From contig CAIOFF010000011.1 of assembly GCA_903857495.1 (NCBI GenBank), positions 1-64,000 on the forward strand: DNA of 64,000 nucleotides. Direction: 5' to 3'. Under the pieces are notes generated by a model. The model worked only from the letters and a program-made list of their open reading frames with translations. It did no database searches and was not told where the DNA came from. The position numbers and the translations under genes are program-made. Of the stretch, positions 1 through 64,000 are shown piece by piece. Positions within the stretch are counted from its first letter, which is position 1; each line of letters opens with the position of its first letter. The DNA comes from an uncultured Holophagaceae bacterium (GTDB taxonomy: Bacteria > Acidobacteriota > Holophagae > Holophagales > Holophagaceae).

Positions 1-3000
1 CATGCCTACAGCACGGCGGGTACCTACACGGTCACGCTCATTGCCAGCAATGCGGCGGGGACCAGCAGTCCGGTCACCCACCGCGTCACCGTGAGCGCCG
101 CGCCGGTTGCCCCCACCGCAGCCTTCAGCTTCGCCCCCACCAGCCCCGTCGCGGGCCAGACCGTGACCTTCACGGATGCCTCCACGGGCAGCCCCACGGG
201 CTGGTCCTGGACCTTTGGCGATGGCGGCACCAGCACCGCGCAGAGCCCGACCCACGCCTACGCCACGGCTGGCACCTACACCGTCACGCACACCGCCAGC
301 AATGCGGCGGGGACCAGCACTCCGGTCACCCACGGCGTCACCGTCAGCACAGCCTCGTCCACCCTGGCGGCTCACTTCACGAGCAGGGTCACCGGTCAGT
401 CCGTCCTCTTCACGGATACCTCCACCGGAAATCCCACCTTCTGGGCCTGGGACTTCGGCGATGGCCAGACCAGCTCCGTCCAGCTTCCCACCCACACCTA
501 TGCCACGGCCGGCACCTACACCGTCACGCTCAAGGTCACCAACAACAGCGGGTCGAACACGGTCAGCGCGACCACTGTGGTGGCCGCGGCGGCGCCCCAG
601 GCCGGGTTCAACGCCCTGCGGCCCGCCGCCACCACGACCCTCGTCTTCACGGATGCCTCGACGGGCAGCCCCACCTCCTGGTCCTGGGACTTCGGGGATG
701 GCCTCCAGAGCCAGGAGCAGAGCCCGAGCCACAGCTACGGCACCGCCGGCACCTACACGGTGACCTTCACGGCCACCAATGCGTCCGGCTCCACCCAGAC
801 GAGCCGGACCTACTGGCTCAGCCCGCTCTCCAACCTCCTGGAAGTGCGCCTGCCCGGCACGGTCTACTGGATGGGGGATCACGGTGGCGAGGGCGGCAAC
901 GACCCGGCCCACCCCACGGATGAGCTGCCCCTGCACCCGGTGGGCATCAGCTCCCTGTTCGTGGCCACGACGCCCACCACCGGTCAGCAGTACTGCGACT
1001 ACCTGAACAGCGCCCTGGCCCAGGGGCTTATCGAGGCGCGCAGCAACGTGGTCTATGCGAAGGGGGGCACGGCAGTCTACTGCTACCTCTACGGCTATGC
1101 CTACCAGGCAGGCAAGACCTCGGTGGCCTACAGCATCGGGTTCGATGGGACCGCCACCTTCTCCCTCAAGGACACCCGGGCCCAGCATCCGGTGGTGGGC
1201 ATTACCCTCTTGGGAGCCGAGGGCTACTGCAACTGGCTGAGCACCCAGGCGGGTCTGACCCCCTGCTACAGCCTCACCACCCTGGTCTGCGATTTCACCC
1301 AGAATGGTTACCGGCTCCCGACGGAGGCCGAGTGGGAATTTGCCGCCCGGGGGGGTGCCTCACCCTACGCCAACTATCCCTGGGGTGACGATGAGGACGC
1401 TCGCCGGGCCAACTGGCCCAGCTCCGGGAATCCCTACCAGCTCACGGATCCGGCCACCTATCCCTGGACCACGCCCGTCGGCTTCTTCAATGGAACCCTG
1501 CGCCAGAAGACCGACTTCAGCTGGCCCGGGAGTGCCACCTCCTACCAGACGCACAACGGGGCCAACGGCTTCGGTCTCTTCGACGCCTCGGGCAATGTCT
1601 GGCAGCTGCACTACGACTGGTATGCAGCCAACACCTACCAGACCTATTTCGCAGCCAATCCCCTGGAAGCCAGCCCCACCCAGGATCCCATCGGACCCGC
1701 CACGGGTCAGGCCATGACCGATGGCCTGCCCCACCGCGGCATGCGCGGGGGCAACTGGTACAACGGCCTCACCACCACCACGGGCGTCGTGACGGGGCAC
1801 GGGCGGGTGTCCAACCGCTGCCCGGCGGCGGATGAGTTCTTTGCGGTGCCCGCTCAGGCCTATGCCAGCAATGTGGGGTTCCGGGTCGTGCGGGCGAACA
1901 GCACCTCGTCGGGAGGCGCGGCCAGCTTCAGCGCCGCCCCCACCACGGTGGTGCCGGGCGATGTCGTGAGCTTCACCGACGCCTCCACGAATACCCCAGC
2001 CTCCTGGGCCTGGAACTTCGGCGATGGCAAGGGCACCAGCCTCGTTCAGCACCCCAAGTATGTCTATACCAGCGCCGGGACCTATACGGTCACCCTCGTG
2101 GCCACGACGTCCGGAGGGACTTCCTCCACGGTCAGCAAGGCCATCACCGTGAGCGCTCCCGCCTCGGTGCTGACAGCGGCCTTCACCACCTCGCTGAGCG
2201 GACAGATCGCCACCTTCACCAGCACTTCCATGGGCAGCCCCACGGCCTATGCCTGGACCTTCGGGGATGGCAGCACGGGCACCGGGGCGAACCCCTCTCA
2301 CCCCTATGCCGCGGATGGCATCTACACCGCCACCCTCACGGTGACGGGCACCGCGGGCACCAGCGCCATCAGCCAGAGCGTGATCATCAACACGCTCGTC
2401 GCCAAGCGGACCGTGGGCCTAATGGTGAACACCAGCAAGGCCCTGGAGGGCTACACCCTGTTCGCCCCCAAGCAGAACAAGATGACCTACCTCATCAACA
2501 ACGAGGGCCGGATCGTCAAGCAGTGGAACAGCGCCTACTCGCCGGGCCAGAGCATCTACCTCCTGGAGAACGGCCACCTCCTGCACACCTGCATGATCAC
2601 CACGGGGGCCCTGGGCACCGGTGGTGGCGAAGGGGGCCGGGTGGAGGAATACGATTGGGACGGCAACCTGCTCTGGTACTACGACCTGAACACAGCCACC
2701 CAGCGCCAGCACCACGATGCCAAGATGCTCCCCAACGGCAACATCCTCATGCTGGTGGTGGAGAAGAAGACCTACGCGGACTGCGTGGCCGCGGGGTTCG
2801 ACATGACCAAGTTCCAGCCGGATGTCGCCACCCAGCAGATGCTGCTCCCCGAGTGCCTGATCGAGATCAAGCCCGACTATGCCAAGGGCAGCGGCGGCAC
2901 TGTGGTGTGGGAGTGGCACGTCTGGGATCACCTGATCCAGGACTTCGACAGCACCAAGTCCAACTTCGGGGTCGTCGCCAACCACCCCGAGCTCATCGAC

Positions 3001-3756
3001 TGCGTCGGCGGGGCCATGTTCTGGAACCATGGCAACTCGGTGGACTACCACCCGGGCTTCGATCAGATCGCCATCAGCATGCGGAACCACAGCGAGGTCT
3101 GGATCATTGACCACAGCGTCACCACGGCCGAGGCCGCCAGCCACACTGGGGGCAAGCGGGGCAAGGGCGGGGACCTGCTCTACCGCTGGGGCAATCCTGC
3201 CATGTATGGCGTTCCCAAGACCCTGGCCACGGAGAAATACTGGCAGCAGCACGACACGGAGTGGATCAAGTCAGACTGCCCCGGGGCCGGCAACATCACC
3301 TGCTTCGACAATGGCCTGAACCGCTCCCTGACCAATGCATCCTCCGTCGAGGAGTTCAAGCCGGCCGTGAGCGCCAGCGGCAACTACACCGCGCCTGCGG
3401 CGGCGGGCAGCCCCTACCTGCCGGCGGACTACACCTGGAGCTACTGGGGTGACGCGACCTACCCCATGTATTCCGAGAACATCTCCGGGGCCCAGCGGCT
3501 GCCGAACGGGAACACGATCATCTGCTCGGGGGGAACGGGAGACCTGCGGGAGGTCAGCTACCTCGGCGAAGTCGTCTGGAAGTACGTGTGCCCGGTCCAG
3601 GCCAGCGGCGTGATCCCCCAGGGCGGCACCCCCGTCACCGATCCGACCCACGCCAGCGAGACGCTCAACTCCGTGTTCCGGATCTACAAGTACCCCACCA
3701 GCTACGGGGCCTTCACGGGCCGGACGCTGACCGTGGGTGACTACATCGTCAAGTAG
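1..3756 (+). CDS. Secreted PKD-repeat protein with FGE-like and arylsulfotransferase-like domains (5' partial)
   Basis: The reading frame is open from base 1, so the true start lies upstream; the GTG at 91 falls inside a PKD repeat. Visible order over about 1251 residues: a cut PKD repeat, three PKD repeats (WSWTFGDG-type cores), a formylglycine-generating-enzyme/SUMF1-like domain (about residues 280-635; RLPTEAEWEFAARGG, RGGNW, NVGFRVVR), two more PKD repeats, then an arylsulfotransferase (ASST)-like propeller (about 800-1251). The propeller keeps histidines that appear to match the ASST active site: HHD (codon 2713), HGN (codon 3028) and QQHD (codon 3250). ASST enzymes move sulfate between phenolic compounds in the periplasm. 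The FGE-like domain lacks the cysteine usually seen after RGGS, so it is probably not a working FGE. The next gene follows 36 bp downstream, has the same domain types, and probably shares the transcript. Substrate is unknown. Confidence 0.85.
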   Translation, partial: HAYSTAGTYTVTLIASNAAGTSSPVTHRVTVSAAPVAPTAAFSFAPTSPVAGQTVTFTDASTGSPTGWSWTFGDGGTSTAQSPTHAYATAGTYTVTHTASNAAGTSTPVTHGVTVSTASSTLAAHFTSRVTGQSVLFTDTSTGNPTFWAWDFGDGQTSSVQLPTHTYATAGTYTVTLKVTNNSGSNTVSATTVVAAAAPQAGFNALRPAATTTLVFTDASTGSPTSWSWDFGDGLQSQEQSPSHSYGTAGTYTVTFTATNASGSTQTSRTYWLSPLSNLLEVRLPGTVYWMGDHGGEGGNDPAHPTDELPLHPVGISSLFVATTPTTGQQYCDYLNSALAQGLIEARSNVVYAKGGTAVYCYLYGYAYQAGKTSVAYSIGFDGTATFSLKDTRAQHPVVGITLLGAEGYCNWLSTQAGLTPCYSLTTLVCDFTQNGYRLPTEAEWEFAARGGASPYANYPWGDDEDARRANWPSSGNPYQLTDPATYPWTTPVGFFNGTLRQKTDFSWPGSATSYQTHNGANGFGLFDASGNVWQLHYDWYAANTYQTYFAANPLEASPTQDPIGPATGQAMTDGLPHRGMRGGNWYNGLTTTTGVVTGHGRVSNRCPAADEFFAVPAQAYASNVGFRVVRANSTSSGGAASFSAAPTTVVPGDVVSFTDASTNTPASWAWNFGDGKGTSLVQHPKYVYTSAGTYTVTLVATTSGGTSSTVSKAITVSAPASVLTAAFTTSLSGQIATFTSTSMGSPTAYAWTFGDGSTGTGANPSHPYAADGIYTATLTVTGTAGTSAISQSVIINTLVAKRTVGLMVNTSKALEGYTLFAPKQNKMTYLINNEGRIVKQWNSAYSPGQSIYLLENGHLLHTCMITTGALGTGGGEGGRVEEYDWDGNLLWYYDLNTATQRQHHDAKMLPNGNILMLVVEKKTYADCVAAGFDMTKFQPDVATQQMLLPECLIEIKPDYAKGSGGTVVWEWHVWDHLIQDFDSTKSNFGVVANHPELIDCVGGAMFWNHGNSVDYHPGFDQIAISMRNHSEVWIIDHSVTTAEAASHTGGKRGKGGDLLYRWGNPAMYGVPKTLATEKYWQQHDTEWIKSDCPGAGNITCFDNGLNRSLTNASSVEEFKPAVSASGNYTAPAAAGSPYLPADYTWSYWGDATYPMYSENISGAQRLPNGNTIICSGGTGDLREVSYLGEVVWKYVCPVQASGVIPQGGTPVTDPTHASETLNSVFRIYKYPTSYGAFTGRTLTVGDYIVK

Positions 3757-3792
3757 GGGAAAGAACCTTCGTTCTTTCTTGGAGGAGTTGCC

Positions 3793-6700
3793 ATGCGTCT
3801 CGTTCGTCTCCTTCCGATGGTCGGTGCGGGGTTCATCCTCCTGGCGTCCCTGCAGTGCGGGGGTGGGGGAGGCTCCTCGCCCGCCCCCACTGTTACGGCG
3901 GCCCCCACGGCGGCCTTCAGCTTCGCCCCGACCAGCCCCGTCACGGGTCAGACCGTGACCTTCACGGATGCCTCCACGGGCAGCCCCACGGGCTGGGCCT
4001 GGACCTTTGGCGATGGTGGCACCAGTACCGCGCAGAACCCCACCCACGCCTACACCACGGCGGGCACCTACACGGTCAGCCTGGCCGCTTCCAATGCCGG
4101 GGGCGCCAGCAGTCCCGTCACCCACAGCGTGACGGCGACGACCGCGCCGGCGGCACCCACGGCGGCCTTCAGCTTCGCCCCGACCAGCCCCGTCACGGGT
4201 CAGACCGTGACCTTCACGGATGCCTCCACGGGCAGCCCCACGGGTTGGGCCTGGACCTTTGGCGATGGCGGCACCAGCACCACGAAGAGCCCGACCCACG
4301 CCTATGCCACAGCTGGCACCTACACGGTCACGCTCCTCGCCAGCAATGCCGTGGGCGCCAGCACTCCCGTCACCCACAGCGTCACTGTGACGGCCGTTGC
4401 CACGGCCCCCACAGCTGCCTTCAGCTTCAGCCCTGCCGCCCCCACCACGGCCCAGACCGTCACCTTCACCGACGCCTCCACGGGCACGCCCACCGGCTGG
4501 TCCTGGACCTTCGGGGATGGCGGGACCAGCACTGCCCAGAACCCGACGCACGCGTTCGCCAGTGCGGGCACCTACACCGTCACCCTCACCGCTAGCCATA
4601 CGGGCGGATCGAACACGGCAAGCCATACCATCACCGTGATCCCGGCGGTCGTCGCCCCCGTGGCCGCCTTCAGCTTTGCGCCTGCTGCACCCAGCACCGG
4701 CCAGACGGTGACCTTCACGGATGCCTCCACCTACACGCCCACGGCTTGGTCCTGGACCTTCGGTGACGGTGGCACCAGCGCACAGCAGAACCCCACCCAC
4801 GCCTACACCACGGCCGGCACCTACACCGTCTCCCTCACGGCCACCAACACCACGGGCGCCAGCACTCCTGTCACCCACAGCCTCACTGTGAGCGCCCCCT
4901 CCACGACCAGCCATGCCGCTCTGGAGCGGCCCACGGAACTTCAATACTGGGATCCCACCAAGGCCGAAGAGGGCTACACGTTCTTCGGAGCGGGCGGGAA
5001 GACCTACCTCCTCGACATGGAAGGCCGGGTCGTCCACACCTGGCCCGTGGGCACCAACCCCCACCTGCTGGCGAATGGCAATGTGCTGGATGCTGGGACC
5101 AACGATCCCAGCGGCTTCGGGAGCTTCAAGGAGGTGGACTGGAACGGGCTGACGGTCTGGTCCTACGTCGAATCCCGCACCACCTACCATCCCCACCATG
5201 ATTTCACCCGCATCTACAATCCGAAGCTCAAGGCCTACACGACCCTGATCATCGCCAACAAGGACTTCACCTACGCCCAGCTCGTCGAAGCAGGCGCTGA
5301 TCCCGCCCGGGCGCCGTCCACCGGCGCCCAGCTGGACGCCATCGTGGAGGTGGATGCCAGCGGGAACATTGTCTGGGAGTGGTGCTTCTTCGACCACCTG
5401 GTGCAGGACGTCGCACCCACCAAGTCGAACTACGTCGCCAGCGGCAAGACCATTGCCGACTATCCCAACCGACTGAACATCAACCTCGCCGGTCACAACC
5501 TGAAGGCCGACTGGCTGCACTGCAACTCGCTGGACTACAACCAGACCCTCGATCAGATCGTCATCAACTCCGTGCAGGGCGAGTTCTATGTCCTGGACCA
5601 CGGCAACACCTTCCTCTCCGGCAACCCGGCCGGCAGCATCACGCTTGCGGCCACCAGCGCCGGCGACTTCCTCTACCGGTTCGGGGATCCAGCCCGGTAC
5701 AACCAAGGCAGCAAACCCTCCATCCTTGAGGACTGGACCCTCTCCACCACCGGCCACAAGCAGCTCGGCGGCGCCCACGACATCCAGTGGATCGAAGCAG
5801 GGCTGAGCGGCGCCGGGCACTTCCTCGTTTTCAACAATGCTGAATACCTGTCGGAACACGCCGCCCAGTCCTATGTCATGGAGATCAATCCCTACCTCGA
5901 TGCCAGCGGTCTCGACACGGGAAAGTATGTGAACCCGCCCGATGCGGGCTATTTCACCCTCACCCGACCCGCAGTGACGGACAACACCCCCAGGCAGGTG
6001 TCCAAGCAGGTGGTGGGGAACTACTACTCGCAGGACAGCCAGACGCTATTCAGCACCATCGGCTGCAGTGCCCAGCGCCTGCCCAATGGAAACACCCTGA
6101 TTTGTGCGGATACGGAGGGACACCTCATGGAGGTCACGCCAGCCGGGGAAACCGTCTGGGAATACATCGTCCCCGTGTCGGGCCCCGTCATCTACAAGGT
6201 GCTGGGGGACCGGCTTCCCATGGTCAACTCGATCTTCCGCGCCTACCGCTACAAGGCAAACCATCCGGCCCTGGCGGGACGCACCCTCACCCCGGGCGTC
6301 ACCATCGCCGGGCGCGCCAGTGTCGACAACCCCTATGCCGGCACCAGCGGCTATCAGGCCTTCCAGCGCACCACGGGCACCCAATACTGGGACGCCAGCG
6401 CGGCCTACAGCGGCTACACCTTCCTGGATGCTGCAGGCACTTCCCGGCTGATCGACATGGACGGTCGCCTGGTCCACACCTGGCCCACGGGCAATGATCC
6501 CCGGCTCCTGGCGAATGGCAATGTGCTGGACTGGAGCACGGGCGCCACGGGGCTGACTGGCCTCAAGGAGCTCGACTGGAATGGCAACACCGTCTGGCAG
6601 TATGCCGAGGCCCGCAGTACCTACCACCCCCATGGGGCCTTCGCCCGCATCTTCGATCCGAAGCTGAATGCCTATGCCACGCTCTACCTTGCCAATAAGG

Positions 6701-7722
6701 ACCTCACCCCGGCCCAGTGCCTGGCGGCGGGCTGCGATCCGGCCGATGCGCCCTTTGATGGCGCCCAGGTGGATACCCTTGTGGAAGTGGATATGAGCGG
6801 CAAGATCGTCTGGGAGTGGTCCTTCTGGGACCACGCCATTCAGAGCGTCGATGCCAGCAAGGCGAACTCGGTGGCCGGGGGCAAGACCATCGCCGACTAC
6901 CCCGGGAAGCTCAACCTCAACCTGCCCGGCCGGCCGCTGCGCAGCAACTGGCTGGACTGCAACTCCCTCGACTTCAACCAGGCGCTGGATCAGATCGTGG
7001 TCAACTCCCGCCAGGGGGAATGCTACATCATCGATCATGGCGCCACCTTCCTCGCAGGGAATCCCACGGGCAGCATCAGCCTGGCGGCCACCAGTGCGGG
7101 CGACTTCCTCTACCGCTTCGGGGACCCCGCCCGCTACGGTCAAGGGAATCCCCCTTCAGTGGGCACGAACTGGGAGACGGCCTCCTCCGGCAACAAGCAG
7201 ATCGGTGGCAGCAGTGATGTGAGTTGGATCGCGAGCGGCCTCAGCGGGGCCGGGAACCTGCTGCTCTTCAACAACAACCAGTACCTCTACCAGCGCACGC
7301 CCCAGTCCTATGTCTTTGAAGTCAACCCCCGCCTGACCTCCGCGGGCATCACCGGCGCCAGCTATGTGGATCCGCCCAGCACCGGCTATGCGACCTGGAC
7401 CTTCGACAAGGACTCCATGAAGGCCAATCAGCTCCTGTCCAAGCAGGTGGCCTGGAAGTATGGTTCCGTGGGCAGCCTGACCCTCTTCAGCCAGTTCGGA
7501 GGCAGCGTCCAGCGCCTCCCGAATGGCAACACGCTGATCTGCGCCACTACCACCGGCTACCTGATGGAAGTCACCTCCACTGGGACGGTGGTCTGGGAAT
7601 ACCTCAACCCGCTCACCGCCAGCGGCGCCAAAACGGCGCTCGGAGACCGTCTCCCCATGACCAATGCCGTCACTCGGGCCCGCCGTTACGCCTACAGCGA
7701 TGGCGCCTTCAGTGGGCACTAG
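3793..7722 (+). CDS. PKD-repeat lipoprotein with two tandem arylsulfotransferase-like domains
   Basis: 1309 residues. The ATG is preceded by a strong GGAGG at good spacing. The N-terminus has a hydrophobic signal ending LLASLQCGGGGG, a probable though atypical lipobox with Gln at -1. Four PKD repeats (about residues 35-370) lead into two homologous ASST-like propellers (about 375-835 and 845-1309), an internal duplication: both contain EGYTFF/SGYTFL, the LLANGNVLD strand, DFLYRFGDPARY and QRLPNGNTLICA. The copies differ at probable active-site positions. Copy 1 keeps His at 469, 576 and 662; copy 2 has Gly948, Asp1055 and Ser1141 there. Copy 2 keeps an Arg (NSRQGE) where copy 1 has Val (NSVQGE). 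Copy 2 is therefore probably not a normal enzyme domain. Likely surface or periplasmic; substrate unknown. Confidence 0.85.
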   Translation: MRLVRLLPMVGAGFILLASLQCGGGGGSSPAPTVTAAPTAAFSFAPTSPVTGQTVTFTDASTGSPTGWAWTFGDGGTSTAQNPTHAYTTAGTYTVSLAASNAGGASSPVTHSVTATTAPAAPTAAFSFAPTSPVTGQTVTFTDASTGSPTGWAWTFGDGGTSTTKSPTHAYATAGTYTVTLLASNAVGASTPVTHSVTVTAVATAPTAAFSFSPAAPTTAQTVTFTDASTGTPTGWSWTFGDGGTSTAQNPTHAFASAGTYTVTLTASHTGGSNTASHTITVIPAVVAPVAAFSFAPAAPSTGQTVTFTDASTYTPTAWSWTFGDGGTSAQQNPTHAYTTAGTYTVSLTATNTTGASTPVTHSLTVSAPSTTSHAALERPTELQYWDPTKAEEGYTFFGAGGKTYLLDMEGRVVHTWPVGTNPHLLANGNVLDAGTNDPSGFGSFKEVDWNGLTVWSYVESRTTYHPHHDFTRIYNPKLKAYTTLIIANKDFTYAQLVEAGADPARAPSTGAQLDAIVEVDASGNIVWEWCFFDHLVQDVAPTKSNYVASGKTIADYPNRLNINLAGHNLKADWLHCNSLDYNQTLDQIVINSVQGEFYVLDHGNTFLSGNPAGSITLAATSAGDFLYRFGDPARYNQGSKPSILEDWTLSTTGHKQLGGAHDIQWIEAGLSGAGHFLVFNNAEYLSEHAAQSYVMEINPYLDASGLDTGKYVNPPDAGYFTLTRPAVTDNTPRQVSKQVVGNYYSQDSQTLFSTIGCSAQRLPNGNTLICADTEGHLMEVTPAGETVWEYIVPVSGPVIYKVLGDRLPMVNSIFRAYRYKANHPALAGRTLTPGVTIAGRASVDNPYAGTSGYQAFQRTTGTQYWDASAAYSGYTFLDAAGTSRLIDMDGRLVHTWPTGNDPRLLANGNVLDWSTGATGLTGLKELDWNGNTVWQYAEARSTYHPHGAFARIFDPKLNAYATLYLANKDLTPAQCLAAGCDPADAPFDGAQVDTLVEVDMSGKIVWEWSFWDHAIQSVDASKANSVAGGKTIADYPGKLNLNLPGRPLRSNWLDCNSLDFNQALDQIVVNSRQGECYIIDHGATFLAGNPTGSISLAATSAGDFLYRFGDPARYGQGNPPSVGTNWETASSGNKQIGGSSDVSWIASGLSGAGNLLLFNNNQYLYQRTPQSYVFEVNPRLTSAGITGASYVDPPSTGYATWTFDKDSMKANQLLSKQVAWKYGSVGSLTLFSQFGGSVQRLPNGNTLICATTTGYLMEVTSTGTVVWEYLNPLTASGAKTALGDRLPMTNAVTRARRYAYSDGAFSGH

Positions 7723-7816
7723 CCCTTCGCATCCCAGCGAGCCCCCCTTGTATCCAGCGCCCCCCGCGCCCACCCTTTCCTGAACCCTTCACCTAAGTCA
7801 TCCTCCAAGGGTCCCC

Positions 7817-9280
7817 ATGCGATTCCAGGATTTCCCGGCCGCCACGGCCAAGCGCTTCCGGCTCCCGGCCACCTGGGGCGCCCTGCTGGTGTTCGGGCTG
7901 GTCTGGGTGCTGGTGCGACTGCTCGCAGGGCAGCCCTTTGGTCGCCTGGGTGTTGGGGAGTTCGTGGTGCCGGCCCTGGTGCTGGCGGGGCACCTGGCCC
8001 TCAGCCCCATCCCCTGGCAGTGGACCCAGGACGCGCGCCCCATCGCACCGCTCTGGCGGGGCTGCCTCCAGGCCCTGCCCTGGAACATCGCCTGGCTGGC
8101 GGCCCTGCTGCTGCTGATGAGTGGCCTGTTTCCGGAAGACCGGCCCGCCCGCGCACCGCGCCCGGCGCCGGCCGCCGAGGTCAAGTCCGCCCTGGTCCTG
8201 CAGGAGCGCGAAGACCCGAAGCCCCAGGAGGCCCAAGACCCGACGGCCCGCAGCCGCCGGCGGAGAGATCGGGACCAGGAGGCGAAGCCCCCCCACAACC
8301 CCGGTGAGGTGCCCTGGGAGCTGCTGCCCCCGGAGGAACGCCGGGGCCCGCGTCCTCCGCGGCGAGACGCGGAGCAGCAGGCTCCCGGGCCCCGGGACAC
8401 CGCACCTCAGCGCCGCGAGGGGTCCGTCCGTCCCCCCGCAGCTCAGCCCCAGCCCACGTCCGCCGAGCCAATCCCGGCGCCCGCCCCGCGGGTGCTGGAG
8501 GCGCCGACGCCCGTGAGCGAGGAGCCAGCGGTCAGCGAGCCCGCGGCAGCCCCGGGCCTCTTCGCCAAGGCCTTCCCGGCCCATCGCCAGGAGTTCATGC
8601 TCTTCCTGCTGAACCTGCCTTTCGCCATGGTGCTGGGCTGGTTCCTCGCCGACAAGGAGCGGGCCGAGTCCACGGAGGCCGAGCTGCTCGAGCGGGCCCG
8701 GCAGGCCCAGGTCAAGGCCCTCCAGGCCCAGCTGCATCCCCACGCCCTCTACAACATCCTGGGCGGGCTGGCGGAGTTGGTGCACGAGGACCCGGATGCC
8801 GCCGAGGAGGCCATCGTCGGGCTGGTGGAGATGCTGCGGATGCTCACCCGCCAGAGCGGTGCCAGCGAGCTGCCCCTGAGCCAGGAGCGGGCCCTGCTCA
8901 AGCACTACCTGGGCATCGAGGGGATCCGCCTCGGCGCCCGCCTGCAGCTGAAGTGGGACTGGCCCGAGTGGGCCGACGCCGTGAAGCTGCCTCCGCTGCT
9001 GCTGCTGCCCCTGGTGGAGAACGCCATCAAGCACGGCATCGCCGCGCACCTGGAGGGCGGCATCCTGCGCATCGGCGTGTCGCGCAGCTCCCGGGATCTC
9101 ATCTTCCGGGTGGCGAACACGGGCCAGCCCCTGAAGCCAGGCGAGGCCGAAGGCACGGGCCTGCACCACCTGCGGGAGCGGCTCGCCCTCACGCCGTCCC
9201 TGGACGCCTCCCTGGAGCTGCGCTCGGAAGAAGGCTGGACCTTGGCCGAGCTGCGCGTGCGGGATAGGCTGGGCGCATGA
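7817..9280 (+). CDS. LytS-type sensor histidine kinase
   Basis: 487 residues. Two or three N-terminal membrane segments (about residues 15-110) are followed by a long Pro/Arg/Glu-rich linker (about 110-240), another hydrophobic segment (LFLLNLPFAMVLGWFLA), a short coiled coil, and a His_kinase/HATPase module. The phospho-acceptor is probably His309 in LHPHALYNIL, which matches the LytS-family PHFLFN box. The N box is LVENAIKHG and the G box GTGLHHLRERL. The gene overlaps the next one, a LytTR regulator, by 4 bp (ATGA), so the two form a kinase-regulator pair. The Pro-rich linker is unusually long for the family. The signal sensed is not evident. The start has only a weak AAGG upstream. Confidence 0.88.
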   Translation: MRFQDFPAATAKRFRLPATWGALLVFGLVWVLVRLLAGQPFGRLGVGEFVVPALVLAGHLALSPIPWQWTQDARPIAPLWRGCLQALPWNIAWLAALLLLMSGLFPEDRPARAPRPAPAAEVKSALVLQEREDPKPQEAQDPTARSRRRRDRDQEAKPPHNPGEVPWELLPPEERRGPRPPRRDAEQQAPGPRDTAPQRREGSVRPPAAQPQPTSAEPIPAPAPRVLEAPTPVSEEPAVSEPAAAPGLFAKAFPAHRQEFMLFLLNLPFAMVLGWFLADKERAESTEAELLERARQAQVKALQAQLHPHALYNILGGLAELVHEDPDAAEEAIVGLVEMLRMLTRQSGASELPLSQERALLKHYLGIEGIRLGARLQLKWDWPEWADAVKLPPLLLLPLVENAIKHGIAAHLEGGILRIGVSRSSRDLIFRVANTGQPLKPGEAEGTGLHHLRERLALTPSLDASLELRSEEGWTLAELRVRDRLGA

Positions 9281-10005
9281 CTCCGCTGCGGGTGGCCATC
9301 GCCGAGGATGAACCCCTGAACCAGAAGCGCCTGGCGCGGCTGCTGGAGGACTGCGGCTGCGAGGTGGTGGCGACCTTCGGCAACGGCCTGGAGATGGAGG
9401 AGTGGATGCGGTCTGCGCCCGCAGTGGACGGCCTCTTCCTGGACATTCAGATGCCGGGCCTGGACGGCCTCGCCCTGCGCGCCTCGCTGCCCGCGAAGGT
9501 GCCCGTGGTCTTCGTGACGGCCTTCGCGGAGCACGCGGTGGAGGCCTTCGACCTGGAGGCCGTGGACTTCCTGCTCAAGCCCGTAACCACGCCCCGGCTG
9601 GTGAAGGCCCTGGCGCGCATCCGGCGCCACCTGGGCCGGGAGGAGAACACCGAACCCGAGAAGGGTCCCCGCGCTACGCGCTATCCCGTCACCGCCGGGG
9701 GCGGCATGCTCTTCCTGGACTTGGCCAAGACCGCCTTCTTCGAGGTGGAGGAACAGGTGGTGTGGGCCTTCGCCGGGGACCGCTTCCGCACCAAGTGGAA
9801 GACCCTGGGCGAGGTGGAGGCCTTCTTCCCGGACGCGGGGCTGCTGCGCATCCACCGGCACCTGCTCATCCGCCCCGAGGCCGTGCTGGGCCTCCGCTCC
9901 TCCGGTGGCGGCGCCCGGGTCCTGGTGCGCATGACCGGCGGCGTGGAGCTCGAGGCCAGCCGCGGCGCCACCCCCAAGCTTCGTGAACGGCTGGGGCTGG
10001 AGTAG
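9277..10005 (+). CDS. LytTR-family response regulator
   Basis: 242 residues. A receiver domain (about 1-120) has the acidic pair AEDE near the N-terminus, phospho-acceptor Asp56 in FLDIQMPG, Thr in FVTAFAEHAVEAF, and Lys in LLKPV. The C-terminal half (about 135-240) is a LytTR DNA-binding domain with FAGDRFRTKWKTLGEVEAF and IHRHLLIRPEAVLGL. It is translationally coupled to the upstream LytS-type kinase through a 4-bp overlap. LytTR regulators bind pairs of short direct repeats; I could not find a convincing site near this operon, so targets are unknown. Confidence 0.9.
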   Translation: MTPLRVAIAEDEPLNQKRLARLLEDCGCEVVATFGNGLEMEEWMRSAPAVDGLFLDIQMPGLDGLALRASLPAKVPVVFVTAFAEHAVEAFDLEAVDFLLKPVTTPRLVKALARIRRHLGREENTEPEKGPRATRYPVTAGGGMLFLDLAKTAFFEVEEQVVWAFAGDRFRTKWKTLGEVEAFFPDAGLLRIHRHLLIRPEAVLGLRSSGGGARVLVRMTGGVELEASRGATPKLRERLGLE

Positions 10006-10046
10006 CCCCAGGACCACGCGTAAGGCCATTCGGGCGGATGCCCTGG

Positions 10047-11630
10047 CTACGCGGCCATCCTGGCCACCTGGGTGGTGATCTCGTGGACCGATCGGGATAC
10101 GGCCGAGATGGCTTCGTGCACAGTGCGGGTTTCTTGCTCGATCAGGCTGATCTGGCGATGGATGTCGAAGGTGGCTTCTCCCGCCTGCTTGGAGAGGGTC
10201 TTCACTTCATTCGCCACAACGGCGAACCCCCTGCCAGCGGCGCCGGCACGAGAAGCCTCGATGGTGGCATTCAACGCCAGGAGGTTGGTCTGTTCTGCGA
10301 TGTCCCGGATCTGGCCCGTAATGTGTCCGATCTGACTGATCGCTTCGGTCAACAGGCCGACTGTGTCGATGGCGTCCTTCGCGTCCCTCTCCGCATCCGA
10401 AGCGAACTGGGTGGTTGTCTCGATCTGCTGGGAGACCCAGAGATTCCGGACTGAATCGGCACTCCGGGACCCCAGGACTGAGGTTACAAATCGGCTGATC
10501 ACCCGCGCCAGCGGTGTGACCTCTGCCAGAGGCCCCCCGATCCCGAAATTGACCACCCGCACGCCTCCAAGGTCAATGCCGACGCTGTAGCCTTCCCGCA
10601 TTCCCTCCGAGGTCGCGGCTTCCTCGGCGGTCACAGCCCGTTCGTCTATTTTCCCGGCCATGATGCTGGCGGCCACAGCGTGGATGTTGCCGATCCGGTC
10701 TCGGGCGCTGGACGCCACGATGACGCCACGCTCTCCCATGAAGGAACAAACGTAACCAAGTCGTCCGGCAACCATGTCGCACAGCTCCTGACCGAAGGTG
10801 GGATCGAAGGCGGGCGCGGTTGCCGCCCCGTTCTCAAGGGTTTCTGCAGTCGCCATGGTCGCTGCGATCTGGGCAATGGAAGACTTCAGGAAGCCGACCG
10901 ACTTTGACACGGCGGAAAAGGAGCCGATGACCCCCTTGGCGGCCAACTGTACCTGTCCGACCTGCCTCGTGATCTCCTCTGTGCTGGTGGCCGATCTGTT
11001 TGACAGACTCTTGACTTCAGTCGCAACGACCGCAAAACCTTGGCCGGCATCACCGACCCTCGCGGCCTCGATCCTGGCGTACAGGGCCAGCATATTGGTC
11101 ATCCGCGCAACACTCCGAATCTGCTCGATGAACAAGCTGATGAGGCTGGTCGCAGCCATCAGGGCATTGACAGCCGCCTCGCCGCCCTCTGCACCGGAAA
11201 AGGCAGTGGTGACTGCCTGGTCGGCCCGATCCACCTGCGCTGCGACATGGGCCAGCCGAGCCTTGTCGGCGAACTGAACACGCATCACCAGAATGACGAA
11301 CTGGCTCATGACGTGAGCCAGTGGTTCAACCTTGTCCAACGCGCCGGCTATGGCAAAGCTCGCGAGCCGGACACCGTCAAGGTCAATGGCGATATTGAGG
11401 CCTTCCCTGACGCCATTTGAGCGGGCGGCCTCCTCAGCCGTGACAGCCTTTTGGCTCATCTCACCGGCCATGATACGGGCGGCTATGGCGTGGACCTTCC
11501 CGATTCTTTCCCGCGCACTGGACGCGACAATGACGCCGCCAATCCCCATGAAACTGCAGACAAAACCAAGCTCTCTGGCGATCGAATCACATAGCTGTTG
11601 GCCAAAACGAGAGTCAAACGTGTGTTCCAT
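10047..11630 (-). CDS. Soluble tandem chemoreceptor: two diacid-recognition-like plus MCP signalling units
   Basis: 527 residues without membrane segments. The protein is an internal duplication. Residues 5-117 and 276-390 are homologous sensor domains (FGQ-LCD, [13 protein letters not shown], [13 protein letters not shown]) resembling the putative sugar-diacid recognition domain of CdaR-type proteins. Each is followed by a methyl-accepting-chemotaxis-type signalling helix (118-262 and 391-527). The second hairpin tip is canonical ([27 protein letters not shown]). The first is altered ([27 protein letters not shown]): the Asn that in Tsr makes trimer contacts is Tyr. The gene begins 8 bp after the exported Cache protein gene, so the two probably work together. 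Family assignment of the sensor domains is from motif shape only. Confidence 0.8.
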
Positions 11631-11638
11631 ATCTCTCC

Positions 11639-12088
11639 CTACTTGTAGATCCCGCAGCCGACGATCTTGCCGTCCAGGGGCTCGACGTAGCTGGTCTTCT
11701 GCATGACCTTGCCGGTCTTGGGGTTGGGATACTTGTAGTCCACCCAGCCGCCCTTGCCGAGGCCGGTCTGGACGATCTCCTGGATGAAGAACTTGCCGTC
11801 TGGGTCCTTGGTGTTGATCCGGTTCACGCCCACCAGGCTGCCCTGGAAGCCGATGGCGATGCAGGTGCCCTTGTCGTCGTAGACGAAGACATAGAGGTCG
11901 TCGCCGCTCTGAACGTGATACTTGCCCTGGCCGTTGTTGACCTCCTTCAGGAGGGCCGGCAGGCCGTTTGCCTTGCCGAAGGCGACGGCATCCTTCACCA
12001 GGGCCTTGGCCGCAGCCGCGTGGTCCTGAGCAGACAGACCCGTTGTCAGGCAGAGCAGGGCCGGGACGAGGAGCGTGCGCATGTTCAT
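11639..12088 (-). CDS. Exported single-Cache-domain protein
   Basis: 149 residues: a signal peptide ([21 protein letters not shown]) and then a small domain with the pattern of a stand-alone single Cache sensor (about 25-149; [42 protein letters not shown]). Such proteins bind small ligands in the periplasm. The ATG at 12088 follows AGGAGG by 4 nt; a second ATG two codons on is 10 nt from the same ribosome site and could also be used. It is the first gene of a two-gene unit with the soluble tandem chemoreceptor, which suggests a ligand-sensing role, but how a periplasmic protein would signal to a cytoplasmic receptor is unclear. Confidence 0.82.
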
Positions 12089-12201
12089 GGGACCTCCTGG
12101 GATGGTGGTCCTACTTCATCGACGACGAGAGGAGGGTTGCTTAGTTCCAGTGGCCAGCACCCCAGCTCCAAACCGGCTTGCCGTTATCCTCGTCCATCCC
12201 T

Positions 12202-12215
12202 TTGATCCCCGTCAA
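12202..12215. promoter_or_regulatory. FNR/Dnr-type half-palindromic box
   Basis: TTGATCCCCGTCAA matches the CRP/FNR-family pattern TTGAT-N4-ATCAA at 9 of 10 fixed positions. It lies 114 bp upstream of the Cache-domain gene and 12 bp beyond the stop codon of the convergently placed end of the phosphoesterase gene at 12227. It could put the Cache/chemoreceptor pair under oxygen or nitrogen-oxide control. The remaining intergenic sequence 12089-12226 shows no other clear signal. Confidence 0.4.
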
Positions 12216-12226
12216 AATCACTTGTG

Positions 12227-13927
12227 TTAGGGGATTGTGTAGCTGAACGCCACGCTGCCGCTGACCTTGCCGGGGCTCTCGTCTGCGGGCAGCCAGGTGC
12301 GGACGTAGTCCACCTTCACGCCGCTGGGGCCCACGCTGACCCGGGTGTAGCCGGTATTGGGGAGCTTGTCCCCGCTGAGGTAGGCATCCGAGTTGAAGAG
12401 CGAGTAGTTGGGATCCGCGGGCTCCGAGAGGGTCTGGTAGGTGACGCCGTCCTGCTGCTGGCGCACCCAGATGTGGTCGTGGCCCTGGAAGAAGATGGTC
12501 ACCTTGTTGGCGGCCATGAGCTGGTGGATGGGGGAGGGCCAGGTGGGCCGGTTGGCGGTGAAGCCCCAGCTGCCGTTGGCGTTGCCGCCGCCCCACTCGT
12601 AGAGGCCCGCCACCTCGATGCCGCCGCGCTGGGTGCCCAGCACGTGGTGGGCGAAGACGAACTTGTACTTGGCGCGGCTCTGCTCCAGGGTGGTCTTGAG
12701 CCACTGATACTGGATGTCCCCGTGGGTGATGTCCCAGAGGTTGCTGCGCTTGGCGCCGCCGCCGAAGGGGTCGTCCACGCAGACCGGCGAGCCCCAGTAG
12801 GGGTCGATCACCACAAACAGCGCGTCACCCCAGGTCCAGGCGAAGGTGTTGCGCAGCAGGCCGATGTTGGGTACCACCTCGGGATTGCCGGTGTAGAAGC
12901 CATCGGGCGCCGGCTGCGAGTAGTGGCGGTTCCGGGCGTTCTGGGCCCACACCGCAACGTTGTTGGGGGTGCCGTCCAGCAGGTAGCGCGCCGCCTGCTC
13001 GTGGTTGCCGTTCACCAGGAACACCGGGGCTGAGCGGCCGATGATCCCGAGGTAGGGCCGCTGGAGGGTGTAGCGCTCTGTCACCAGGGCGGGGCCGATG
13101 GTGGCGGGATCCAGGGTGTCCACACTGAAGTCGTCGCCCAGGAGGAGGTAGAAGTCTGGCCGGTCCGCGGCGGCGGTCTGGAGGGTGCGCTGGTAGAGGG
13201 CCGCATCGAACTGGGTCTTGAGTCGCTCCGGGTGGCTGTCGCCCTGGAGGCAGAAGGTGAAGGCGCTCCCCGCGGGGCGGGCCGTGTGGAAGCTGCACGC
13301 CTCGCCTGCGGAGGCGCTGCCGGTGCTGGCCTGGTAGTAGAGGCGGTAGGTGTATTGGGTGTCCGGGCTGAGGCCGTCCAGGCTGAGCTCCAGGGGCGTG
13401 GCGGCCACCAGGGTCGCGGCGGGGCTCTGCCGAGTGGAGGTCCCGGAGGCGGTGCCATAGACCAGGAAGACCGTGCCGCTCTGGCTCGGCGAGAAGACGT
13501 TGACCTTGATGGAGGTGTCGGTGGGGCTGCCCAGCACCACGTTGCCCGTGAAGGCTGTGCCGGGGGCGCCCGCCCCCACCGTGAGGGTGCGGCTGGCCGT
13601 GGTGGCCCCGGCGGCGTTGGCGGCCTGCAGGGTCACGGTGAAGGTGCCGGCGGCCAGGTAGGCGTGGGTGGGGCTCTGCAGGGTGCTGGTGGCGCCGTCA
13701 CCGAAGGTCCAGGTCCAGGCCGTGGGGCCGCCGGTGCTGGTGTCGGTGAAGGCCAGGGACTGCCCCACCACGGGGCTGCCCGGAGGCGCGGAAAAGGCCG
13801 CTACCGGGGCGATGGCCGTGGCGGTGGGCGGCGCGGAGCTGCCGGAGGACTGGCAGGCCAGGATGACCAGGGTGCCCGCGAGCAGCGCCGGCAGCAGCAG
13901 GGGGTGGAGGTCGCGGGCTGCTTTCAT
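12227..13927 (-). CDS. PKD-domain lipoprotein metallophosphoesterase
   Basis: 566 residues, starting at an ATG that overlaps the stop of the upstream gene by 4 bp (ATGA); an open frame further upstream is only a shadow of that gene. The lipobox is LVILAC. One PKD repeat (about 35-115) is followed by a fibronectin-like segment (about 120-215) similar to the N-domain of purple acid phosphatases, then a calcineurin-like phosphoesterase domain. Metal-binding motifs in order are GDSH, GDD, GNHE, AHH and GHDH. It is a paralogue of the next gene upstream (same PDGFYTG/PDGFYSG, WTWGDALFVV, EWGG and YVRTWLPA blocks) but adds the PKD repeat. Probably anchored in a membrane facing the periplasm or outside; substrate unknown. 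Confidence 0.87.
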   Translation of the reverse strand: MKAARDLHPLLLPALLAGTLVILACQSSGSSAPPTATAIAPVAAFSAPPGSPVVGQSLAFTDTSTGGPTAWTWTFGDGATSTLQSPTHAYLAAGTFTVTLQAANAAGATTASRTLTVGAGAPGTAFTGNVVLGSPTDTSIKVNVFSPSQSGTVFLVYGTASGTSTRQSPAATLVAATPLELSLDGLSPDTQYTYRLYYQASTGSASAGEACSFHTARPAGSAFTFCLQGDSHPERLKTQFDAALYQRTLQTAAADRPDFYLLLGDDFSVDTLDPATIGPALVTERYTLQRPYLGIIGRSAPVFLVNGNHEQAARYLLDGTPNNVAVWAQNARNRHYSQPAPDGFYTGNPEVVPNIGLLRNTFAWTWGDALFVVIDPYWGSPVCVDDPFGGGAKRSNLWDITHGDIQYQWLKTTLEQSRAKYKFVFAHHVLGTQRGGIEVAGLYEWGGGNANGSWGFTANRPTWPSPIHQLMAANKVTIFFQGHDHIWVRQQQDGVTYQTLSEPADPNYSLFNSDAYLSGDKLPNTGYTRVSVGPSGVKVDYVRTWLPADESPGKVSGSVAFSYTIP

Positions 13928-15483
13928 CGGGCCCGGGTCTTGAGGGGCGCCGCCACGGTCCAGGTATCGTCCACGGAGCCGTTCTTCAGCGTGACGGTCT
14001 CGGCGGCGGGCAGCCAGGTGCGGACGTATTGGGCCGTCACCTTGTCCGGCGCCACGGTCACCCGCAGGTGGCCGCTGCTGCTGAGGATGGTGCCTGCCAT
14101 GTAGTGGTAGGCGGCAGCCAGGGTGGCGCCGCTCTGGCTGTTGACGGCGCTGGGCTGGGGCACCTCCTGGTAGACGATGCCGTCCAGGTCCTGCTTGGCG
14201 TAGAGGTGGTCGTGGCCGTGAAAGACGGCAGTGACGCCCGTGCGCACCAGGAGGGTGTGGATGGGCTCGCTCCAGGTGGGGCGCCTGGTGGCGTAGCCCG
14301 CGGTGCCGTCGGCGTTCTTCCCGCCCCACTCGTAGAAGGGCGCCGCCTCGATGCCGCCGCGCATCTGGCCGTCGAGGCCGCCCACCAGGTTGTGGATGAA
14401 GATGAACTTGTACTTCGCGGGGCTGCCCGTGAGCGTCTGCTTCAGCCAGGCGTACTGGCGGTCCCCCAGGGTGAGGTTCCAGCCGTCGGAGCCTGGCTGC
14501 TTCGCGGTGTTCCAGAAGGGATCCAGCACCACGAAGAGGGCGTCGCCCCAGGTCCAGGCGTACCAGGAGGCCCGCTTGCCCACAAAGGGTTCGTCCACGC
14601 CGTCCCCGCTGTAGAAGCCGTCGGGCACCGGGTTCACGAAGGTGCGCTGGCGGGCTTGGGTGGTCCAGACGGCCAGGTTGCTGGCGGTGCCGTTCAGGAA
14701 CCAACCGGACTCGCCCTCATGGTTGCCGTTCACCAGGAAGACGGGCGATCCCGCGCTCATGGCGCCGAAGTTGCCCCGCTCGTAGGTGTAGCGCGCGGCC
14801 ACTGTCGCGTAGTCCGGCGCGGACTGGACCACGGCGCTGAGGGGCCCCGTGTGCTTCTCGCACATGAAGGTGTCGCCCAGGTCCACATGGAAGTCCGCCC
14901 CGGCGGCGGCGACGTTACCCAGGGACCGGAGGTAGATGTCCTGGCTGGAGTTCTCGTCCATGTGGCTGTCGGCCTGGACCGTGAAGGTGAAGGTGCTGCC
15001 GGCGGGCCGGGCCGTGTGGAAGGCGAACTCTGCCGTGGGCCCGTAGGAGCCCCCGGCGGGCTGGTAGTAGAGCCGGTAGTAGTACTGGGTGTTGGCGGCG
15101 AGCCCGGTGAGGGCCAGCTCCACCGGCGCTCCAGCTGCAAGCGCCACTGGGGCTGACTGGAGCGGGTAGGTGCCCTTCACCGTGCCGCAGGCCAGGTAGA
15201 CCGTCCCGCTCTGGACGGCCGAGAGCACGTTGGCCTTGATGGAGGTGGCCGTGGGGCTGCCGAGGAGGATGCTGCCCGCAAAGACCCCGGGCGTGCCGGT
15301 GCCGCCGGTTCCCCCGGTGCCACCGGTGGAAGGTGGGGGAGAGCCTCCAGAGGAGCCGCAGGCGGCCAGCAGGACCAGCAAGGTGGCCAGCAGGACGGAG
15401 GCCCCCAGGCCTAGGCCTTGGCGCCCTCGCGGGGGGCAGCCAAGGTCTGCGTGGGCGTGGGCGTCTGGGGGCTCAGGTCTCAC
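13924..15483 (-). CDS. Lipoprotein metallophosphoesterase
   Basis: 519 residues from a GTG start; no in-frame ATG precedes the signal sequence, so the start is the least certain part. The lipobox is LVLLAAC, followed by a Gly/Pro/Ser/Thr-rich linker. A fibronectin-like segment (about 70-165) precedes a calcineurin-like phosphoesterase domain with ADSH, LGDT, GNHE, FIHN and GHDH. The block ...FIHN replaces the HH seen in its paralogue downstream, so one metal ligand may differ. It is first in a two-gene overlapping operon with that paralogue. Family members hydrolyse phosphomonoesters or diesters; the substrate here cannot be told. Confidence 0.84.
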   Translation of the reverse strand: MRPEPPDAHAHADLGCPPRGRQGLGLGASVLLATLLVLLAACGSSGGSPPPSTGGTGGTGGTGTPGVFAGSILLGSPTATSIKANVLSAVQSGTVYLACGTVKGTYPLQSAPVALAAGAPVELALTGLAANTQYYYRLYYQPAGGSYGPTAEFAFHTARPAGSTFTFTVQADSHMDENSSQDIYLRSLGNVAAAGADFHVDLGDTFMCEKHTGPLSAVVQSAPDYATVAARYTYERGNFGAMSAGSPVFLVNGNHEGESGWFLNGTASNLAVWTTQARQRTFVNPVPDGFYSGDGVDEPFVGKRASWYAWTWGDALFVVLDPFWNTAKQPGSDGWNLTLGDRQYAWLKQTLTGSPAKYKFIFIHNLVGGLDGQMRGGIEAAPFYEWGGKNADGTAGYATRRPTWSEPIHTLLVRTGVTAVFHGHDHLYAKQDLDGIVYQEVPQPSAVNSQSGATLAAAYHYMAGTILSSSGHLRVTVAPDKVTAQYVRTWLPAAETVTLKNGSVDDTWTVAAPLKTRAR

Positions 15484-15628
15484 GGGTTCTCCGAGCGGGG
15501 AGCAGGCCTTGGGCCCGCCCCGATTTTACAGTCTAGACAGCGAACCGGGCCTCCCGGTTGAGTCCCCCGGACTGCAACCTGGGATGGCCGAACGGCGCCT
15601 CCTGACGGGGGAACACCCACGGAACGAA

Positions 15629-15663
15629 GAGCCCGGCCGGTCCCTGGGGGTCCGGCCGGGCTC
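15629..15663 (-). terminator. Hairpin terminator after the metalloprotease gene
   Basis: A perfect 12-bp stem, GAGCCCGGCCGG (15629-15640) with CCGGCCGGGCTC (15652-15663), loop of 11 nt. On the minus strand it is followed by TTCGTTCC, a weak T-rich tail. It lies 17 bp after the metalloprotease stop codon. Confidence 0.6.
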
Positions 15664-15680
15664 GGTCTGCGGGAGATGGC

Positions 15681-18314
15681 CTAGAGGCCGCTGCGGGTGA
15701 CCATCGCTTTGAGGGTCTCGTCGATGGAGGCGAGGCACTCGGCGAAGTGGGCGCGGGTCTCCTTGCTGTAGGCGGGCTTGGCGCTGGCGGCGCGCAGCTG
15801 GGTGGCCAGGCCCTTCAGGCCCTCGCGGGCCAGGGCCCGGGCGTCCTCCGGTGTGGCCGGGTTGGCCCGCAGGACGAGACCCACCAGGTTGCGGAGGTGC
15901 TCCTTCTGCAGGTTGCGCCGCAGCGTGGGGGCATCCTTGCCGGTCCGGGCTTCGCTCCAGATGGCGCCCTGGAGGGTCTCGAAGAGCTCCGCCAGACGGA
16001 AGGCGGCCTTGGGCTCCACCAGCTTGTCGGCGGCGTCCAGGATCCGGGTCGCCACGCCCACGTTCATCAGCTGGTTGAGCGTCTGCCGCTGGACCGAGAG
16101 CAGCCGGCTGCTCAGGGAGTAGTCCGGGTTCATGCCCCGCTCGAACTGGTTGACCGTCAGCTTGGCCATGAACTCGGGCCGGAAGCGGAAGGAGTCCGCG
16201 CTGAACAGGCCGGTCTCCAGCAGCTTCAGGGCCTCCCGCTGCCTTGCGGCGGGCACCGGCGTGAAGGGCGCGCGGGGGCTGCCCGCATGGTCGCGCAGGT
16301 GGACCACGCCGCCCACGTATTTGGCGGCGAGGTTGGAGGTCAGGGCCACCTGGCCCAGGGCGCCGTCGAAGTTCCGGCGCAGGATGGCGTAGCTCTCACC
16401 GTCCTTCAGCTGCTTGTCCTGGAGGCGGTCCCAGAGCTCGCGGCTGAGCTGCAGGCGCTTCTGGTAGTAGCCCAGGGGGTCGGCGCCGAGGTCGCGGCGG
16501 TTCACCTCGGGATCCATGCCGTCCATGCCCGGGAACCCGGCCTCCTCGTCCGTGCCGTAGGCCAGCAGGGGCTCCTTCTGGCTGCGGGCGGCGATGCGGG
16601 CCAGCTCGGCCTTCTCGCTGGCCGCCTCCAGGGGCTTGTAGGCGTATTCGATGGCCCAGTAGTCGTAGGGGCCCAAGGTGCTCATCACGTATTCACCCTG
16701 CGCCTGGCCCTTGGTGGCGATGTTGAGGGCGTTGTAGTCCATCACGGAGCCCGTGAGGCCGTTGGCGCGGGTGAAGCTGGCGTCCTGCAGCTGGGCCTCG
16801 GTGTAGATGGTCGAGGCCCGGAAGTTGTGGCGCAGGCCCAGGGTGTGGCCCACCTCGTGGGTGATCACATCCTTGAGCACGGCCATCACGTAGGCGTCGG
16901 CCTCGGGGCTGTCGGGGTCCAGATCCCCGCGGGCTTCCAGCAGGTCCATGGCGAAGGACAGCTCCTGGGCGGCCTCGGCCTCGTAGGCGCAGGCATGGGC
17001 GGCGTGGCGGCTCTGGAGCCGGGGCAGCTCTTCCACCACCTGGCGCCGGGGCTGCCGGGTCCAGATGTCCCCCACGCCGATGTCGGCGTCGAGGATCTCG
17101 CCCGTGCGCGGGTCCACATGGCTGGGTCCGATGGCGAAGCCGATGTCCGTGCCCACCAGCCAGCGCACCGAGGCGTGGCGCGTGTCCTGGGTGTCCCAGG
17201 CGGCGTCCTGGGGCTGCACCTCCACCCGCACCGCGTCCTTGAAGCCGAGGCGCTCGAAGGCCTTGTTCCACTCGAGGATGCCCGCGGTCACAGTCTTGCG
17301 GTACTTCTCCGGCATGTTGCGGTCGAGCCAGTAGGTGATGGGCTGGCGGGGCTCGCTGAGGGGCGCGGCGGGCTCCTTCTTCTCCAGGCGCCAGCGGTGC
17401 ACGAGCCGCACCTTGGGATCGGGGCTGAGGTCCTGGGTGAAGTCCCAGCGGGTGGTCACGAAGTGGCCCACGCGCTCGTCCGCCAGCCGGGGCCGCATGG
17501 GCTCCGGCAGGGTGGAGAGGGTGTAGTGGAAGCCCAGGAAGAGGCTGCGCACATCCTCGAGGGTGCTGGGCAGGGGTGTGAAGGGCGGGGGCGTGGCACC
17601 CGGCATGGAGGGCGGGGGCAGCATCAGCTTGGCCAGGGCGTAGTGGGCGCTGACGGTGAAGGCGGCCTGGTCGGCGGTGCTGCGCACGCTGACAAAGCTG
17701 CTGTTCGTCTTGTCCAGGCTGTAGGGCTGCCGGAAGGCCGCCTCGAGCTCGGTGGCGCCCATGGGAATGTCGTTGAAGAAGAGGGCGTTGGCCTCCACGA
17801 GGAAGGTCTTGCGCTCGGGGTGGGGCTGGCTCAGCACCGGGGCCGAGACCAGCAGGCTGTCCGAGAAGCCCTCGCGCACGGCGCGGGCGATGGGCGTACC
17901 CTCCTTGGCCGTGAAGTCCAGGTTCTTGGCGATCAGCTGCAGGTGGTTGCCGATGCGCTTGAACTGCACCACGTGGGTGTCACCCATCATGCCGCCGTAG
18001 ATGCCGCGCTCGCCGATGCCCTGGGTGGTGCTGACAGCGAAGAAGTAGGGCTGGTCCAGCTGGGCGGGACTCAGCTCGAGCCAGACCTTGTCGTCCTTCT
18101 GCCAGAGGGGAAAGAGGCCCGGGAGCTCCTTGGCCTCCTTGATGACCTCGGCAAAGGGCTTGAGGGAGTTCGGGGCCGGGGTCGCCGGGGCGGCTGCGGC
18201 AGCGGCAGGAGCCTTGGCGCCAGGCGCCGCGGCCTTGTCGGCGGGTGGGGTCTGGGCCACCAGACACAGGGGAAGGGCCGCCAGGGCGACGGGTCGCAGG
18301 GAACGCCAGGTCAT
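15681..18314 (-). CDS. Secreted zinc-dependent metalloprotease (DUF5117/DUF4953 type)
   Basis: 877 residues from the ATG at 18314, which has an ideal GGAGGT 6 nt upstream and begins a signal peptide (MTWRSLRPVALAALPLCLVAQ); an open extension further upstream lacks these. An Ala/Pro-rich stretch follows the signal. The zinc motif HEVGHTLGLRH is at residues 486-496, the metzincin pattern HExxHxxGxxH, and SVMDYN downstream fits the Met-turn. The overall layout (N-terminal region with RxxFLVEANALF, central catalytic domain, long helical C-terminus) matches large zinc-dependent metalloproteases common in Acidobacteriota and Bacteroidota. Expected in the periplasm or outside. It is divergent from the RegB-like kinase gene, with a RegA-like site between them. 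Confidence 0.88.
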   Translation of the reverse strand: MTWRSLRPVALAALPLCLVAQTPPADKAAAPGAKAPAAAAAAPATPAPNSLKPFAEVIKEAKELPGLFPLWQKDDKVWLELSPAQLDQPYFFAVSTTQGIGERGIYGGMMGDTHVVQFKRIGNHLQLIAKNLDFTAKEGTPIARAVREGFSDSLLVSAPVLSQPHPERKTFLVEANALFFNDIPMGATELEAAFRQPYSLDKTNSSFVSVRSTADQAAFTVSAHYALAKLMLPPPSMPGATPPPFTPLPSTLEDVRSLFLGFHYTLSTLPEPMRPRLADERVGHFVTTRWDFTQDLSPDPKVRLVHRWRLEKKEPAAPLSEPRQPITYWLDRNMPEKYRKTVTAGILEWNKAFERLGFKDAVRVEVQPQDAAWDTQDTRHASVRWLVGTDIGFAIGPSHVDPRTGEILDADIGVGDIWTRQPRRQVVEELPRLQSRHAAHACAYEAEAAQELSFAMDLLEARGDLDPDSPEADAYVMAVLKDVITHEVGHTLGLRHNFRASTIYTEAQLQDASFTRANGLTGSVMDYNALNIATKGQAQGEYVMSTLGPYDYWAIEYAYKPLEAASEKAELARIAARSQKEPLLAYGTDEEAGFPGMDGMDPEVNRRDLGADPLGYYQKRLQLSRELWDRLQDKQLKDGESYAILRRNFDGALGQVALTSNLAAKYVGGVVHLRDHAGSPRAPFTPVPAARQREALKLLETGLFSADSFRFRPEFMAKLTVNQFERGMNPDYSLSSRLLSVQRQTLNQLMNVGVATRILDAADKLVEPKAAFRLAELFETLQGAIWSEARTGKDAPTLRRNLQKEHLRNLVGLVLRANPATPEDARALAREGLKGLATQLRAASAKPAYSKETRAHFAECLASIDETLKAMVTRSGL

Positions 18315-18398
18315 AGGTCTACCTCCGGTTACAGGGAACGGACCCCAGTGATACGAGGCATGCTGCGCGGGGTTTATTGGCCGTCTGGAAGGCCGAGG

Positions 18399-18417
18399 CT
18401 GCGACATCCTGACGCAG
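18399..18417. promoter_or_regulatory. RegA/PrrA-like operator upstream of regB-like gene
   Basis: CTGCGACATCCTGACGCAG contains GCGAC-N5-GACGC, matching the RegA/PrrA pattern GCGNC-Nx-GNCGC. It sits inside a longer perfect hairpin (CCGAGGCTGCG at 18393-18403 with CGCAGCCTCGG at 18413-18423). The same 19-mer, changed only in the three central bases, occurs at 20276-20294. It lies 48 bp before the kinase start and 84 bp from the divergent protease start, so it may control either gene. Confidence 0.6.
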
Positions 18418-18465
18418 CCTCGGGGTTTCCGGGACGCCTGTCATTGATGGGACAATGGCCCCTCC

Positions 18466-19734
18466 ATGACCCGACCCAGCTCCGACATCTCGCTCACCTG
18501 GCTGCTGCGCCTGCGGTGGATCACCGTGGCCGCACAGACGGCCGCCATCCTGGTGTCCCTGCGCCTGCTGCCGGGCGAGCTGGCCCCGCTGCCGCTGCTG
18601 GGCCTGGTGGCCCTGGGCGCCCTCAGCAACCTGTTCCTGCAGCTGCGGCTGCGGCTGCGGTCGGCGGTGCACCCTTCGCTGCCGGGGCTGGTGCTGGGCC
18701 TGGACATCCTGCTGCTCACGGGCCTGCTCTACCTCAGCGGGGGGGCCGCCAATCCCTTCACGGCCATCTACCTCGTGCACGTCACCCTGGCGGCTGTGGT
18801 CATGCGGGGCGTCTGGGCCTGGGCCCTGGGCGCCCTGGCCATCGCAGGATTCGGCCTGCTCTTCTTCTGGAGTGTGCACGTCCACTCCCTGGCCCACATG
18901 GACCACGGCGAGGGGGGCATCTCCCTGCACCTGATCGGCATGTGGGTGGCCTTCGCCATCACGGCCGGACTCATCGCGGCCTTCGTGGGCCGGGTCACCG
19001 AGGCGCTCCGGCAGCGAGACGAAGAGCTGGCCGCCTTGCGGGACCTCACCGCCCGGCAGGCGCGGCTAGCGGCCCTCACCACCCTGGCCGCAGGCGTGGC
19101 CCACGAGCTGGGCACCCCCCTGGGCACCATCGCCATCGCGGCGAAGGAGCTCCAGCGGGCTGCGGAGGCCCTGGGCCTGGTGGACGGCGACATCCCCCAG
19201 GACGCGGCGCTCATCCGCTCGGAGGTGGACCGCTGTCGCCGGATCCTCGACCAGCTGGCGGATCCCAGCGGGACCAGCCTGGGCGAGGACTTCCGGGACC
19301 TGGCCTGGTCCGAGCTGGAGGCAGACCTGCTGGAGGGCGTGGCGCCCGAAGATCGCGCCCGCCTGGCCTTCGACTGGCCCCCGGAAGCCTGCGGCGCCAT
19401 GCCCCGGCGCGGCCTGGCGCGGGCCCTGCGCGCCGTGGTGGCCAACGCCCTGGAGGCCACGACGCGGCCCGGGCAGGTGCGTGTCTGCGCCCGCCGGGGG
19501 CCCGGGCGCTGGCAGGTGGAGATCCTCGACCAGGGCTGCGGCATGAGCGCGGAGGTGCTGGCGCGGGTGGGCGAGCCCTTCTTCAGCACCAAGCCCACGG
19601 GCTCCGGCATGGGCCTGGGGCTGTTTCTGGCCCGCACCTTCGCGGAGCAGCTCGGCGGCGAGCTACGGGTGGCGTCGGCCGCCGGCAGCGGCACCACCGT
19701 GCTGATGGCTTGGCCAACCGTGCCTCATGCCTGA
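18466..19734 (+). CDS. regB: RegB/PrrB-like redox sensor histidine kinase
   Basis: 422 residues. About six membrane segments (residues 12-175) contain GGAANPF (92-98), matching the GGxxNPF quinone-binding motif of RegB. The H box is AAGVAHELGTPLG with phospho-acceptor His213. Cys257 in DRCRRIL corresponds in position to the redox-active cysteine of Rhodobacter RegB. The ATP-binding part has VVANALEA, DQGCGMS and GSGMGLGLFLA. The stop overlaps the start of the RegA-like regulator by 8 bp. In Proteobacteria this pair adjusts respiration and energy genes to quinone-pool redox state; the same role here is inferred from the motifs. A RegA-like site upstream suggests autoregulation. Confidence 0.88.
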   Translation: MTRPSSDISLTWLLRLRWITVAAQTAAILVSLRLLPGELAPLPLLGLVALGALSNLFLQLRLRLRSAVHPSLPGLVLGLDILLLTGLLYLSGGAANPFTAIYLVHVTLAAVVMRGVWAWALGALAIAGFGLLFFWSVHVHSLAHMDHGEGGISLHLIGMWVAFAITAGLIAAFVGRVTEALRQRDEELAALRDLTARQARLAALTTLAAGVAHELGTPLGTIAIAAKELQRAAEALGLVDGDIPQDAALIRSEVDRCRRILDQLADPSGTSLGEDFRDLAWSELEADLLEGVAPEDRARLAFDWPPEACGAMPRRGLARALRAVVANALEATTRPGQVRVCARRGPGRWQVEILDQGCGMSAEVLARVGEPFFSTKPTGSGMGLGLFLARTFAEQLGGELRVASAAGSGTTVLMAWPTVPHA

Positions 19735-20263
19735 GACCCAGCCCTCTCTGCTCTTGGTGGACGATGATGCCGTCTACCGCGACCGTCTGGCCAAGGCCCT
19801 CGCCGCCCGGGGCTATGAGGTCCGCACCGCCGCGGACGCCGCCGAGGCGGTGGCGATGGCGGAAGCGGACAGCCCGGAGCTGGCGGTCCTCGATCTCCGG
19901 ATGCCCGGGGACTCAGGCCTGGAGCTGCTGCGCCGGCTCAAGGCCATCGACCCCACCACCCGGGTGCTCATGCTCACGGGCTACGGCAGCATCGCCACGG
20001 CCCTGGAGGCCGTCCGAATGGGGGCGGTGCACTACCTCACCAAGCCCGCGGATGTGGACGAGATCCTGGCGGCCTTCGACCCCGAGGCCCCCCGCGCCGA
20101 GGCGGTGGACCTGGAGACGCCCTCCCTGGCCCGGGTGGAGTGGGAGCACCTGCAGCGGGTGCTGTCGGACTGCGAAGGCAACCTCAGCGAGGCCGCGCGC
20201 CGGCTGGGCATGCACCGGCGCAGCCTGCAACGGAAGGCGGACCGGCGGCGGCCCCTGAAGTAG
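19727..20263 (+). CDS. regA: RegA/PrrA-like response regulator
   Basis: 178 residues, the usual size of ActR/PrrA/RegA regulators. The receiver domain has VDDD at the N-terminus, phospho-acceptor Asp56 in AVLDLRMPG, and LTGYGSIATALEAVRMGA, the alpha4 block typical of the family. A short linker leads to a Fis-type helix-turn-helix at the C-terminus (CEGNLSEAARRLGMHRRSLQ), also as in RegA. It overlaps the RegB-like kinase gene by 8 bp. Matching 19-bp sites upstream of regB and of the next gene are its most likely local targets. Confidence 0.9.
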   Translation: MPETQPSLLLVDDDAVYRDRLAKALAARGYEVRTAADAAEAVAMAEADSPELAVLDLRMPGDSGLELLRRLKAIDPTTRVLMLTGYGSIATALEAVRMGAVHYLTKPADVDEILAAFDPEAPRAEAVDLETPSLARVEWEHLQRVLSDCEGNLSEAARRLGMHRRSLQRKADRRRPLK

Positions 20264-20275
20264 GGGGGCGGATCG

Positions 20276-20294
20276 CTGCGACAAAGTGACGCAG
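20276..20294. promoter_or_regulatory. Second RegA/PrrA-like operator, before the barrel-protein gene
   Basis: CTGCGACAAAGTGACGCAG, GCGAC-N5-GACGC, identical to the site before regB except for its three central bases. It lies 12 bp after the RegA stop and 55 bp before the barrel-protein start. A separate palindrome, GGACACCCGTGTCC, follows at 20295-20308. Confidence 0.6.
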
Positions 20295-20349
20295 GGACAC
20301 CCGTGTCCGGACAGACATCCTAGGAGTAGACCCGCTTCTGGAGTGCCCG

Positions 20350-21312
20350 ATGACCCGCCCCTGCCGCCTGAATCTGATGCCGCTCCTGACCCTCCTCCTG
20401 GCCGCCGCGCCGGCAGCCCAGGCCTGCGGCGCCTGCGGCTGCACCCTGAACTCGGACTGGGCCAGCCAGGGCTACGCGCTCAAGCCCGGCCTGCGCTTCG
20501 ATCTCCGCCAGGACTACTTCAACCAGGACCAGCTGCGTGCGGGCACTCGGTCCGTGGGCCGGGGCGCCTTCGACTTCCCCAATGACCAGGAGATCCAGGA
20601 GAAGACCCTCAACCGCAACACGACGCTGACCCTGGACTACAGCCCGACCGTGGACTGGGGCGTGGCCCTGGTGGTGCCGAGCTTCAGCCGCTACCACGTC
20701 ACGATCGCCGAGGGGGATGCCGAGCCCTCCTTCTCCCGAGCCAGCGGCCTTGGGGATGTCCGGGTGCTGGGCCGCTACCAGGGCTTCACCGACGATCACT
20801 CCTTCGGCGTGCAGCTCGGCGTGAAGCTGCCCACAGGCGGCACGAAGCAGACCTTCAGCGCCGGGGCCCAGGCCGGGGAGGCCCTGGACCGCGGGCTGCA
20901 GCTGGGCACCGGCACCACGGACCTGCTCTTCGGGGTCTACGCCTTCGGCAGTCTCGGAGAGAACTGGGGCTGCTTTGGGCAGGTGCTGTTCCAGAAGCCC
21001 CTGGCGGAGAAGGACGGCTTCAAGCCCGGGGATGGCCTGAACGCCAACTTCGGCGTCCGCTATACGGGCTTCGCCGGGGTGGCTCCCCACCTGCAGGTGA
21101 ATGTGCGGGCCGAGCAGCGCGAGGCTGGCGTCAACGCCGACGTGGCCAACAGCGGTGCGACCCTGGCCTACCTCAGCCCCGGCGTGACCGTGGAGGTGAC
21201 CCGCGCCCTGCAGGTCTACGTCTTCGCCCAGGTGCCCCTGGCCCAGCGGGTGAACGGCCTGCAGCTCGAGCCCCGGTGGAGCGCATCCCTAGGGATGCAC
21301 TGGAGCTTCTGA
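20350..21312 (+). CDS. Outer-membrane beta-barrel protein with Cys-rich N-terminus
   Basis: 320 residues, start supported by CTGGAG 6 nt upstream. A signal peptide (LLTLLLAAAPAAQA) is followed at once by CGACGC, a tight cysteine cluster that could bind metal. The rest alternates hydrophobic and polar residues as in a transmembrane beta barrel (TLTLDYSPTVDWGVALVVPS, FGVQLGVKLPTGG) and ends with Phe (GMHWSF), the usual signal for BAM insertion. The KLPTGG strand resembles transporter/porin-like families of the MetA-phenol type. It follows the RegBA-like genes by 86 bp and carries its own copy of the RegA-like site, so it may be a redox-regulated porin. Substrate unknown. Confidence 0.75.
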   Translation: MTRPCRLNLMPLLTLLLAAAPAAQACGACGCTLNSDWASQGYALKPGLRFDLRQDYFNQDQLRAGTRSVGRGAFDFPNDQEIQEKTLNRNTTLTLDYSPTVDWGVALVVPSFSRYHVTIAEGDAEPSFSRASGLGDVRVLGRYQGFTDDHSFGVQLGVKLPTGGTKQTFSAGAQAGEALDRGLQLGTGTTDLLFGVYAFGSLGENWGCFGQVLFQKPLAEKDGFKPGDGLNANFGVRYTGFAGVAPHLQVNVRAEQREAGVNADVANSGATLAYLSPGVTVEVTRALQVYVFAQVPLAQRVNGLQLEPRWSASLGMHWSF

Positions 21313-21328
21313 ACGGAGGTGGAAACAT

Positions 21329-21358
21329 CGGAATTTCCTTGTAGAATCAAGGGTTCCG
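21329..21358. promoter_or_regulatory. Imperfect palindrome and possible -10 element before leuS
   Basis: CGGAATTTCCTTG and CAAGGGTTCCG flank TAGAAT (21342-21347), a plausible -10 box, in the 59-bp gap before leuS. The structure could instead be a weak terminator for the barrel gene. No good -35 was seen at 17 bp. Confidence 0.3.
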
Positions 21359-21371
21359 ATGGAGTTTCGCC

Positions 21372-23798
21372 ATGCCGTTCCAGCCCCTGACCCAGGAACC
21401 CGAGATCCAGCGCCGCTGGCTCGAGACCGGCGCCTTCCGCGCCAAGCGGGCCAGCGAGCTGCTGCCGGGCTCCAAGACCTTCTACATGCTGGTGATGCTG
21501 CCCTATCCCAGCGGCCGCATCCACATGGGCCACGTCCGCAACTACACCCTGGGCGACGTCACCGCCCGCTTCCGCCGCATGCGCGGCTATGAGGTCATGC
21601 ACCCCCTGGGCTGGGACAGCTTCGGCCTGCCCGCGGAGAACGCCGCCATCAAGAACGGCATCCACCCCGCCATCTGGACCCGCGCCAACATCGAGGAGAT
21701 GAAGGGCCAGATCCGGAAGATGGGCATCAGCTACGACTGGGATCGCGAGGTCGCCAGCTTCCAGGACGACTACTACCGCTGGAACCAGTGGCTGTTCCTC
21801 AAGATGTGGGAGCGGGGCGACGTCTTTCGCGCCAACCGCACCGTGAACTGGTGCGAGGCCCTGGGCACCGTGCTGGCCAACGAGCAGGTGGTGGACGGCA
21901 AGGACGAGCGCACGGGCCACCCCGTGACCCAGAAGCCCCTGGAGCAGTACTTCTTCAAGACCACCAAGTACGCCGACGAGCTGCTGGCCTGCATGGACGG
22001 GCTGGACTGGCCCGAGAACGTGAAGACCATGCAGCGGCACTGGATCGGCCGCTCCGAGGGCGCGCGCATGGCCTTCGACCTGGACAGCGGCGAGCAGGTG
22101 GAGGTGTTCACCACCCGCCTGGACACCCTCTGCGGCGTGACCTTCATGGCCCTCAGCACCGAGCACCCGGTCATCGAGCAGGCTGCGGCGTCTGATCCCG
22201 GCCTCAAGGCCTTCTGCGACCAGGTGGCTGCCCTGAGCCGCGAGGAGCGCCTCACCAGCGACGAGAAGCTGGGCCACCGCACGCTGGTCTCGGCCATCCA
22301 TCCCTTCACTGGCGAGAAGGTGCCGGTCTTCGCCGCCAACTACGTGCTCATGGACTACGGCACCGGCGCGGTCATGGGCGTGCCCGCCCACGACGAGCGC
22401 GACTTTGAGTTCGCCCAGAAGTACGGCCTGGCCATCCCCAAGGTCATCGAGTCCGAGTCCGCCTGGGACCTGGGCACCCTGGTGAACAGCGGCGAGTTCA
22501 CGGGCATGAAGAGCGAAGAGGCTGTCACTGCCATGATCGCCAAGCTGGGTGACCGCGCCGAGCGCACCACCACCTACAAGCTCAAGGACTGGGGTCTCAG
22601 CCGCCAGCGCTACTGGGGCACGCCCATTCCAACTGTCCACTGCCAAGATTGCGGCGTGGTCCCCGAGAAGCCCGAGAACCTGCCCGTGCGCCTGCCCGAG
22701 GACGTGGCCTTCACCGGTGTCGGCCCCTCCCCGCTGACGACCTGCTCTTCCTTCTTGGACACGCCGTGTCCAAGCTGTGGGAAGCCCGCCCGCCGCGAGA
22801 CGGACACCATGGATACCTTCGTGGATAGCAGCTGGTATTGGCTGCGCTACCTGGATCCCAAGAACACGGAGCTGCCCTTCGCCAAGGCCGAGTGTGACGC
22901 CTGGAGTCCCGTGGACCTCTACGTGGGCGGCATCGAGCACGCCACCATGCACCTCATCTACGCCCGCTACTTCTACAAAGTTCTGCGCGACCTGGGCCTG
23001 GCCAGCGGCCCTGAGCCCTTCAAGAAGCTCATCTGCCAGGGCATGGTGCTGAAGGACGGCTCGAAGATGAGCAAGTCCAAGGGCAACATCGTGGACCCCG
23101 ACGAAGTGATCTCGAGGTACGGCGCGGATGCGCTGCGCCTCTTCATGATCTTCGCGGCGCCCATCGAGAAGGAGATCGACTGGACCGGCTTCGAAGGCAT
23201 CGAGGGCGCCACCCGCTTCCTCAAGCGCCTCGGCCGTATGGTGGATGATCACAAGCTCACGGCCGACCCGCTGCCCGCCAAGGAGCAGCTGAGCGCCGAG
23301 GAGAAGACCCTGCTGATCAAGCTCAACCAGACCATCGCCCGCCTGACGGACGACCTGGAGCGGCGCTACCAGTTCAACACCGTGGTCTCGGGGCTCATGG
23401 AGCTGTCCAACGCCCTGGCGGACCTGCCGGCGGACGCCCCGCACCGCGGGGCTGTCCTGCAATACGCTCTGGAGGCCTTCGTTCGCATGCTGTCGCCTGT
23501 GGCCCCGCACGTGGCCGAGCAGCTCTGGTCCCAGCTGGGCAAGGCGGGCCTCTGCATGCAGGCCACCTGGCCCGAGGCCGATGCCGCCTACCTCCAGTCC
23601 GACGAGGTGCTGGTGGTGGTGCAGGTGAACGGCAAGGTGCGCGGCCGCATCACCGTGCCCGCCACGGCCACCGAGGACCAGCGCCGGGAGGCCGCCCTGG
23701 CCTGTCCCGAGGCCCAGTCCTATCTGGCCGGCAAGGAGATCATCAAGGTCGTCCTGCCCCCCGGCGGCAAGCTGGTGAGCATCGTCGTCAAAGGTTGA
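21372..23798 (+). CDS. leuS: Leucyl-tRNA synthetase
   Basis: 808 residues. This class I synthetase attaches leucine to tRNA-Leu in the cytoplasm. The HIGH signature is HMGH (residues 51-54) after MLPYPSGRI; the KMSKS signature is at 565-569. The CP1 editing domain is present (VFTTRLDTLCGVTFMALS, GVPAHDERDFEFA), and the catalytic fold includes WYWLRYLDPKN and YVGGIEHATMHL. The C-terminal anticodon-binding part and the short tail domain (VVVQVNGKVRGRI) are complete. The size is slightly below the usual 820-870. The only gene after it on this strand before pyrE is a GxxExxY gene 4 bp downstream. Confidence 0.97.
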   Translation: MPFQPLTQEPEIQRRWLETGAFRAKRASELLPGSKTFYMLVMLPYPSGRIHMGHVRNYTLGDVTARFRRMRGYEVMHPLGWDSFGLPAENAAIKNGIHPAIWTRANIEEMKGQIRKMGISYDWDREVASFQDDYYRWNQWLFLKMWERGDVFRANRTVNWCEALGTVLANEQVVDGKDERTGHPVTQKPLEQYFFKTTKYADELLACMDGLDWPENVKTMQRHWIGRSEGARMAFDLDSGEQVEVFTTRLDTLCGVTFMALSTEHPVIEQAAASDPGLKAFCDQVAALSREERLTSDEKLGHRTLVSAIHPFTGEKVPVFAANYVLMDYGTGAVMGVPAHDERDFEFAQKYGLAIPKVIESESAWDLGTLVNSGEFTGMKSEEAVTAMIAKLGDRAERTTTYKLKDWGLSRQRYWGTPIPTVHCQDCGVVPEKPENLPVRLPEDVAFTGVGPSPLTTCSSFLDTPCPSCGKPARRETDTMDTFVDSSWYWLRYLDPKNTELPFAKAECDAWSPVDLYVGGIEHATMHLIYARYFYKVLRDLGLASGPEPFKKLICQGMVLKDGSKMSKSKGNIVDPDEVISRYGADALRLFMIFAAPIEKEIDWTGFEGIEGATRFLKRLGRMVDDHKLTADPLPAKEQLSAEEKTLLIKLNQTIARLTDDLERRYQFNTVVSGLMELSNALADLPADAPHRGAVLQYALEAFVRMLSPVAPHVAEQLWSQLGKAGLCMQATWPEADAAYLQSDEVLVVVQVNGKVRGRITVPATATEDQRREAALACPEAQSYLAGKEIIKVVLPPGGKLVSIVVKG

Positions 23799-23802
23799 GT
23801 CC

Positions 23803-24189
23803 ATGGGCACCGATACGGAACCCGCCTTCGAACACGACCCGTTGACCGAGGCCGTGATCGGGTGTGTGTTTCATGTCGCCAATGGGTTGGGGGTCGGTTT
23901 CCTCGAGAAGGTCTACGAGAACGCCTTGGCTCATGCGCTCCGAAAGGTAGGCCTGGAGCTGCAACAGCAGGTCCATGTCGCGGTTCACTTCGAGGGTCAG
24001 AACGTCGGAGATTACATCGGCGACATCGTCGTCGAGGGAAGGCTGCTGCTGGAGCTGAAAGCCTGCGCGACCCTGGAGCCAGCCCACACGGCCCAGTGCC
24101 TGAACTACCTGAAGGCCACCGGAATTCCAACCTGCCTGCTCATCAACTTCGGGACACCGAAACCCCAGATCAAGCGGTTGTCGCGATGA
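23803..24189 (+). CDS. GxxExxY protein (PD-(D/E)XK nuclease-like)
   Basis: 128 residues. The defining motif GFLEKVY is at 32-38, after LTEAVIGCVFHVANGLG. A PD-(D/E)XK-type core follows: Asp74 in YIGDIVVEG and Glu84-x-Lys86 in LELKA, then YLKATGIPTCLLINFG. The family is widespread and its function is not established. It begins 4 bp after leuS, so it is probably co-transcribed, yet it looks inserted: its first codons (ATGGGCACCGATACGGAAC) resemble the repeat unit ATGAACACCGATGAAC, and 59 bp after its stop a 28-bp inverted repeat built of that unit begins. This suggests a mobile or repeat-associated cassette between leuS and pyrE. Confidence 0.88.
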   Translation: MGTDTEPAFEHDPLTEAVIGCVFHVANGLGVGFLEKVYENALAHALRKVGLELQQQVHVAVHFEGQNVGDYIGDIVVEGRLLLELKACATLEPAHTAQCLNYLKATGIPTCLLINFGTPKPQIKRLSR

Positions 24190-24248
24190 CCCGGATATTG
24201 GTTGGGGCCTCCAAGGGGAACAATGAAAGGGCAAATGCTTTTTTTAAA

Positions 24249-24365
24249 CCACCGATGAACACCGATGAACACCGATTAACTGCTGATAAAGAAAAAGGCT
24301 ATAAACACAGAATTTGTTCCTTTTTTATCATGTCTTTATCGGTGTTCATCGGTGTTCATCGGTGG
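24249..24365. repeat. 28-bp inverted repeat of tandem CACCGATGAA units
   Basis: The left arm (24249-24276) is made of tandem 10-bp ACCGATGAAC units; the right arm (24338-24365) is its exact reverse complement. The 61-bp loop holds a second, weaker pairing (GATAAAGAAAAAGG with CCTTTTTTATC). A related copy with different loop sequence but similar folding is at 54894-54999. The rest of the gap to pyrE (24366-24540) shows only a small CCGAG...CTCGG hairpin near 24389 and no clear promoter. Confidence 0.85.
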
Positions 24366-24540
24366 CTAAAAATTCTTTTCAGTAGCGCCGAGATCTTGCA
24401 CTCGGTGCGGGGTCGCAGCGCCGCTCAGCTCGCTTCCCTTGGGCCAATCTTGTTCCCGTTCCGCCTCGATACCCATCCGGGTCGAAGCTATGTTCTATTG
24501 AGCCTCTCCTTTGCGGTGGCTGTTCTTGTGGGAGCTAGCG

Positions 24541-25182
24541 ATGTCTCTGTCTGCGCGTGATCTGGCGGGTTGTCTTCTGGAGGTGGGGGCGGTGCGGCTG
24601 AAGCCGCTGGAGCCCTTCACCTGGGCGAGCGGGCTGAAGTCGCCGATCTACTGCGACAACCGGCAGCTGCTGGGCTTCCCGGTCGTCCGCGACCAGATCA
24701 TCGCGGCGCTGGTGGCTCAGGCGGCCACCTTGCAGCCCACACTCATCGCCGGCGCTGCCACCGCCGGCGTGCCCTGGGCGGCCATGGTGGCCGACCGCAT
24801 GCAGCTGCCCATGGCCTACGTGCGGCCCACGCCCAAGAACCACGGCATGGGCCGCCAGGTCGAGGGCCCCCTGGCCAAGGACCACTGCGTGGTGCTCATC
24901 GAGGACCTGATCTCCACGGGCATGTCCAGCCTGCGCTGCGCCGAGGCCCTGCGGGCCGAGGGCGCCGTGGTGCCGACCGTGCTGGCCCTCTTCAGCTACG
25001 GCCTGCCCCAGGCGGAGGCGGCCTTCACGGAGGCTGGCATCGGCCTCTCGGTGCTCAGCTCCTTCGAGGTGCTGGCGGCCGAGGCCGAGGCGCGGGGCAT
25101 CCTCGATGCCGAGGGCCAGGCGGCCCTGAAGGACTGGCGGGCCGATACCGTGGCCTGGAGCCGCGCCCGGGGCGGCGCCTAG
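24541..25182 (+). CDS. pyrE: Orotate phosphoribosyltransferase
   Basis: 213 residues from the ATG at 24541, preceded by GGGAG at 6 nt; an in-frame ATG 30 bp upstream lacks a ribosome site. The enzyme joins orotate to PRPP to make orotidine 5'-phosphate in pyrimidine synthesis. The PRPP-binding loop is VVLIEDLISTGMSS, and SGLKSPIYCDNR, AGAATAGVPWAAMVAD and YVRPTPKNHGMGRQVEG are typical PyrE blocks. It stands alone, downstream of a repeat element and convergent with lpxD. Confidence 0.95.
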   Translation: MSLSARDLAGCLLEVGAVRLKPLEPFTWASGLKSPIYCDNRQLLGFPVVRDQIIAALVAQAATLQPTLIAGAATAGVPWAAMVADRMQLPMAYVRPTPKNHGMGRQVEGPLAKDHCVVLIEDLISTGMSSLRCAEALRAEGAVVPTVLALFSYGLPQAEAAFTEAGIGLSVLSSFEVLAAEAEARGILDAEGQAALKDWRADTVAWSRARGGA

Positions 25183-25201
25183 TCTTCCCACAGGATCGAA
25201 A

Positions 25202-25283
25202 AACAGGAACCGCAGAGGCCGCAGAGGAAATTCAATAAAAGCGGTTAACCACATAGAACACAAAGGGCACAAAGAAAATCGCA
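25202..25283. repeat. Short-period intergenic repeats between pyrE and lpxD
   Basis: In the 126-bp convergent gap, AACCGCAGAGGCCGCAGAGG and, further on, ACATAGAACACAAAG and GGGCACAAAG are near-tandem copies of 8-10 bp units. They resemble the other short-period intergenic repeats at 55134-55434. No terminator hairpin is obvious here. Confidence 0.55.
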
Positions 25284-25308
25284 CCCCTTGTGTCCGTCGG
25301 CTCCCGCC

Positions 25309-26376
25309 TCAGGTCGCGGCACCTTCCAGGCTCTGCACTTTGGCTTCCAGCTCCGCGAGGCGCCGCCGCATCTCGGGCAGGTGGGCCAGGGAGCTGGTGG
25401 TCCGCAGGAACTTCTTGAGGGGCTGCAGGGGGTAGCCGCTGTAGACACCGGGCTCGGTGACGCTCTTGGTGACCGCGCTCAGGCCGCCCAGTTGGACGCC
25501 GGCGCAGACATGGACATGGTCTGTGACCGTGGTGCGGCCCCCGGTGACGCAGTGGTCGCCGATGCTGCTGGAGCCCGCCACGAAGAACCCGCCGGTGAGC
25601 AGCACGTGCTTCCCGATCTGGCAGTTGTGGGCGATGTGACAGAGGTTGTCGATCTTGGTGCCCTGGCCGATGCGGGTCGCGTCGAAGGCGGCCCGGTCGA
25701 TGGCGCAGTTGGCCTGGATCTCGACGTCATCCTCCACCACCACGATGCCGAGCTGGGGGACCTTGTGGTGCCGGTGGGCCTCGTCCTGGGCATAGGCATA
25801 GCCGTCGCTGCCAATAGTGGTGTGCGGGTGGATCACACAGCGGGCACCCACTTCGCAGCGCTGGCCCACGAAGACCAGGGCATGCAGGATGGTGTCGGCA
25901 CCCACCTTGGCATCGTCCTCGATGACACAGCCGGGGCCGATCCGCGCGCCCTTCCCGATGGTGGCGCGGCGTCCCACGAAGGCGCCGGCGGCGATGGTGG
26001 CGTCCTCCCCGATGAGGGCATCGGGCGCCACCAAGGCGCGAGGGTCCACAGGGGTCGGCTGGTCGAACTTGGCCTGGGAGTCATCGAAGTAGCGCTGCAG
26101 CACCAGGGCCATGGCCAGCTTCAGATTCGGCGCCAGCAGGAAGGCCCCGGGGGCGCCCTGGGGAATGGCCTTCTCCAGTTTCAAGGGCAGCGCAATGGCG
26201 CTGGCCCCCGCCGCCAGGGCCTGGAGGAGCATGGCCTCGTCCGCTGCGAAGACCAGGCAGCCAACCCCCGCCCGCTCCGGCGGCGTCACCCGGCTGAGGG
26301 TCGCCTGGAGGTCGCCCAGGGCTCTGGGGAACAGGTGGATCAGGTCGGCGGCGAGCTGGGCGCACTGAACAGGCAT
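25309..26376 (-). CDS. lpxD: UDP-3-O-acylglucosamine N-acyltransferase
   Basis: 355 residues from the ATG at 26376. LpxD adds the second 3-hydroxyacyl chain in lipid A synthesis, so the organism makes lipopolysaccharide-type outer membrane. After an N-terminal uridine-binding domain (about 1-105) comes a left-handed parallel beta helix of hexapeptide repeats (about 110-310: IGEDATIAAGAFVG, IGKGARIGPGCVIEDDAKVG, ...), with the catalytic His in CHIAHNCQIG. The C-terminus is a helical coiled segment. The gene is not next to other lpx or bam genes. It is divergent from the adenosyltransferase gene; the 141-bp gap shows no clear operator. Confidence 0.93.
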   Translation of the reverse strand: MPVQCAQLAADLIHLFPRALGDLQATLSRVTPPERAGVGCLVFAADEAMLLQALAAGASAIALPLKLEKAIPQGAPGAFLLAPNLKLAMALVLQRYFDDSQAKFDQPTPVDPRALVAPDALIGEDATIAAGAFVGRRATIGKGARIGPGCVIEDDAKVGADTILHALVFVGQRCEVGARCVIHPHTTIGSDGYAYAQDEAHRHHKVPQLGIVVVEDDVEIQANCAIDRAAFDATRIGQGTKIDNLCHIAHNCQIGKHVLLTGGFFVAGSSSIGDHCVTGGRTTVTDHVHVCAGVQLGGLSAVTKSVTEPGVYSGYPLQPLKKFLRTTSSLAHLPEMRRRLAELEAKVQSLEGAAT

Positions 26377-26517
26377 GGGAACCCCGTCTGGAACTGGCTG
26401 TTGGTCGCATCCATCGTAACCCGCGGACCTGCCACCGGTCCGGCATCCCTCCCACGCGAGCCACTTCCTGCCAAAATCAGGGCTGGGGTTGCCACCACAG
26501 CCCCGGGGAGTCCGACC

Positions 26518-27075
26518 ATGAAGCTCTACACACGCACGGGCGATGACGGTTCCTCGGGCCTGTTCGGGGGGGACCGGGTGAGCAAGGCGAACCCGCGGCT
26601 GGGGGCCTACGGCACCCTGGATGAGCTGAACAGCGTCATGGGGCTGCTGCGCCTGCACGCGACGCCCGCCTGCGCCGACGGCGAGCGCCTCCAGCGTCTC
26701 CAGCACGACCTCTTCGTGCTCGGGGCGATCCTGGCGACCCCGGCAGAGAAGCAGGGCCTGCTGGGCCGCCACATGAGCACGCCCACCTGGTCCCTGGCCG
26801 ACATGGAGGCAGACATCGACCGCCTGACCGCCCTGGCGCCCGCCATGACGGCCTTCGTGCTGCCCGGCGGCACGGCCGCCTCGGCCCACGCGCACCTGGC
26901 GCGCACGGTCTGCCGACGGGCCGAGCGGGAGGTGGTGGCGTTGTCCCAGCAGGAGACGGTCGACCCCACGGTGACCACCTACCTGAACCGGCTCAGCGAC
27001 TGGCTCTTCGCCCTGGCCCGCGCCGAGAACGCCGTGGCCGGCGTTGCCGACATCCAGTGGGTGGCGAAGGACTGA
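26518..27075 (+). CDS. PduO-type cob(I)alamin adenosyltransferase
   Basis: 185 residues. This trimeric enzyme transfers adenosine from ATP to reduced cobalamin to make coenzyme B12. The ATP-binding N-terminus KLYTRTGDDGSSGLFGG and the conserved helices (YGTLDELNSVMGL, RTVCRRAEREVVAL, YLNRLSDWLFALAR) are all present. The ATG at 26518 has GGGGAG upstream. The gene is single and followed after 21 bp by a strong bidirectional terminator. Confidence 0.94.
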   Translation: MKLYTRTGDDGSSGLFGGDRVSKANPRLGAYGTLDELNSVMGLLRLHATPACADGERLQRLQHDLFVLGAILATPAEKQGLLGRHMSTPTWSLADMEADIDRLTALAPAMTAFVLPGGTAASAHAHLARTVCRRAEREVVALSQQETVDPTVTTYLNRLSDWLFALARAENAVAGVADIQWVAKD

Positions 27076-27096
27076 GCCGCAAGTTGGCCAGGGCAC

Positions 27097-27130
27097 AAAA
27101 AAAGGGAGGCCGGTGGGCCTCCCTTTTTTT
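27097..27130. terminator. Bidirectional rho-independent terminator
   Basis: Seven A, GGGAGGCC (27104-27111), loop GGTG, GGCCTCCC (27116-27123), seven T. It serves the adenosyltransferase gene on the plus strand and the TonB-dependent receptor gene on the minus strand. Confidence 0.95.
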
Positions 27131-27144
27131 GGTGCGACTGCGGT

Positions 27145-30100
27145 CTAGAACTGGTACTTCACGCCCAGGCGGACCCGGCGAGCGGTCTGGTAGGCGGTGA
27201 CGTTGCCGTAGTTTCCGTTGGGCACGCCGTAGGACACATCCAGGTTCTGATCGAACGAGGTGGGCTTCTGGGAGTTGAAGACGTTGAAGATGTCCACCCG
27301 GAAGCTGATGCTCTGGGTGCCGGGAAGCTTCATGAGGTACTGGCCGCTGTAGTCGATGGCCACGGTGTTGGGGGTGCGGCCCATGGCACCACGGCCACCG
27401 GCAGGGAGCTCACCGGCGTTGTCGTAGTCCTGCAGGCCGTAGAAGGAGCTCAGGGGCGTGCCGGTCTGGAACTTGACCAGTGCGGTGCTGCTGAAGCCGT
27501 TGTCGAAGTTGTAGGTCAGGCCGGCATTGGCAATGACGGCGCGATCGTTGGGCAGGGGGCCACGGGCGTACTGCTCATTGCCGGTCAGGCCGCGGGTGTC
27601 CGCCGATTCCTGCATCTTCAGGTATTCGAGCGAGAAGTCATAGAGCGAGGTGATGTTGGGATCACTCTGGCCGTTGTCGTTGCGGAACAGGCCCTCGTAG
27701 TTGCCTTCGAGGCGGGAGAGACGCAGGTTGAAGAAGGCGGCCACACGCTTGGAGGTGTAGTTCACATCGACTTCATAGGCCCAGTAGTCGCGGATCGGCT
27801 TGGGCCAGGTGGCCTTGGTGCCGCTGCCGACGAGGGTGGGATCGATCTTGAGCGCCTCGGCGGTGATGCCGGCGGAGTTCTCGCCGGGGTTGGCGATGTA
27901 GTAGGGCAGGTTGTTGCCGCCGTCGATGCCCATGTCTTCCAGGGCCCGACCCAGGGAGCGGTAGATGATGCGGTTGCTGACCGTCAGGCCATCGGCCACC
28001 TTGGTGTCCCAGCCAACCACGTACTCATTGGTGTAGGGCAGCTTGGTGCCAGGCATGACCGGGGTGAGGAAGCCGGCGCTGCCGACATAGTGGGATGTGG
28101 TGGCGGTGGGGACGCGAACGCCGGCCACCACCGAGGAGGGCACCGCACCGGTGTAGGGATTGACGGCGATGATGCTGACCCCAGTCTGGATCGGATTCAG
28201 GAGGCGGCTGCCGTCGGCGGAGAGGTTATACCAGTCCGAGCGGCTGGCGCCGATCTCCTGGGACAGGGAGCGGACGTTCAGGTCGAGGGGCACCTTCTCG
28301 AAGTACTTGCCGTAGAAGGCGTAGATCTTGTTCTTGCCATCCCCGGCCGGGTCCAGGGTGATGGACAGGCGGGGCGCCATGGAGTCGGCGGCCTTGAACT
28401 TGTAGGTCTCGTTCTTGCCCTTCATGTCCTCTTCTTCCCAGCGGAAGCCGGCCTTGACGAAGAGGCGGTTGTTCCAGGAGTACTTGCCCTGGACGAAGTA
28501 GGCCTGCCAGGGGCTCTCGGTCACGGTGAGGGGCGGCGTGTAGCGGGAGCGGCTCACCCGGTAGAAGTACTGGACGTTGGTGCCGATGAGGGGCGTGGGA
28601 ATGACGAGGGCACTGCCGGTGTTCACGATGGCCGCCGTGTTGAGCACGTAGGCCTGCCGGGACACGAGGGCGCCGCTGGTGTAGGCGAGGCCGCCAGCGG
28701 CCGTGTGCGAGTCAACCTGGCCCGCGAGGCCCTGGTAGGAGAAGCCGCCCGAGTGCTCAAGCTTCTCGGACTCGTAGCCGGCCTTGAACTCGAAGTCCCC
28801 GAAGGTCTTGGTGACCTTGAGGTTCATCTGCCGGTTCTTGTCCTCGGCGACTTCCAGGGAGCCAGGACCACCAAAGACCACGGCACTGTTGTAGGAGTCG
28901 ATCACGCGGTAGTGGCTGTTGGCGCTGGCATCCAGGGTGGCCTTGAACTTCGACTTGGCCTGGGAGACCTGGGCCTCCACCAGCATGTCGGTGAGGAAGA
29001 CCGCGTTGTACTTCAGGCTGTAGCTGTTGCCGCCGTATTCCAGGCCCACCCAGGTGATGGGGTCGTTCTGGTAGTGGGAGGCCAACTGGGGAGCCGTGGG
29101 GTTCTTGCCGGGATCGCCGAAGATGCTCAGCTCCAGGCCCTGGGAGGAGGTGATCGCCCAGTTGAACTTCATGTAGTAGGTGTCAGTCTCGGTCTTGGTG
29201 GTGGACTGGCGGCCGTAGTAGGTGCGGTTCGGGTCGGCCTGGGTGCGCTTGACCTCGCTGCGGATGGGGTTGTAGCCCACGAAGTAGAACAGCTTGTCCT
29301 TGATAAGGGGGCCGGCCACGGTGAAGCCAAGCTCGGTGCGGCTGGAGCCGTCAAAGCTGGGGGAGATGGTCCGAGTGGGATCCAGGATGGGGAGCGTCTT
29401 GTTCTTGGCCTGGAGGCTGTCCACGTCGAAGTAGCCAAAGACCTGGCCCTTGAACGTGTTGTCGCCAGTCTTGGTCACGGCGTTCACGCGACCACCGGTG
29501 GAGCCGCCGAACTCGGCGTCCATGCCGAAGGTCTTCACCTGCACTTCAGAGATGAAGTCGGTGTTGATGCCGGTGCCCATGGAGCCGTAGGTGATCGAGT
29601 AGCTGCCATTGGCGCCATAGCCGGTGCCCGTGGTGTTCACGCCGTCGATGACATAGGCGTTCTCCAGGCCGGAGGAGCCGCCCATGGAGGGGTTGTTGGA
29701 GTCGATGCCGCTGCTGCTGACGCCGGGGGCCAGGTTGACGACCGACGAGAAGGCGCGACCCAGGGGCAGGCTGGAGACGGTCTCAGAGCTGAAGGTGGTG
29801 CCCGAAGTCTGGGTGGTGGTGTCCATCACCTGGGACGCCGCCACGACTTCCACCACCGCACCGGCCGCCTTGGTCATCGTGACGCGAAGGGGGGTGAGGG
29901 TGTTGATGGAGGCACTGGCCGTGAGCTTGCTGGCGGTCTCAAAGCCGGCCGCCGTCACGGTGATGCGGTACTGGCCCGGGATCAGGCCCGAGGCGCGGAA
30001 GGCACCGGCCGCGTCCGTGACACGCACGATCTGGCCACGGCCACCCTCGATGATGACCTTGGCGCCCACGACCAGGGCACCGCTCGGACCCGTCACCGTT

Positions 30101-30204
30101 CCCGAGATGGCACCCGTGGTGGCGTCCTGGGCCTGGGCGACGAAGCCGCTGCCCGCGACGAGGGCCATGGCCGTAAAGCCTAGCCTGGAGAAGATTCGAC
30201 TCAT
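27145..30204 (-). CDS. TonB-dependent receptor with carboxypeptidase-regulatory-like N-domain (1)
   Basis: 1019 residues, start preceded by AAAGGAG at 5 nt. A signal peptide (ends AQAQ) precedes a carboxypeptidase-regulatory-like beta sandwich (about 30-110; GAISGTVTGPSGALVVGAKV), then a plug domain (about 125-240; LENAYVIDGVNTTGTGYG, VQVKTFGMDAEFGGSTGGRV) and a large beta barrel ending in Phe (VRLGVKYQF). This is the OmpA/TonB-receptor layout abundant in Acidobacteriota, thought to import large or scarce nutrients across the outer membrane. It is the most divergent of the three receptors here and has its own candidate promoter and terminator. Confidence 0.92.
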   Translation of the reverse strand: MSRIFSRLGFTAMALVAGSGFVAQAQDATTGAISGTVTGPSGALVVGAKVIIEGGRGQIVRVTDAAGAFRASGLIPGQYRITVTAAGFETASKLTASASINTLTPLRVTMTKAAGAVVEVVAASQVMDTTTQTSGTTFSSETVSSLPLGRAFSSVVNLAPGVSSSGIDSNNPSMGGSSGLENAYVIDGVNTTGTGYGANGSYSITYGSMGTGINTDFISEVQVKTFGMDAEFGGSTGGRVNAVTKTGDNTFKGQVFGYFDVDSLQAKNKTLPILDPTRTISPSFDGSSRTELGFTVAGPLIKDKLFYFVGYNPIRSEVKRTQADPNRTYYGRQSTTKTETDTYYMKFNWAITSSQGLELSIFGDPGKNPTAPQLASHYQNDPITWVGLEYGGNSYSLKYNAVFLTDMLVEAQVSQAKSKFKATLDASANSHYRVIDSYNSAVVFGGPGSLEVAEDKNRQMNLKVTKTFGDFEFKAGYESEKLEHSGGFSYQGLAGQVDSHTAAGGLAYTSGALVSRQAYVLNTAAIVNTGSALVIPTPLIGTNVQYFYRVSRSRYTPPLTVTESPWQAYFVQGKYSWNNRLFVKAGFRWEEEDMKGKNETYKFKAADSMAPRLSITLDPAGDGKNKIYAFYGKYFEKVPLDLNVRSLSQEIGASRSDWYNLSADGSRLLNPIQTGVSIIAVNPYTGAVPSSVVAGVRVPTATTSHYVGSAGFLTPVMPGTKLPYTNEYVVGWDTKVADGLTVSNRIIYRSLGRALEDMGIDGGNNLPYYIANPGENSAGITAEALKIDPTLVGSGTKATWPKPIRDYWAYEVDVNYTSKRVAAFFNLRLSRLEGNYEGLFRNDNGQSDPNITSLYDFSLEYLKMQESADTRGLTGNEQYARGPLPNDRAVIANAGLTYNFDNGFSSTALVKFQTGTPLSSFYGLQDYDNAGELPAGGRGAMGRTPNTVAIDYSGQYLMKLPGTQSISFRVDIFNVFNSQKPTSFDQNLDVSYGVPNGNYGNVTAYQTARRVRLGVKYQF

Positions 30205-30343
30205 GGAGACTCCTTTGAAGAGAGGTAGTGAAGGGCGGGGGGAAAGGGGAACCTATGCGTAAAGAACTTGAGAACACCGGGAAAATACTTAAAAGACGAG
30301 GTGGGGTGATGAAGATAGCCAAGGATCCGGCGAGAGTGTCGAA

Positions 30344-30373
30344 AGAATAGGACAGGTTCCCTGTCTGATACAA
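30344..30373 (-). promoter_or_regulatory. Candidate promoter with palindromic operator for receptor 1
   Basis: On the minus strand TTGTAT (30373-30368) and TATTCT (30349-30344) are 18 bp apart. The spacer contains a palindrome read on the plus strand as GACAGGTTCCCTGTC (30351-30365), so a bound protein would block the promoter. It lies 140-170 bp before the receptor start in a 316-bp gap that otherwise holds only the terminator of receptor 2. Confidence 0.35.
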
Positions 30374-30471
30374 AACATTTTTCCCGAGGTCCCCGGTCTT
30401 GTAAATTTAATATTGGTGCTATTTAGGAGACACGTGCATCCGCTTTGAGGCGTGTTTATTGCCGCCCAACG

Positions 30472-30500
30472 AAAAGCGGGACCCTTTCGGGCCCCGCTTT
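30472..30500 (-). terminator. Terminator of receptor 2
   Basis: AAAGCGGG (30473-30480) pairs with CCCGCTTT (30493-30500) around an inner ACCC/GGGC hairpin. It lies 20 bp after the receptor 2 stop. The core is identical to the terminator of receptor 3 at 33801-33831. Confidence 0.85.
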
Positions 30501-30520
30501 GGGAAATGCCGTTGGCGCAG

Positions 30521-33457
30521 TTAGAAGCGGATGCCGGCGGAGACGGTGAGCTGGCGAGGGGTACCGTAGTAGCCAGTGGCGTTGTTCGTTCCAAAGGCAC
30601 TGCCTTTGACCCAGGGGTTGTTGAGACCGCCCGTGGTCGTGCCATAGGTGCCCAACGCCGAGTTCATGGTAGTGGCGAAGGTGATCTGCTGCTGGTGGTT
30701 GAGCACATTAGCGAAGTAGAGCTTGGCGAAGGTACTCAAAGTCCGGCCGTTCACCTTGAAGATCGGGAAGTCATGGGTGATGGCCATGTCCAGATAGGAT
30801 GAAGCCATGTAAACGCCAGCACCGCGGGTGTTATCCATGTACTGGGTGGCGCTAGTGCCGAACTCAGAGGGCAGCGAGGGGTTCAGGCGCCCGGTGGTGA
30901 TGGTGCGGGAATAACTGAAGTGCTGACCCGAATCGAAGCGGTAGACGAAGCCAAGCGTGGTCCTGCCATAGGCATTTTCATAGACCTTGCTGGCGTTCAG
31001 CCGCATCCGGATCGGGACATGGCCCGTGAGGTAGCCATAGGGGTGGATCGTGTTGTAGTCAAACATGGTGGTGCCGTTGACCACGTCCCAGCCGTGGATG
31101 GACTCACCCTTGGCAGGTGTCGAGGTGCCCTCACCCTCGTAGTTGCCCTTCAGGGAACTCCAGGTGATATTGCCAGCGGTGGTCCAGCCGTTGGAGTTGA
31201 GCTGGCCTTCGAGTTCCAGGCCGCGGTAGGTGCGCTTGGCATCGGGATTGTTATCCCAGACCTTCCTGAAGAGGGTATCGCCGGCAGGGTTGGTCACGGT
31301 TCCGTTGTTGCCGACGGAGACGTCGATGAGGTTCTTCCAGTTCTTGTACACACCCGTCAGCTTGATAAAGCCATCGCCGAGGTTGGCGTAGTTGAAGGAG
31401 TAGGCATAACTGCCCTGGAGCTCATCCACCGTCGGAGCCTTCATCTTGTCGTTCAGCTTCACGTTGAGCTTGGGGTCGTTGTAGTAGGCAATCCCGGTCG
31501 ATGTCATGTTGTAGAGGGCGAGGTTTTGAAGTGCGGTGAAGCTAAGGCGATTGGCTTCCAGCCAGTTGCCACCGGCAGCGAGGAAAGACTTTGCGTAGTA
31601 GTCAATCTCGGTCGGGTTGCCTTGACCGGTGACGGAGTTGGTGATGCCCTCAAGCACCTTGGCGTTGTAGCGGGCATAGCTCAGGCCGAAGATGTGCTTG
31701 CTGTCGCCAAAGAGGTCGTACTTGGTGCCGAGGCGGGGGGAGATCCCACTGGCTCCGGCGGTCTTGCTTCCCCCTTCGTTCTGGGCCTTGTAGTCGTCGA
31801 AGCGCAGGCCTAGCTGGAAGTTCCAGTGCTGGTCGAGAGTCCACTTGTCATTGACGTAGAGGCCGGTGGAGAAGTTGTCCGCTTCGCCCGGGGAACTAAA
31901 ATAGCACCAGACGGTATCAGGAATGGCGGTTCGATTCACAAGGTTCACACCGGCGACACCAAAGATGAGCTCCGTGGGGCTCTGCTCGTTCTTGGCCCGG
32001 CGGATGCCCTTGTAGTAGTCAAGGCCGAAGTCGGTCTGGTGGCTTCCGGCGCCATTCCAGAAGAGGCTGGCCTTGAGGTTCAAGGTGCGGTTGTCGCGGT
32101 TGTCGCCGCCATCGGCGCTGTTGAAGATACCGTTGTTGTAGAAGCCCCCATTTTCATCCGAATAGATCGGGCTCTGGCCATTGGGAGATCCGCCCGCGGA
32201 CAGATTCTGGTGCTTCTTGCCGAAGCGTAGTTCCGTGGTGAAATTTGTGGCCCAGGCAGACCGCAGGGCGACATTGAAGAAGTCGGACACAGAGATCTGG
32301 GGCACCAGGGCCGCCAGCTCACCAGCGTAGTAGTTACGGTTGGTCTGGCTGATGGCATTTTTCATGAACGACGCCACCAGGGTGTGGTCCTGGTTGATGG
32401 CCCAGGTCAGCTTGGCTTGGCGCCGAATTTCGGAGTTATTCCGAGTGTAGAGGGCACCCTGGCCAATGCTGGGATCACCCGTCTGAAGGACGCCAAGCGG
32501 CGAGCCACTCAGCAGGGCGCTGGTACCCGAACTCGTCTCGCCAATGTTCCCCGTGACATCGGACTTGGTGCTGAAGTAGGAGGCCGAGAACCAGAGCTTG
32601 TCCTTGAGGATGGGGCCGCTCAGGGTGAGTGTCTTGGTCTCGCCCAGGGTGTTGGCGATGGCGGCCCGGCTGGTGGGGGAGGTGAAGGGTGCCGTCGCGT
32701 TCCAAGCCGGATTGGAGAGCTCCCAACGCAGGGAGCCGCTGAACTCGTTGCTGCCGGAGCGGGTGATGGAGTTGATGATGCCGCCGTCCACATCGCCATA
32801 CTCGGCGGACATGGCGCCGGTCACGATCTGGATCTCTTCGATGGAGTCGTCGATGACCGCCACGCCACGGTTGTTGTAGGCGTTGTCGGCGATGTTCTGG
32901 CCGTCCAGCAGGTAGAGGTTGCCGGAGGTCATGGCGCCGCGGATCTGGGTGCGGCCACCGACGCCGACAGTCACGCCTGCGGTAAGCAGGGCAACGCCGT
33001 CCATGGTGCGGGCGTTGGGCAGCTTGTCGACGTTGTCAGCGCGGTAGTTCGTGGCGGTCTTGACGTCGGTCTTGTCCACGGCCGGGGGCGAGGCGATCAC
33101 TTCGACGACCGCACTGCCTTCCTTGCTCAGGGTGATCCTGGGGTTGAAGGTCTGGTCGATGCCCAGGGGCTCGGTGAGCTTGCGGGTCTCGAGGCCGGCC
33201 TTCGTGAACTGGATGGTGTAGGTTCCGGGCGGCAGCAGGCGGGCGATGAACTTGCCGGCGGCATCCGTGGTGGTGGTTCGGACGCCCTGCAGGGCAGGGG
33301 AGCTGAGACGGACCACGACGCCAGCCAGGGGGGCGCCCGCGGCGTCCACCACCGTGCCGGTGACGTTGGCGGTTTGGGTGCCTTGGGAATACAGAGCCGC
33401 CCCGCCCAAGGCGAGGAGGGCCGTCAGGCGGCCCAGGCGGTTGTTCAATAGATGCAT
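30521..33457 (-). CDS. TonB-dependent receptor with carboxypeptidase-regulatory-like N-domain (2)
   Basis: 978 residues from the ATG at 33457, which has GGAGG 4 nt upstream and begins a signal peptide (MHLLNNRLGRLTALLALGG); an open extension further upstream is not supported. Order: carboxypeptidase-regulatory-like domain (about 25-110; VTGTVVDAAGAPLAGVVVRL), plug (about 120-240; NLYLLDGQNIADNAYNNRG, TGAMSAEYGDVDGG), and barrel ending VSAGIRF. It is a close paralogue of receptor 3: the first 100 residues are almost identical, while the barrel loops differ more. The pair therefore arose by tandem duplication and may import related substrates. Confidence 0.92.
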   Translation of the reverse strand: MHLLNNRLGRLTALLALGGAALYSQGTQTANVTGTVVDAAGAPLAGVVVRLSSPALQGVRTTTTDAAGKFIARLLPPGTYTIQFTKAGLETRKLTEPLGIDQTFNPRITLSKEGSAVVEVIASPPAVDKTDVKTATNYRADNVDKLPNARTMDGVALLTAGVTVGVGGRTQIRGAMTSGNLYLLDGQNIADNAYNNRGVAVIDDSIEEIQIVTGAMSAEYGDVDGGIINSITRSGSNEFSGSLRWELSNPAWNATAPFTSPTSRAAIANTLGETKTLTLSGPILKDKLWFSASYFSTKSDVTGNIGETSSGTSALLSGSPLGVLQTGDPSIGQGALYTRNNSEIRRQAKLTWAINQDHTLVASFMKNAISQTNRNYYAGELAALVPQISVSDFFNVALRSAWATNFTTELRFGKKHQNLSAGGSPNGQSPIYSDENGGFYNNGIFNSADGGDNRDNRTLNLKASLFWNGAGSHQTDFGLDYYKGIRRAKNEQSPTELIFGVAGVNLVNRTAIPDTVWCYFSSPGEADNFSTGLYVNDKWTLDQHWNFQLGLRFDDYKAQNEGGSKTAGASGISPRLGTKYDLFGDSKHIFGLSYARYNAKVLEGITNSVTGQGNPTEIDYYAKSFLAAGGNWLEANRLSFTALQNLALYNMTSTGIAYYNDPKLNVKLNDKMKAPTVDELQGSYAYSFNYANLGDGFIKLTGVYKNWKNLIDVSVGNNGTVTNPAGDTLFRKVWDNNPDAKRTYRGLELEGQLNSNGWTTAGNITWSSLKGNYEGEGTSTPAKGESIHGWDVVNGTTMFDYNTIHPYGYLTGHVPIRMRLNASKVYENAYGRTTLGFVYRFDSGQHFSYSRTITTGRLNPSLPSEFGTSATQYMDNTRGAGVYMASSYLDMAITHDFPIFKVNGRTLSTFAKLYFANVLNHQQQITFATTMNSALGTYGTTTGGLNNPWVKGSAFGTNNATGYYGTPRQLTVSAGIRF

Positions 33458-33590
33458 AAATCCTCCGGTTGGTCGGGGCTTGGTGGGGGGGCCCGACAAG
33501 AAAAGCAGTTCTGGGACGACGAATTCCGGCACCTCATCAACCGGGGGAGGGTGGTGAAGGGCGGGGTTCGCATTGAGGAGCATTTGAAAA

Positions 33591-33649
33591 GACCCGATTG
33601 AAGATCGGGTCAGACTCTATCAAAGACGGGCCCCGAGAAGGGGCCCGTC
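33591..33649 (-). promoter_or_regulatory. Two hairpins in the leader of receptor 2
   Basis: On the minus strand a 10-bp stem (GACGGGCCCC, 33625-33634, with 33640-33649) followed by TTTGATAG, then an 8-bp stem (GACCCGAT, 33591-33598, with 33604-33611) followed by TTTTC. They lie 134-192 bp before the receptor 2 start, downstream of the terminator of receptor 3. Terminator-like hairpins inside a leader could be an attenuator, or leftover terminators. The rest of the 393-bp gap holds a TGTCTAGAA motif (33667-33675) and the terminator at 33801. Confidence 0.45.
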
Positions 33650-33800
33650 GGGCTAATAGCTAGTAATGTCTAGAATTTTATTAAGTCTCTCTGGGGCAAG
33701 AGAAGCGATTTGCCTCTTTGGGCGTTGGCGGCGCGACTTGGTGGGTTTTCTGGCCCGCCAGAGGCCAGGCTCTGTGGAACCGTATCTATCCAGGTACAGC

Positions 33801-33831
33801 AAAAAGCGGGACCCTTTCGGGCCCCGCTTTT
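33801..33831 (-). terminator. Terminator of receptor 3
   Basis: AAAAAGCGGG, inner ACCC-TTTC-GGGC, CCCGCTTTT. On the minus strand the stem is followed by a run of five T. It is 20 bp after the receptor 3 stop, with a core identical to that at 30472-30500. Confidence 0.9.
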
Positions 33832-33850
33832 GGGTAGTACCGGTGCGCTC

Positions 33851-36772
33851 TTAGAAGCGGAAGCCGGCGGAGATGCCGATCGAACGGGCAGAGCCGAAGT
33901 TCGCGGAGCTGGCGACGTTGCCAAAGCCGGTGTAGCTGGCGCTGGCCGCGGTGCGGACCCAGGGGGAGTCCACGCCACCGCCGGCGAGACCGTAGGTGCC
34001 CGTGGCGGAAGCATAGGAGCTGTTGAAGGTCACGATCTGCTGGTGGTTCAGCACGTTGTAGATGGCGACCTTGCCGAAGGCGGTCACGTTCTTGCCCACC
34101 ACCTTGATGAGGGGGAAGTCGTGGGTGACAGCCAGGTCAAGGTAGGCCTGGGCGTTGTAGACGCCGGCGCCGCGGGTGCCGTCCATGTACTGGGTGGCTG
34201 CCGTGCCGAACTGGCTGGACAGGGTCGGGCCAGCCAGGCGCGCCGGGGTGATGGCGCGGGTGTAGCTGAAGTGCGAGCCGGAGTCGAAGCGGTAGACCAG
34301 GCCGACTGCGGTCTTGCCATACGCGTTGGTGTAGACGCGGTTGGCAGTCATGCGCATGCGGATGGGCACATGGCCGCTGAGGTAGCCCTCAGGAGCGGTC
34401 CACTTGTTGTTGTAGAGCGCCACGCCGTTCTGGACGTCGAAGTTGTGGAGGCCTTCACCGCGGGCGGGGCTGCTGGAGCCTTCACCCTCGTAGTTGCCCT
34501 TCAGCTCGCTCCAGGTGATGTTGCCCAGGAAGTTCCACTGGTTGATGTTGTAGTTGCCCTCGAGCTCGAGGCCCTTGTACTTGCGGACCGCATCAGAGCT
34601 GTTGTCCCAGACGCGGACGTAGAGGGGCGCGCCACCGGGGGAGGGATTGGCGACGGTGCCCTGGTTGCCGATGCTGAAGTCGATCAGGTTCTTCCAGTTC
34701 TTGTAGACGCCGGTGGCGCGGACGTAGCCGTCGCCCAGGGGGCCGTAGTTGAAGCTGTAGGCGTAGCTGGCCTGGATCTCATCCGTGGTGGGGGCCTTGA
34801 GCTTGGTGCTCAGCTTCACGTTCAGCTTGGGGTCGTTGTAGTAGGTGATGCCCGAAGCGGCCATGTTGTAGTGGGACAGATCCTGCAGGTAGGTCAGGCT
34901 CTGGGGGCCGGCGGCGCCGATGTACTCGTGGTCGATCTCAGTGGGGTTGCCCTGGCTGGTGACCGAGTTGGTGATGCCCTCGAGGACCTTGGCGTTGTAG
35001 CGGGCGAAGCTCACACCGAAGATGTGCTTGCTGTCGCCGAGGAGGTCGTACTTCAGGCCGAGGCGGGGCGAGAGGCCGCTGGCGCCGGCGGTGGAGGTAC
35101 CGGTCTCGTTCTGGGCGTCATACTTGTCGAAGCGCAGGCCGAGCTGGAAGTTCAGGTGCTGGTCGAGGCTCCACTTATCGTTGACGTAGAGGCCGTAGGA
35201 GCTGTTCTTGGCGGAGCCGTTACCGCTCTGCCACACCCAGACGTCCGTGCCGACCGCCTGACGGGTGACCAGATTGAGGCCGATGACGCCGAAGGTCAGG
35301 CCCGTGGGGGACTGCTCATTCTTCGCCTGGCGCTTGCCCTGGTAGTAGTCGAGGCCCATGTCCGTCTGGTGGCTGCCGGCGGCGCTCCAGTAGAGGCTGG
35401 TCTTGATGTTCAGGGTCTGGTTGTCGCGCTCGTCACCACCGTCGCTGCTGCTGAAGATGCCGTTGTTGCTGTAGCCACCGACGCCGTAGGTGTAGAAGGG
35501 GCTCTGGCCGTTGGCGAGGCCGCCGGCGGACAGGTTCTGCTTCTTGTTGCCCACGCGCACTTCAGAGGTGAAGTTGGAGGCCCAGTTGGCGCGCCAAGCC
35601 ACGTTCAGGAACGAGGAGGTGCTGAGCTGGGGCACCAGGGAGCGGAGCTCCGCGGCGGAGTAGTTGCGGTTCACATCATTGATGGTCGCGTTCACGAAGG
35701 AGGCGATGACCGTGTGGTCCTGATTCACGGCCCAGGTCAGCTTGGCCTGGCGGCGGATTTCCTTGGTGGTGGCGGTGTAGACGGCGCCGAGGCCCTCAGC
35801 GCTGTTCAGGATGGTGCCCGTCGGCCACTGGCCGTAGACGTCGACCTGGTTCACAGCGATGGTGCCCTGGCTGCTGGAGTCGGTCTTGAAGTAGGAGGCC
35901 GCGAACCAGAGCTTGTCCTTGAGGATGGGGCCGCTCACGAAGAGGGTCTTGGTCTCGCTCAGGGTGTTGGGAATCGCAGCGCGGGACGTGGGGGAGGTCC
36001 AGGGCTGGGTGGCGTTCCACATGGGGTTGGAGAGCTCCCAGCGCAGGGAGCCGGAGAACTCGTTGCTGCCAGAGCGGGTGATGGAGTTGATGACGCCGCC
36101 GTCCACATCGCCGTACTCGGCGGACATGGCACCGGTCACGACCTGGGTCTCTTCAATGGAGTCGTCGATGACGCGGACGCCACGGTTGTTGTAGGCGTTG
36201 TCAGCGATGTTCTGGCCGTCCAGCAGGTAGAGGTTGCCGGAGGTCTGGGCGCCGCGGATCTGCACGCGACCACCCACGCCGGAGGTGACACCGGGGGTCA
36301 GGAGGGCGACGCCTTCCATCGTGCGGGCGTTGGGCAGCATGTCGACGTTGTCAGCGCGGTAGTTGCTGGCGGTCTTGACGTCGGTCTTGTCCACAGCGGG
36401 AGCGGAGGCGATCACTTCAACCACAGCGCCACCCACCTTGGTCAGGGTGACCTTGGGGCTGAAGGTCTGGTCGATACCGAGGGGCTCGGTCAGCTTGCGG
36501 GTCTCGAGGCCATCCTTGCTAAAGGTGATGGTGTAGGAGCCGGGAGGCAGCAGGCGGGCGACGAACTTGCCGGCGGCATCGGTGCTGTAGGTGCGGACAC
36601 CCTGCAGGGCAGGGGAGCTGAGACGGACCACGACGCCAGCCAGGGGGGCGCCCGCGGCGTCCACCACCGAACCGGTGACGTTGGCAGTCTGCGTGCCCTG
36701 CGAGTACAGAGCTGCCCCGCCCAAGGCGAGAAGGGCCGTCATACGGCCCAGGCGATTGTTCAACAGATGCAT
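33851..36772 (-). CDS. TonB-dependent receptor with carboxypeptidase-regulatory-like N-domain (3)
   Basis: 973 residues from the ATG at 36772, with GGAGG 5 nt upstream and a signal peptide nearly identical to receptor 2. The carboxypeptidase-regulatory-like domain (VTGSVVDAAGAPLAGVVVRL), plug (NLYLLDGQNIADNAYNNRG) and barrel (ending ISAGFRF) follow in order. Most differences from receptor 2 lie in barrel segments likely to be external loops, as expected if the duplicates took on different ligands. No TonB partner genes are nearby. Confidence 0.92.
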   Translation of the reverse strand: MHLLNNRLGRMTALLALGGAALYSQGTQTANVTGSVVDAAGAPLAGVVVRLSSPALQGVRTYSTDAAGKFVARLLPPGSYTITFSKDGLETRKLTEPLGIDQTFSPKVTLTKVGGAVVEVIASAPAVDKTDVKTASNYRADNVDMLPNARTMEGVALLTPGVTSGVGGRVQIRGAQTSGNLYLLDGQNIADNAYNNRGVRVIDDSIEETQVVTGAMSAEYGDVDGGVINSITRSGSNEFSGSLRWELSNPMWNATQPWTSPTSRAAIPNTLSETKTLFVSGPILKDKLWFAASYFKTDSSSQGTIAVNQVDVYGQWPTGTILNSAEGLGAVYTATTKEIRRQAKLTWAVNQDHTVIASFVNATINDVNRNYSAAELRSLVPQLSTSSFLNVAWRANWASNFTSEVRVGNKKQNLSAGGLANGQSPFYTYGVGGYSNNGIFSSSDGGDERDNQTLNIKTSLYWSAAGSHQTDMGLDYYQGKRQAKNEQSPTGLTFGVIGLNLVTRQAVGTDVWVWQSGNGSAKNSSYGLYVNDKWSLDQHLNFQLGLRFDKYDAQNETGTSTAGASGLSPRLGLKYDLLGDSKHIFGVSFARYNAKVLEGITNSVTSQGNPTEIDHEYIGAAGPQSLTYLQDLSHYNMAASGITYYNDPKLNVKLSTKLKAPTTDEIQASYAYSFNYGPLGDGYVRATGVYKNWKNLIDFSIGNQGTVANPSPGGAPLYVRVWDNSSDAVRKYKGLELEGNYNINQWNFLGNITWSELKGNYEGEGSSSPARGEGLHNFDVQNGVALYNNKWTAPEGYLSGHVPIRMRMTANRVYTNAYGKTAVGLVYRFDSGSHFSYTRAITPARLAGPTLSSQFGTAATQYMDGTRGAGVYNAQAYLDLAVTHDFPLIKVVGKNVTAFGKVAIYNVLNHQQIVTFNSSYASATGTYGLAGGGVDSPWVRTAASASYTGFGNVASSANFGSARSIGISAGFRF

Positions 36773-36942
36773 AGCATCCTCCAGAAAGTCGGGACGGAAA
36801 GGGGGGTGCCCGACGAAAAAAAAGGTTCGACAATCCAGAAATTTCCAGGGTTTCCCCCCGATGAAATAGGCGGGAAAACAAGGCGTCTGGATCGAAGACA
36901 GTGAGAAAGAGCTTTTGGAGACCAGGAGAGACTCTAACAGAT

Positions 36943-36951
36943 TGTCTAGAA
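36943..36951. promoter_or_regulatory. TGTCTAGAA motif shared by receptors 2 and 3
   Basis: TGTCTAGAA occurs 171 bp before the receptor 3 start and, at 33667-33675, 210 bp before the receptor 2 start, each time beside an A/T-rich stretch. On the minus strand the receptor 3 copy can be read as TTGTTC-N17-TCTAGA, a weak promoter. It may instead be a protein-binding site or a leftover of the duplication. Confidence 0.3.
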
Positions 36952-37068
36952 AAAATTCTATTGTCCTGAACAAAACCCAGGAACCATCTGGCCCGCCCAT
37001 GCACTTGACCGCCCACGCGGGTGGCGCCTGGGGCCTGCGGTTCTCGGGGGTTAATAGTGGCTAATGGT

Positions 37069-37094
37069 GTCTATTGAGTTATAGATCAATAGAC
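37069..37094. promoter_or_regulatory. 9-bp inverted repeat upstream of receptor 3
   Basis: GTCTATTGA (37069-37077) and TCAATAGAC (37086-37094) are exact reverse complements separated by 8 bp, in an A/T-rich patch of an otherwise GC-rich region. It is about 300 bp before the receptor 3 start and just beyond the phosphorylase terminator, so it could be a distal operator. Confidence 0.4.
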
Positions 37095-37125
37095 CTAAGG
37101 GTAAAAAACAGATGATTGGGTCTGT

Positions 37126-37154
37126 CACTGCCTTCCCAGGGTGGGGAGGCAGTG
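37126..37154 (-). terminator. Probable terminator of the phosphorylase operon
   Basis: CACTGCCTTCCC (37126-37137) pairs with GGGGAGGCAGTG (37143-37154) with one G-T pair and a 5-nt loop. It lies 50 bp after the phosphorylase stop. A T-run on the minus strand occurs only some 20 nt later. Confidence 0.5.
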
Positions 37155-37203
37155 CCCAGTCCCTCAGGGGATCCCTGAACTTGTTAAGAATTGATCCCGG
37201 ACT

Positions 37204-38505
37204 TCAGCTCAAGGCCGCCAGCAACCAGGGCTGCGGCTCCACCGGCTCCCCGGACCACTCCAGGGTGGCCCGGAAGGGCTCCTGGGCCACGGCGGCCCCG
37301 GCCTTGGCATAGACCTCAAACAGCCGATCGCCCGGCGCCACCTTCTGGCCGACCTGGGCCAGCACCCGGAGGCCGACGCCCAGGTCCAGGATGTCGTTCC
37401 GGTCCCGGCGTCCGGCGCCCAGGTCCATGGCCAGGATGCCCAGCGCGCGGCCGTCGATGGCGGCCACGTAGCCCGCCCGCTCGGCCAGCACCGGCACCAC
37501 TTGGCCCGGCTGGGGCAACCGGCTGAAGTCGTCCAGGGCCCGGGCGTCGCCGCCGTTCAGGGCCACGAAGCGCCGGAGGGTCTCCAGGGCCGTACCCTTA
37601 TGAATGCTTGCCTGGACCAGGGTCTGGGCAGCCTCCAGCGAGGTGGCAGCTCCACCCATCACCAGCATCTCGGCGGCCAGCCGGAAGCTCATCTGGGCCA
37701 GCTCCGTGTCGCCGTGCTCGCCGCGGAGGATCTCCACGCACTCCATGACCTCCAGGGCGTTGCCGATGGCCCAGCCCAGGGGGGCGTCCATGCGGGTGAT
37801 CAGCGCCCGCATCTGCATGCCATGGGCCTTGCCCACGGCCACCATGCTCTGGGCCAGGGCCGTGGCGTCCTCCAGGGTCTTCATGAAGGCCGTCGGGCCG
37901 CACTTCACGTCCAGCACCAGGGCGTCGGCTCCGCCGGCCAGCTTCTTGGACATGATGCTGGCGGTGATGAGGGGAATGCTCTCCACGGTGGCCGTCACGT
38001 CCCTAAGGGCGTAGAGCTTCTTGTCCGCCGGGGCGATGTCGGCAGTCTGGGCAGAGTTGGCAAAGCCCGTCTCAGCCAGGCTGCGGAGGAACTCTGCCTC
38101 GGACAGCTCCACCTTCAGGCCCGGGATGGCGGCGAACTTGTCCACGGTGCCGCCGGTGTGCCCCAGGCCCCGGCCACTGAACATGGGGCAGGGCACCCCG
38201 CAGGCCGCCACGATGGGCCCCAGGATCAGGGTGGTCTTGTCACCCACGCCGCCGGTGCTGTGCTTGTCCACCTTGAGGCCGGGCACCGAGGACAGGTCCA
38301 GGCGCTTGCCGGAGTCCCGCATGGCCAGGGTGAGGGCCAGGGTCTCTTCCGTGGTCATGCCCCGCCAGCAGATGGCCATGAGCAGGGCGGCGCTCTGCTC
38401 GTCGGGGATGCTGCCGTCCGAGGCCCCCTGGACCCAGAAGGCGATCTCGTCGGCGGACAGGGCGCCGCCCAGCTTCTTGCTGTAGATCAGGTCGTACATC
38501 CGCAT
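37204..38505 (-). CDS. deoA: Thymidine/pyrimidine-nucleoside phosphorylase
   Basis: 433 residues, start with GAGGAG upstream. The enzyme splits pyrimidine nucleosides with phosphate to free base and (deoxy)ribose 1-phosphate in nucleoside salvage. The family signature KVDKHSTGGVGDKTTLIL and the blocks SGRGLGHTGGTVDK, PADKKLYALRDVTATVESI and SIMSKKLAGGADALVLDVK are present. The next residues are CGPTAFMK where most family members have a T/V-GSGAFMK pattern, so the phosphate or sugar side of the site may be altered. It is second in a two-gene operon, 11 bp after a membrane protein gene. Confidence 0.93.
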   Translation of the reverse strand: MRMYDLIYSKKLGGALSADEIAFWVQGASDGSIPDEQSAALLMAICWRGMTTEETLALTLAMRDSGKRLDLSSVPGLKVDKHSTGGVGDKTTLILGPIVAACGVPCPMFSGRGLGHTGGTVDKFAAIPGLKVELSEAEFLRSLAETGFANSAQTADIAPADKKLYALRDVTATVESIPLITASIMSKKLAGGADALVLDVKCGPTAFMKTLEDATALAQSMVAVGKAHGMQMRALITRMDAPLGWAIGNALEVMECVEILRGEHGDTELAQMSFRLAAEMLVMGGAATSLEAAQTLVQASIHKGTALETLRRFVALNGGDARALDDFSRLPQPGQVVPVLAERAGYVAAIDGRALGILAMDLGAGRRDRNDILDLGVGLRVLAQVGQKVAPGDRLFEVYAKAGAAVAQEPFRATLEWSGEPVEPQPWLLAALS

Positions 38506-38516
38506 GGGATGACTCC

Positions 38517-39197
38517 TCAGATGCTCTGGATCAGGGTTTCCATGGCGGAGGCATCCCCGCGGCCCTTGAAGCGGGCCTTGTAGTCGGCGAGGTCCTTCAG
38601 GGCCTGGGCCCGGTCCCCGGCAAGCCGGTCCGCGTCCAGCTGGCAGGCCCAGAAGGCTTCAGCCCAGGGCTCGCCCGGGGTGGCCTTGGCGCGCAGGGGC
38701 TCGAGCTGGGTGCGGGCTTCCTGAGCTAGGCCTAGGGCGATGGCGCGCTGAGCCAGCCGGATCTGTCCCCAGGGCTCGTCGGCCTTGGCCGGGGCGGGAG
38801 CCTTCCCGTCGAGGGTCAGGCGCCAGGTGGCCAGCAGGCCTGCGGTGGCGGCCTTGCCCGAGGACGGAGCCGAGGCCACCAGGGCCTCCAGGCGGCCGAC
38901 GCGCTCGCGCATCCGCTTTTCGACTTCTGCGGGCAGGACGGGGGTCACGCCGTCGCCCTCCACTTCCAGCTGCAGGGCGGCCAGGGCCGCTTCATGCTTT
39001 TCAGCGTTGGCGTTCTGCCAGGTGCCCCAGGCACCGTAGAGCACGCCCACAGCCACCACGGCGGCCACGCCGATGAGGATGGGCTTCAGCAGGCCGCTGT
39101 CCTCTTCCTGGCCACTGCCCAGCTTCGTCTGGAAGTGGGCCAGGCTCTGGGCCGGCTTCTGGACCTGGATCTCGCGGGACTTGGGGGCACGGGCCAT
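38517..39197 (-). CDS. Membrane-anchored protein of unknown function
   Basis: 226 residues from the ATG at 39197, with GAGG 6 nt upstream; an upstream in-frame start is less likely. A charged cytoplasmic N-terminus (about 1-36) is followed by one membrane helix (LLKPILIGVAAVVAVGVLYG, about 37-57) and an Ala/Glu/Arg-rich helical domain (about 60-226) that resembles TPR-like helical arrays such as those of YfgM-type proteins, but I do not recognise the family. It is first in an operon with the nucleoside phosphorylase, with no clear functional link. Confidence 0.75.
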   Translation of the reverse strand: MARAPKSREIQVQKPAQSLAHFQTKLGSGQEEDSGLLKPILIGVAAVVAVGVLYGAWGTWQNANAEKHEAALAALQLEVEGDGVTPVLPAEVEKRMRERVGRLEALVASAPSSGKAATAGLLATWRLTLDGKAPAPAKADEPWGQIRLAQRAIALGLAQEARTQLEPLRAKATPGEPWAEAFWACQLDADRLAGDRAQALKDLADYKARFKGRGDASAMETLIQSI

Positions 39198-39268
39198 GAC
39201 GAACCTCGGGGGGCGACAGATGAAGGGTCGAACCATTGAGGATGCACCAATCCAGGCCCTTCGGACAC

Positions 39269-39296
39269 TTGAAAATGCAGCCCCCCCTGCTATCCT
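39269..39296 (+). promoter_or_regulatory. Promoter of tRNA-Phe
   Basis: TTGAAA (39269-39274) and TATCCT (39291-39296) with a 16-bp spacer, 10 bp before the mature tRNA. The spacing and boxes fit a sigma-70 promoter. Confidence 0.65.
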
Positions 39297-39306
39297 GATC
39301 CTTCGT

Positions 39307-39382
39307 GCCTGGGTAGCTCAGTTGGTAGAGCAATGGATTGAAAATCCATGTGTCGGCGGTTCGATTCCGTCTCCAGGCACCA
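39307..39382 (+). tRNA. tRNA-Phe (GAA anticodon)
   Basis: 76 nt including an encoded CCA. The acceptor stem GCCTGGG pairs with TCCAGGC (one G-T). TA at 8-9, D arm GCTC-AGTTGGTA-GAGC, anticodon stem ATGGA/TCCAT with loop TTGAAAA (anticodon GAA), and T arm GGCGG-TTCGATT-CCGTC are all regular. The discriminator is A. Confidence 0.97.
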
Positions 39383-39422
39383 ACATGGAAATGGCCCCCG
39401 TTTTGGGGGCCATTTCCATGTT
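39382..39422. terminator. Perfect 18-bp hairpin after tRNA-Phe
   Basis: The arm from 39382 to 39399 is the exact reverse complement of 39405-39422, with loop GTTTT. The core GGCCCCC/GGGGGCC is followed by a T-rich arm, so it can act as a terminator of the tRNA. Beyond the stem, GAGACGGGATCGAA (39428-39441) almost matches the reverse complement of the tRNA T arm, so the pairing can extend into the tRNA. Confidence 0.75.
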
Positions 39423-39446
39423 GGAAGAGACGGGATCGAAGTCACT

Positions 39447-39517
39447 GCAATCTTAGGGCGCGTTTCGGAGGCTGGAGCACGCACTGCGTGCGGAAGCCGA
39501 AGGCGCCCTTAGATTGC
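39447..39517. repeat. Nested palindrome downstream of tRNA-Phe
   Basis: Outer arms GCAATCTTAGGGCGC (39447-39461) and GCGCCCTTAGATTGC (39503-39517) pair at 14 of 15 positions. Inside, TTCGG..GCT pairs with AGCCGAA, and GCACGCA (39477-39483) pairs perfectly with TGCGTGC (39485-39491). No open frame or known RNA family was recognised. Confidence 0.7.
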
Positions 39518-39554
39518 GTGCGGCCCGGCGGAGGTGCGCAGCACCGGGGGAGGG

Positions 39555-39575
39555 GATTCCGTCTCCAGGCACCAA
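39555..39575 (+). repeat. 21-bp copy of the tRNA-Phe 3' end
   Basis: An exact 21-bp direct repeat of 39363-39383 (from GATTCCGTCTCC through GGCACCAA), 192 bp downstream. The bases before it are only weakly similar to the tRNA T arm. Such partial tRNA ends often mark the far end of an integrated element; here the interval is very short. Confidence 0.8.
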
Positions 39576-39614
39576 AGTCAAAACGGGCCCATTTCGGGCC
39601 CGTTTTGACTTTGG
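39572..39614. terminator. Perfect 19-bp hairpin, probable bidirectional terminator
   Basis: 39572-39590 pairs exactly with 39596-39614 (core GGGCCC, then GTTTTGACTTTGG). It lies directly after the tRNA-end copy, just as the 39382 hairpin lies after the real tRNA, and is again followed by AGAGACGGGATCGAAGTC. On the minus strand it is 67 bp after the surface-protein operon stop and can terminate it. Confidence 0.75.
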
Positions 39615-39681
39615 CAGAGACGGGATCGAAGTCGAGGCTCCGCTTCCGAGAGTCGGAGGCGATCGGGAGAGCGGCCCCCAC

Positions 39682-41169
39682 CTACTGCGAAAACGCCTTC
39701 ACGCCCTTCAGCTCGATGTAGCTCGGGGAGAGCAGCGTGCCGTCGTTCTGGGCGCGGATCTTGATGTAGCGGCTGGTGAAGGGGGTCATGGTGAAGGTGG
39801 TCGGCGAGGTGACAGTGGTGCTGGCGTTGGTAGCGCCCGCCCCCACGGCGCCGCCGCCCCGGAGCACCCAGCCAGCATCTGTGTTGGTGGGTGGCGTGGC
39901 ACTGGTGCTGGGGTGACTGTAGAAGTAGGCGTGGGTGGTCTTGCCATCCGAGAACATCTGGAACACCACGAAGCGGGCCAGGGTGCGCACCTGCTGCATG
40001 TCCACCACCAGCTCACCCGCCGGGATAGCCGAGGCAGAACTACCGGTAGACCAGGTGCTGCCTTCCCCAGTCCCCGTCTGGTACCAGGTGGTGGGGTCGT
40101 CCAGGTTGCCGCCATGCTCGTAGATCGCCTGGGGGGCCTGCCAGCTGCCGGTCCAGGTCTCCAGGGAGGAGGTGTAGTTGCTGGCGCCGTTGAGCGCGGA
40201 GATGGAGGTGACGAAGGCCCGGCGGTTGGCGGGGTCGCTGGTGGGGGCACCCCGCAGCCAGTTCGTGAGGGTGGGCAGGCTGACCGGGACAGTGATGATG
40301 ATCTGGCCGTGGCCGGTGTTGGTGACGGCGGAGCTCGGGTTGGTGCCGCCGTTGTAGGAGCCGCCGCCACCGCCGGTGCCAGCAGGACAGCCGTCCGTGC
40401 CGCCGCCGCCGCTGTAGCCGCCCCCCGCGCCCGCTGCCGCGTAGCCCGCCCCGCCCCCACCGCCGAAGCCGCCGGGGGCCGACGACCAGGTCGCACAGGC
40501 GGAGCTGGTGGACGACGCGCCGCCGGCGCCGCCATTGAGGAAGGAGATGCCAGGGCCGGAGATGGAGGCCCCGCCATCGCTGCCAGAGGCGACGCCATTG
40601 CCGGAGAAGCCCCCGCCGCCCCCCGTCAGCCGCCCGGCGCCGCCACCGGCACCCCCGCTGCCGCCGGCGGCATTGCCGGTGCGGCCGGGGTCATAGCCGG
40701 TGTTTCCGGTGGTGGTGAGGGAGGCATTGGCCGCGGCGGCGCTGTAGTTGGTGCCGGCCCCACCCCCGCCCCCAGCCACCAGCAGGGCCGCATTGGCCGC
40801 AGTGGCCACGAAGCTGCCGCCACCCCTAGAGGCCGAGTCCAGGTGGTTGGTGCCGGCGCCGCCCACCAGGAGGTTGAGCACTGATCCGCCGGTGACCGTG
40901 AAGGTCCCGGTCACCACCGCCCCCAGACCGCCCGCATTGCCGGGGGTGGTGGCGCTCCCGCCCTGCGCGCCCTTGGCCGTGATGACGATGCTGGTGGCCC
41001 CGTAGGGCACCGTGTAGGTGGTCTTGGCGCCGGTGTAGTTGAAGGTGGTGGTGACCGACCCGGTAGCGGCCGACTTCAGGGTGCCCGTGTGGTGGATCAG
41101 GGTCTGGGCAGAGGTGGGCAGTCCGACCAGGAGGACACTCAGTGCCACAGCTGTATGAAGGCGTTTCAT
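39682..41169 (-). CDS. Secreted glycine-rich protein with discoidin-like C-domain
   Basis: 495 residues from the ATG at 41169 (AAGGGG upstream). Signal peptide MKRLHTAVALSVLLVGLPTSAQ, then TLIHHTGTLKS, a short block also seen in the next gene upstream (TMIQRTGMMKS). A glycine-rich domain (about 45-290; YTVPYGATSIVITAKGAQGG, GGGGAG runs) has the pattern of the Gly-rich domain found beside ALK-type receptors. The C-terminus (about 300-495) has the look of an F5/8 type C (discoidin) domain that binds sugars: VVDMQQVRTLARFVVFQM and YIKIRAQNDG. It is the last gene of a three-gene surface-protein operon. Likely a surface or matrix component; no enzymatic motif seen. Confidence 0.8.
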   Translation of the reverse strand: MKRLHTAVALSVLLVGLPTSAQTLIHHTGTLKSAATGSVTTTFNYTGAKTTYTVPYGATSIVITAKGAQGGSATTPGNAGGLGAVVTGTFTVTGGSVLNLLVGGAGTNHLDSASRGGGSFVATAANAALLVAGGGGGAGTNYSAAAANASLTTTGNTGYDPGRTGNAAGGSGGAGGGAGRLTGGGGGFSGNGVASGSDGGASISGPGISFLNGGAGGASSTSSACATWSSAPGGFGGGGGAGYAAAGAGGGYSGGGGTDGCPAGTGGGGGSYNGGTNPSSAVTNTGHGQIIITVPVSLPTLTNWLRGAPTSDPANRRAFVTSISALNGASNYTSSLETWTGSWQAPQAIYEHGGNLDDPTTWYQTGTGEGSTWSTGSSASAIPAGELVVDMQQVRTLARFVVFQMFSDGKTTHAYFYSHPSTSATPPTNTDAGWVLRGGGAVGAGATNASTTVTSPTTFTMTPFTSRYIKIRAQNDGTLLSPSYIELKGVKAFSQ

Positions 41170-41243
41170 CGCAGCCCCTTGCCAGCCCTCGAAAGGGCCG
41201 CGCATCGCAAGGGTGGCAGGGTGGCGGCTTTCATAGCGCGCAA

Positions 41244-42986
41244 TCAGAAGGTGATGACGAGGAACCCGTTGCCGGACCTCAGGCCGCTGGTCAGGGAGGT
41301 ACCACTGGTGGTGAAGGGAGCCACCCCGCCGGTGTAGCCTGACCCGCCGCCGCCGCCGCTATTGCTGCCCAAACCACCGCCGTAGTAGCCGCCGCCACCG
41401 CCGCTGAGGCGGGTGTCCAAGGCCGCGAACAGGGCTTGGGTCGCAGAGCCCCCTAGGCCCAGTGCGCCGGAGCCACCCGCGCCACCGGTACCCCCGGCGC
41501 TCTGGGTGCCACCAGCCCCCGTAACGGTCGTGCTGGCGACGGTGGCGCCGCTGACCCCGGTGCTGCCGCCACCGGCGCCGCCGGCGCTGGAGTTGTAGTC
41601 ATCGCAACCGCCTCCGCCGCCGGCCACCACGATGCGGTTGGCGAGGGTGTTCCCACCCAGGCGGACATCAGAGGCCCCGCCGCCAGAGGTCGTGGTGTTG
41701 TATGCTCCGCGGATCGCGCCGGCCCCCCCTCCATTGAAGGTGGGCACCCCGGCCGTGTTCAGGGTGGCGGCGCTGAGCGCACCCTGCTGGCCCACGTAGG
41801 CGTAGGCCGTCTCGCCGGGCGTGACGGCCACCAGGGCCTTCGCATAGCCCCCCTTGCCGCCGAGGGTGGTGCCGACATCGCCCCCCTGGGCGCCCCAGCA
41901 CTCTACCTGGAGCTGGGTCACGCCGGTGGGCACGGTCAGGGTCTGGGCGGCGCCGGTGTAGCCGTAGACCACGACGCCCTTCTGGGGGCCGTAGGCCGTG
42001 CCGGCGGTGTTGGTGGCGTAGGCCCGCGCGTAGTAGAGGGTGCCAGTGGTCAGCCCGGTGAGCGTGCCGGTGAAGCTGCCAGAGGCCGTGGCCCCGGTGG
42101 TCTTGCTGTTGGCGATGGTGGGATTCGGGGAGGTGCCCCAGCACACGCCGCTGGCCGTGATGGCGGTCCCTCCGGGCGAGGTGATGGTGCCGCCCGAGGT
42201 CGCGCCCGTGCCGGTGGCCCCCGTGATGGCCGTGGTGGTGAGGGTCGGCAGCAGGGCGCTCAGGTCCATGTGGGCCCCCGCAATGACTTTCCAGGTGGTG
42301 CCGGTGGCGTTCCCGATGAAGACGTAGCTCTGGTTCTGGGCCAGGGTGTAGTCCACAAGCGAGGCGGAGGCGCTGGCGAGCATGCTCACGCCGCCGAGGC
42401 GGTTGTGGACGCCCACCCGCATCTCGATGACGTTGAGGCTGCCCAGGAAGAGGGTGGGGTTGAACAGGGCCAGCTCCACGACAATGCCCGGGGAGCCCAC
42501 GGTGCCGCTGGCGCTGCCGTTGCCTTCGTAGCGGATCTTGAGGCTGCTGGCACTGGAAAGGCTGGAGACCCGCTGGTAGCTGTTGTCGGCGGCGCCGAAC
42601 ATCAGCTTGGGGAGGGCCGGGTTCGAGGCGCTGAGGCCGCTGGGGTTGCTGGAGCCCCCGCCGAAGGTGATGCAGCTGTTGGAGCCCAGGTAGGTGGTGG
42701 TGTAGCCGGTGCCTGCCAGGTAGAAGGTGAAGGGGAGGTTGATGCCCAGGTTGGCGTCATCGGTGCTGAGGTTGACCTGGCTGGTCCAGCCGCTGGGCGG
42801 GAAGGTGGCCGCGCCGTTGACCCCATAGACCGGGGCCGCATAGCCCGGTACGGACGGGTAGGTTGACGCGAGGGACTTCATCATCCCTGTGCGCTGAATC
42901 ATGGTCTGGGCGGACGCCACGGACCCGCCCAGCAGCCCCAGGAGGCTGAGGGCGAGTCCCGCCAGGGTCCGGGCCAGGCGGTTCAT
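41244..42986 (-). CDS. Secreted glycine-rich surface protein
   Basis: 580 residues. A signal peptide (MNRLARTLAGLALSLLGLLGGSVASAQ) leads to an N-terminal beta-rich domain (about 40-245; PFTFYLAGTGYTTTYLGSN), a fibronectin-like or paralogous-repeat domain (about 250-340; ASGVCWGTSPNPTIANSK, TLYYARAYATNTAGTAYG), and a C-terminal glycine-rich domain (about 345-580; QLQVECWGAQGG, GGGGGGC) of the same kind as in the next gene. The ATG directly follows the TAG stop of the giant fibre gene with no gap, which implies translational coupling. It carries no lipobox or membrane anchor. Confidence 0.82.
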   Translation of the reverse strand: MNRLARTLAGLALSLLGLLGGSVASAQTMIQRTGMMKSLASTYPSVPGYAAPVYGVNGAATFPPSGWTSQVNLSTDDANLGINLPFTFYLAGTGYTTTYLGSNSCITFGGGSSNPSGLSASNPALPKLMFGAADNSYQRVSSLSSASSLKIRYEGNGSASGTVGSPGIVVELALFNPTLFLGSLNVIEMRVGVHNRLGGVSMLASASASLVDYTLAQNQSYVFIGNATGTTWKVIAGAHMDLSALLPTLTTTAITGATGTGATSGGTITSPGGTAITASGVCWGTSPNPTIANSKTTGATASGSFTGTLTGLTTGTLYYARAYATNTAGTAYGPQKGVVVYGYTGAAQTLTVPTGVTQLQVECWGAQGGDVGTTLGGKGGYAKALVAVTPGETAYAYVGQQGALSAATLNTAGVPTFNGGGAGAIRGAYNTTTSGGGASDVRLGGNTLANRIVVAGGGGGCDDYNSSAGGAGGGSTGVSGATVASTTVTGAGGTQSAGGTGGAGGSGALGLGGSATQALFAALDTRLSGGGGGYYGGGLGSNSGGGGGSGYTGGVAPFTTSGTSLTSGLRSGNGFLVITF

Positions 42987-45900
42987 CTAGTTCATGTCTC
43001 CGAAGGCCATCCAGGTGTTCGCCGCCACCACGATGAGGGTGACGCCGGAGCCCTGGGCGTTGAACCTCTTGTTGCTGGCGGTGGTGGTGATGGTCGCGGG
43101 TGAGGTGGCGGCCAGGCTCACGGTGCCAGTCCCCAGCTGGGCCACGGTGCACTGGAAGCCTGTGGGCAGGCCCGTGGGCAGGGTCAACGTGATGGCGCTG
43201 GTGTTGCTCAGGGTGATGAAAGCGTTGGCATCGGCGGCCACCAGGGTGTAGGTGGTGCCGGTCTGGGCGTTCACCGTCACCAGCAGGGGTGCGGTGTTGG
43301 TCCAGGTGGGGGCGCCCGTGGCGTTGGACTGCAGCACCTGGCCCGCGGTGCCGACGCCCGTGGAGGCGTAGGCGCTGGTGCTGGCGCCGTAGATGACGCC
43401 GCCCTGGGTGGGCGCGGTGCCGGTGCCGGTGCCGCCGTTGGCCACGGCGATGGTTCCCGTGACATTGGCCGCGCTCCCGGCGATGTTGGTGGTCCAGGTC
43501 GGCGCGCCCGACCCGCCGCTCACCAGCACCTGACCGCTGGTGCCGGCCGTCGAGAAGCCGCTGGTGCCGGCCGCCGACTGGTAGTGGACTGCTCCGGCGG
43601 TGCCGCCCGCCAGGCTGGTGGCGGTGGCCGGCGTACCCCAGGTGGGGATACCGGCGCCGCCGCTCAGCAGCGCCTGGCCGGAGGTCCCGGCCGCCGAGAA
43701 GCCGCTGACGCCTGCCGCCGACTGGTAGTGGACCGCACCGGCGGCCCCGCCCGCCAGGCTGGCGGCAGTGCCGGTGGTGTTCTGGTTCAGGGTGGGCACA
43801 TCCGCGGCCACGAGGCTGCGGAAAGTGGGCGTTCCGGCAGCCCCGCTGGGAGCGGCGAGGAGGGTGTTCGCCGTCTGGCTGGCGAGGGTGCCGGTCAGCG
43901 TGCCGGAACTGGTCACCGGCGAGTTGCTCACCGTGAAGAGCGAGGGCAGCGATAGCCCAACGCTGGTGACGGAGCCAGTGCCCGCGCCACTGGACACCGA
44001 GGAGAGCTGCCCGTTGGCATCGATGACCACGGTCTGGGGGCTGGAGCCGGCCAGGGTCGCCCCGCGGATGCCGGCCACATAGGTCGCAGTCTGGTTGCTA
44101 GAGGTCCCGATGCGGATGGTGGCCGACTCCCCTGCCACGCCCACATGGCCGATGGCGATGTTCTTGCTGCCGGTGGTCAGGAGCGAGCCCGCCCCGGCGC
44201 CGAGGGCCGTGTTGTTCGCGCCGGTCGTGTTGGCGCCCAGGGAGTTGTAGCCCACCGCGGTGTTGGTGGCGCCGGTGGTGTTGGCGTCCATCGAGGTGGA
44301 GCCCACGGCGGTGTTCTGCGCCCCCGTGTTCAGGTACAGGGCCTGGAAGCCCAGGGCCGCGTTATCCGAGGCGGTGTTGTAGAACAGGGCCAGCGAGCCG
44401 ACCGCCGCATTCTGGGCTCCGGTGGCGTTGGTGAAGAGCGCATCGTAGCCCAGGGCGGTGTTGTTGGAGGCGGTGGTGTTGTTGTGGAGGACGCCGAAAC
44501 CCATCCCCGTGTTCTGGGTGCCGGTGGTGTTGGTGACCAGGGCCACGTAGCCGAAGGCCGAGTTGTTGTCAGCGGTGTTGCTGAGCAGGGCGGCGTAGCC
44601 GAAGGCGGAGTTGGAGCTGTTCGTCACATTCGCATTCAGCGCGTTGTAGCCGAAGGCCGAGTTGCTCTGTCCCGTTGTGTTGCTGGGCAGGGCCAGCGCG
44701 CCGAAGGCGGTGTTCCAGGTGCCCGTGCTGTTGGCCAGGGCCCCGGTGCCGGCCTTGGTGCTGTTGTTGACGTCGGAGGTGAGGGTCGCGGCGCTGCCCG
44801 TGGTGCTCTGGTTCAGGGTGGGGATATCCGCGGCCACGAGCTCGCGGAAGGTGGGTGTCCCGGCAGCTCCACTGGGGGCGGCAAGGAGGGTGTTAGCCGT
44901 CTGGCTGGCGAGGGTGCCGGTCAGGGTGCCGGAGCTGGTCACGGGCGAGTTGGTCACGGTGAAGAGTGATGGCAGCGACAGCCCCACGCTGGTGACGGAG
45001 CCGGTCCCCGCGCTGCCCGTGGCGGCAGTGCCCAGCTGCCCGTTGGCATCGATCACCACGGTCTGGGGTGAAGCGCCGGCGGGAGTGACCCCGGTGACCC
45101 CGGCGATGAAGGTCCGGCTCTGGCCGGTCATGGTGGCGCCACTGCCACTGGGGGCCGTGCCCAGGCGCAGGGTGTTGGCTTCCGCCGCCACCCCCGCGTG
45201 GCCGATGGCGATGTTGTAGTTGCCTGTGGTGAGGGCGGAGCCGCCAGAGAAGCCCACGGCAATGTTCCTGCTTCCGCTCGTCCCGCTCTGCAGGGCGCCC
45301 CGGCCGACCGCCACGTTCTGGCCGCCGGTGCCGTTGCCGATCATGGCCGAGTCCCCCAGGGCGACGTTCTCGATGCCTGCGGTGTTGCCGGACATGGCCA
45401 GATTGCCGAAGGCCGAGTTGAAACCACCCGTGGTGGTGGCGGCCAGGGCACCCTTCCCGACAGCCGAGTTGAAGCTTGCCGTGGTGCTGGCCGCCAGGGC
45501 GGAAGAGCCCACGGCGGTGTTGTTGGACCCGATGTTGTTCGCCTTCAGTGCCGAGTCCCCGAGGCCGGTGTTGTAGTTCCCGGTGGTGTTGGCGGACAGC
45601 GCCAGCCAGCCGCCGCGGGTGTTCTGGCTGAACCCGCTCAGGTTGCCGGCCACAGAGGCCACCACGTTGGTGAGGAGGGAGCCGTCCACCGCCGGCAGCT
45701 TCCCGGTGGTGGCGTCGAGCTGGACCACATTTCCGGAAGCGGTGCCAGCGGTGAGGGTGGCGGCGGAGCCCAGGCCCAGGGCTGTGCGGGCGCCGGCCGC
45801 GGTGGTGGCGCCGGTGCCGCCGTTGGCCAGGGGCACGATGTCCAGCCAGGAGGGGGCGCTGGTGCCGTTGGACTGCAGCAGGTAGCCGGAGGTGCCCGCG

Positions 45901-48900
45901 GTGGTGGAGGCGTAGGCGCTGGTGCTGCTGGCGTAGATGACCCCGCCCTGGGTGGGGGCTGTGAGCGTGCCGGTCCCACCCTTGGTCACAGGCACGGTGC
46001 CCAGGCTAATGGCGGGAGTGGTGGTGCCCGTGGTGACGCTGAGGGGCGACGTCGCGGTGACGCTGGTGACCGTGCCCGAGGTGCTGGCGATGGAGCTGAG
46101 CTGGCCCTGGTCGTCGATCACGACGGTCTGGGGCGAGGCGCCGCCCAGGGTCGCACCCCGGATGCCCGCGATGAAGGCCCTGCTCTGGCCGGAAGTGGGG
46201 GTTGCCGAGCCGTTGTAGGTGAAGCCGATTCGGAGGGTGTTCGTGTCGGCGGTGAGGCCCGCGCTGCCGATGTCGATGTTGTAGTTCCCCGTGGTCAGGT
46301 TCTGCCCCGCACTGTAGCCAAGGGCGATGTTGCCGATGCCGATGGTGTTCTGCAGGAGCGACTGCCAGCCCAGCGCCGTGTTGTTGTTCCCCGTGGTGTT
46401 CAGCTGCATGGACTTGTAGCCAAGACTGGTGTTGTAGACCCCGGCGGTGTTGGCGGAAAGTGTCAGGAAGCCGACGGCGGTGTTCTGGTTGCCGGTGGTG
46501 TTGACGGCGAGGGCAGAGGTGCCGACCTTGGTGCTGCCCAAGCTATCGGAGACGAGGGACCCCGCGCTGCCCGTGGTGTTCTGGTTGAGGACGGGTACGT
46601 CGGCGGCCTGGATGGCGGTGAGGCTCACGTTGGTGCCGTTGCCCCGGAGGAACTGGCCCGAGGTGATGCCGCCGGCCAGGGCGTTGAGGGCCGCCTGCTG
46701 CGAACTGGCGCCCGTGCCGCCATTGGCCACGGCCAGGGTCCCGCCCAGGGTGAGGGTGCCGGTGCTGGTGATGGGCCCGCCCGTGGCGGTCAGCCCCGTG
46801 GTGCCCCCGGACAGGGCCACGCTGGTGACCGAGCCGCTGCCGGCGCTGCCCGCGGTGGCGGTGCCGAGCTGGCCATTGCTGTCGATCACGACGGTCTTGA
46901 GCGAGCCGCCCGCGGGCGCCACGCCCGTGATGCCGGCGATGTAGGCCGAGGTCTGAGTCCCGGCGGTGCCGATGCGGATGGCGCCCGACTCCGCCGCCGT
47001 GCCCAGATGGCCGATGGCGATGTTGTTGCTGCCGGTGGTGAGGTAATAGCCCGCCGAGTTGCCCAGGGCGATGTTGTTGCCGCCCGAGGTGTTGGCGATC
47101 AGCGCGTTGTAGCCGATGGCGGTATTGGAATCGGCGGTGCTCACCTTCAGGGCCTGCATGCCGACGGCCACGTTGCTGCTGCCGGTGACATTGGTCTGGA
47201 GGGCGCCCAGGCCCATGGCGACGTTGTAGGCTCCTCCGGTATTTGCGCCCAGCGCGCTGGTGCCCATGGCTGCGTTGCCGATGCCGCCCACATTGGCGGC
47301 CAGGGCGTAGTAGCCAAAGGCTGCGTTGTTGCCACCGCTGGTGTTGCTGCTGAGGGCGGCCCAGCCGAAGGCCTGGTTCTGATTGCCCGAGGTGTTGGCG
47401 GCCAGGGTGCTGTAGCCGAAGGCCGTGTTCGAGGTGCCCGTGGTGCTGGCGGGCAGGGCGGAAGTCCCGCCCCGCGTGTTGCCGGAGCCGAAGGAGGCCA
47501 TGCCTGTGGTGATCACATTGGTGAGCAGGGACCCATCCAGGGCCGGTAACTTGGCTGTCGAGGCATCCAGGCGCACCAGGTTGCCTGCGGCCGTGCCGAC
47601 ATCGAGGGTGGCCGCCGTACCCAGGCCCAGGGCTGTGCGGGCCAGGGGGGCTGTGGTGGCCCCGGTGCCGCCCTGGGCGATGGTGAGGGCCGTGGTGAGC
47701 CCCGTCAGGCTGGTGATGTCGCCGTTGGCGCCGCGCGCCGCGCCGCCCAGGTTGGCCAGGGCTGCGCTGGCCGTGGTGGCGTTGGTGCCGCCGCTGCCGA
47801 TGGGCACGGTGCCCAGGGTCAGGTTGGGTGCGCTGCCGCCGCTGCTGGCCAGCGGCGAGGTCGCCGTGACGGTCGTGACGGTGCCGGAGGCCGTGGACAG
47901 GGGCCCCGACCAGGCGGCACCGCCGTAGGAGTAGTAGCCCGCGCTGCCATCAGTCTGGTAGACCAGCAGGCCCGTGGCGGGCGTGCCGATGGCGGCCCGC
48001 TGGGCGGCGGTCATGCGGGGGGGCAGGAAGCCCTTGGCGGTGCTGGTGAGGTCCAGCAGCGCGCTCGTGTTGGGCGTCGTGGTGCCCAGGCCGACCTGGC
48101 CGCTCAGGAGGGTGTAGCCCGTGCCGCTGGGGGTGAGGGTGACATCCTGGTTGGTGCCCCCGGCGGTGAAGCTGAGCGCGCCGCTGCCCGTGATGGAACC
48201 CGTGCTGGTGCCGGTGCCGCCGCTGCCCAGGGGCAGGGTGCCGGTGACCTCGCTGGCCAGGTTGAGGCTGGCGCCGTTGCCGGCGGCGGTGATGCGGCCC
48301 TGGGCGTCCACCGTGAGATTGGCGCGGGAATAACTGCCGGCCGTGACCGCCGTGTTGGCCAGGGCGAGGGTGCCGGCGCCGGTGATGGTGCCCCCGGTGA
48401 GGCCGGTGCCTGCCGTGACGCTGGTGACCGTGCCGCCGGTGGCGCTGGCGGGGGCCCAGGCCGTGCCATTCCAGGCCAGCACCTGACTGCTGGATGCGCC
48501 CATCTGGTTGAGCTTGGCCGCGGTGACGGCGCCTGCGACCAGGTTCGCGGTGTCCACCCCGCCAGTCGCCAGCGTGATGGTGTTGGCTGTGTTGGTCAGC
48601 CCGGCCCCGAAGGTGAAGGTGGTCCCGCTGTTGAACTGGGTCCAGGCGGTGCCGTTGAAGACATAGCCGTTGGAGAGACCCGTGGCGAAGACCGCGTCCT
48701 TGTTGCTGGGGGCGGCGTAGGTCCAGGCACTGCCACCCCAGGTGGCGATGGCATTGGCTGCGTTGCTCGTGGTACCATCTGCGCCCTGAAGCCAGTCGGC
48801 GGTGGCGATGTAGCGGGCACCAGGGGCAGGGTCCGGAGGCGCCGTGGCGGCGAGGCTGACCACGGAGTCCCGCCACACCAGGCCGCCGCTGAGACTGTCT

Positions 48901-51900
48901 ACGTAGGCCTTGGTGGCGGCATCGGTCGGATCGGTGGGGGCGGAGAGGCTCAGGATCTTGTGGCTGCCGAGGTTGAGGTCTGCCGTGGCGGCCACGGTGC
49001 CGTCGGCCTTGAGGAAAGAGGTTCCAGCCAGGGTGGCTGCCCTGGTGGCGGCCGTGGCGAAGGCGCTGAAATCAGCCTGGGCCAGGTAGCCGTCCTGGCT
49101 CACAGAGGCCTGGTTGATCCCGAGGGTGCCAGCCCCCGTGATCGGGCCACCGGTGAGAGGCCCGGTGGTGGCAATGCTGGTGACCGTGCCCTTGCTGTTG
49201 AACGTGGTCCAGTCCGTGCTGGAGAGGTAGCCTGCGATGGTGCCGCTGGCCTGGGCGATGCTGATCACGGGGGCGGTCTCGGTCCCCCCCGTGGACAGGG
49301 GCAGCCCGCTGACGGTGACCCCGGTGACCGTGCCGCTGCCCTTGCTGTTGAAGATGGTCCAGTCCGTGCCGGCGAGGTAGCCGTCCACCCCGCTGGCGGC
49401 CTTGGCCATGCTGAGGACCGGCGTGGTCCCGCCGCTGGCGAGGACCGGGGCCGTGGCGGTGACGCCCGTGACCGCCGTGCCCAGGCCGAGGTTGGTCCGG
49501 GCGGTGGCGGCACTGGTCAGCTCGCTCAGGTTGTTGGCGGCCAGCAGGCCGCCGCTGCTGCTCAGGCCCTTCCAGACCGGCGGTGCTGCATTGGCATCGG
49601 TGCAGACGAACCCGAGTCCGGTGCTGGCGTTCACCCAGAGAGAACCCACGCCGTAGCCCGCGCCGCTGTTGGCGCTGGCATCGGGATCCCCTGTGGCTGT
49701 GAGGTTGTGCTTCAGGTTCGCCACCTTGTCCAGGCCCACCTGGGTGCTGGTCAGGCCCGTGAGCTGGGAGCCGTCCACGGCGGGCAGCTTGGCGGTGGGC
49801 GCATCGAGCTGAACCAGGTTGCCGGCGGCGGTGCCAGCGTTCAAGGCGGCGGCGGTGCCCAGGGTGGGTCGGTCGCTCAGGCTGGCATAGCTGCCGGTGC
49901 TGGCCACGGCGGCGAGGCCCAGGTTGGTCCGCGCGTCCGAGGCGCTGCCGGCGCCGGTGCCGCCGAAGCTGACGGGCAGCACGCCCGTGACGTCGCTGCC
50001 CAGGGCCACCGTTCCTTTGGTCGCCAGGGTGCCCAGGGCCGTGCCGTTCACCCGGATCGCCCCGGTGGCGTTGATGTCGCCGGTCACCTGGAGGGCGTAC
50101 CCTGTGCTATTGATCCGCACCTTCTCGGTGAAGGTCGTGCCATCGGCCACGGCGAGGCTGCCGAAGGACATGAAGGCGCCGGCGTCCGGGAAGAAGCTGC
50201 GGAGCTCCGAGGGCTGGATGCCGAAGCCGTAGAAGTTCTTTGGGCCAGGATCATCGAAGAGCAGGAGCTGCTTGGGCTGCACGCTGAGACCAAAGGACAG
50301 CAGGGCGCCCGGCGTGGTGGTGCCGATGCCGACGCCCCCGGTCCCGGTGGGACTCAGGAGGACGCTGTTGTTGCTGCCACCTGCCGCGAGGGAGAGGGTC
50401 CCGGTGCCGGTGATAGAGCCCGTGCTCGTGCCGGTGCCGCCATTGGCCACGGCCACGGTGCCGGAGATACTGCCGGCCGTGCCGGTGACGCTGCCCACAA
50501 TGGGGCTGCTGAAGGTCTTGGTCCCGGCGATGGTCTGGTCGTTCACGGTGTAGACGCCTTTGGTGACGCTGCTGGCGTTGCCGGTGGTGTCCTGGTTCAG
50601 GGTCGGGAAGTCCAGGACGCCTGCGAGGCTGGGCCTGCCATTGTCCCCATTCTTGAGGATGCCGGGGCCGAGGCCGGCCAGGGAGACGCCGTTGAGGCGG
50701 CCGACCAGGGTGGCGCCCTGGGTGCCGGTCACGTCGCCCGAGAGGCTGCCCGAGAAGCTGGTGGCCGAGGTCGCGGTGGCCACGGAGCCCGTGGTGGGCG
50801 CGAGGGTCTGCCAGCCGGCGCCGGTGGCATCGTAGACCAGCAGGGCCTTCAGGTCCGTGTCGTAGACGACGAGGCCATTGGCCGGAGAGCTGATCTTGTC
50901 CCGGTCACTGGAGCCCATGCGGGGCGGCAGGAAGCCCTGGGTGGTGGAGCTCACTTCCAGGGCGGCGGTGGCCGCGGGGGCCGGGGTGCCCACGCCCACG
51001 GAGCTCCCCAGGGCCACGGCGCCGGTGCCACTGGGAATCAGGGTCACGCTGTGGTCGCCGGCCCCTGCCGAGAGGGTAAGGTTGCCGCTGCCCGTGACGC
51101 TGCCTGTGAGGGCGCCGCTCAAGCTGCCGCTGAAGGTCTTGGCCCCGGCGATGGTCTGGTCGCTGGAGAGGTCCACGAAGGTCTGGGTGCTGGAGCCCGT
51201 GCCGCCGAGGCTGATCGGCACCGTACCCAGGGTGAGGACCGGGGTGGTGGTGCTGTTGGCGACACTGATGGGACCACCGGCAGCGCCGCTGACGCTGAGC
51301 ACGCTGCCCTTGGCGGCGAAGGCCGCGAAGTCGGTGGCGGCCAGGTAGCCATCCGCACGGCCCGAGGCTCTGGCCAGGTCGATGACGGGGGAGCTGGCGC
51401 CGCCGCTGAGGCTCACGGAGAGGGGTGAGCCGGTGGCGGCACTGACGCTGGTCACGCCGCTGGAGAGGCTGCTGCCGGGCGTCACCCAGGCGCTGCCGTT
51501 GAAGAGCATCAGGTCCTTTAGGTCCGTGTCGTAGACGGCAAGGCCCAGGACCGGCGCGGGATTGCTCCCGGTGCCCATGGCCGTGCGGCTGGTCGTGGAC
51601 AGGCGGGGCGGCAGGAAGCCCTTGGTGGTGGAGCTGATCTCCAGGGCGGCCGCGGCGTTGGGGGCGGCGGTGCCGATGCCCACGGAGCTGCCGAGCGCCA
51701 CGGTGCCGGTGCCGGCGGGGGTGAGGGTGACGTTGTTGTTCCCGGTGTCGCCCGTGCCGGCAGCGAAGGTCAGCGCGCCGGTGCCGGTGATGGAGCCGGT
51801 GCTGGTCCCGGTGCCGCCGAGAGCCAGCGCCAGGATTCCGGTGGCGATGTTGGAGGCGTTGCTGGTGTCCACATTGGCGACATTGCCGAGGCCCACCTGG

Positions 51901-54704
51901 CCCTTGGTCAGGCCCGTCAGGCCCGAACCGTTGCCCGTGGGAGCGAGATAGTCGGTGCCCGCCGTGGGCTTGTTGCCCAGATCGCTGTAGCTGCCGCTGC
52001 TGGCAACGGTGGCCAGGCCCAGGTTGGTGCGGGCGGTGGCCGCGCTCGCCAAGTCGCTCAGGTTGTTGGCTGTGCCCAGGCTGCCAGAGGCGGTGGTCTC
52101 CTTCCAGAGTGCGGCGCCCGCGGCGGCACTGAGGCAGACGAACTCCTTGCCCGTGACGGTATTCAGCCAGCGGGATCCGCTTGCGTAGCCGGCGCTGCCG
52201 TCGGCGGTGACGCCCGGATCGGTCTCGGCGGTGAGGTTCACCTTCAGGTTCTCGACCTGACTCAGTCCCACCTGGCTTTTGGTCAGCCCTGTCAGCCCGG
52301 ACCCGTTGCCGGTGGGAGCGAGGTAGTCAGTGCCCGCCGCAGGTTGGTTGCTCAGATCGGCATAGCTGCCGGTGCTGGCGACGGTGGCGAGGCCCAGGCT
52401 GGTGCGGGCGCCCAGGGCCGTGGTGGCACCGGTGCCGCCACTGGTCAGAGGCACGGTGCCCAGCGTGAGGTTGGGGGTGGCGCCGCCGGAGCTGCTCAGC
52501 GGCGCACTGGCGGTGACATCGGTGACGCTGCCCGAGCCCACCTGGGACCACGCGGCGCCATCGTACTGGTAGAGGCCCGCCGGGGCGTCGGTCTGGAAGA
52601 CCACCAGGCCCGCCACCGGGCTGGCAATGGCGGTCCGCTGACCCGCGCTCATGCGCGGGGGAAGGAAGCCCTTGGTGGTGGAGGCGATCTCCAGCGCGGC
52701 GGCGGTGCTGGGGGTGGCGATGCCAACCCCGAGGGAGCCTGCCGAGACGGTCCCGCTGAAAGCGCCTGCGCTGCCAGCGACGTTGCCGGTGATCGTGCCT
52801 GCGGCAAAGCTGCCCGAGGCGTCCCGCTTCACCAGGGTCGAGGCGGTGTTGGCGTCCGTGGCGGCATTGGCCAGGATGGCGGCGGCGGCCACGCTGGCGG
52901 CGGTCTGCCCGCCCACGCTGCCCACGGTGTTGGTCTTCTGGGTCCCGGTCACGTCACCGGCGAGTCCCCCGGTGAAGTTCACGGCGTTGGTGGCGTTGGC
53001 GATGGTGCCGGTGGTGGGGGTCAGGGTCAGCCAGACCGGCGTGGCCCCGCTGGCGTCGCAGACCACGAGGGCCTTGAGCTCCGTGTCGTACACCACGAGG
53101 CCGCTGGTGGGGGTGGCGATGGCCGCGACCTGGGCTGTGGTCATCCGTGGGGGCAGGAAGCCCCGGGTGGTGGAGCTCACTTCCAGGGCGGCGGAGACCG
53201 CGGGGGTGCCTGTGCCTACTCCCACGGCACTACCCAGGGCCACGGACCCGCTGAAGGTCTTGGCCCCGGCGATGGTCTGGTCGCTGGAGAGGTCCACGAA
53301 GTTCTGGGTGGCCGATCCCGTGCCGCCGTGTGCCACGGCCACAATGCCGGTCACATTGGCTGCATTGCCGCTGATGTTGCCGCTCACGGCCGCACCGGAG
53401 ATCGTGCTGGAGGCCGTCATGGGGCCACTGCCGTTGCCATAGACATAGCCCGTCAGGGAGCTGGCGCCGGTGCCGCCGCTGGCGGCGTTCAGGGTGCCGC
53501 CCAGGGTGATGACGCCGCTGGTGGAGATGGCCGAGCTGGCCGTGAGGCCCGTACCGCTCGTGTCCAGGCCCACGCTGGTGACGCTGCCGCTGCCCTTGCC
53601 CGCGAAGGCCGCGAAGTCGGTGGCGGCCAGGTAGCCATCGGCACTGCCCGTGGCCTTGGCCAGCCCGATGACGGGGGAGCTGGCACCGCCACTGGTGCTG
53701 ACCGAGAGGGGTGTGCCGCTGGCGACGCCGACGCTGGTCACGCCACTGGAGAGGCTGCTGCCGGGGGTCACCCAGCCACTGCCGTTGAACAGCATCAGGT
53801 CCTTCTGGTCCGTGTCGTACACGGTGAGGCCCATGACCGGCGCGGGGCTGCTCCCGGTGCCCATGGCCCCGCGCTGGGCGGTGGTCATGCGGGGCGGCAG
53901 GAAACCCTTGGTGGTGGAGGCGACGTCCAGGGCGGCTGCCGAACTGGGGGTGGTGGTGCCGATCCCCACGGAACCTGCCGTGTAGACCGCGTCGCTGCCA
54001 TTCAGCAGGAAGGGGCTGGCCCCAGCGGCCCCGGCCTCTCCCTTTGCTCCCGGCGCGCCTGCGGGGCCGGCATCGCCCCTGGCGCCGGTCAATCCCGTCA
54101 GGCCGGTGGGCCCCTGCGGGCCCGCCGGTCCAGGCGTGCCCGCCACGCTGGAAGGCACCCACTTGGCGCCGTTGAACACCAGGGCCTGGCCGTTGGTGGG
54201 GGCGTTGGTGGTGAGGTCCAGGGGCGTGCCCTGCAGCTTCATGACGAGGATCTGGTTCTGCGTGCCGCTGAGGTCCCCGCTGAAGGCACCTGTCACTTCC
54301 CAGGCGGCGCTGGCCTGGAAGGCCGGCACGATGGCCGCATCCGGCGTGAGGACCTGGCCCCCGAGGACCACATGCAGCTTCAGGCCCGCCTTGCCCAGCA
54401 GGGCTGTCGGCAGGGCCGGCATCCCCGTGCCGCCCAGCACCACGGAGTAGAGCCCCTCGGTCACCGTGAGCGTCAGCGAGCCGGAGCTCCACAGCTCCGC
54501 CCCGGTGCTGTCCAGGAGGCTGAAGGCGAAGGTGCGCGCGCCGTTCACTGCCGTCACGCCCTCCATCAGCCGACCCTGGTAGGTCAGCGTCGGCGCCGGG
54601 GCCGGATCCACGGCCGAAACGGCCGGTCGCTCCTGCGCGGGCAGGACGGATCCGCCGCAGGCGATAAGCGTGGCAATGGTGGGGGTGAGGAAGGAAGGTC
54701 GCAT
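42987..54704 (-). CDS. Giant modular fibre-like surface protein (3905 residues)
   Basis: Starts at the ATG at 54704 with a signal peptide ([24 protein letters not shown]). The N-terminal domain (about 35-190; [20 protein letters not shown]) is shared with the S74 protein at 55484. A collagen-like Gly-X-Y stretch (about 195-240) follows, then a very long repeat region. It has six copies of a module around FLPPRM ([11 protein letters not shown], then GLVVYDTD-type strand), many [12 protein letters not shown] and [15 protein letters not shown] segments, and in the C-terminal half YadA-head-like repeats ([30 protein letters not shown]). The end ([20 protein letters not shown]) resembles phage tail-fibre tips; there is no S74 domain. 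Probably a trimeric extracellular fibre or adhesin. A triple 10-bp operator lies 97 bp upstream. First of a three-gene operon. Confidence 0.88.
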
Positions 54705-54800
54705 GGTGTACACCCGGAGCAAGAGCGCATGGGATCCGTTTTCGGACCCTCGCATACATAAAGTCCCATCGCGCCGAACGGCCCGCCAATGAAAGCCGCC

Positions 54801-54836
54801 AACACTTCCTGACAATTCCTGACAATTCCTGACATT
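54801..54836. promoter_or_regulatory. Triple 10-bp direct repeat operator, giant fibre gene
   Basis: Three tandem TTCCTGACAA-type units with 10-bp period (TTCCT at 54806, 54816 and 54826), preceded by AACAC. The same arrangement recurs at 58948-58980 and 59891-59924. Tandem 10-bp half-sites fit OmpR-family regulators such as the one at 58988-59740. Confidence 0.75.
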
Positions 54837-54893
54837 GGGCCTGGGGCCAGGAGGCAGAGGCCGCGCCGCTGGCAAAGGAAAAGGACTTCTTGG

Positions 54894-54999
54894 CCACCGA
54901 TGAACACCGATAAAGGCATGATGAAAAAGAAATCCCTAGGTCTCCAGGGCTCTTTTCTTTATCAGCTTTTTATCAGTGTTCATCGGTGTTCATCGGTGG
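54894..54999. repeat. Hairpin of CACCGATGAA units (second copy)
   Basis: CCACCGATGAACACCGAT (54894-54911) pairs with a right part of three ATCGGTGTTC-type units ending at 54999. The loop has its own pairing (TGATGAAAAAGAAA with TCTTTTCTTTATCA, and CCCT with AGGG). It matches the element at 24249-24365 in arms and folding but not in loop sequence. Here no GxxExxY gene is beside it. It lies in the 779-bp gap between the two fibre-type genes. Confidence 0.8.
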
Positions 55000-55133
55000 T
55001 TGCAAGCGCTTTTCCAGCCGCAGAAAACGCCTGAAAGAACGGAGCCTCAAAGAACGCCAAGGAAGGACGGCCGTGGCTTGCCTCCCTTTTTTGTTTCTCC
55101 CCTGAAAATTCACCCCGCCAGACCAGAACTGAT

Positions 55134-55376
55134 CACCACCAAGACACCAAGGGCACCAAGAAAAGCATGGCCCCTCAGGTGGGGCCACCTTGCGCGCAAC
55201 CATTGGGGACTGTCACTCGTTCAGCACGGGTTGGATCCCGGGGGCGCCAGGGCTGCGCTTCTTGGCACGCGACCCCGGCGCCCCCGGGATCACTTACGGC
55301 GCAGCCGGAAGCCGCCTGCGGCGGACCCGTGCGCGATGCGACGGCGCCGCTTGGTGTCCTTGGTGCCTTGGTGGTG
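55134..55376. repeat. 243-bp element bounded by 27-bp inverted CACCAAGG-type repeats
   Basis: The left end (55134-55160) and right end (55350-55376) are reverse complements at 25 of 27 positions and consist of near-tandem CACCAAGG units. Inside, GATCCCGGGGGCGCC (55234-55248) pairs perfectly with 55277-55291, and TGGCCCC with GGGGCCA near 55168-55187. Outside, TCTTTGTGTTCTTTGTGG (55417-55434) is a different short-period repeat. No protein-coding frame is credible in 54837-55483. Confidence 0.7.
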
Positions 55377-55483
55377 GCATTTCCATCCCAACCCACGCGC
55401 GGCGCCCGGCATGGGATCTTTGTGTTCTTTGTGGCTAATGTTTTGGGGTTCCTTCGGCGCGGTGGCGACTGCCTGTGAAGACC

Positions 55484-58138
55484 CTACTGCGGCAGCCGGG
55501 CCAGGATGGCGGCGACCTGGGCCTTGAGGGTGGCCAGCTCGGCCTTGGTGGCCTGGTTCTCGGCCTTCAGGGTCTGGTTCTCGGCCTGCAGGGCCTCGAT
55601 GGCCTGGTGCTGCTTCTGGGCTTCGTTCAGCAGCATGGGCGGCAGCAGTTGGTAGGCCACGGTCTCGATCTGGCCGTCCTTGTCGCGGACGGTCATTTCG
55701 GGAATCACCTGGTCCACTTCCTCGGCGATGAGGCCGAACTGCGTGCCTCCGCCGCCGTACTCCGCCTTGTAGTTGAAGGTCACCGGCCGCAGATTGAAGA
55801 TGCGGCTGGAGAGGTCCCCCATGGGCTGGATGTTTTCCTTGAAGCGGCGGGAAGAACTGACCGTTCCCAACTGACCATTGGCATCGATTAACACGGCGAT
55901 GCCAGAGATTGCCCCAGTGGTGACGCCCCGGATGCCCTTGATGGTGGTCGCCGTGGTCGAAGCATTGCCGATCAGCGTCGTGCCGCTGCCCAGGCCCGTG
56001 GTGTTGGCGCCGAGGACGATCTCGTTGCTCGCCGAGCTGGCCGAGGCGTAGGTCGTGTCACCGACATAGATGTTGTAGTTCCCGGTCGTGGCCACCAGGC
56101 CGCCGCTGTTGCCCAGCGCCACGTTGCCCTTGCCCGTGGTGTTCTGGGAGAGCGCCCAGTGCCCCACCGCCACGTTGCTCATCCCGTCCGTGGCCAGGTT
56201 GTTGTTCGGCGCGTCCGTCGGGTTCGTGCTGACCAGGGCCGAGGTCCCGATGGCGACGTTCTGGCTGTAGTAGGGGTTCCCCGTCCCATTGTTGTAGCGC
56301 AGGTTCCCCAGGGCGTTGCTGCCCACCGCCACGTTCTGCCAGGCCTGCGTGTTCGCCGTGAGCGCGCCGTGGCCCGCGGCCAGATTGTCTCCGGCCGCCG
56401 CCACGCTGCCGTTCGCGTTGGTGCCCACGGACACGTTGTTGTGGACGTCCGAGGCGATCCTGGCCCCGGCCCAGGAGGCCGCCGAGCCATCCGTGGTCAG
56501 GAACTTCCCGCTGTTCCCCGTCTGGGCAGGCAGGCTGGCGCCGCCTCCACCGGCGGCCCAGACGGGTGCGCCGGAGACCATGGTCAGGACCTGGCCGTTG
56601 CTGCCGCCGCTCGTCAGGCCCGTGCCACCGCTGGCCACGGGGAGGGTGCCGGTCACGTCCGCGGTCAGGCTGGCCTGGTCCTTGGCGGCCAGGGCCCCCA
56701 GGGTGGGCTTGCCGCTCAGGTCCGCGTAGGCCCCGGTGGCGGCCACGATGGCGAGGCCGAGGCTGGTGCGCGCCCCGGCCGCCGTGGTGGCTCCCGTGCC
56801 GCCGCTGGCCACGGGCACGGTGTCCAGGGTCAGGTTCGGCGTCGCGCCCCCGGAGCTGGCCAGTGGGGCGGAGGCCGTCACCGCCGTCACGCTGCCGGCG
56901 CCCACCTGGGACCAGGCGCCCCCGGAAAACTGGTAGAGCCCCGCCGTGCCGTCGGTCTGGTAGACCAGCAGGCCCGCCGCCGGGGCGGCGATGGCCGCGC
57001 GCTGGACCTGGGTCATGCGAGGGGGCAGGAAGCCCTTGGTGGTGCTGGCGACGTCCAGGAGGGCGCTGGCGCCGGGGGTCGCGGTCCCGAGGCCCATGGA
57101 CCCTGCGGTATAGGTGACATCAGTCCCGCTCAGGGTGAGGGGGCTGGCGCCCTGCGGACCCGTGGCGCCCGTGGCGCCGGTGGCACCCTGCGAACCTGCG
57201 GCGCCGGTGGCTCCGGTCAGGCCCGTGTCACCCTTGGCGCCGGTGGCCCCAGTCAGCCCTGTGTCGCCCTTGGCTCCGACTGCGCCAGCGGCGCCTGCAG
57301 GTCCCACCAGGCTCACGCCGGAGATGGGCCAGGCCCCGGCGGCCTTCGGGCCCCACAGGGTGTTGGTCGTGGTGTTCAGGTAGAAGTCGCCGTTGCCGCC
57401 CACACCCACGGCGGGGTTGGCGGCGCCGCTCAGCACGGTCCTGCCGTCCAGGCCATTGGCGCCTGCGGCACCGGCAACTCCGGCTGCTCCCGCCGCGCCG
57501 GTGGGGCCGGTGGGGCCCTGGGTGCCCGGTGCCCCTGAGGCACCCGTGGCGCCCGCAGGCCCCGGGGTGCCGACGACGGTGGACGGCACCCACTTGGTGC
57601 CGTTGAACACCAGGGCCTGACCCGCCGTGGGCGCGTTGGTGGTGAGGTCCAGGGGCGTGCCCTGCAACTTCAGGATGAGGATCTGATTCTGGGTGCTGGA
57701 GAGATCGCCGCCGAAGGTGCCTGTCACTTCCCAGGCACTACGGGCCTGGAAGGCGGGCACGATGGTCGCGTCCGGTGACAGCGCCTGCCCGGCCAGCACG
57801 ATGTGCAGCTTCAATCCCGCCTTGCCCAGCATGGCCACGGGCAGCCCCGGCATCCCCGTGGCGCCCAGCACCACGGAGTAGAGGCCCTCCGTCACCGTCA
57901 GGGTCAGCGGACCGGAGTTCCACTGCTCGGCCCCCGCGCTGTCCAGGATGCTGAACACGAACTGGCGCGCCCCGTTGACCGCCGTGGCGCCCTCGATCAG
58001 GCGTCCCTGATAGGCCAGCGTGGGTGCTGGGGCCGCATCGGCCACTGCGGCGGCCGAAAGCTCCTGCGCCCTCAGGGGCGGCAGGGCCGTGCAGGCCACG
58101 AGGGCGGCGATGGTGGGGGTGAGGAACGAGTGGCGCAT
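55484..58138 (-). CDS. Fibre-like surface protein with C-terminal S74 chaperone domain
   Basis: 884 residues, start with AGGTGA upstream. A signal peptide (ends PPLRAQ) and an N-terminal domain paralogous to that of the giant protein ([20 protein letters not shown]) precede two collagen-like Gly-X-Y stretches (about 190-225 and 265-320), one FLPPRM module, GGTGATT segments and YadA-head-like repeats ([21 protein letters not shown]). The C-terminus is a Peptidase S74 intramolecular chaperone (about 760-845; SSRRFKENI with Ser and Lys in place, [15 protein letters not shown]) ending in a coiled coil (about 845-884). S74 domains help trimeric fibres fold and then cut themselves off. Expected to be a trimeric extracellular fibre. 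Probably co-transcribed with the lipoprotein upstream. Confidence 0.9.
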
Positions 58139-58181
58139 GGGTCACCTGGGAGCGTTCGGTGGTGCTGTTGCGTGGTTGTGG

Positions 58182-58206
58182 CTCGGATTCGCTGCGCGAA
58201 TCCGAG
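58182..58206. promoter_or_regulatory. Perfect 11-bp hairpin before the S74 protein gene
   Basis: CTCGGATTCGC (58182-58192) and GCGAATCCGAG (58196-58206), loop TGC, in the 179-bp gap between the lipoprotein and S74 genes. No T-run follows, so a processing site or mRNA stabiliser is as likely as a terminator. A short-period repeat (CTTCGCTTTTCTTCGCGTC, near 58259) lies beside it. Confidence 0.4.
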
Positions 58207-58317
58207 ATAGGGAATTCCTGCCAGGGCGAGTTGCCTTGGTTGTCCTGCTTGTTCTGTTGCTTCGCTTTTCTTCGCGTCTTCGCGTTGGATCAGTTCTCCA
58301 TTTGTTTTTCTAGAACC

Positions 58318-58839
58318 TCACTTCGGCGGCTCGAACCCGTGCCGCACTTTCACGTTGGGATCCACGCTGCCGACGGCGTTCGTCGCGGGGACGCTCTCGC
58401 CCACTACGACGGCGTGGGCGATGCCGGTGCCGGGCACGGTCTGCTGCACGCCGGAGGCCTGCACCAAGGTTGGAGTGATCACGGCCACTGGGGGTGGCGG
58501 GAGGATCGTCACGGTGGCACTGGCGGTGTAGCGCACATCTCTGTTCCACATCGCCAACACCTGGTACTGGCCCTGGGTGGACGAGGCCGTGAACAGACCC
58601 GCCGAAGTGATGCTGCCGCCCGTGGCGGGCTGCACGGACCAGGTGATGCCGTTGCCCAAGGGGGCGTTGGCGGAGAACTGCAGGGTCTGGCCCGGCGCCA
58701 CCGAGACTGTGCCCGGCGTGATGGCCAGGACCAGGTTGATGGGGGCCACCGGGTCGCCGGTGGTGTTGCTGCCACCGCGGCATCCGAGCGCGCTCAGAAG
58801 CAGGGCGGCAGGAAGGAGTAGGAAGCGAAGATGTTGCAT
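58318..58839 (-). CDS. Small lipoprotein with bacterial Ig-like domain
   Basis: 173 residues from the ATG at 58839 (AGGTGA upstream). The signal ends in a clear lipobox (LLLSALGC) followed by RGGSN. Residues about 35-120 form a BIG2-like immunoglobulin fold (LAITPGTVSVAPGQTLQFSA, GLFTASSTQGQYQV). The Pro-rich C-terminus is unassigned. A triple 10-bp operator lies about 110 bp upstream. Being next to two fibre-like proteins, it could anchor or assemble them at the surface; this is inference. Confidence 0.82.
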   Translation of the reverse strand: MQHLRFLLLPAALLLSALGCRGGSNTTGDPVAPINLVLAITPGTVSVAPGQTLQFSANAPLGNGITWSVQPATGGSITSAGLFTASSTQGQYQVLAMWNRDVRYTASATVTILPPPPVAVITPTLVQASGVQQTVPGTGIAHAVVVGESVPATNAVGSVDPNVKVRHGFEPPK

Positions 58840-58947
58840 GGATTCACCTGGGAGGCGGTTCGGGGGGCAGGCGGGAGAAGGGCAATGCCGGATCTCTCGG
58901 TCCTCAAAGTCGCACCCTGGCTGCTTCAGAGCGATGACTACCGATAA

Positions 58948-58980
58948 ACACTTCCTGACATTTGCTGACCATTCCTGACA
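58948..58980. promoter_or_regulatory. Triple 10-bp direct repeat operator, lipoprotein gene
   Basis: Units TTCCTGACAT, TTGCTGACCA and TTCCTGACA at 10-bp spacing (58952, 58962, 58972), preceded by ACAC. The middle unit is degenerate. It lies between the regulator stop codon (58988) and the lipoprotein start (58839). Confidence 0.7.
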
Positions 58981-58987
58981 CTCGTAC

Positions 58988-59740
58988 CTAGGGTTGCAGC
59001 TGCAGGGGGGCCAGGAAGGAGTAGCCGAGGCCATGGCAGGCCTGGAGGGGCAAGGGCTCCGTGCCATCGAGTTGGCGGACCTTCCCCCGCAGGCGGCTGA
59101 TGAGGGCCTCGAGCCGCTGCATGGCGGGGGCGTCCAGGGGCTGCTGGAGGCTGTGCAGCAGGGCGCTGCGCTCGACCACCTCGCCGGGGTTGAGCGCCAG
59201 CACCTGCAGGAGCCGCAGCTCCGTGGCCGAGAGTGACACCTGCCCGCCCGAGGGCAGGCGCAGGGTGGAGTGCGTGGCGTCGAGGCTGTAGGCACCCGGC
59301 GGGTTGGCCTGAGCAGGCTGTGTCAGGCGCCGGTGGAGGTTCCGCACGGCGAGGGCCAGCTCCCGGAGATCCACGGGCTTCACAAAGTAGGCATCCACGC
59401 CCTCCTTCAGGGCGGCCAGCCGGTCCTCTAGGGCGCCTCGCGCCGTGAGCACGATGAGTCCCAGGGGGGGGCCCTCCGTGCCACGCAGGCGGCGGGCGAT
59501 GGAGAGCCCGTCCTCGCCGGGCAGGCCGAGGTCGAGCACCACCACCACGGGGTGCCAGGTTGCCAGGAGCCGGTCCAGGGCCGGTCCGTCCTCTGCGCCG
59601 AGCACCTCGATCCCGAAGTGCGCCAGGCCCGTCTGGAGGATCTCCCGCAGCTCGCGGTCGTCCTCGCAGACGGCCAGGGGTATGGTCTCGGTGCTGGGCA
59701 GGGGTATGGTCTCGGTGCTGGGCAGGGGGCTGTGGCTCAT
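58988..59740 (-). CDS. OmpR-family response regulator
   Basis: 250 residues from the ATG at 59740; no good ribosome site precedes it, so the start is uncertain. The receiver has CEDD, phospho-acceptor Asp70 in VVLDLGLPGEDG, Thr in IVLTARG and Lys in YFVKPVDLREL. The C-terminal winged helix (about 150-250; LPSGGQVSLSATELRLLQVL, LISRLRGKVRQL, CHGLGYSFLAPL) is of OmpR/PhoB type. The N-terminus carries an 8-residue duplication (LPSTETIP twice). Its paralogue at 63517 lies just beyond the 7TMR-DISM kinase. A triple 10-bp repeat upstream suggests it regulates itself along with the surface genes. Confidence 0.88.
   Translation of the reverse strand: MSHSPLPSTETIPLPSTETIPLAVCEDDRELREILQTGLAHFGIEVLGAEDGPALDRLLATWHPVVVVLDLGLPGEDGLSIARRLRGTEGPPLGLIVLTARGALEDRLAALKEGVDAYFVKPVDLRELALAVRNLHRRLTQPAQANPPGAYSLDATHSTLRLPSGGQVSLSATELRLLQVLALNPGEVVERSALLHSLQQPLDAPAMQRLEALISRLRGKVRQLDGTEPLPLQACHGLGYSFLAPLQLQP
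59676..59723. repeat. 24-bp perfect tandem duplication in the regulator 5' end
   Basis: 59676-59699 and 59700-59723 are identical (AGGGGTATGGTCTCGG...). Because 24 is a multiple of three, it adds eight residues before the receiver domain without shifting the frame. Confidence 0.9.
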
Positions 59741-59890
59741 GAGGCGCAGTCGAAGAAAACGGGCGGGTCGGGGAGGTTCGGCGGGGAGGCTGGGTCCAGG
59801 CCCGCCTTCCGGCTGGCCGCAGGTCAACATGCCTGCGGGGCCTGGGGTGAATCTCACACCTCCGCCGGTTCAGCGCCAAGGAAACCGACC

Positions 59891-59924
59891 AACACTTCCT
59901 GACTTTTCCTGACCAATCCTTACA
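59891..59924. promoter_or_regulatory. Triple 10-bp direct repeat operator, response regulator gene
   Basis: Units TTCCTGACTT, TTCCTGACCA and ATCCTTACAG at 10-bp spacing (59896, 59906, 59916), preceded by AACAC. The third unit runs into the stop codon of the kinase 3' fragment at 59920-59979. Confidence 0.7.
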
Positions 59925-59979
59925 GCGGGCCTTCCGCCGGCAGCAGGAGCGTGAACGTGGAGCCCTGCCCCAGCACGCT
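59920..59979 (-). pseudogene. 3' fragment of the 7TMR-DISM histidine kinase gene
   Basis: Encodes SVLGQGSTFTLLLPAEGPL and a TAA stop, the same last residues as the intact kinase. The DNA 59919-59979 matches 61519-61579 at 58 of 61 positions; similarity stops abruptly at 59980. The fragment adjoins the operator of the response regulator, so it is probably the original kinase end, separated from the rest by the AbiE insertion. Confidence 0.85.
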
Positions 59980-60022
59980 GATTACGTTCAATCGAGCGGC
60001 AGAGGCTGATGGCCCCTGGGCG

Positions 60023-60850
60023 TTATTGGATTCCCAGAACCCTTCCTAGCCTCTCCGCCAGATCGCTGACCACCTCCTCGAGCTTCAAGTTGGGGTCGGC
60101 ACCGGTCTTGCGGAGGAAGGCCTTCCACTGGACCTGCTTCTGAGGGTCCGTTGCGAAGGCCGTCTTGCGCCGTTGGAAGGTTGTCTGGATGGCCTGCCGC
60201 AAGGTATCTGGCACGACTTCGAAGGCCTGCAGGATCGTCCAGATATCGTAGTAGTCCTTCAGGCGGCTGTTCACCAGGCCGAGCTCGACCATGACATGGA
60301 ACTTCTCAGCCACCACCGTAGCCTGGGAGTAGGCCCGAATGCGCGGGCAGGGCAATCCGAGCAGGCTGGGGTATTCCATTTCTTCTGGGGCGGGAAAGAC
60401 GGCATCGCCGAACCCGATGTCCACTTGAAGGCTGATGCGCGCCACGCCAAGCCGCGCCAGCAGGGTGACTCAAACACCCTGGTACAGGTTGTCCTCCCGG
60501 ATCTCAGAGCCCTTCACGCTTTCAGGGAAGAACGCCAGCCCATCAGGATCAACGGGAAGCAGGCAGAGCTCCCGGAAGATGGCTTCCAGGCGCGGAATGG
60601 CGGTGCTTCCAGAGCCAAGGAGATCCAGGTCCTTCGTGGTTCGGTGCCCACGCCCCAGCCACAGCTCAAAGAGCATGGCGCCCTTCAGGATGAAGGCGTC
60701 CCTGTGGACGGATTGGCTCATTCGGAACAGGAGTCGCTAGGTGCCGTACCGCTTCAGAACCAGATCCAGGTCTTCGCCCCGCTGCTTGGCCAAGTTCAGC
60801 AGGCGGGCTCTTACCGACGCCGGGAGGTCCTTCTTGCTATCGGGCTTCAC
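60023..60850 (-). pseudogene. AbiEii-type nucleotidyltransferase toxin, broken by two stops
   Basis: One continuous frame from a GTG at 60850, overlapping the antitoxin stop by 4 bp (GTGA), to 60023; about 275 codons, near family size. It is interrupted by TAG at 60737-60739 (KRYGT-stop-RLLFR, where the family has Glu: GAG to TAG) and TGA at 60470-60472 (LYQGV-stop-VTLLARLG, where the family has Arg: CGA to TGA). The nucleotidyltransferase motif FILKGAMLFELWLG...TTKDLDLLG is intact, as is the C-terminal part (VDIGFGDAVFP, VVAEKFHVMVELG). Each stop needs one base change, so this is a recently inactivated toxin unless both stops are read through. Confidence 0.88.
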
Positions 60851-61455
60851 AGAAGGGCCTCCAGGTAGGGCCGCATGATCGTCCAGGCTCTTTGTTTCTT
60901 GGCGACCAGGGCAAGCTCGGCGGGGGTGCACAGACGTCGCTGGAGCGCTTCCCGCAGGGCAAGGATGGCCACCTCCAGCCCGATGGCCCTGCGATGTCGG
61001 AAGCAGTCCGTGATGGTGCGGGGCACATTGGTGATGCGAACGTCCATGCCCTCGATGCGGGGCTGGAGGGTGTCATCAAGGAGTCGATCCGGTTCACACC
61101 TGAAGATGCGCAGCACCGGGTAATCAACCTTGGGCTTCCAGGCCTTCCGGCTGATGAAAATCCAGACTTGGTGGGGCATCTCGTTCGTCAGCTCGTGGAA
61201 GCGCAGCGCCGACGCCAGGCCGATGACACCTCCGGGAACCCTCTTGGCGGCCTCCGCGAAACTGTGGTGCTCTGTCCAGTCCCCATCAACCAGGGTGTAC
61301 AGCCCACGCCCCATGCGCGCCAGGACCCCCTGCTGGTGGAGGATTGACAGATTCCGGGGATGGATCCCCAGGTCCCCAAGATCCCGAGGGCGAAGAACCC
61401 CCTTGGCCTTGAGCAGGGCCAGGATCTGCGCGGTTTTGGAAGGGGGCTTGATCAC
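60847..61455 (-). CDS. abiEi: AbiEi-type antitoxin
   Basis: 202 residues, intact. The N-terminal winged helix (KTAQILALLKAKGVLRPRDL, about 7-60) is the DNA-binding domain that represses the operon; the rest (GGVIGLASALRFHELT, VWIFISRKAWKPK, NVPRTITDCFRHR) is the AbiEi antitoxin domain of type IV toxin-antitoxin systems, which protect against phage. It overlaps the toxin pseudogene by 4 bp. A palindrome directly upstream fits autorepression. Because the toxin is broken, the antitoxin could persist as a repressor or as protection against related toxins. Confidence 0.9.
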   Translation of the reverse strand: MIKPPSKTAQILALLKAKGVLRPRDLGDLGIHPRNLSILHQQGVLARMGRGLYTLVDGDWTEHHSFAEAAKRVPGGVIGLASALRFHELTNEMPHQVWIFISRKAWKPKVDYPVLRIFRCEPDRLLDDTLQPRIEGMDVRITNVPRTITDCFRHRRAIGLEVAILALREALQRRLCTPAELALVAKKQRAWTIMRPYLEALL

Positions 61456-61500
61456 TCCGAAAGTATCGGCTTATTTCATAATAAAGCCAATGTTTTCGGA
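61456..61500. promoter_or_regulatory. Inverted repeat, probable AbiEi operator
   Basis: TCCGAAAG...CTTTTCGGA-type outer arms (61456-61463 and near 61493-61500) enclose GGCTTATTT and AATAAAGCC. The centre is A/T-rich and could hold the promoter. It begins right at the antitoxin start, where AbiEi proteins are known to bind inverted repeats. Confidence 0.6.
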
Positions 61501-61519
61501 TCAAGCTGGTTCCAGGTTC

Positions 61520-63520
61520 TTACAGCGGACCTTCCGCCGGCAGCAGCAGCGTGAACGTGGAGCCTTGCCCCAGCACGCTTTCCACCGAGAGCTCGCCGCC
61601 GTGTATGCGGGCGATCTCGCAGGAGAGGTAGAGGCCGAGGCCGCTGCCATCCACGCCCGGCAGCTGGCCGGTGCGGTAGAAGCGGTCGAAGACCCGGGGG
61701 AGGTGCTCCGCGGGGATGCCGATGCCATGATCCGCGACGGTGATGCGCACCACCCCCTGATCAAGCGCTTCGGCGGTCACGACCAGCCCGCCGCCCTCGG
61801 GGGAGTAGCGGATGGCGTTCTCCAGGAGGTTGCTGAGCAGGACGGTGAGCATCTTCGGGTCGGCGTAGAGGGTCCCCGGCAGCCGCTCCAGCCGCAGCTC
61901 CACGGGGTGGGTGGCGGGATCCGCGTCCACGCCCGCCAGCACCGCGTGCAGCAGGGGCTCGGGCTCCAGGGACTCCCGCGTCAGGCGCCAGTGGCCGGTC
62001 TGGAGCTGGTCCTGGCGTAGGGCACCATCCAGAAAGCCCAGGAGCTTGCGCACCTTCGCGCGGATGGTGGTCGCCGGGGAGGGCAGGCCCGTGGCGGTGG
62101 GGCCGGCCTGCAGCTCCAGCAGCTGGGCGGTGCCGTCGATGACGGCGAGGGGCGTGCGGAACTCGTGGCTGACGGTGCGGATGAGCCGCCGCTGGCCCTC
62201 GAGCACCTCCTGGGCCGTGGCCAGGGCCTGCTCGGCCCGTTCCTTGGCGACCCCAAGGGCCGCCGTCCGATCGGCCACCAGGCTATCCAGGCGCCGCTTC
62301 TCATCCTGGGCGCTCTGCAGTTCCCGGGTCTGGGCCTCGTCGCGCTCCCGCTTGAGGCGGAGCAGCCGAGCCACCACAGGCGCATTCATGGCAAGCACAT
62401 GGAAGTAGAGGGCCAGGTCCCCGGCGTGTTCGGTCATCCAGTCGATGCGGGGCCCGCCCATGTTCCGGGCCACCAGGTAGCCCACCAGCAGGAGCGTGGG
62501 GGTGAAGGAGAGGAGGTAGAAGCGGGCCGCGGTGTTGCCGCGGAGCACCTGCCAGCAGGCCACCACCAGCAGGAGGACCACCAGGGCGAGGAAGAACAGG
62601 GAGAGCAGGGGGCCCGCCAGGTGGTTGAACCCGGCCAGGCGAGCGGCGGCGCCGACGAGACCCACGGCCAGGGAACCAACCGTCACGGTTCGACTCAGCC
62701 GGGGGGCGCTGTCCCGCAGGTCCACGATGGCCGAGAAGACCGGCCAGATGAGGGCCAGGAAGGCCGGGAAGGAAACAGCGAGGAACCAGTAGTCGAGCCG
62801 GGGCTGTTCCGGGGCCAGCAGGCCGGCGAGGGCGCCCTCGAAGGCCAGCATGAAGGTTGCGGTGACCCCCGCATAGACTGCGTAGATGAGGCTGACGCGC
62901 TCCTTCAGGCCGATGCCGATGGCGAGGTGGACCAGTGCCAGCAGACTCAGCAGGCCCACCCCCAGACCGAACCAGAACTGCTCCCGGGTCGCCCGCCCGG
63001 CATAGGCCGGGGGCTCCCACAGGACGGGTTCCACCTCCACGGAGCCCAAAGAGGCCACCCGGAGGTACAGCGTCTCCACCCCAGTTGCCGGTGTCAGGCG
63101 GAAGGTGGGGAACCGCACCGCAACGGAACGCCGGGAATAGGGCACGGACCGGCCGTTGACCTGGACCGTCCAGCGGCCCACCGCATCTCGGCGGTAGAGG
63201 TCCGCATGGTCCAGCAGGGCCGTGGGAATCTCCAGCCAGCGCTCCCCTGGAGCGCCGGCCCAGTCCAGCTGGAGGCGCACCCACACGGCCCCGCTCGGGA
63301 AGCCGTAGGAGCCGCTTTCTGGCAGGGGGCTGAAGTCCTTGGCAGCGGCTGCGTGGATCGCCTCGACCCCCAGGCTGCGCGCGGCATCCACCTTCGCTAC
63401 CGCATGGGGCCCCAGGCGCTGGCGGGGGCCCTGCACCACCAGGGGCTCGGCGGCCCCGGCGAGGAGCGTCGCACAGGCCAGGACCCAACCAAGCAGGCCT
63501 GCTCGCAGACCCAGGCTCAC
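61520..63520 (-). CDS. 7TMR-DISM sensor histidine kinase
   Basis: 666 residues. Signal peptide (1-23), an extracellular 7TMR-DISM-type sensing domain (about 28-165; YGFPSGAVWVRLQLD), seven membrane helices (about 180-375), a coiled coil, then HisKA with phospho-acceptor His452 in RTVSHEFRTPLAV, and HATPase with NLLENAIRYSPEGG, DHGIGIP and GSGLGLYLS. DISM sensors are thought to bind carbohydrates or other small molecules. It overlaps the upstream response regulator by 4 bp and is separated from the second regulator and the surface genes only by the AbiE insertion. Its last 61 bp are duplicated at 59919-59979, so its 3' end may have been supplied by the inserted element. Confidence 0.93.
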   Translation of the reverse strand: MSLGLRAGLLGWVLACATLLAGAAEPLVVQGPRQRLGPHAVAKVDAARSLGVEAIHAAAAKDFSPLPESGSYGFPSGAVWVRLQLDWAGAPGERWLEIPTALLDHADLYRRDAVGRWTVQVNGRSVPYSRRSVAVRFPTFRLTPATGVETLYLRVASLGSVEVEPVLWEPPAYAGRATREQFWFGLGVGLLSLLALVHLAIGIGLKERVSLIYAVYAGVTATFMLAFEGALAGLLAPEQPRLDYWFLAVSFPAFLALIWPVFSAIVDLRDSAPRLSRTVTVGSLAVGLVGAAARLAGFNHLAGPLLSLFFLALVVLLLVVACWQVLRGNTAARFYLLSFTPTLLLVGYLVARNMGGPRIDWMTEHAGDLALYFHVLAMNAPVVARLLRLKRERDEAQTRELQSAQDEKRRLDSLVADRTAALGVAKERAEQALATAQEVLEGQRRLIRTVSHEFRTPLAVIDGTAQLLELQAGPTATGLPSPATTIRAKVRKLLGFLDGALRQDQLQTGHWRLTRESLEPEPLLHAVLAGVDADPATHPVELRLERLPGTLYADPKMLTVLLSNLLENAIRYSPEGGGLVVTAEALDQGVVRITVADHGIGIPAEHLPRVFDRFYRTGQLPGVDGSGLGLYLSCEIARIHGGELSVESVLGQGSTFTLLLPAEGPL

Positions 63521-64000
63521 GCGTGTAGCCGCAGGTGGGCCAGGAACGCGTAGCCGACGCCGTGGCGGGCGTGAAGCGGCAGCGGCTCCGCCCCGGCCTT
63601 CAGGCGCACCTTGCTGCGCAGCCGGCTGATCTGGGTTTCCAGCCGCTGCATGCCTGGTAGGTCCATGGGCAGGTGGAGGCTCTTGAGCAGGTCGATGCGC
63701 TCGACCACTTCACCTGGCTTGAGGGCCAGGGCCTGCAGGATGCGCAGCTCTGTGGCCGTGAGCGCCACCTGCTCGCCCGAGGGCAGGTTCAGCTGGGAGT
63801 GCAGGGTATCCAGGGTGTAGAAGTCCTCGGTGAGGCTCTCCGCGCTGGGGGGGCTCACGCGGCGGTGGAGGTTCCGCACGGCGAAGGCCAGCTCGCGGAG
63901 GTCCACAGGCTTCACAAAGTAGACGTCGGCCCCGTCCTTCAGGCCCTCGAGGCGGTCCTCCAGGGTGCCCCGGGCTGTCAGCAGGATGATGCCCATCGGA
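63517..64000 (-). CDS. OmpR-family response regulator (5' part beyond the window)
   Basis: About 160 residues are visible and the frame is open at the window edge. The end of a receiver domain (IILLTARGTLEDRLEGL, YFVKPVDLREL) and a complete OmpR-type winged helix (LPSGEQVALTATELRILQAL, QISRLRSKVRL, RHGVGYAFLAHL) are present. It is closely related to the regulator at 58988-59740, so a duplication of a regulator-kinase unit is likely. Its stop overlaps the kinase start by 4 bp. Confidence 0.9.
   Translation of the reverse strand, partial: PMGIILLTARGTLEDRLEGLKDGADVYFVKPVDLRELAFAVRNLHRRVSPPSAESLTEDFYTLDTLHSQLNLPSGEQVALTATELRILQALALKPGEVVERIDLLKSLHLPMDLPGMQRLETQISRLRSKVRLKAGAEPLPLHARHGVGYAFLAHLRLHA

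Follow-up and report, generated by a model that had tools for sequence, protein, structure and literature searches.

GxxExxY genes from many phyla lie between inverted arms made of tandem short units, and these boxes are present in some genomes and absent from the same intergenic gaps in others. We lean towards reading the boxes as hairpin-bounded mobile cassettes whose movement is driven by a nuclease acting on its own arms. A cassette would span about 0.5 kb and consist of a left arm of tandem units, one small gene for a Cas4/RecB-like nuclease and an inverted copy of the arm; the left arm, of 10-bp units or, in another protein clade, 8-9-bp units, would often give the start codon. Cassettes would be gained and lost whole in intergenic gaps, often precisely between a stop codon and the next start codon. 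The window (the whole stretch of 64,000 nucleotides that was analysed) contains a GxxExxY gene beside leuS.

The arm test compares the 300 bp upstream of a gene with the 300 bp downstream and scores their best inverted match, with 15 as the threshold; it was applied to 80 GxxExxY loci sampled from 80 places in diverse genomes and many phyla. A score of at least 15 is found at 67 of the 80 loci (84%). Among controls it is found in 3 of 480 windows shifted within those contigs and in 8 of 613 further ORFs of 90-200 aa (Fisher 2e-70, with loci counted as independent and kinship ignored). Four of the eight positive control ORFs are themselves GxxExxY (L095, L129, L155) or S23 (L141) genes. The original prediction had proposed comparing repeats near GxxExxY genes with those near other genes, and the enrichment is there. 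This also refutes chance neighbourhood, in which a common intergenic repeat happens to adjoin these genes. In favour of chance, repeats are abundant in the window genome and several are near no GxxExxY gene. This account is left with next to no probability by the contrast between 84% of loci and about 1% of controls, which spans many phyla and a variety of unit sequences.

Adding 37 loci from the window genome and its phylum brings the armed loci to 97 of 117. The median arm is 34 nt long, and the median distance between arm end and domain is 20 bp on one side and 31 bp on the other. Arm units are tandem 10-bp (CRCMGATGAA) or 8-9-bp (CRCAGAGA, CACGAAGA) sequences, and the commonest layout is AACCGCAGATGAACGCAGATGAACGCAGAT, gene, inverse. 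The left arm contains an in-frame ATG in 41 of the 97 armed genes, giving peptides such as MNADERR and MNTDEHR. GxxExxY proteins had been said to start often with unit-encoded peptides, and the count agrees; annotated GxxExxY proteins so often begin with MNTDEHR-like residues because the left arm is translated. In a subgroup (L091, L092, L187, L008) the arms are oriented outward and their units are CGGTGATGAA or CAGTGAGGAA, not CRCMGATGAA.

The closeness of the arms to the gene, and the frequent supply of the start codon by the left arm, would suit an ordinary host or defence-type nuclease gene whose arms serve as terminators, attenuators or mRNA-stability hairpins. This explanation is improbable. 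The period of the units is conserved and their sequence variable; dozens of non-coding hairpins in the window genome have GxxExxY-type arms and no gene. Occupancy of orthologous gaps is polymorphic, and one gap accepts boxes of other families, as detailed below.

Judged from sequence comparison, arms and protein appear to travel and evolve together. Pairing scores 0.67 per base between the two arms of one element and 0.20 between arms of different elements. Unit order is mirrored between the two arms; on average 10% of shuffled orders are equally good, a result that the choice of arms by best alignment favours. Unit type changes 6 times on the protein tree against a shuffled mean of 20.9, and 0 of 200 shuffles are as low. 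Separating GAT from GAG/AAG units takes 2 changes on the protein tree, with the arm-coded N-terminus cut from the alignment. Unit type tracking the protein tree is expected under recognition and under plain linkage alike; arm-protein co-evolution likewise follows from simple linkage.

The window gene (23803..24189, + strand) encodes 128 aa with a predicted PD-(D/E)XK nuclease fold, in which E35, D74, E84-x-K86 and Q98-xxx-Y102 are intact. In profile searches the protein matches TIGR04256 at 130.8 bits (curated cut-off 35) and PF13366 PDDEXK_3 at 132.9 bits (curated cut-off 22). Its ATG at 23803 lies 4 bp downstream of the leuS stop, as first described. The start-codon region, ATGGGCACCGATACGGAAC (23803..23821, + strand), had been likened to the repeat unit; the likeness holds loosely but is vague in the window, and the start region of the G016 orthologue, ATGAACGCCGAACTGGAAC, is closer to the unit. 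This region, which codes the disordered N-terminus, is probably a decayed left arm. The window copy gives a background score of 9.5 in the arm test and is an atypical, poor example of a box, with its left arm almost lost and a complete hairpin downstream of the gene. Differences to L087 number 8, 3 and 26 at the first, second and third codon positions, which indicates purifying selection.

The downstream hairpin begins 59 bp past the stop codon, and its stem consists of CACCGATGAA units. The 28-bp perfect inverted repeat of tandem units described earlier is present at 24249-24276 / 24338-24365; it sits within an imperfect 38-nt arm pair. The left arm (24242..24279, + strand) comprises two copies of CACCGATGAA plus CACCGATTAA, with an A/T-rich outer end; the right arm (24335..24372, - strand) is the inverted copy. 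Folded as single-stranded DNA, the hairpin has an energy of -44.6 kcal/mol, a z of -12.7 relative to dinucleotide shuffles. Rfam gives no match above the gathering score close to the window gene.

Across the whole genome, ACCGATGAACACMGAT with at most 2 mismatches has 131 matches, against 1 for the backward-read pattern. The genome contains 8 GxxExxY genes, 6 of which are flanked by inverted arms; units vary among these six (CACAGATGAA, CACCAAGA, CACCGATGAA, CACGAAGA, CACGAAGGA and, read inward, CTCACTGTTC). Among hairpins of this genome sampled by place, the repeat-only ones have the same arms as gene-bearing boxes and also the same inner variant units. A repeat-only copy had been proposed at 54894..54999; it exists, is made of the same CACCGATGAA units as the downstream hairpin and is a non-coding relative. 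A third hairpin (55134..55376) has CACCAAG-type 8-9-bp units in arms of 27 nt with 189 nt between them; the boxes of GxxExxY locus L002 and of the HNH gene of G012 and G055 have the same arm class. Under the mobile-cassette reading, non-coding hairpins with the same arms would be internally deleted or never-coding relatives.

The hairpins at 54894-54999 and 55134-55376 both lie in the gap separating two giant related ORFs. The first, a repetitive ORF of 3962 codons, is at 42987-54875 (- strand) and the second at 55484-58138. A 10-bp word, TTCCTGACAA, occurs in 3 tandem copies at 54800-54840 and adjoins the hairpin at 54894.

Modelled with AlphaFold2, the window protein reaches a pLDDT of 93; residues 1-8, which are arm-coded, are disordered (pLDDT under 50). 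E35, D74, E84 and Q98 are invariant among 74 GxxExxY sequences, and K86 and Y102 are conserved in at least 90%. The best Foldseek matches of the model are Cas4 SSO0001, lambda exonuclease, LHK-Exo and AddAB, every one with an E above 0.001. A second aligner gives Cas4 SSO0001 a VIA Z of 10.1 and the archaeal Holliday-junction resolvase Hjc a Z of 7.7. On this modelling, GxxExxY is a predicted Cas4/RecB-like nuclease with its catalytic residues intact. It has the fold and the motif order E, D, E-x-K, Q-xxx-Y of Cas4, RecB and lambda-exonuclease PD-(D/E)XK nucleases; unlike these, it has only about 115 ordered residues and is coded in a hairpin-bounded cassette. A sequence search of the PDB gives no significant match to the window protein. 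No phage family in PHROGs and no defence family in PADLOC matches it either; the PADLOC result speaks against an ordinary defence-type gene.

Cassettes might move as follows. The arms may form a hairpin or cruciform by extrusion, or may pair as RNA, and the nuclease may recognise and cut the arm structure. Cutting would then cause the cassette to be copied or inserted, and repeat-only copies would be mobilised in trans. We infer in this way that the cassette is moved by its own nuclease.

Occupancy is polymorphic at three sites: leuS-pyrE, cdsA|dxr and the guaB gap. The leuS-pyrE site is empty in G003 (the closest sister there, with 19 bp), G012, G001 and G011. It holds GxxExxY plus hairpin in G016 and a hairpin alone in G004; in several other genomes it contains cysK without the element. 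These empty sites and other inserts answer the question, raised originally, of whether the gene is fixed beside leuS: it is not. Target duplications were also looked for upstream of leuS, where the flanks are too divergent to align. In G014 the leuS-pyrE site (L033) is occupied by a composite insert that includes an ORF6N gene. The ORF6N-domain gene replaces the N-terminal part of GxxExxY; about the last 35 GxxExxY codons and two unlike hairpins remain. ORF6N was considered as another cargo and rejected, as 10 loci show no flanking arms (scores 10.5-13).

Of 30 congeners, 8 have an insert at the cdsA|dxr site (filled) and 22 have none (empty). Filled junctions read TGA|TCTCCACGAAGG...GTGGAGATC-T-run|ATG, also given as TGA|TCTCCACGAAGGACACGAAGG...CCTTCGTGGAGATC-T-rich|ATG; empty junctions are clean and read TGA|GTG or near it. 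The terminal inverted repeats are GATCTCCACGAAGG...CCTTCGTGGAGATC. No target-site duplication is found between filled and empty genomes at cdsA|dxr, the one well-resolved site. At least 6 filled/empty changes are required on the dxr tree. Among loci L278-L307, the dxr start codon is ATG in every filled genome and GTG or another codon in every empty one, which makes it unlikely that the box was exactly lost several times over. The pattern is better explained by several gains, or by recombination that spread the box together with flanking sequence. The boxes are 70-86% alike and their flanks 79-90% alike, which implies that the scatter at this site is old; one box is decaying. The scatter could reflect one insertion spread or lost through homologous recombination.

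The guaB gap is nearly empty in G113. In G000 and G016 it is occupied by a GxxExxY box; G003, G109, G121 and G009 have hairpins of 7-bp units there, and G012 and G055 an HNH gene boxed by CACCAAGA-type arms. Inserts thus differ between species, and one gap receives boxes of different families. The HNH endonuclease gene, which has a weak SRA-like N-terminal match, lies in its box at 1501-2184 of L332 (G055) and in the insert at 680-1500 of L326 (G012). The idea that HNH relatives are a cargo class in general was rejected: 99 genomes contain a single further copy, in the same guaB gap and with weaker arms.

The original prediction of a self-standing cassette that inserts into intergenic space holds in part. 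Presence/absence and clean junctions agree with it; a source copy, a target duplication and autonomous mobilisation were not seen. No recent source-product pair of GxxExxY boxes is apparent, and the sole recent burst found, in G104, is carried by an insertion sequence of the IS5 family. This genome has 48 GxxExxY matches, about 30 of which are near-identical N-terminal fragments. The burst was rejected as self-driven mobility, since the repeated unit runs on into an IS5-family transposase and the GxxExxY box is a passenger in IS transposition. The IS5-family element (e.g. L225-L277) is present in about 40 near-identical copies, with the GxxExxY hairpin box near one end. Copies have graded internal deletions that end at short microhomologies such as AGGATC, and some deletions leave just one arm fragment.

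Many scattered non-coding intergenic palindromes with fewer gene-bearing relatives that have the same ends are also a feature of MITEs and of REP/RAYT palindromes (for REP palindromes, PMC3733652). Three features set GxxExxY boxes apart. MITEs and REP/RAYT have a DDE or HUH transposase, whereas the protein of the boxes is a Cas4-like predicted nuclease. The box ends are tandem arrays of a short, sequence-variable unit, unlike MITE and REP/RAYT ends. Finally, we count as a difference that no target duplication is seen for the boxes.

S23 (PF05635) genes have the same kind of surroundings. They lie between inverted arms at 35 of 39 loci, with a period that is nearly always 7 bp; the unit sequences of S23 boxes are very different from one another. 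PF05635 has no match in the window genome. In Coxiella burnetii, the 23S rRNA intervening sequence (IVS) has a 28-bp inverted stem and tandem repeats of a GACAGAT heptamer before the S23 ORF, and is cleaved by RNase III (PMC4990558). The origin and function of 23S rRNA IVSs were called unclear more than 25 years after their discovery (PMC4990558).

S23 IVSs resemble GxxExxY boxes in being 0.4-0.5 kb cassettes with inverted terminal arms that form a long stem, a single small ORF and a sporadic distribution. Both have tandem short units beside the start codon. They differ in cargo, which is the four-helix S23 protein in IVSs and, by sequence, a predicted PD-(D/E)XK nuclease in GxxExxY boxes, and in unit length, which is 7 bp in the former and 10 or 8-9 bp in the latter. 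Their sites differ too: IVSs occupy helices 9, 25 or 45 of 23S rRNA, and GxxExxY boxes the leuS-pyrE, cdsA-dxr and guaB gaps.

This shared architecture, with its 7-bp units, raises the possibility of a passive, IVS-like cassette. The arms would matter as RNA: once transcribed they would pair into a stem and be removed by RNase III, so that an insert in an operon or rRNA gene is tolerated; the Coxiella IVS, with its inverted stem, heptamers and RNase III cleavage, speaks for this. Spread would occur via homologous recombination, transformation or IS hitch-hiking, for which the IS5-borne box of G104 is an example, and the nuclease would serve another purpose. We consider this main rival possible but doubtful. 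It leaves a conserved, predicted active nuclease unexplained. Among arm mismatches, changes compatible with G.U pairing number 121 in sense and 132 in antisense RNA for GxxExxY, and 34 and 44 for S23; the sense strand shows no excess, so selection for an RNA stem on that strand is not apparent, which speaks weakly against RNA selection.

A wider possibility is a widespread superfamily of tiny mobile elements in which the period goes with the cargo, being 10 bp or 8-9 bp for GxxExxY, 7 bp for S23 and 8 bp for HNH. Their ends would be inverted stacks of short units with a family-specific period, their cargo would be exchangeable and their intergenic docking sites shared. The cargo protein would read the repeated structure and not one sequence. 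The 23S rRNA IVSs, and possibly cyanobacterial heptamers, would be special cases; we hold this wider scheme to be speculative.

The family names and the IVS layout for S23 are already known. GxxExxY boxes, their clade-specific units and the layout in common with S23 are undescribed in the open-access journal papers that were searched, and the arm sequences do not occur there. The name GxxExxY appears in 2 of these 5.39 million papers, and a passage from one of them does not deal with the DNA around the gene. GxxExxY proteins are common, and their placement in cassettes gives a first concrete hypothesis on their target, namely their own arm hairpins. The same architecture at S23 genes ties GxxExxY boxes to ribosomal intervening sequences. 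In addition, the cassette layout predicts an identity for the short-unit palindromes scattered between genes in many phyla.

The STRR heptanucleotide repeats of cyanobacteria were reportedly described as tandem repeats by Mazel et al. in 1990. Like S23 boxes they consist of tandem 7-bp units; compared by description, STRRs are tandem repeats, whereas the units of S23 boxes form the inverted arms of gene cassettes. Inverted arrays of 7-bp units were also observed around an inositol-monophosphatase-like gene (L097, 288-1207) and a nucleotidyltransferase-like gene (L103, 2410-3586). Each of these arrays is possibly two single S23-type hairpins.
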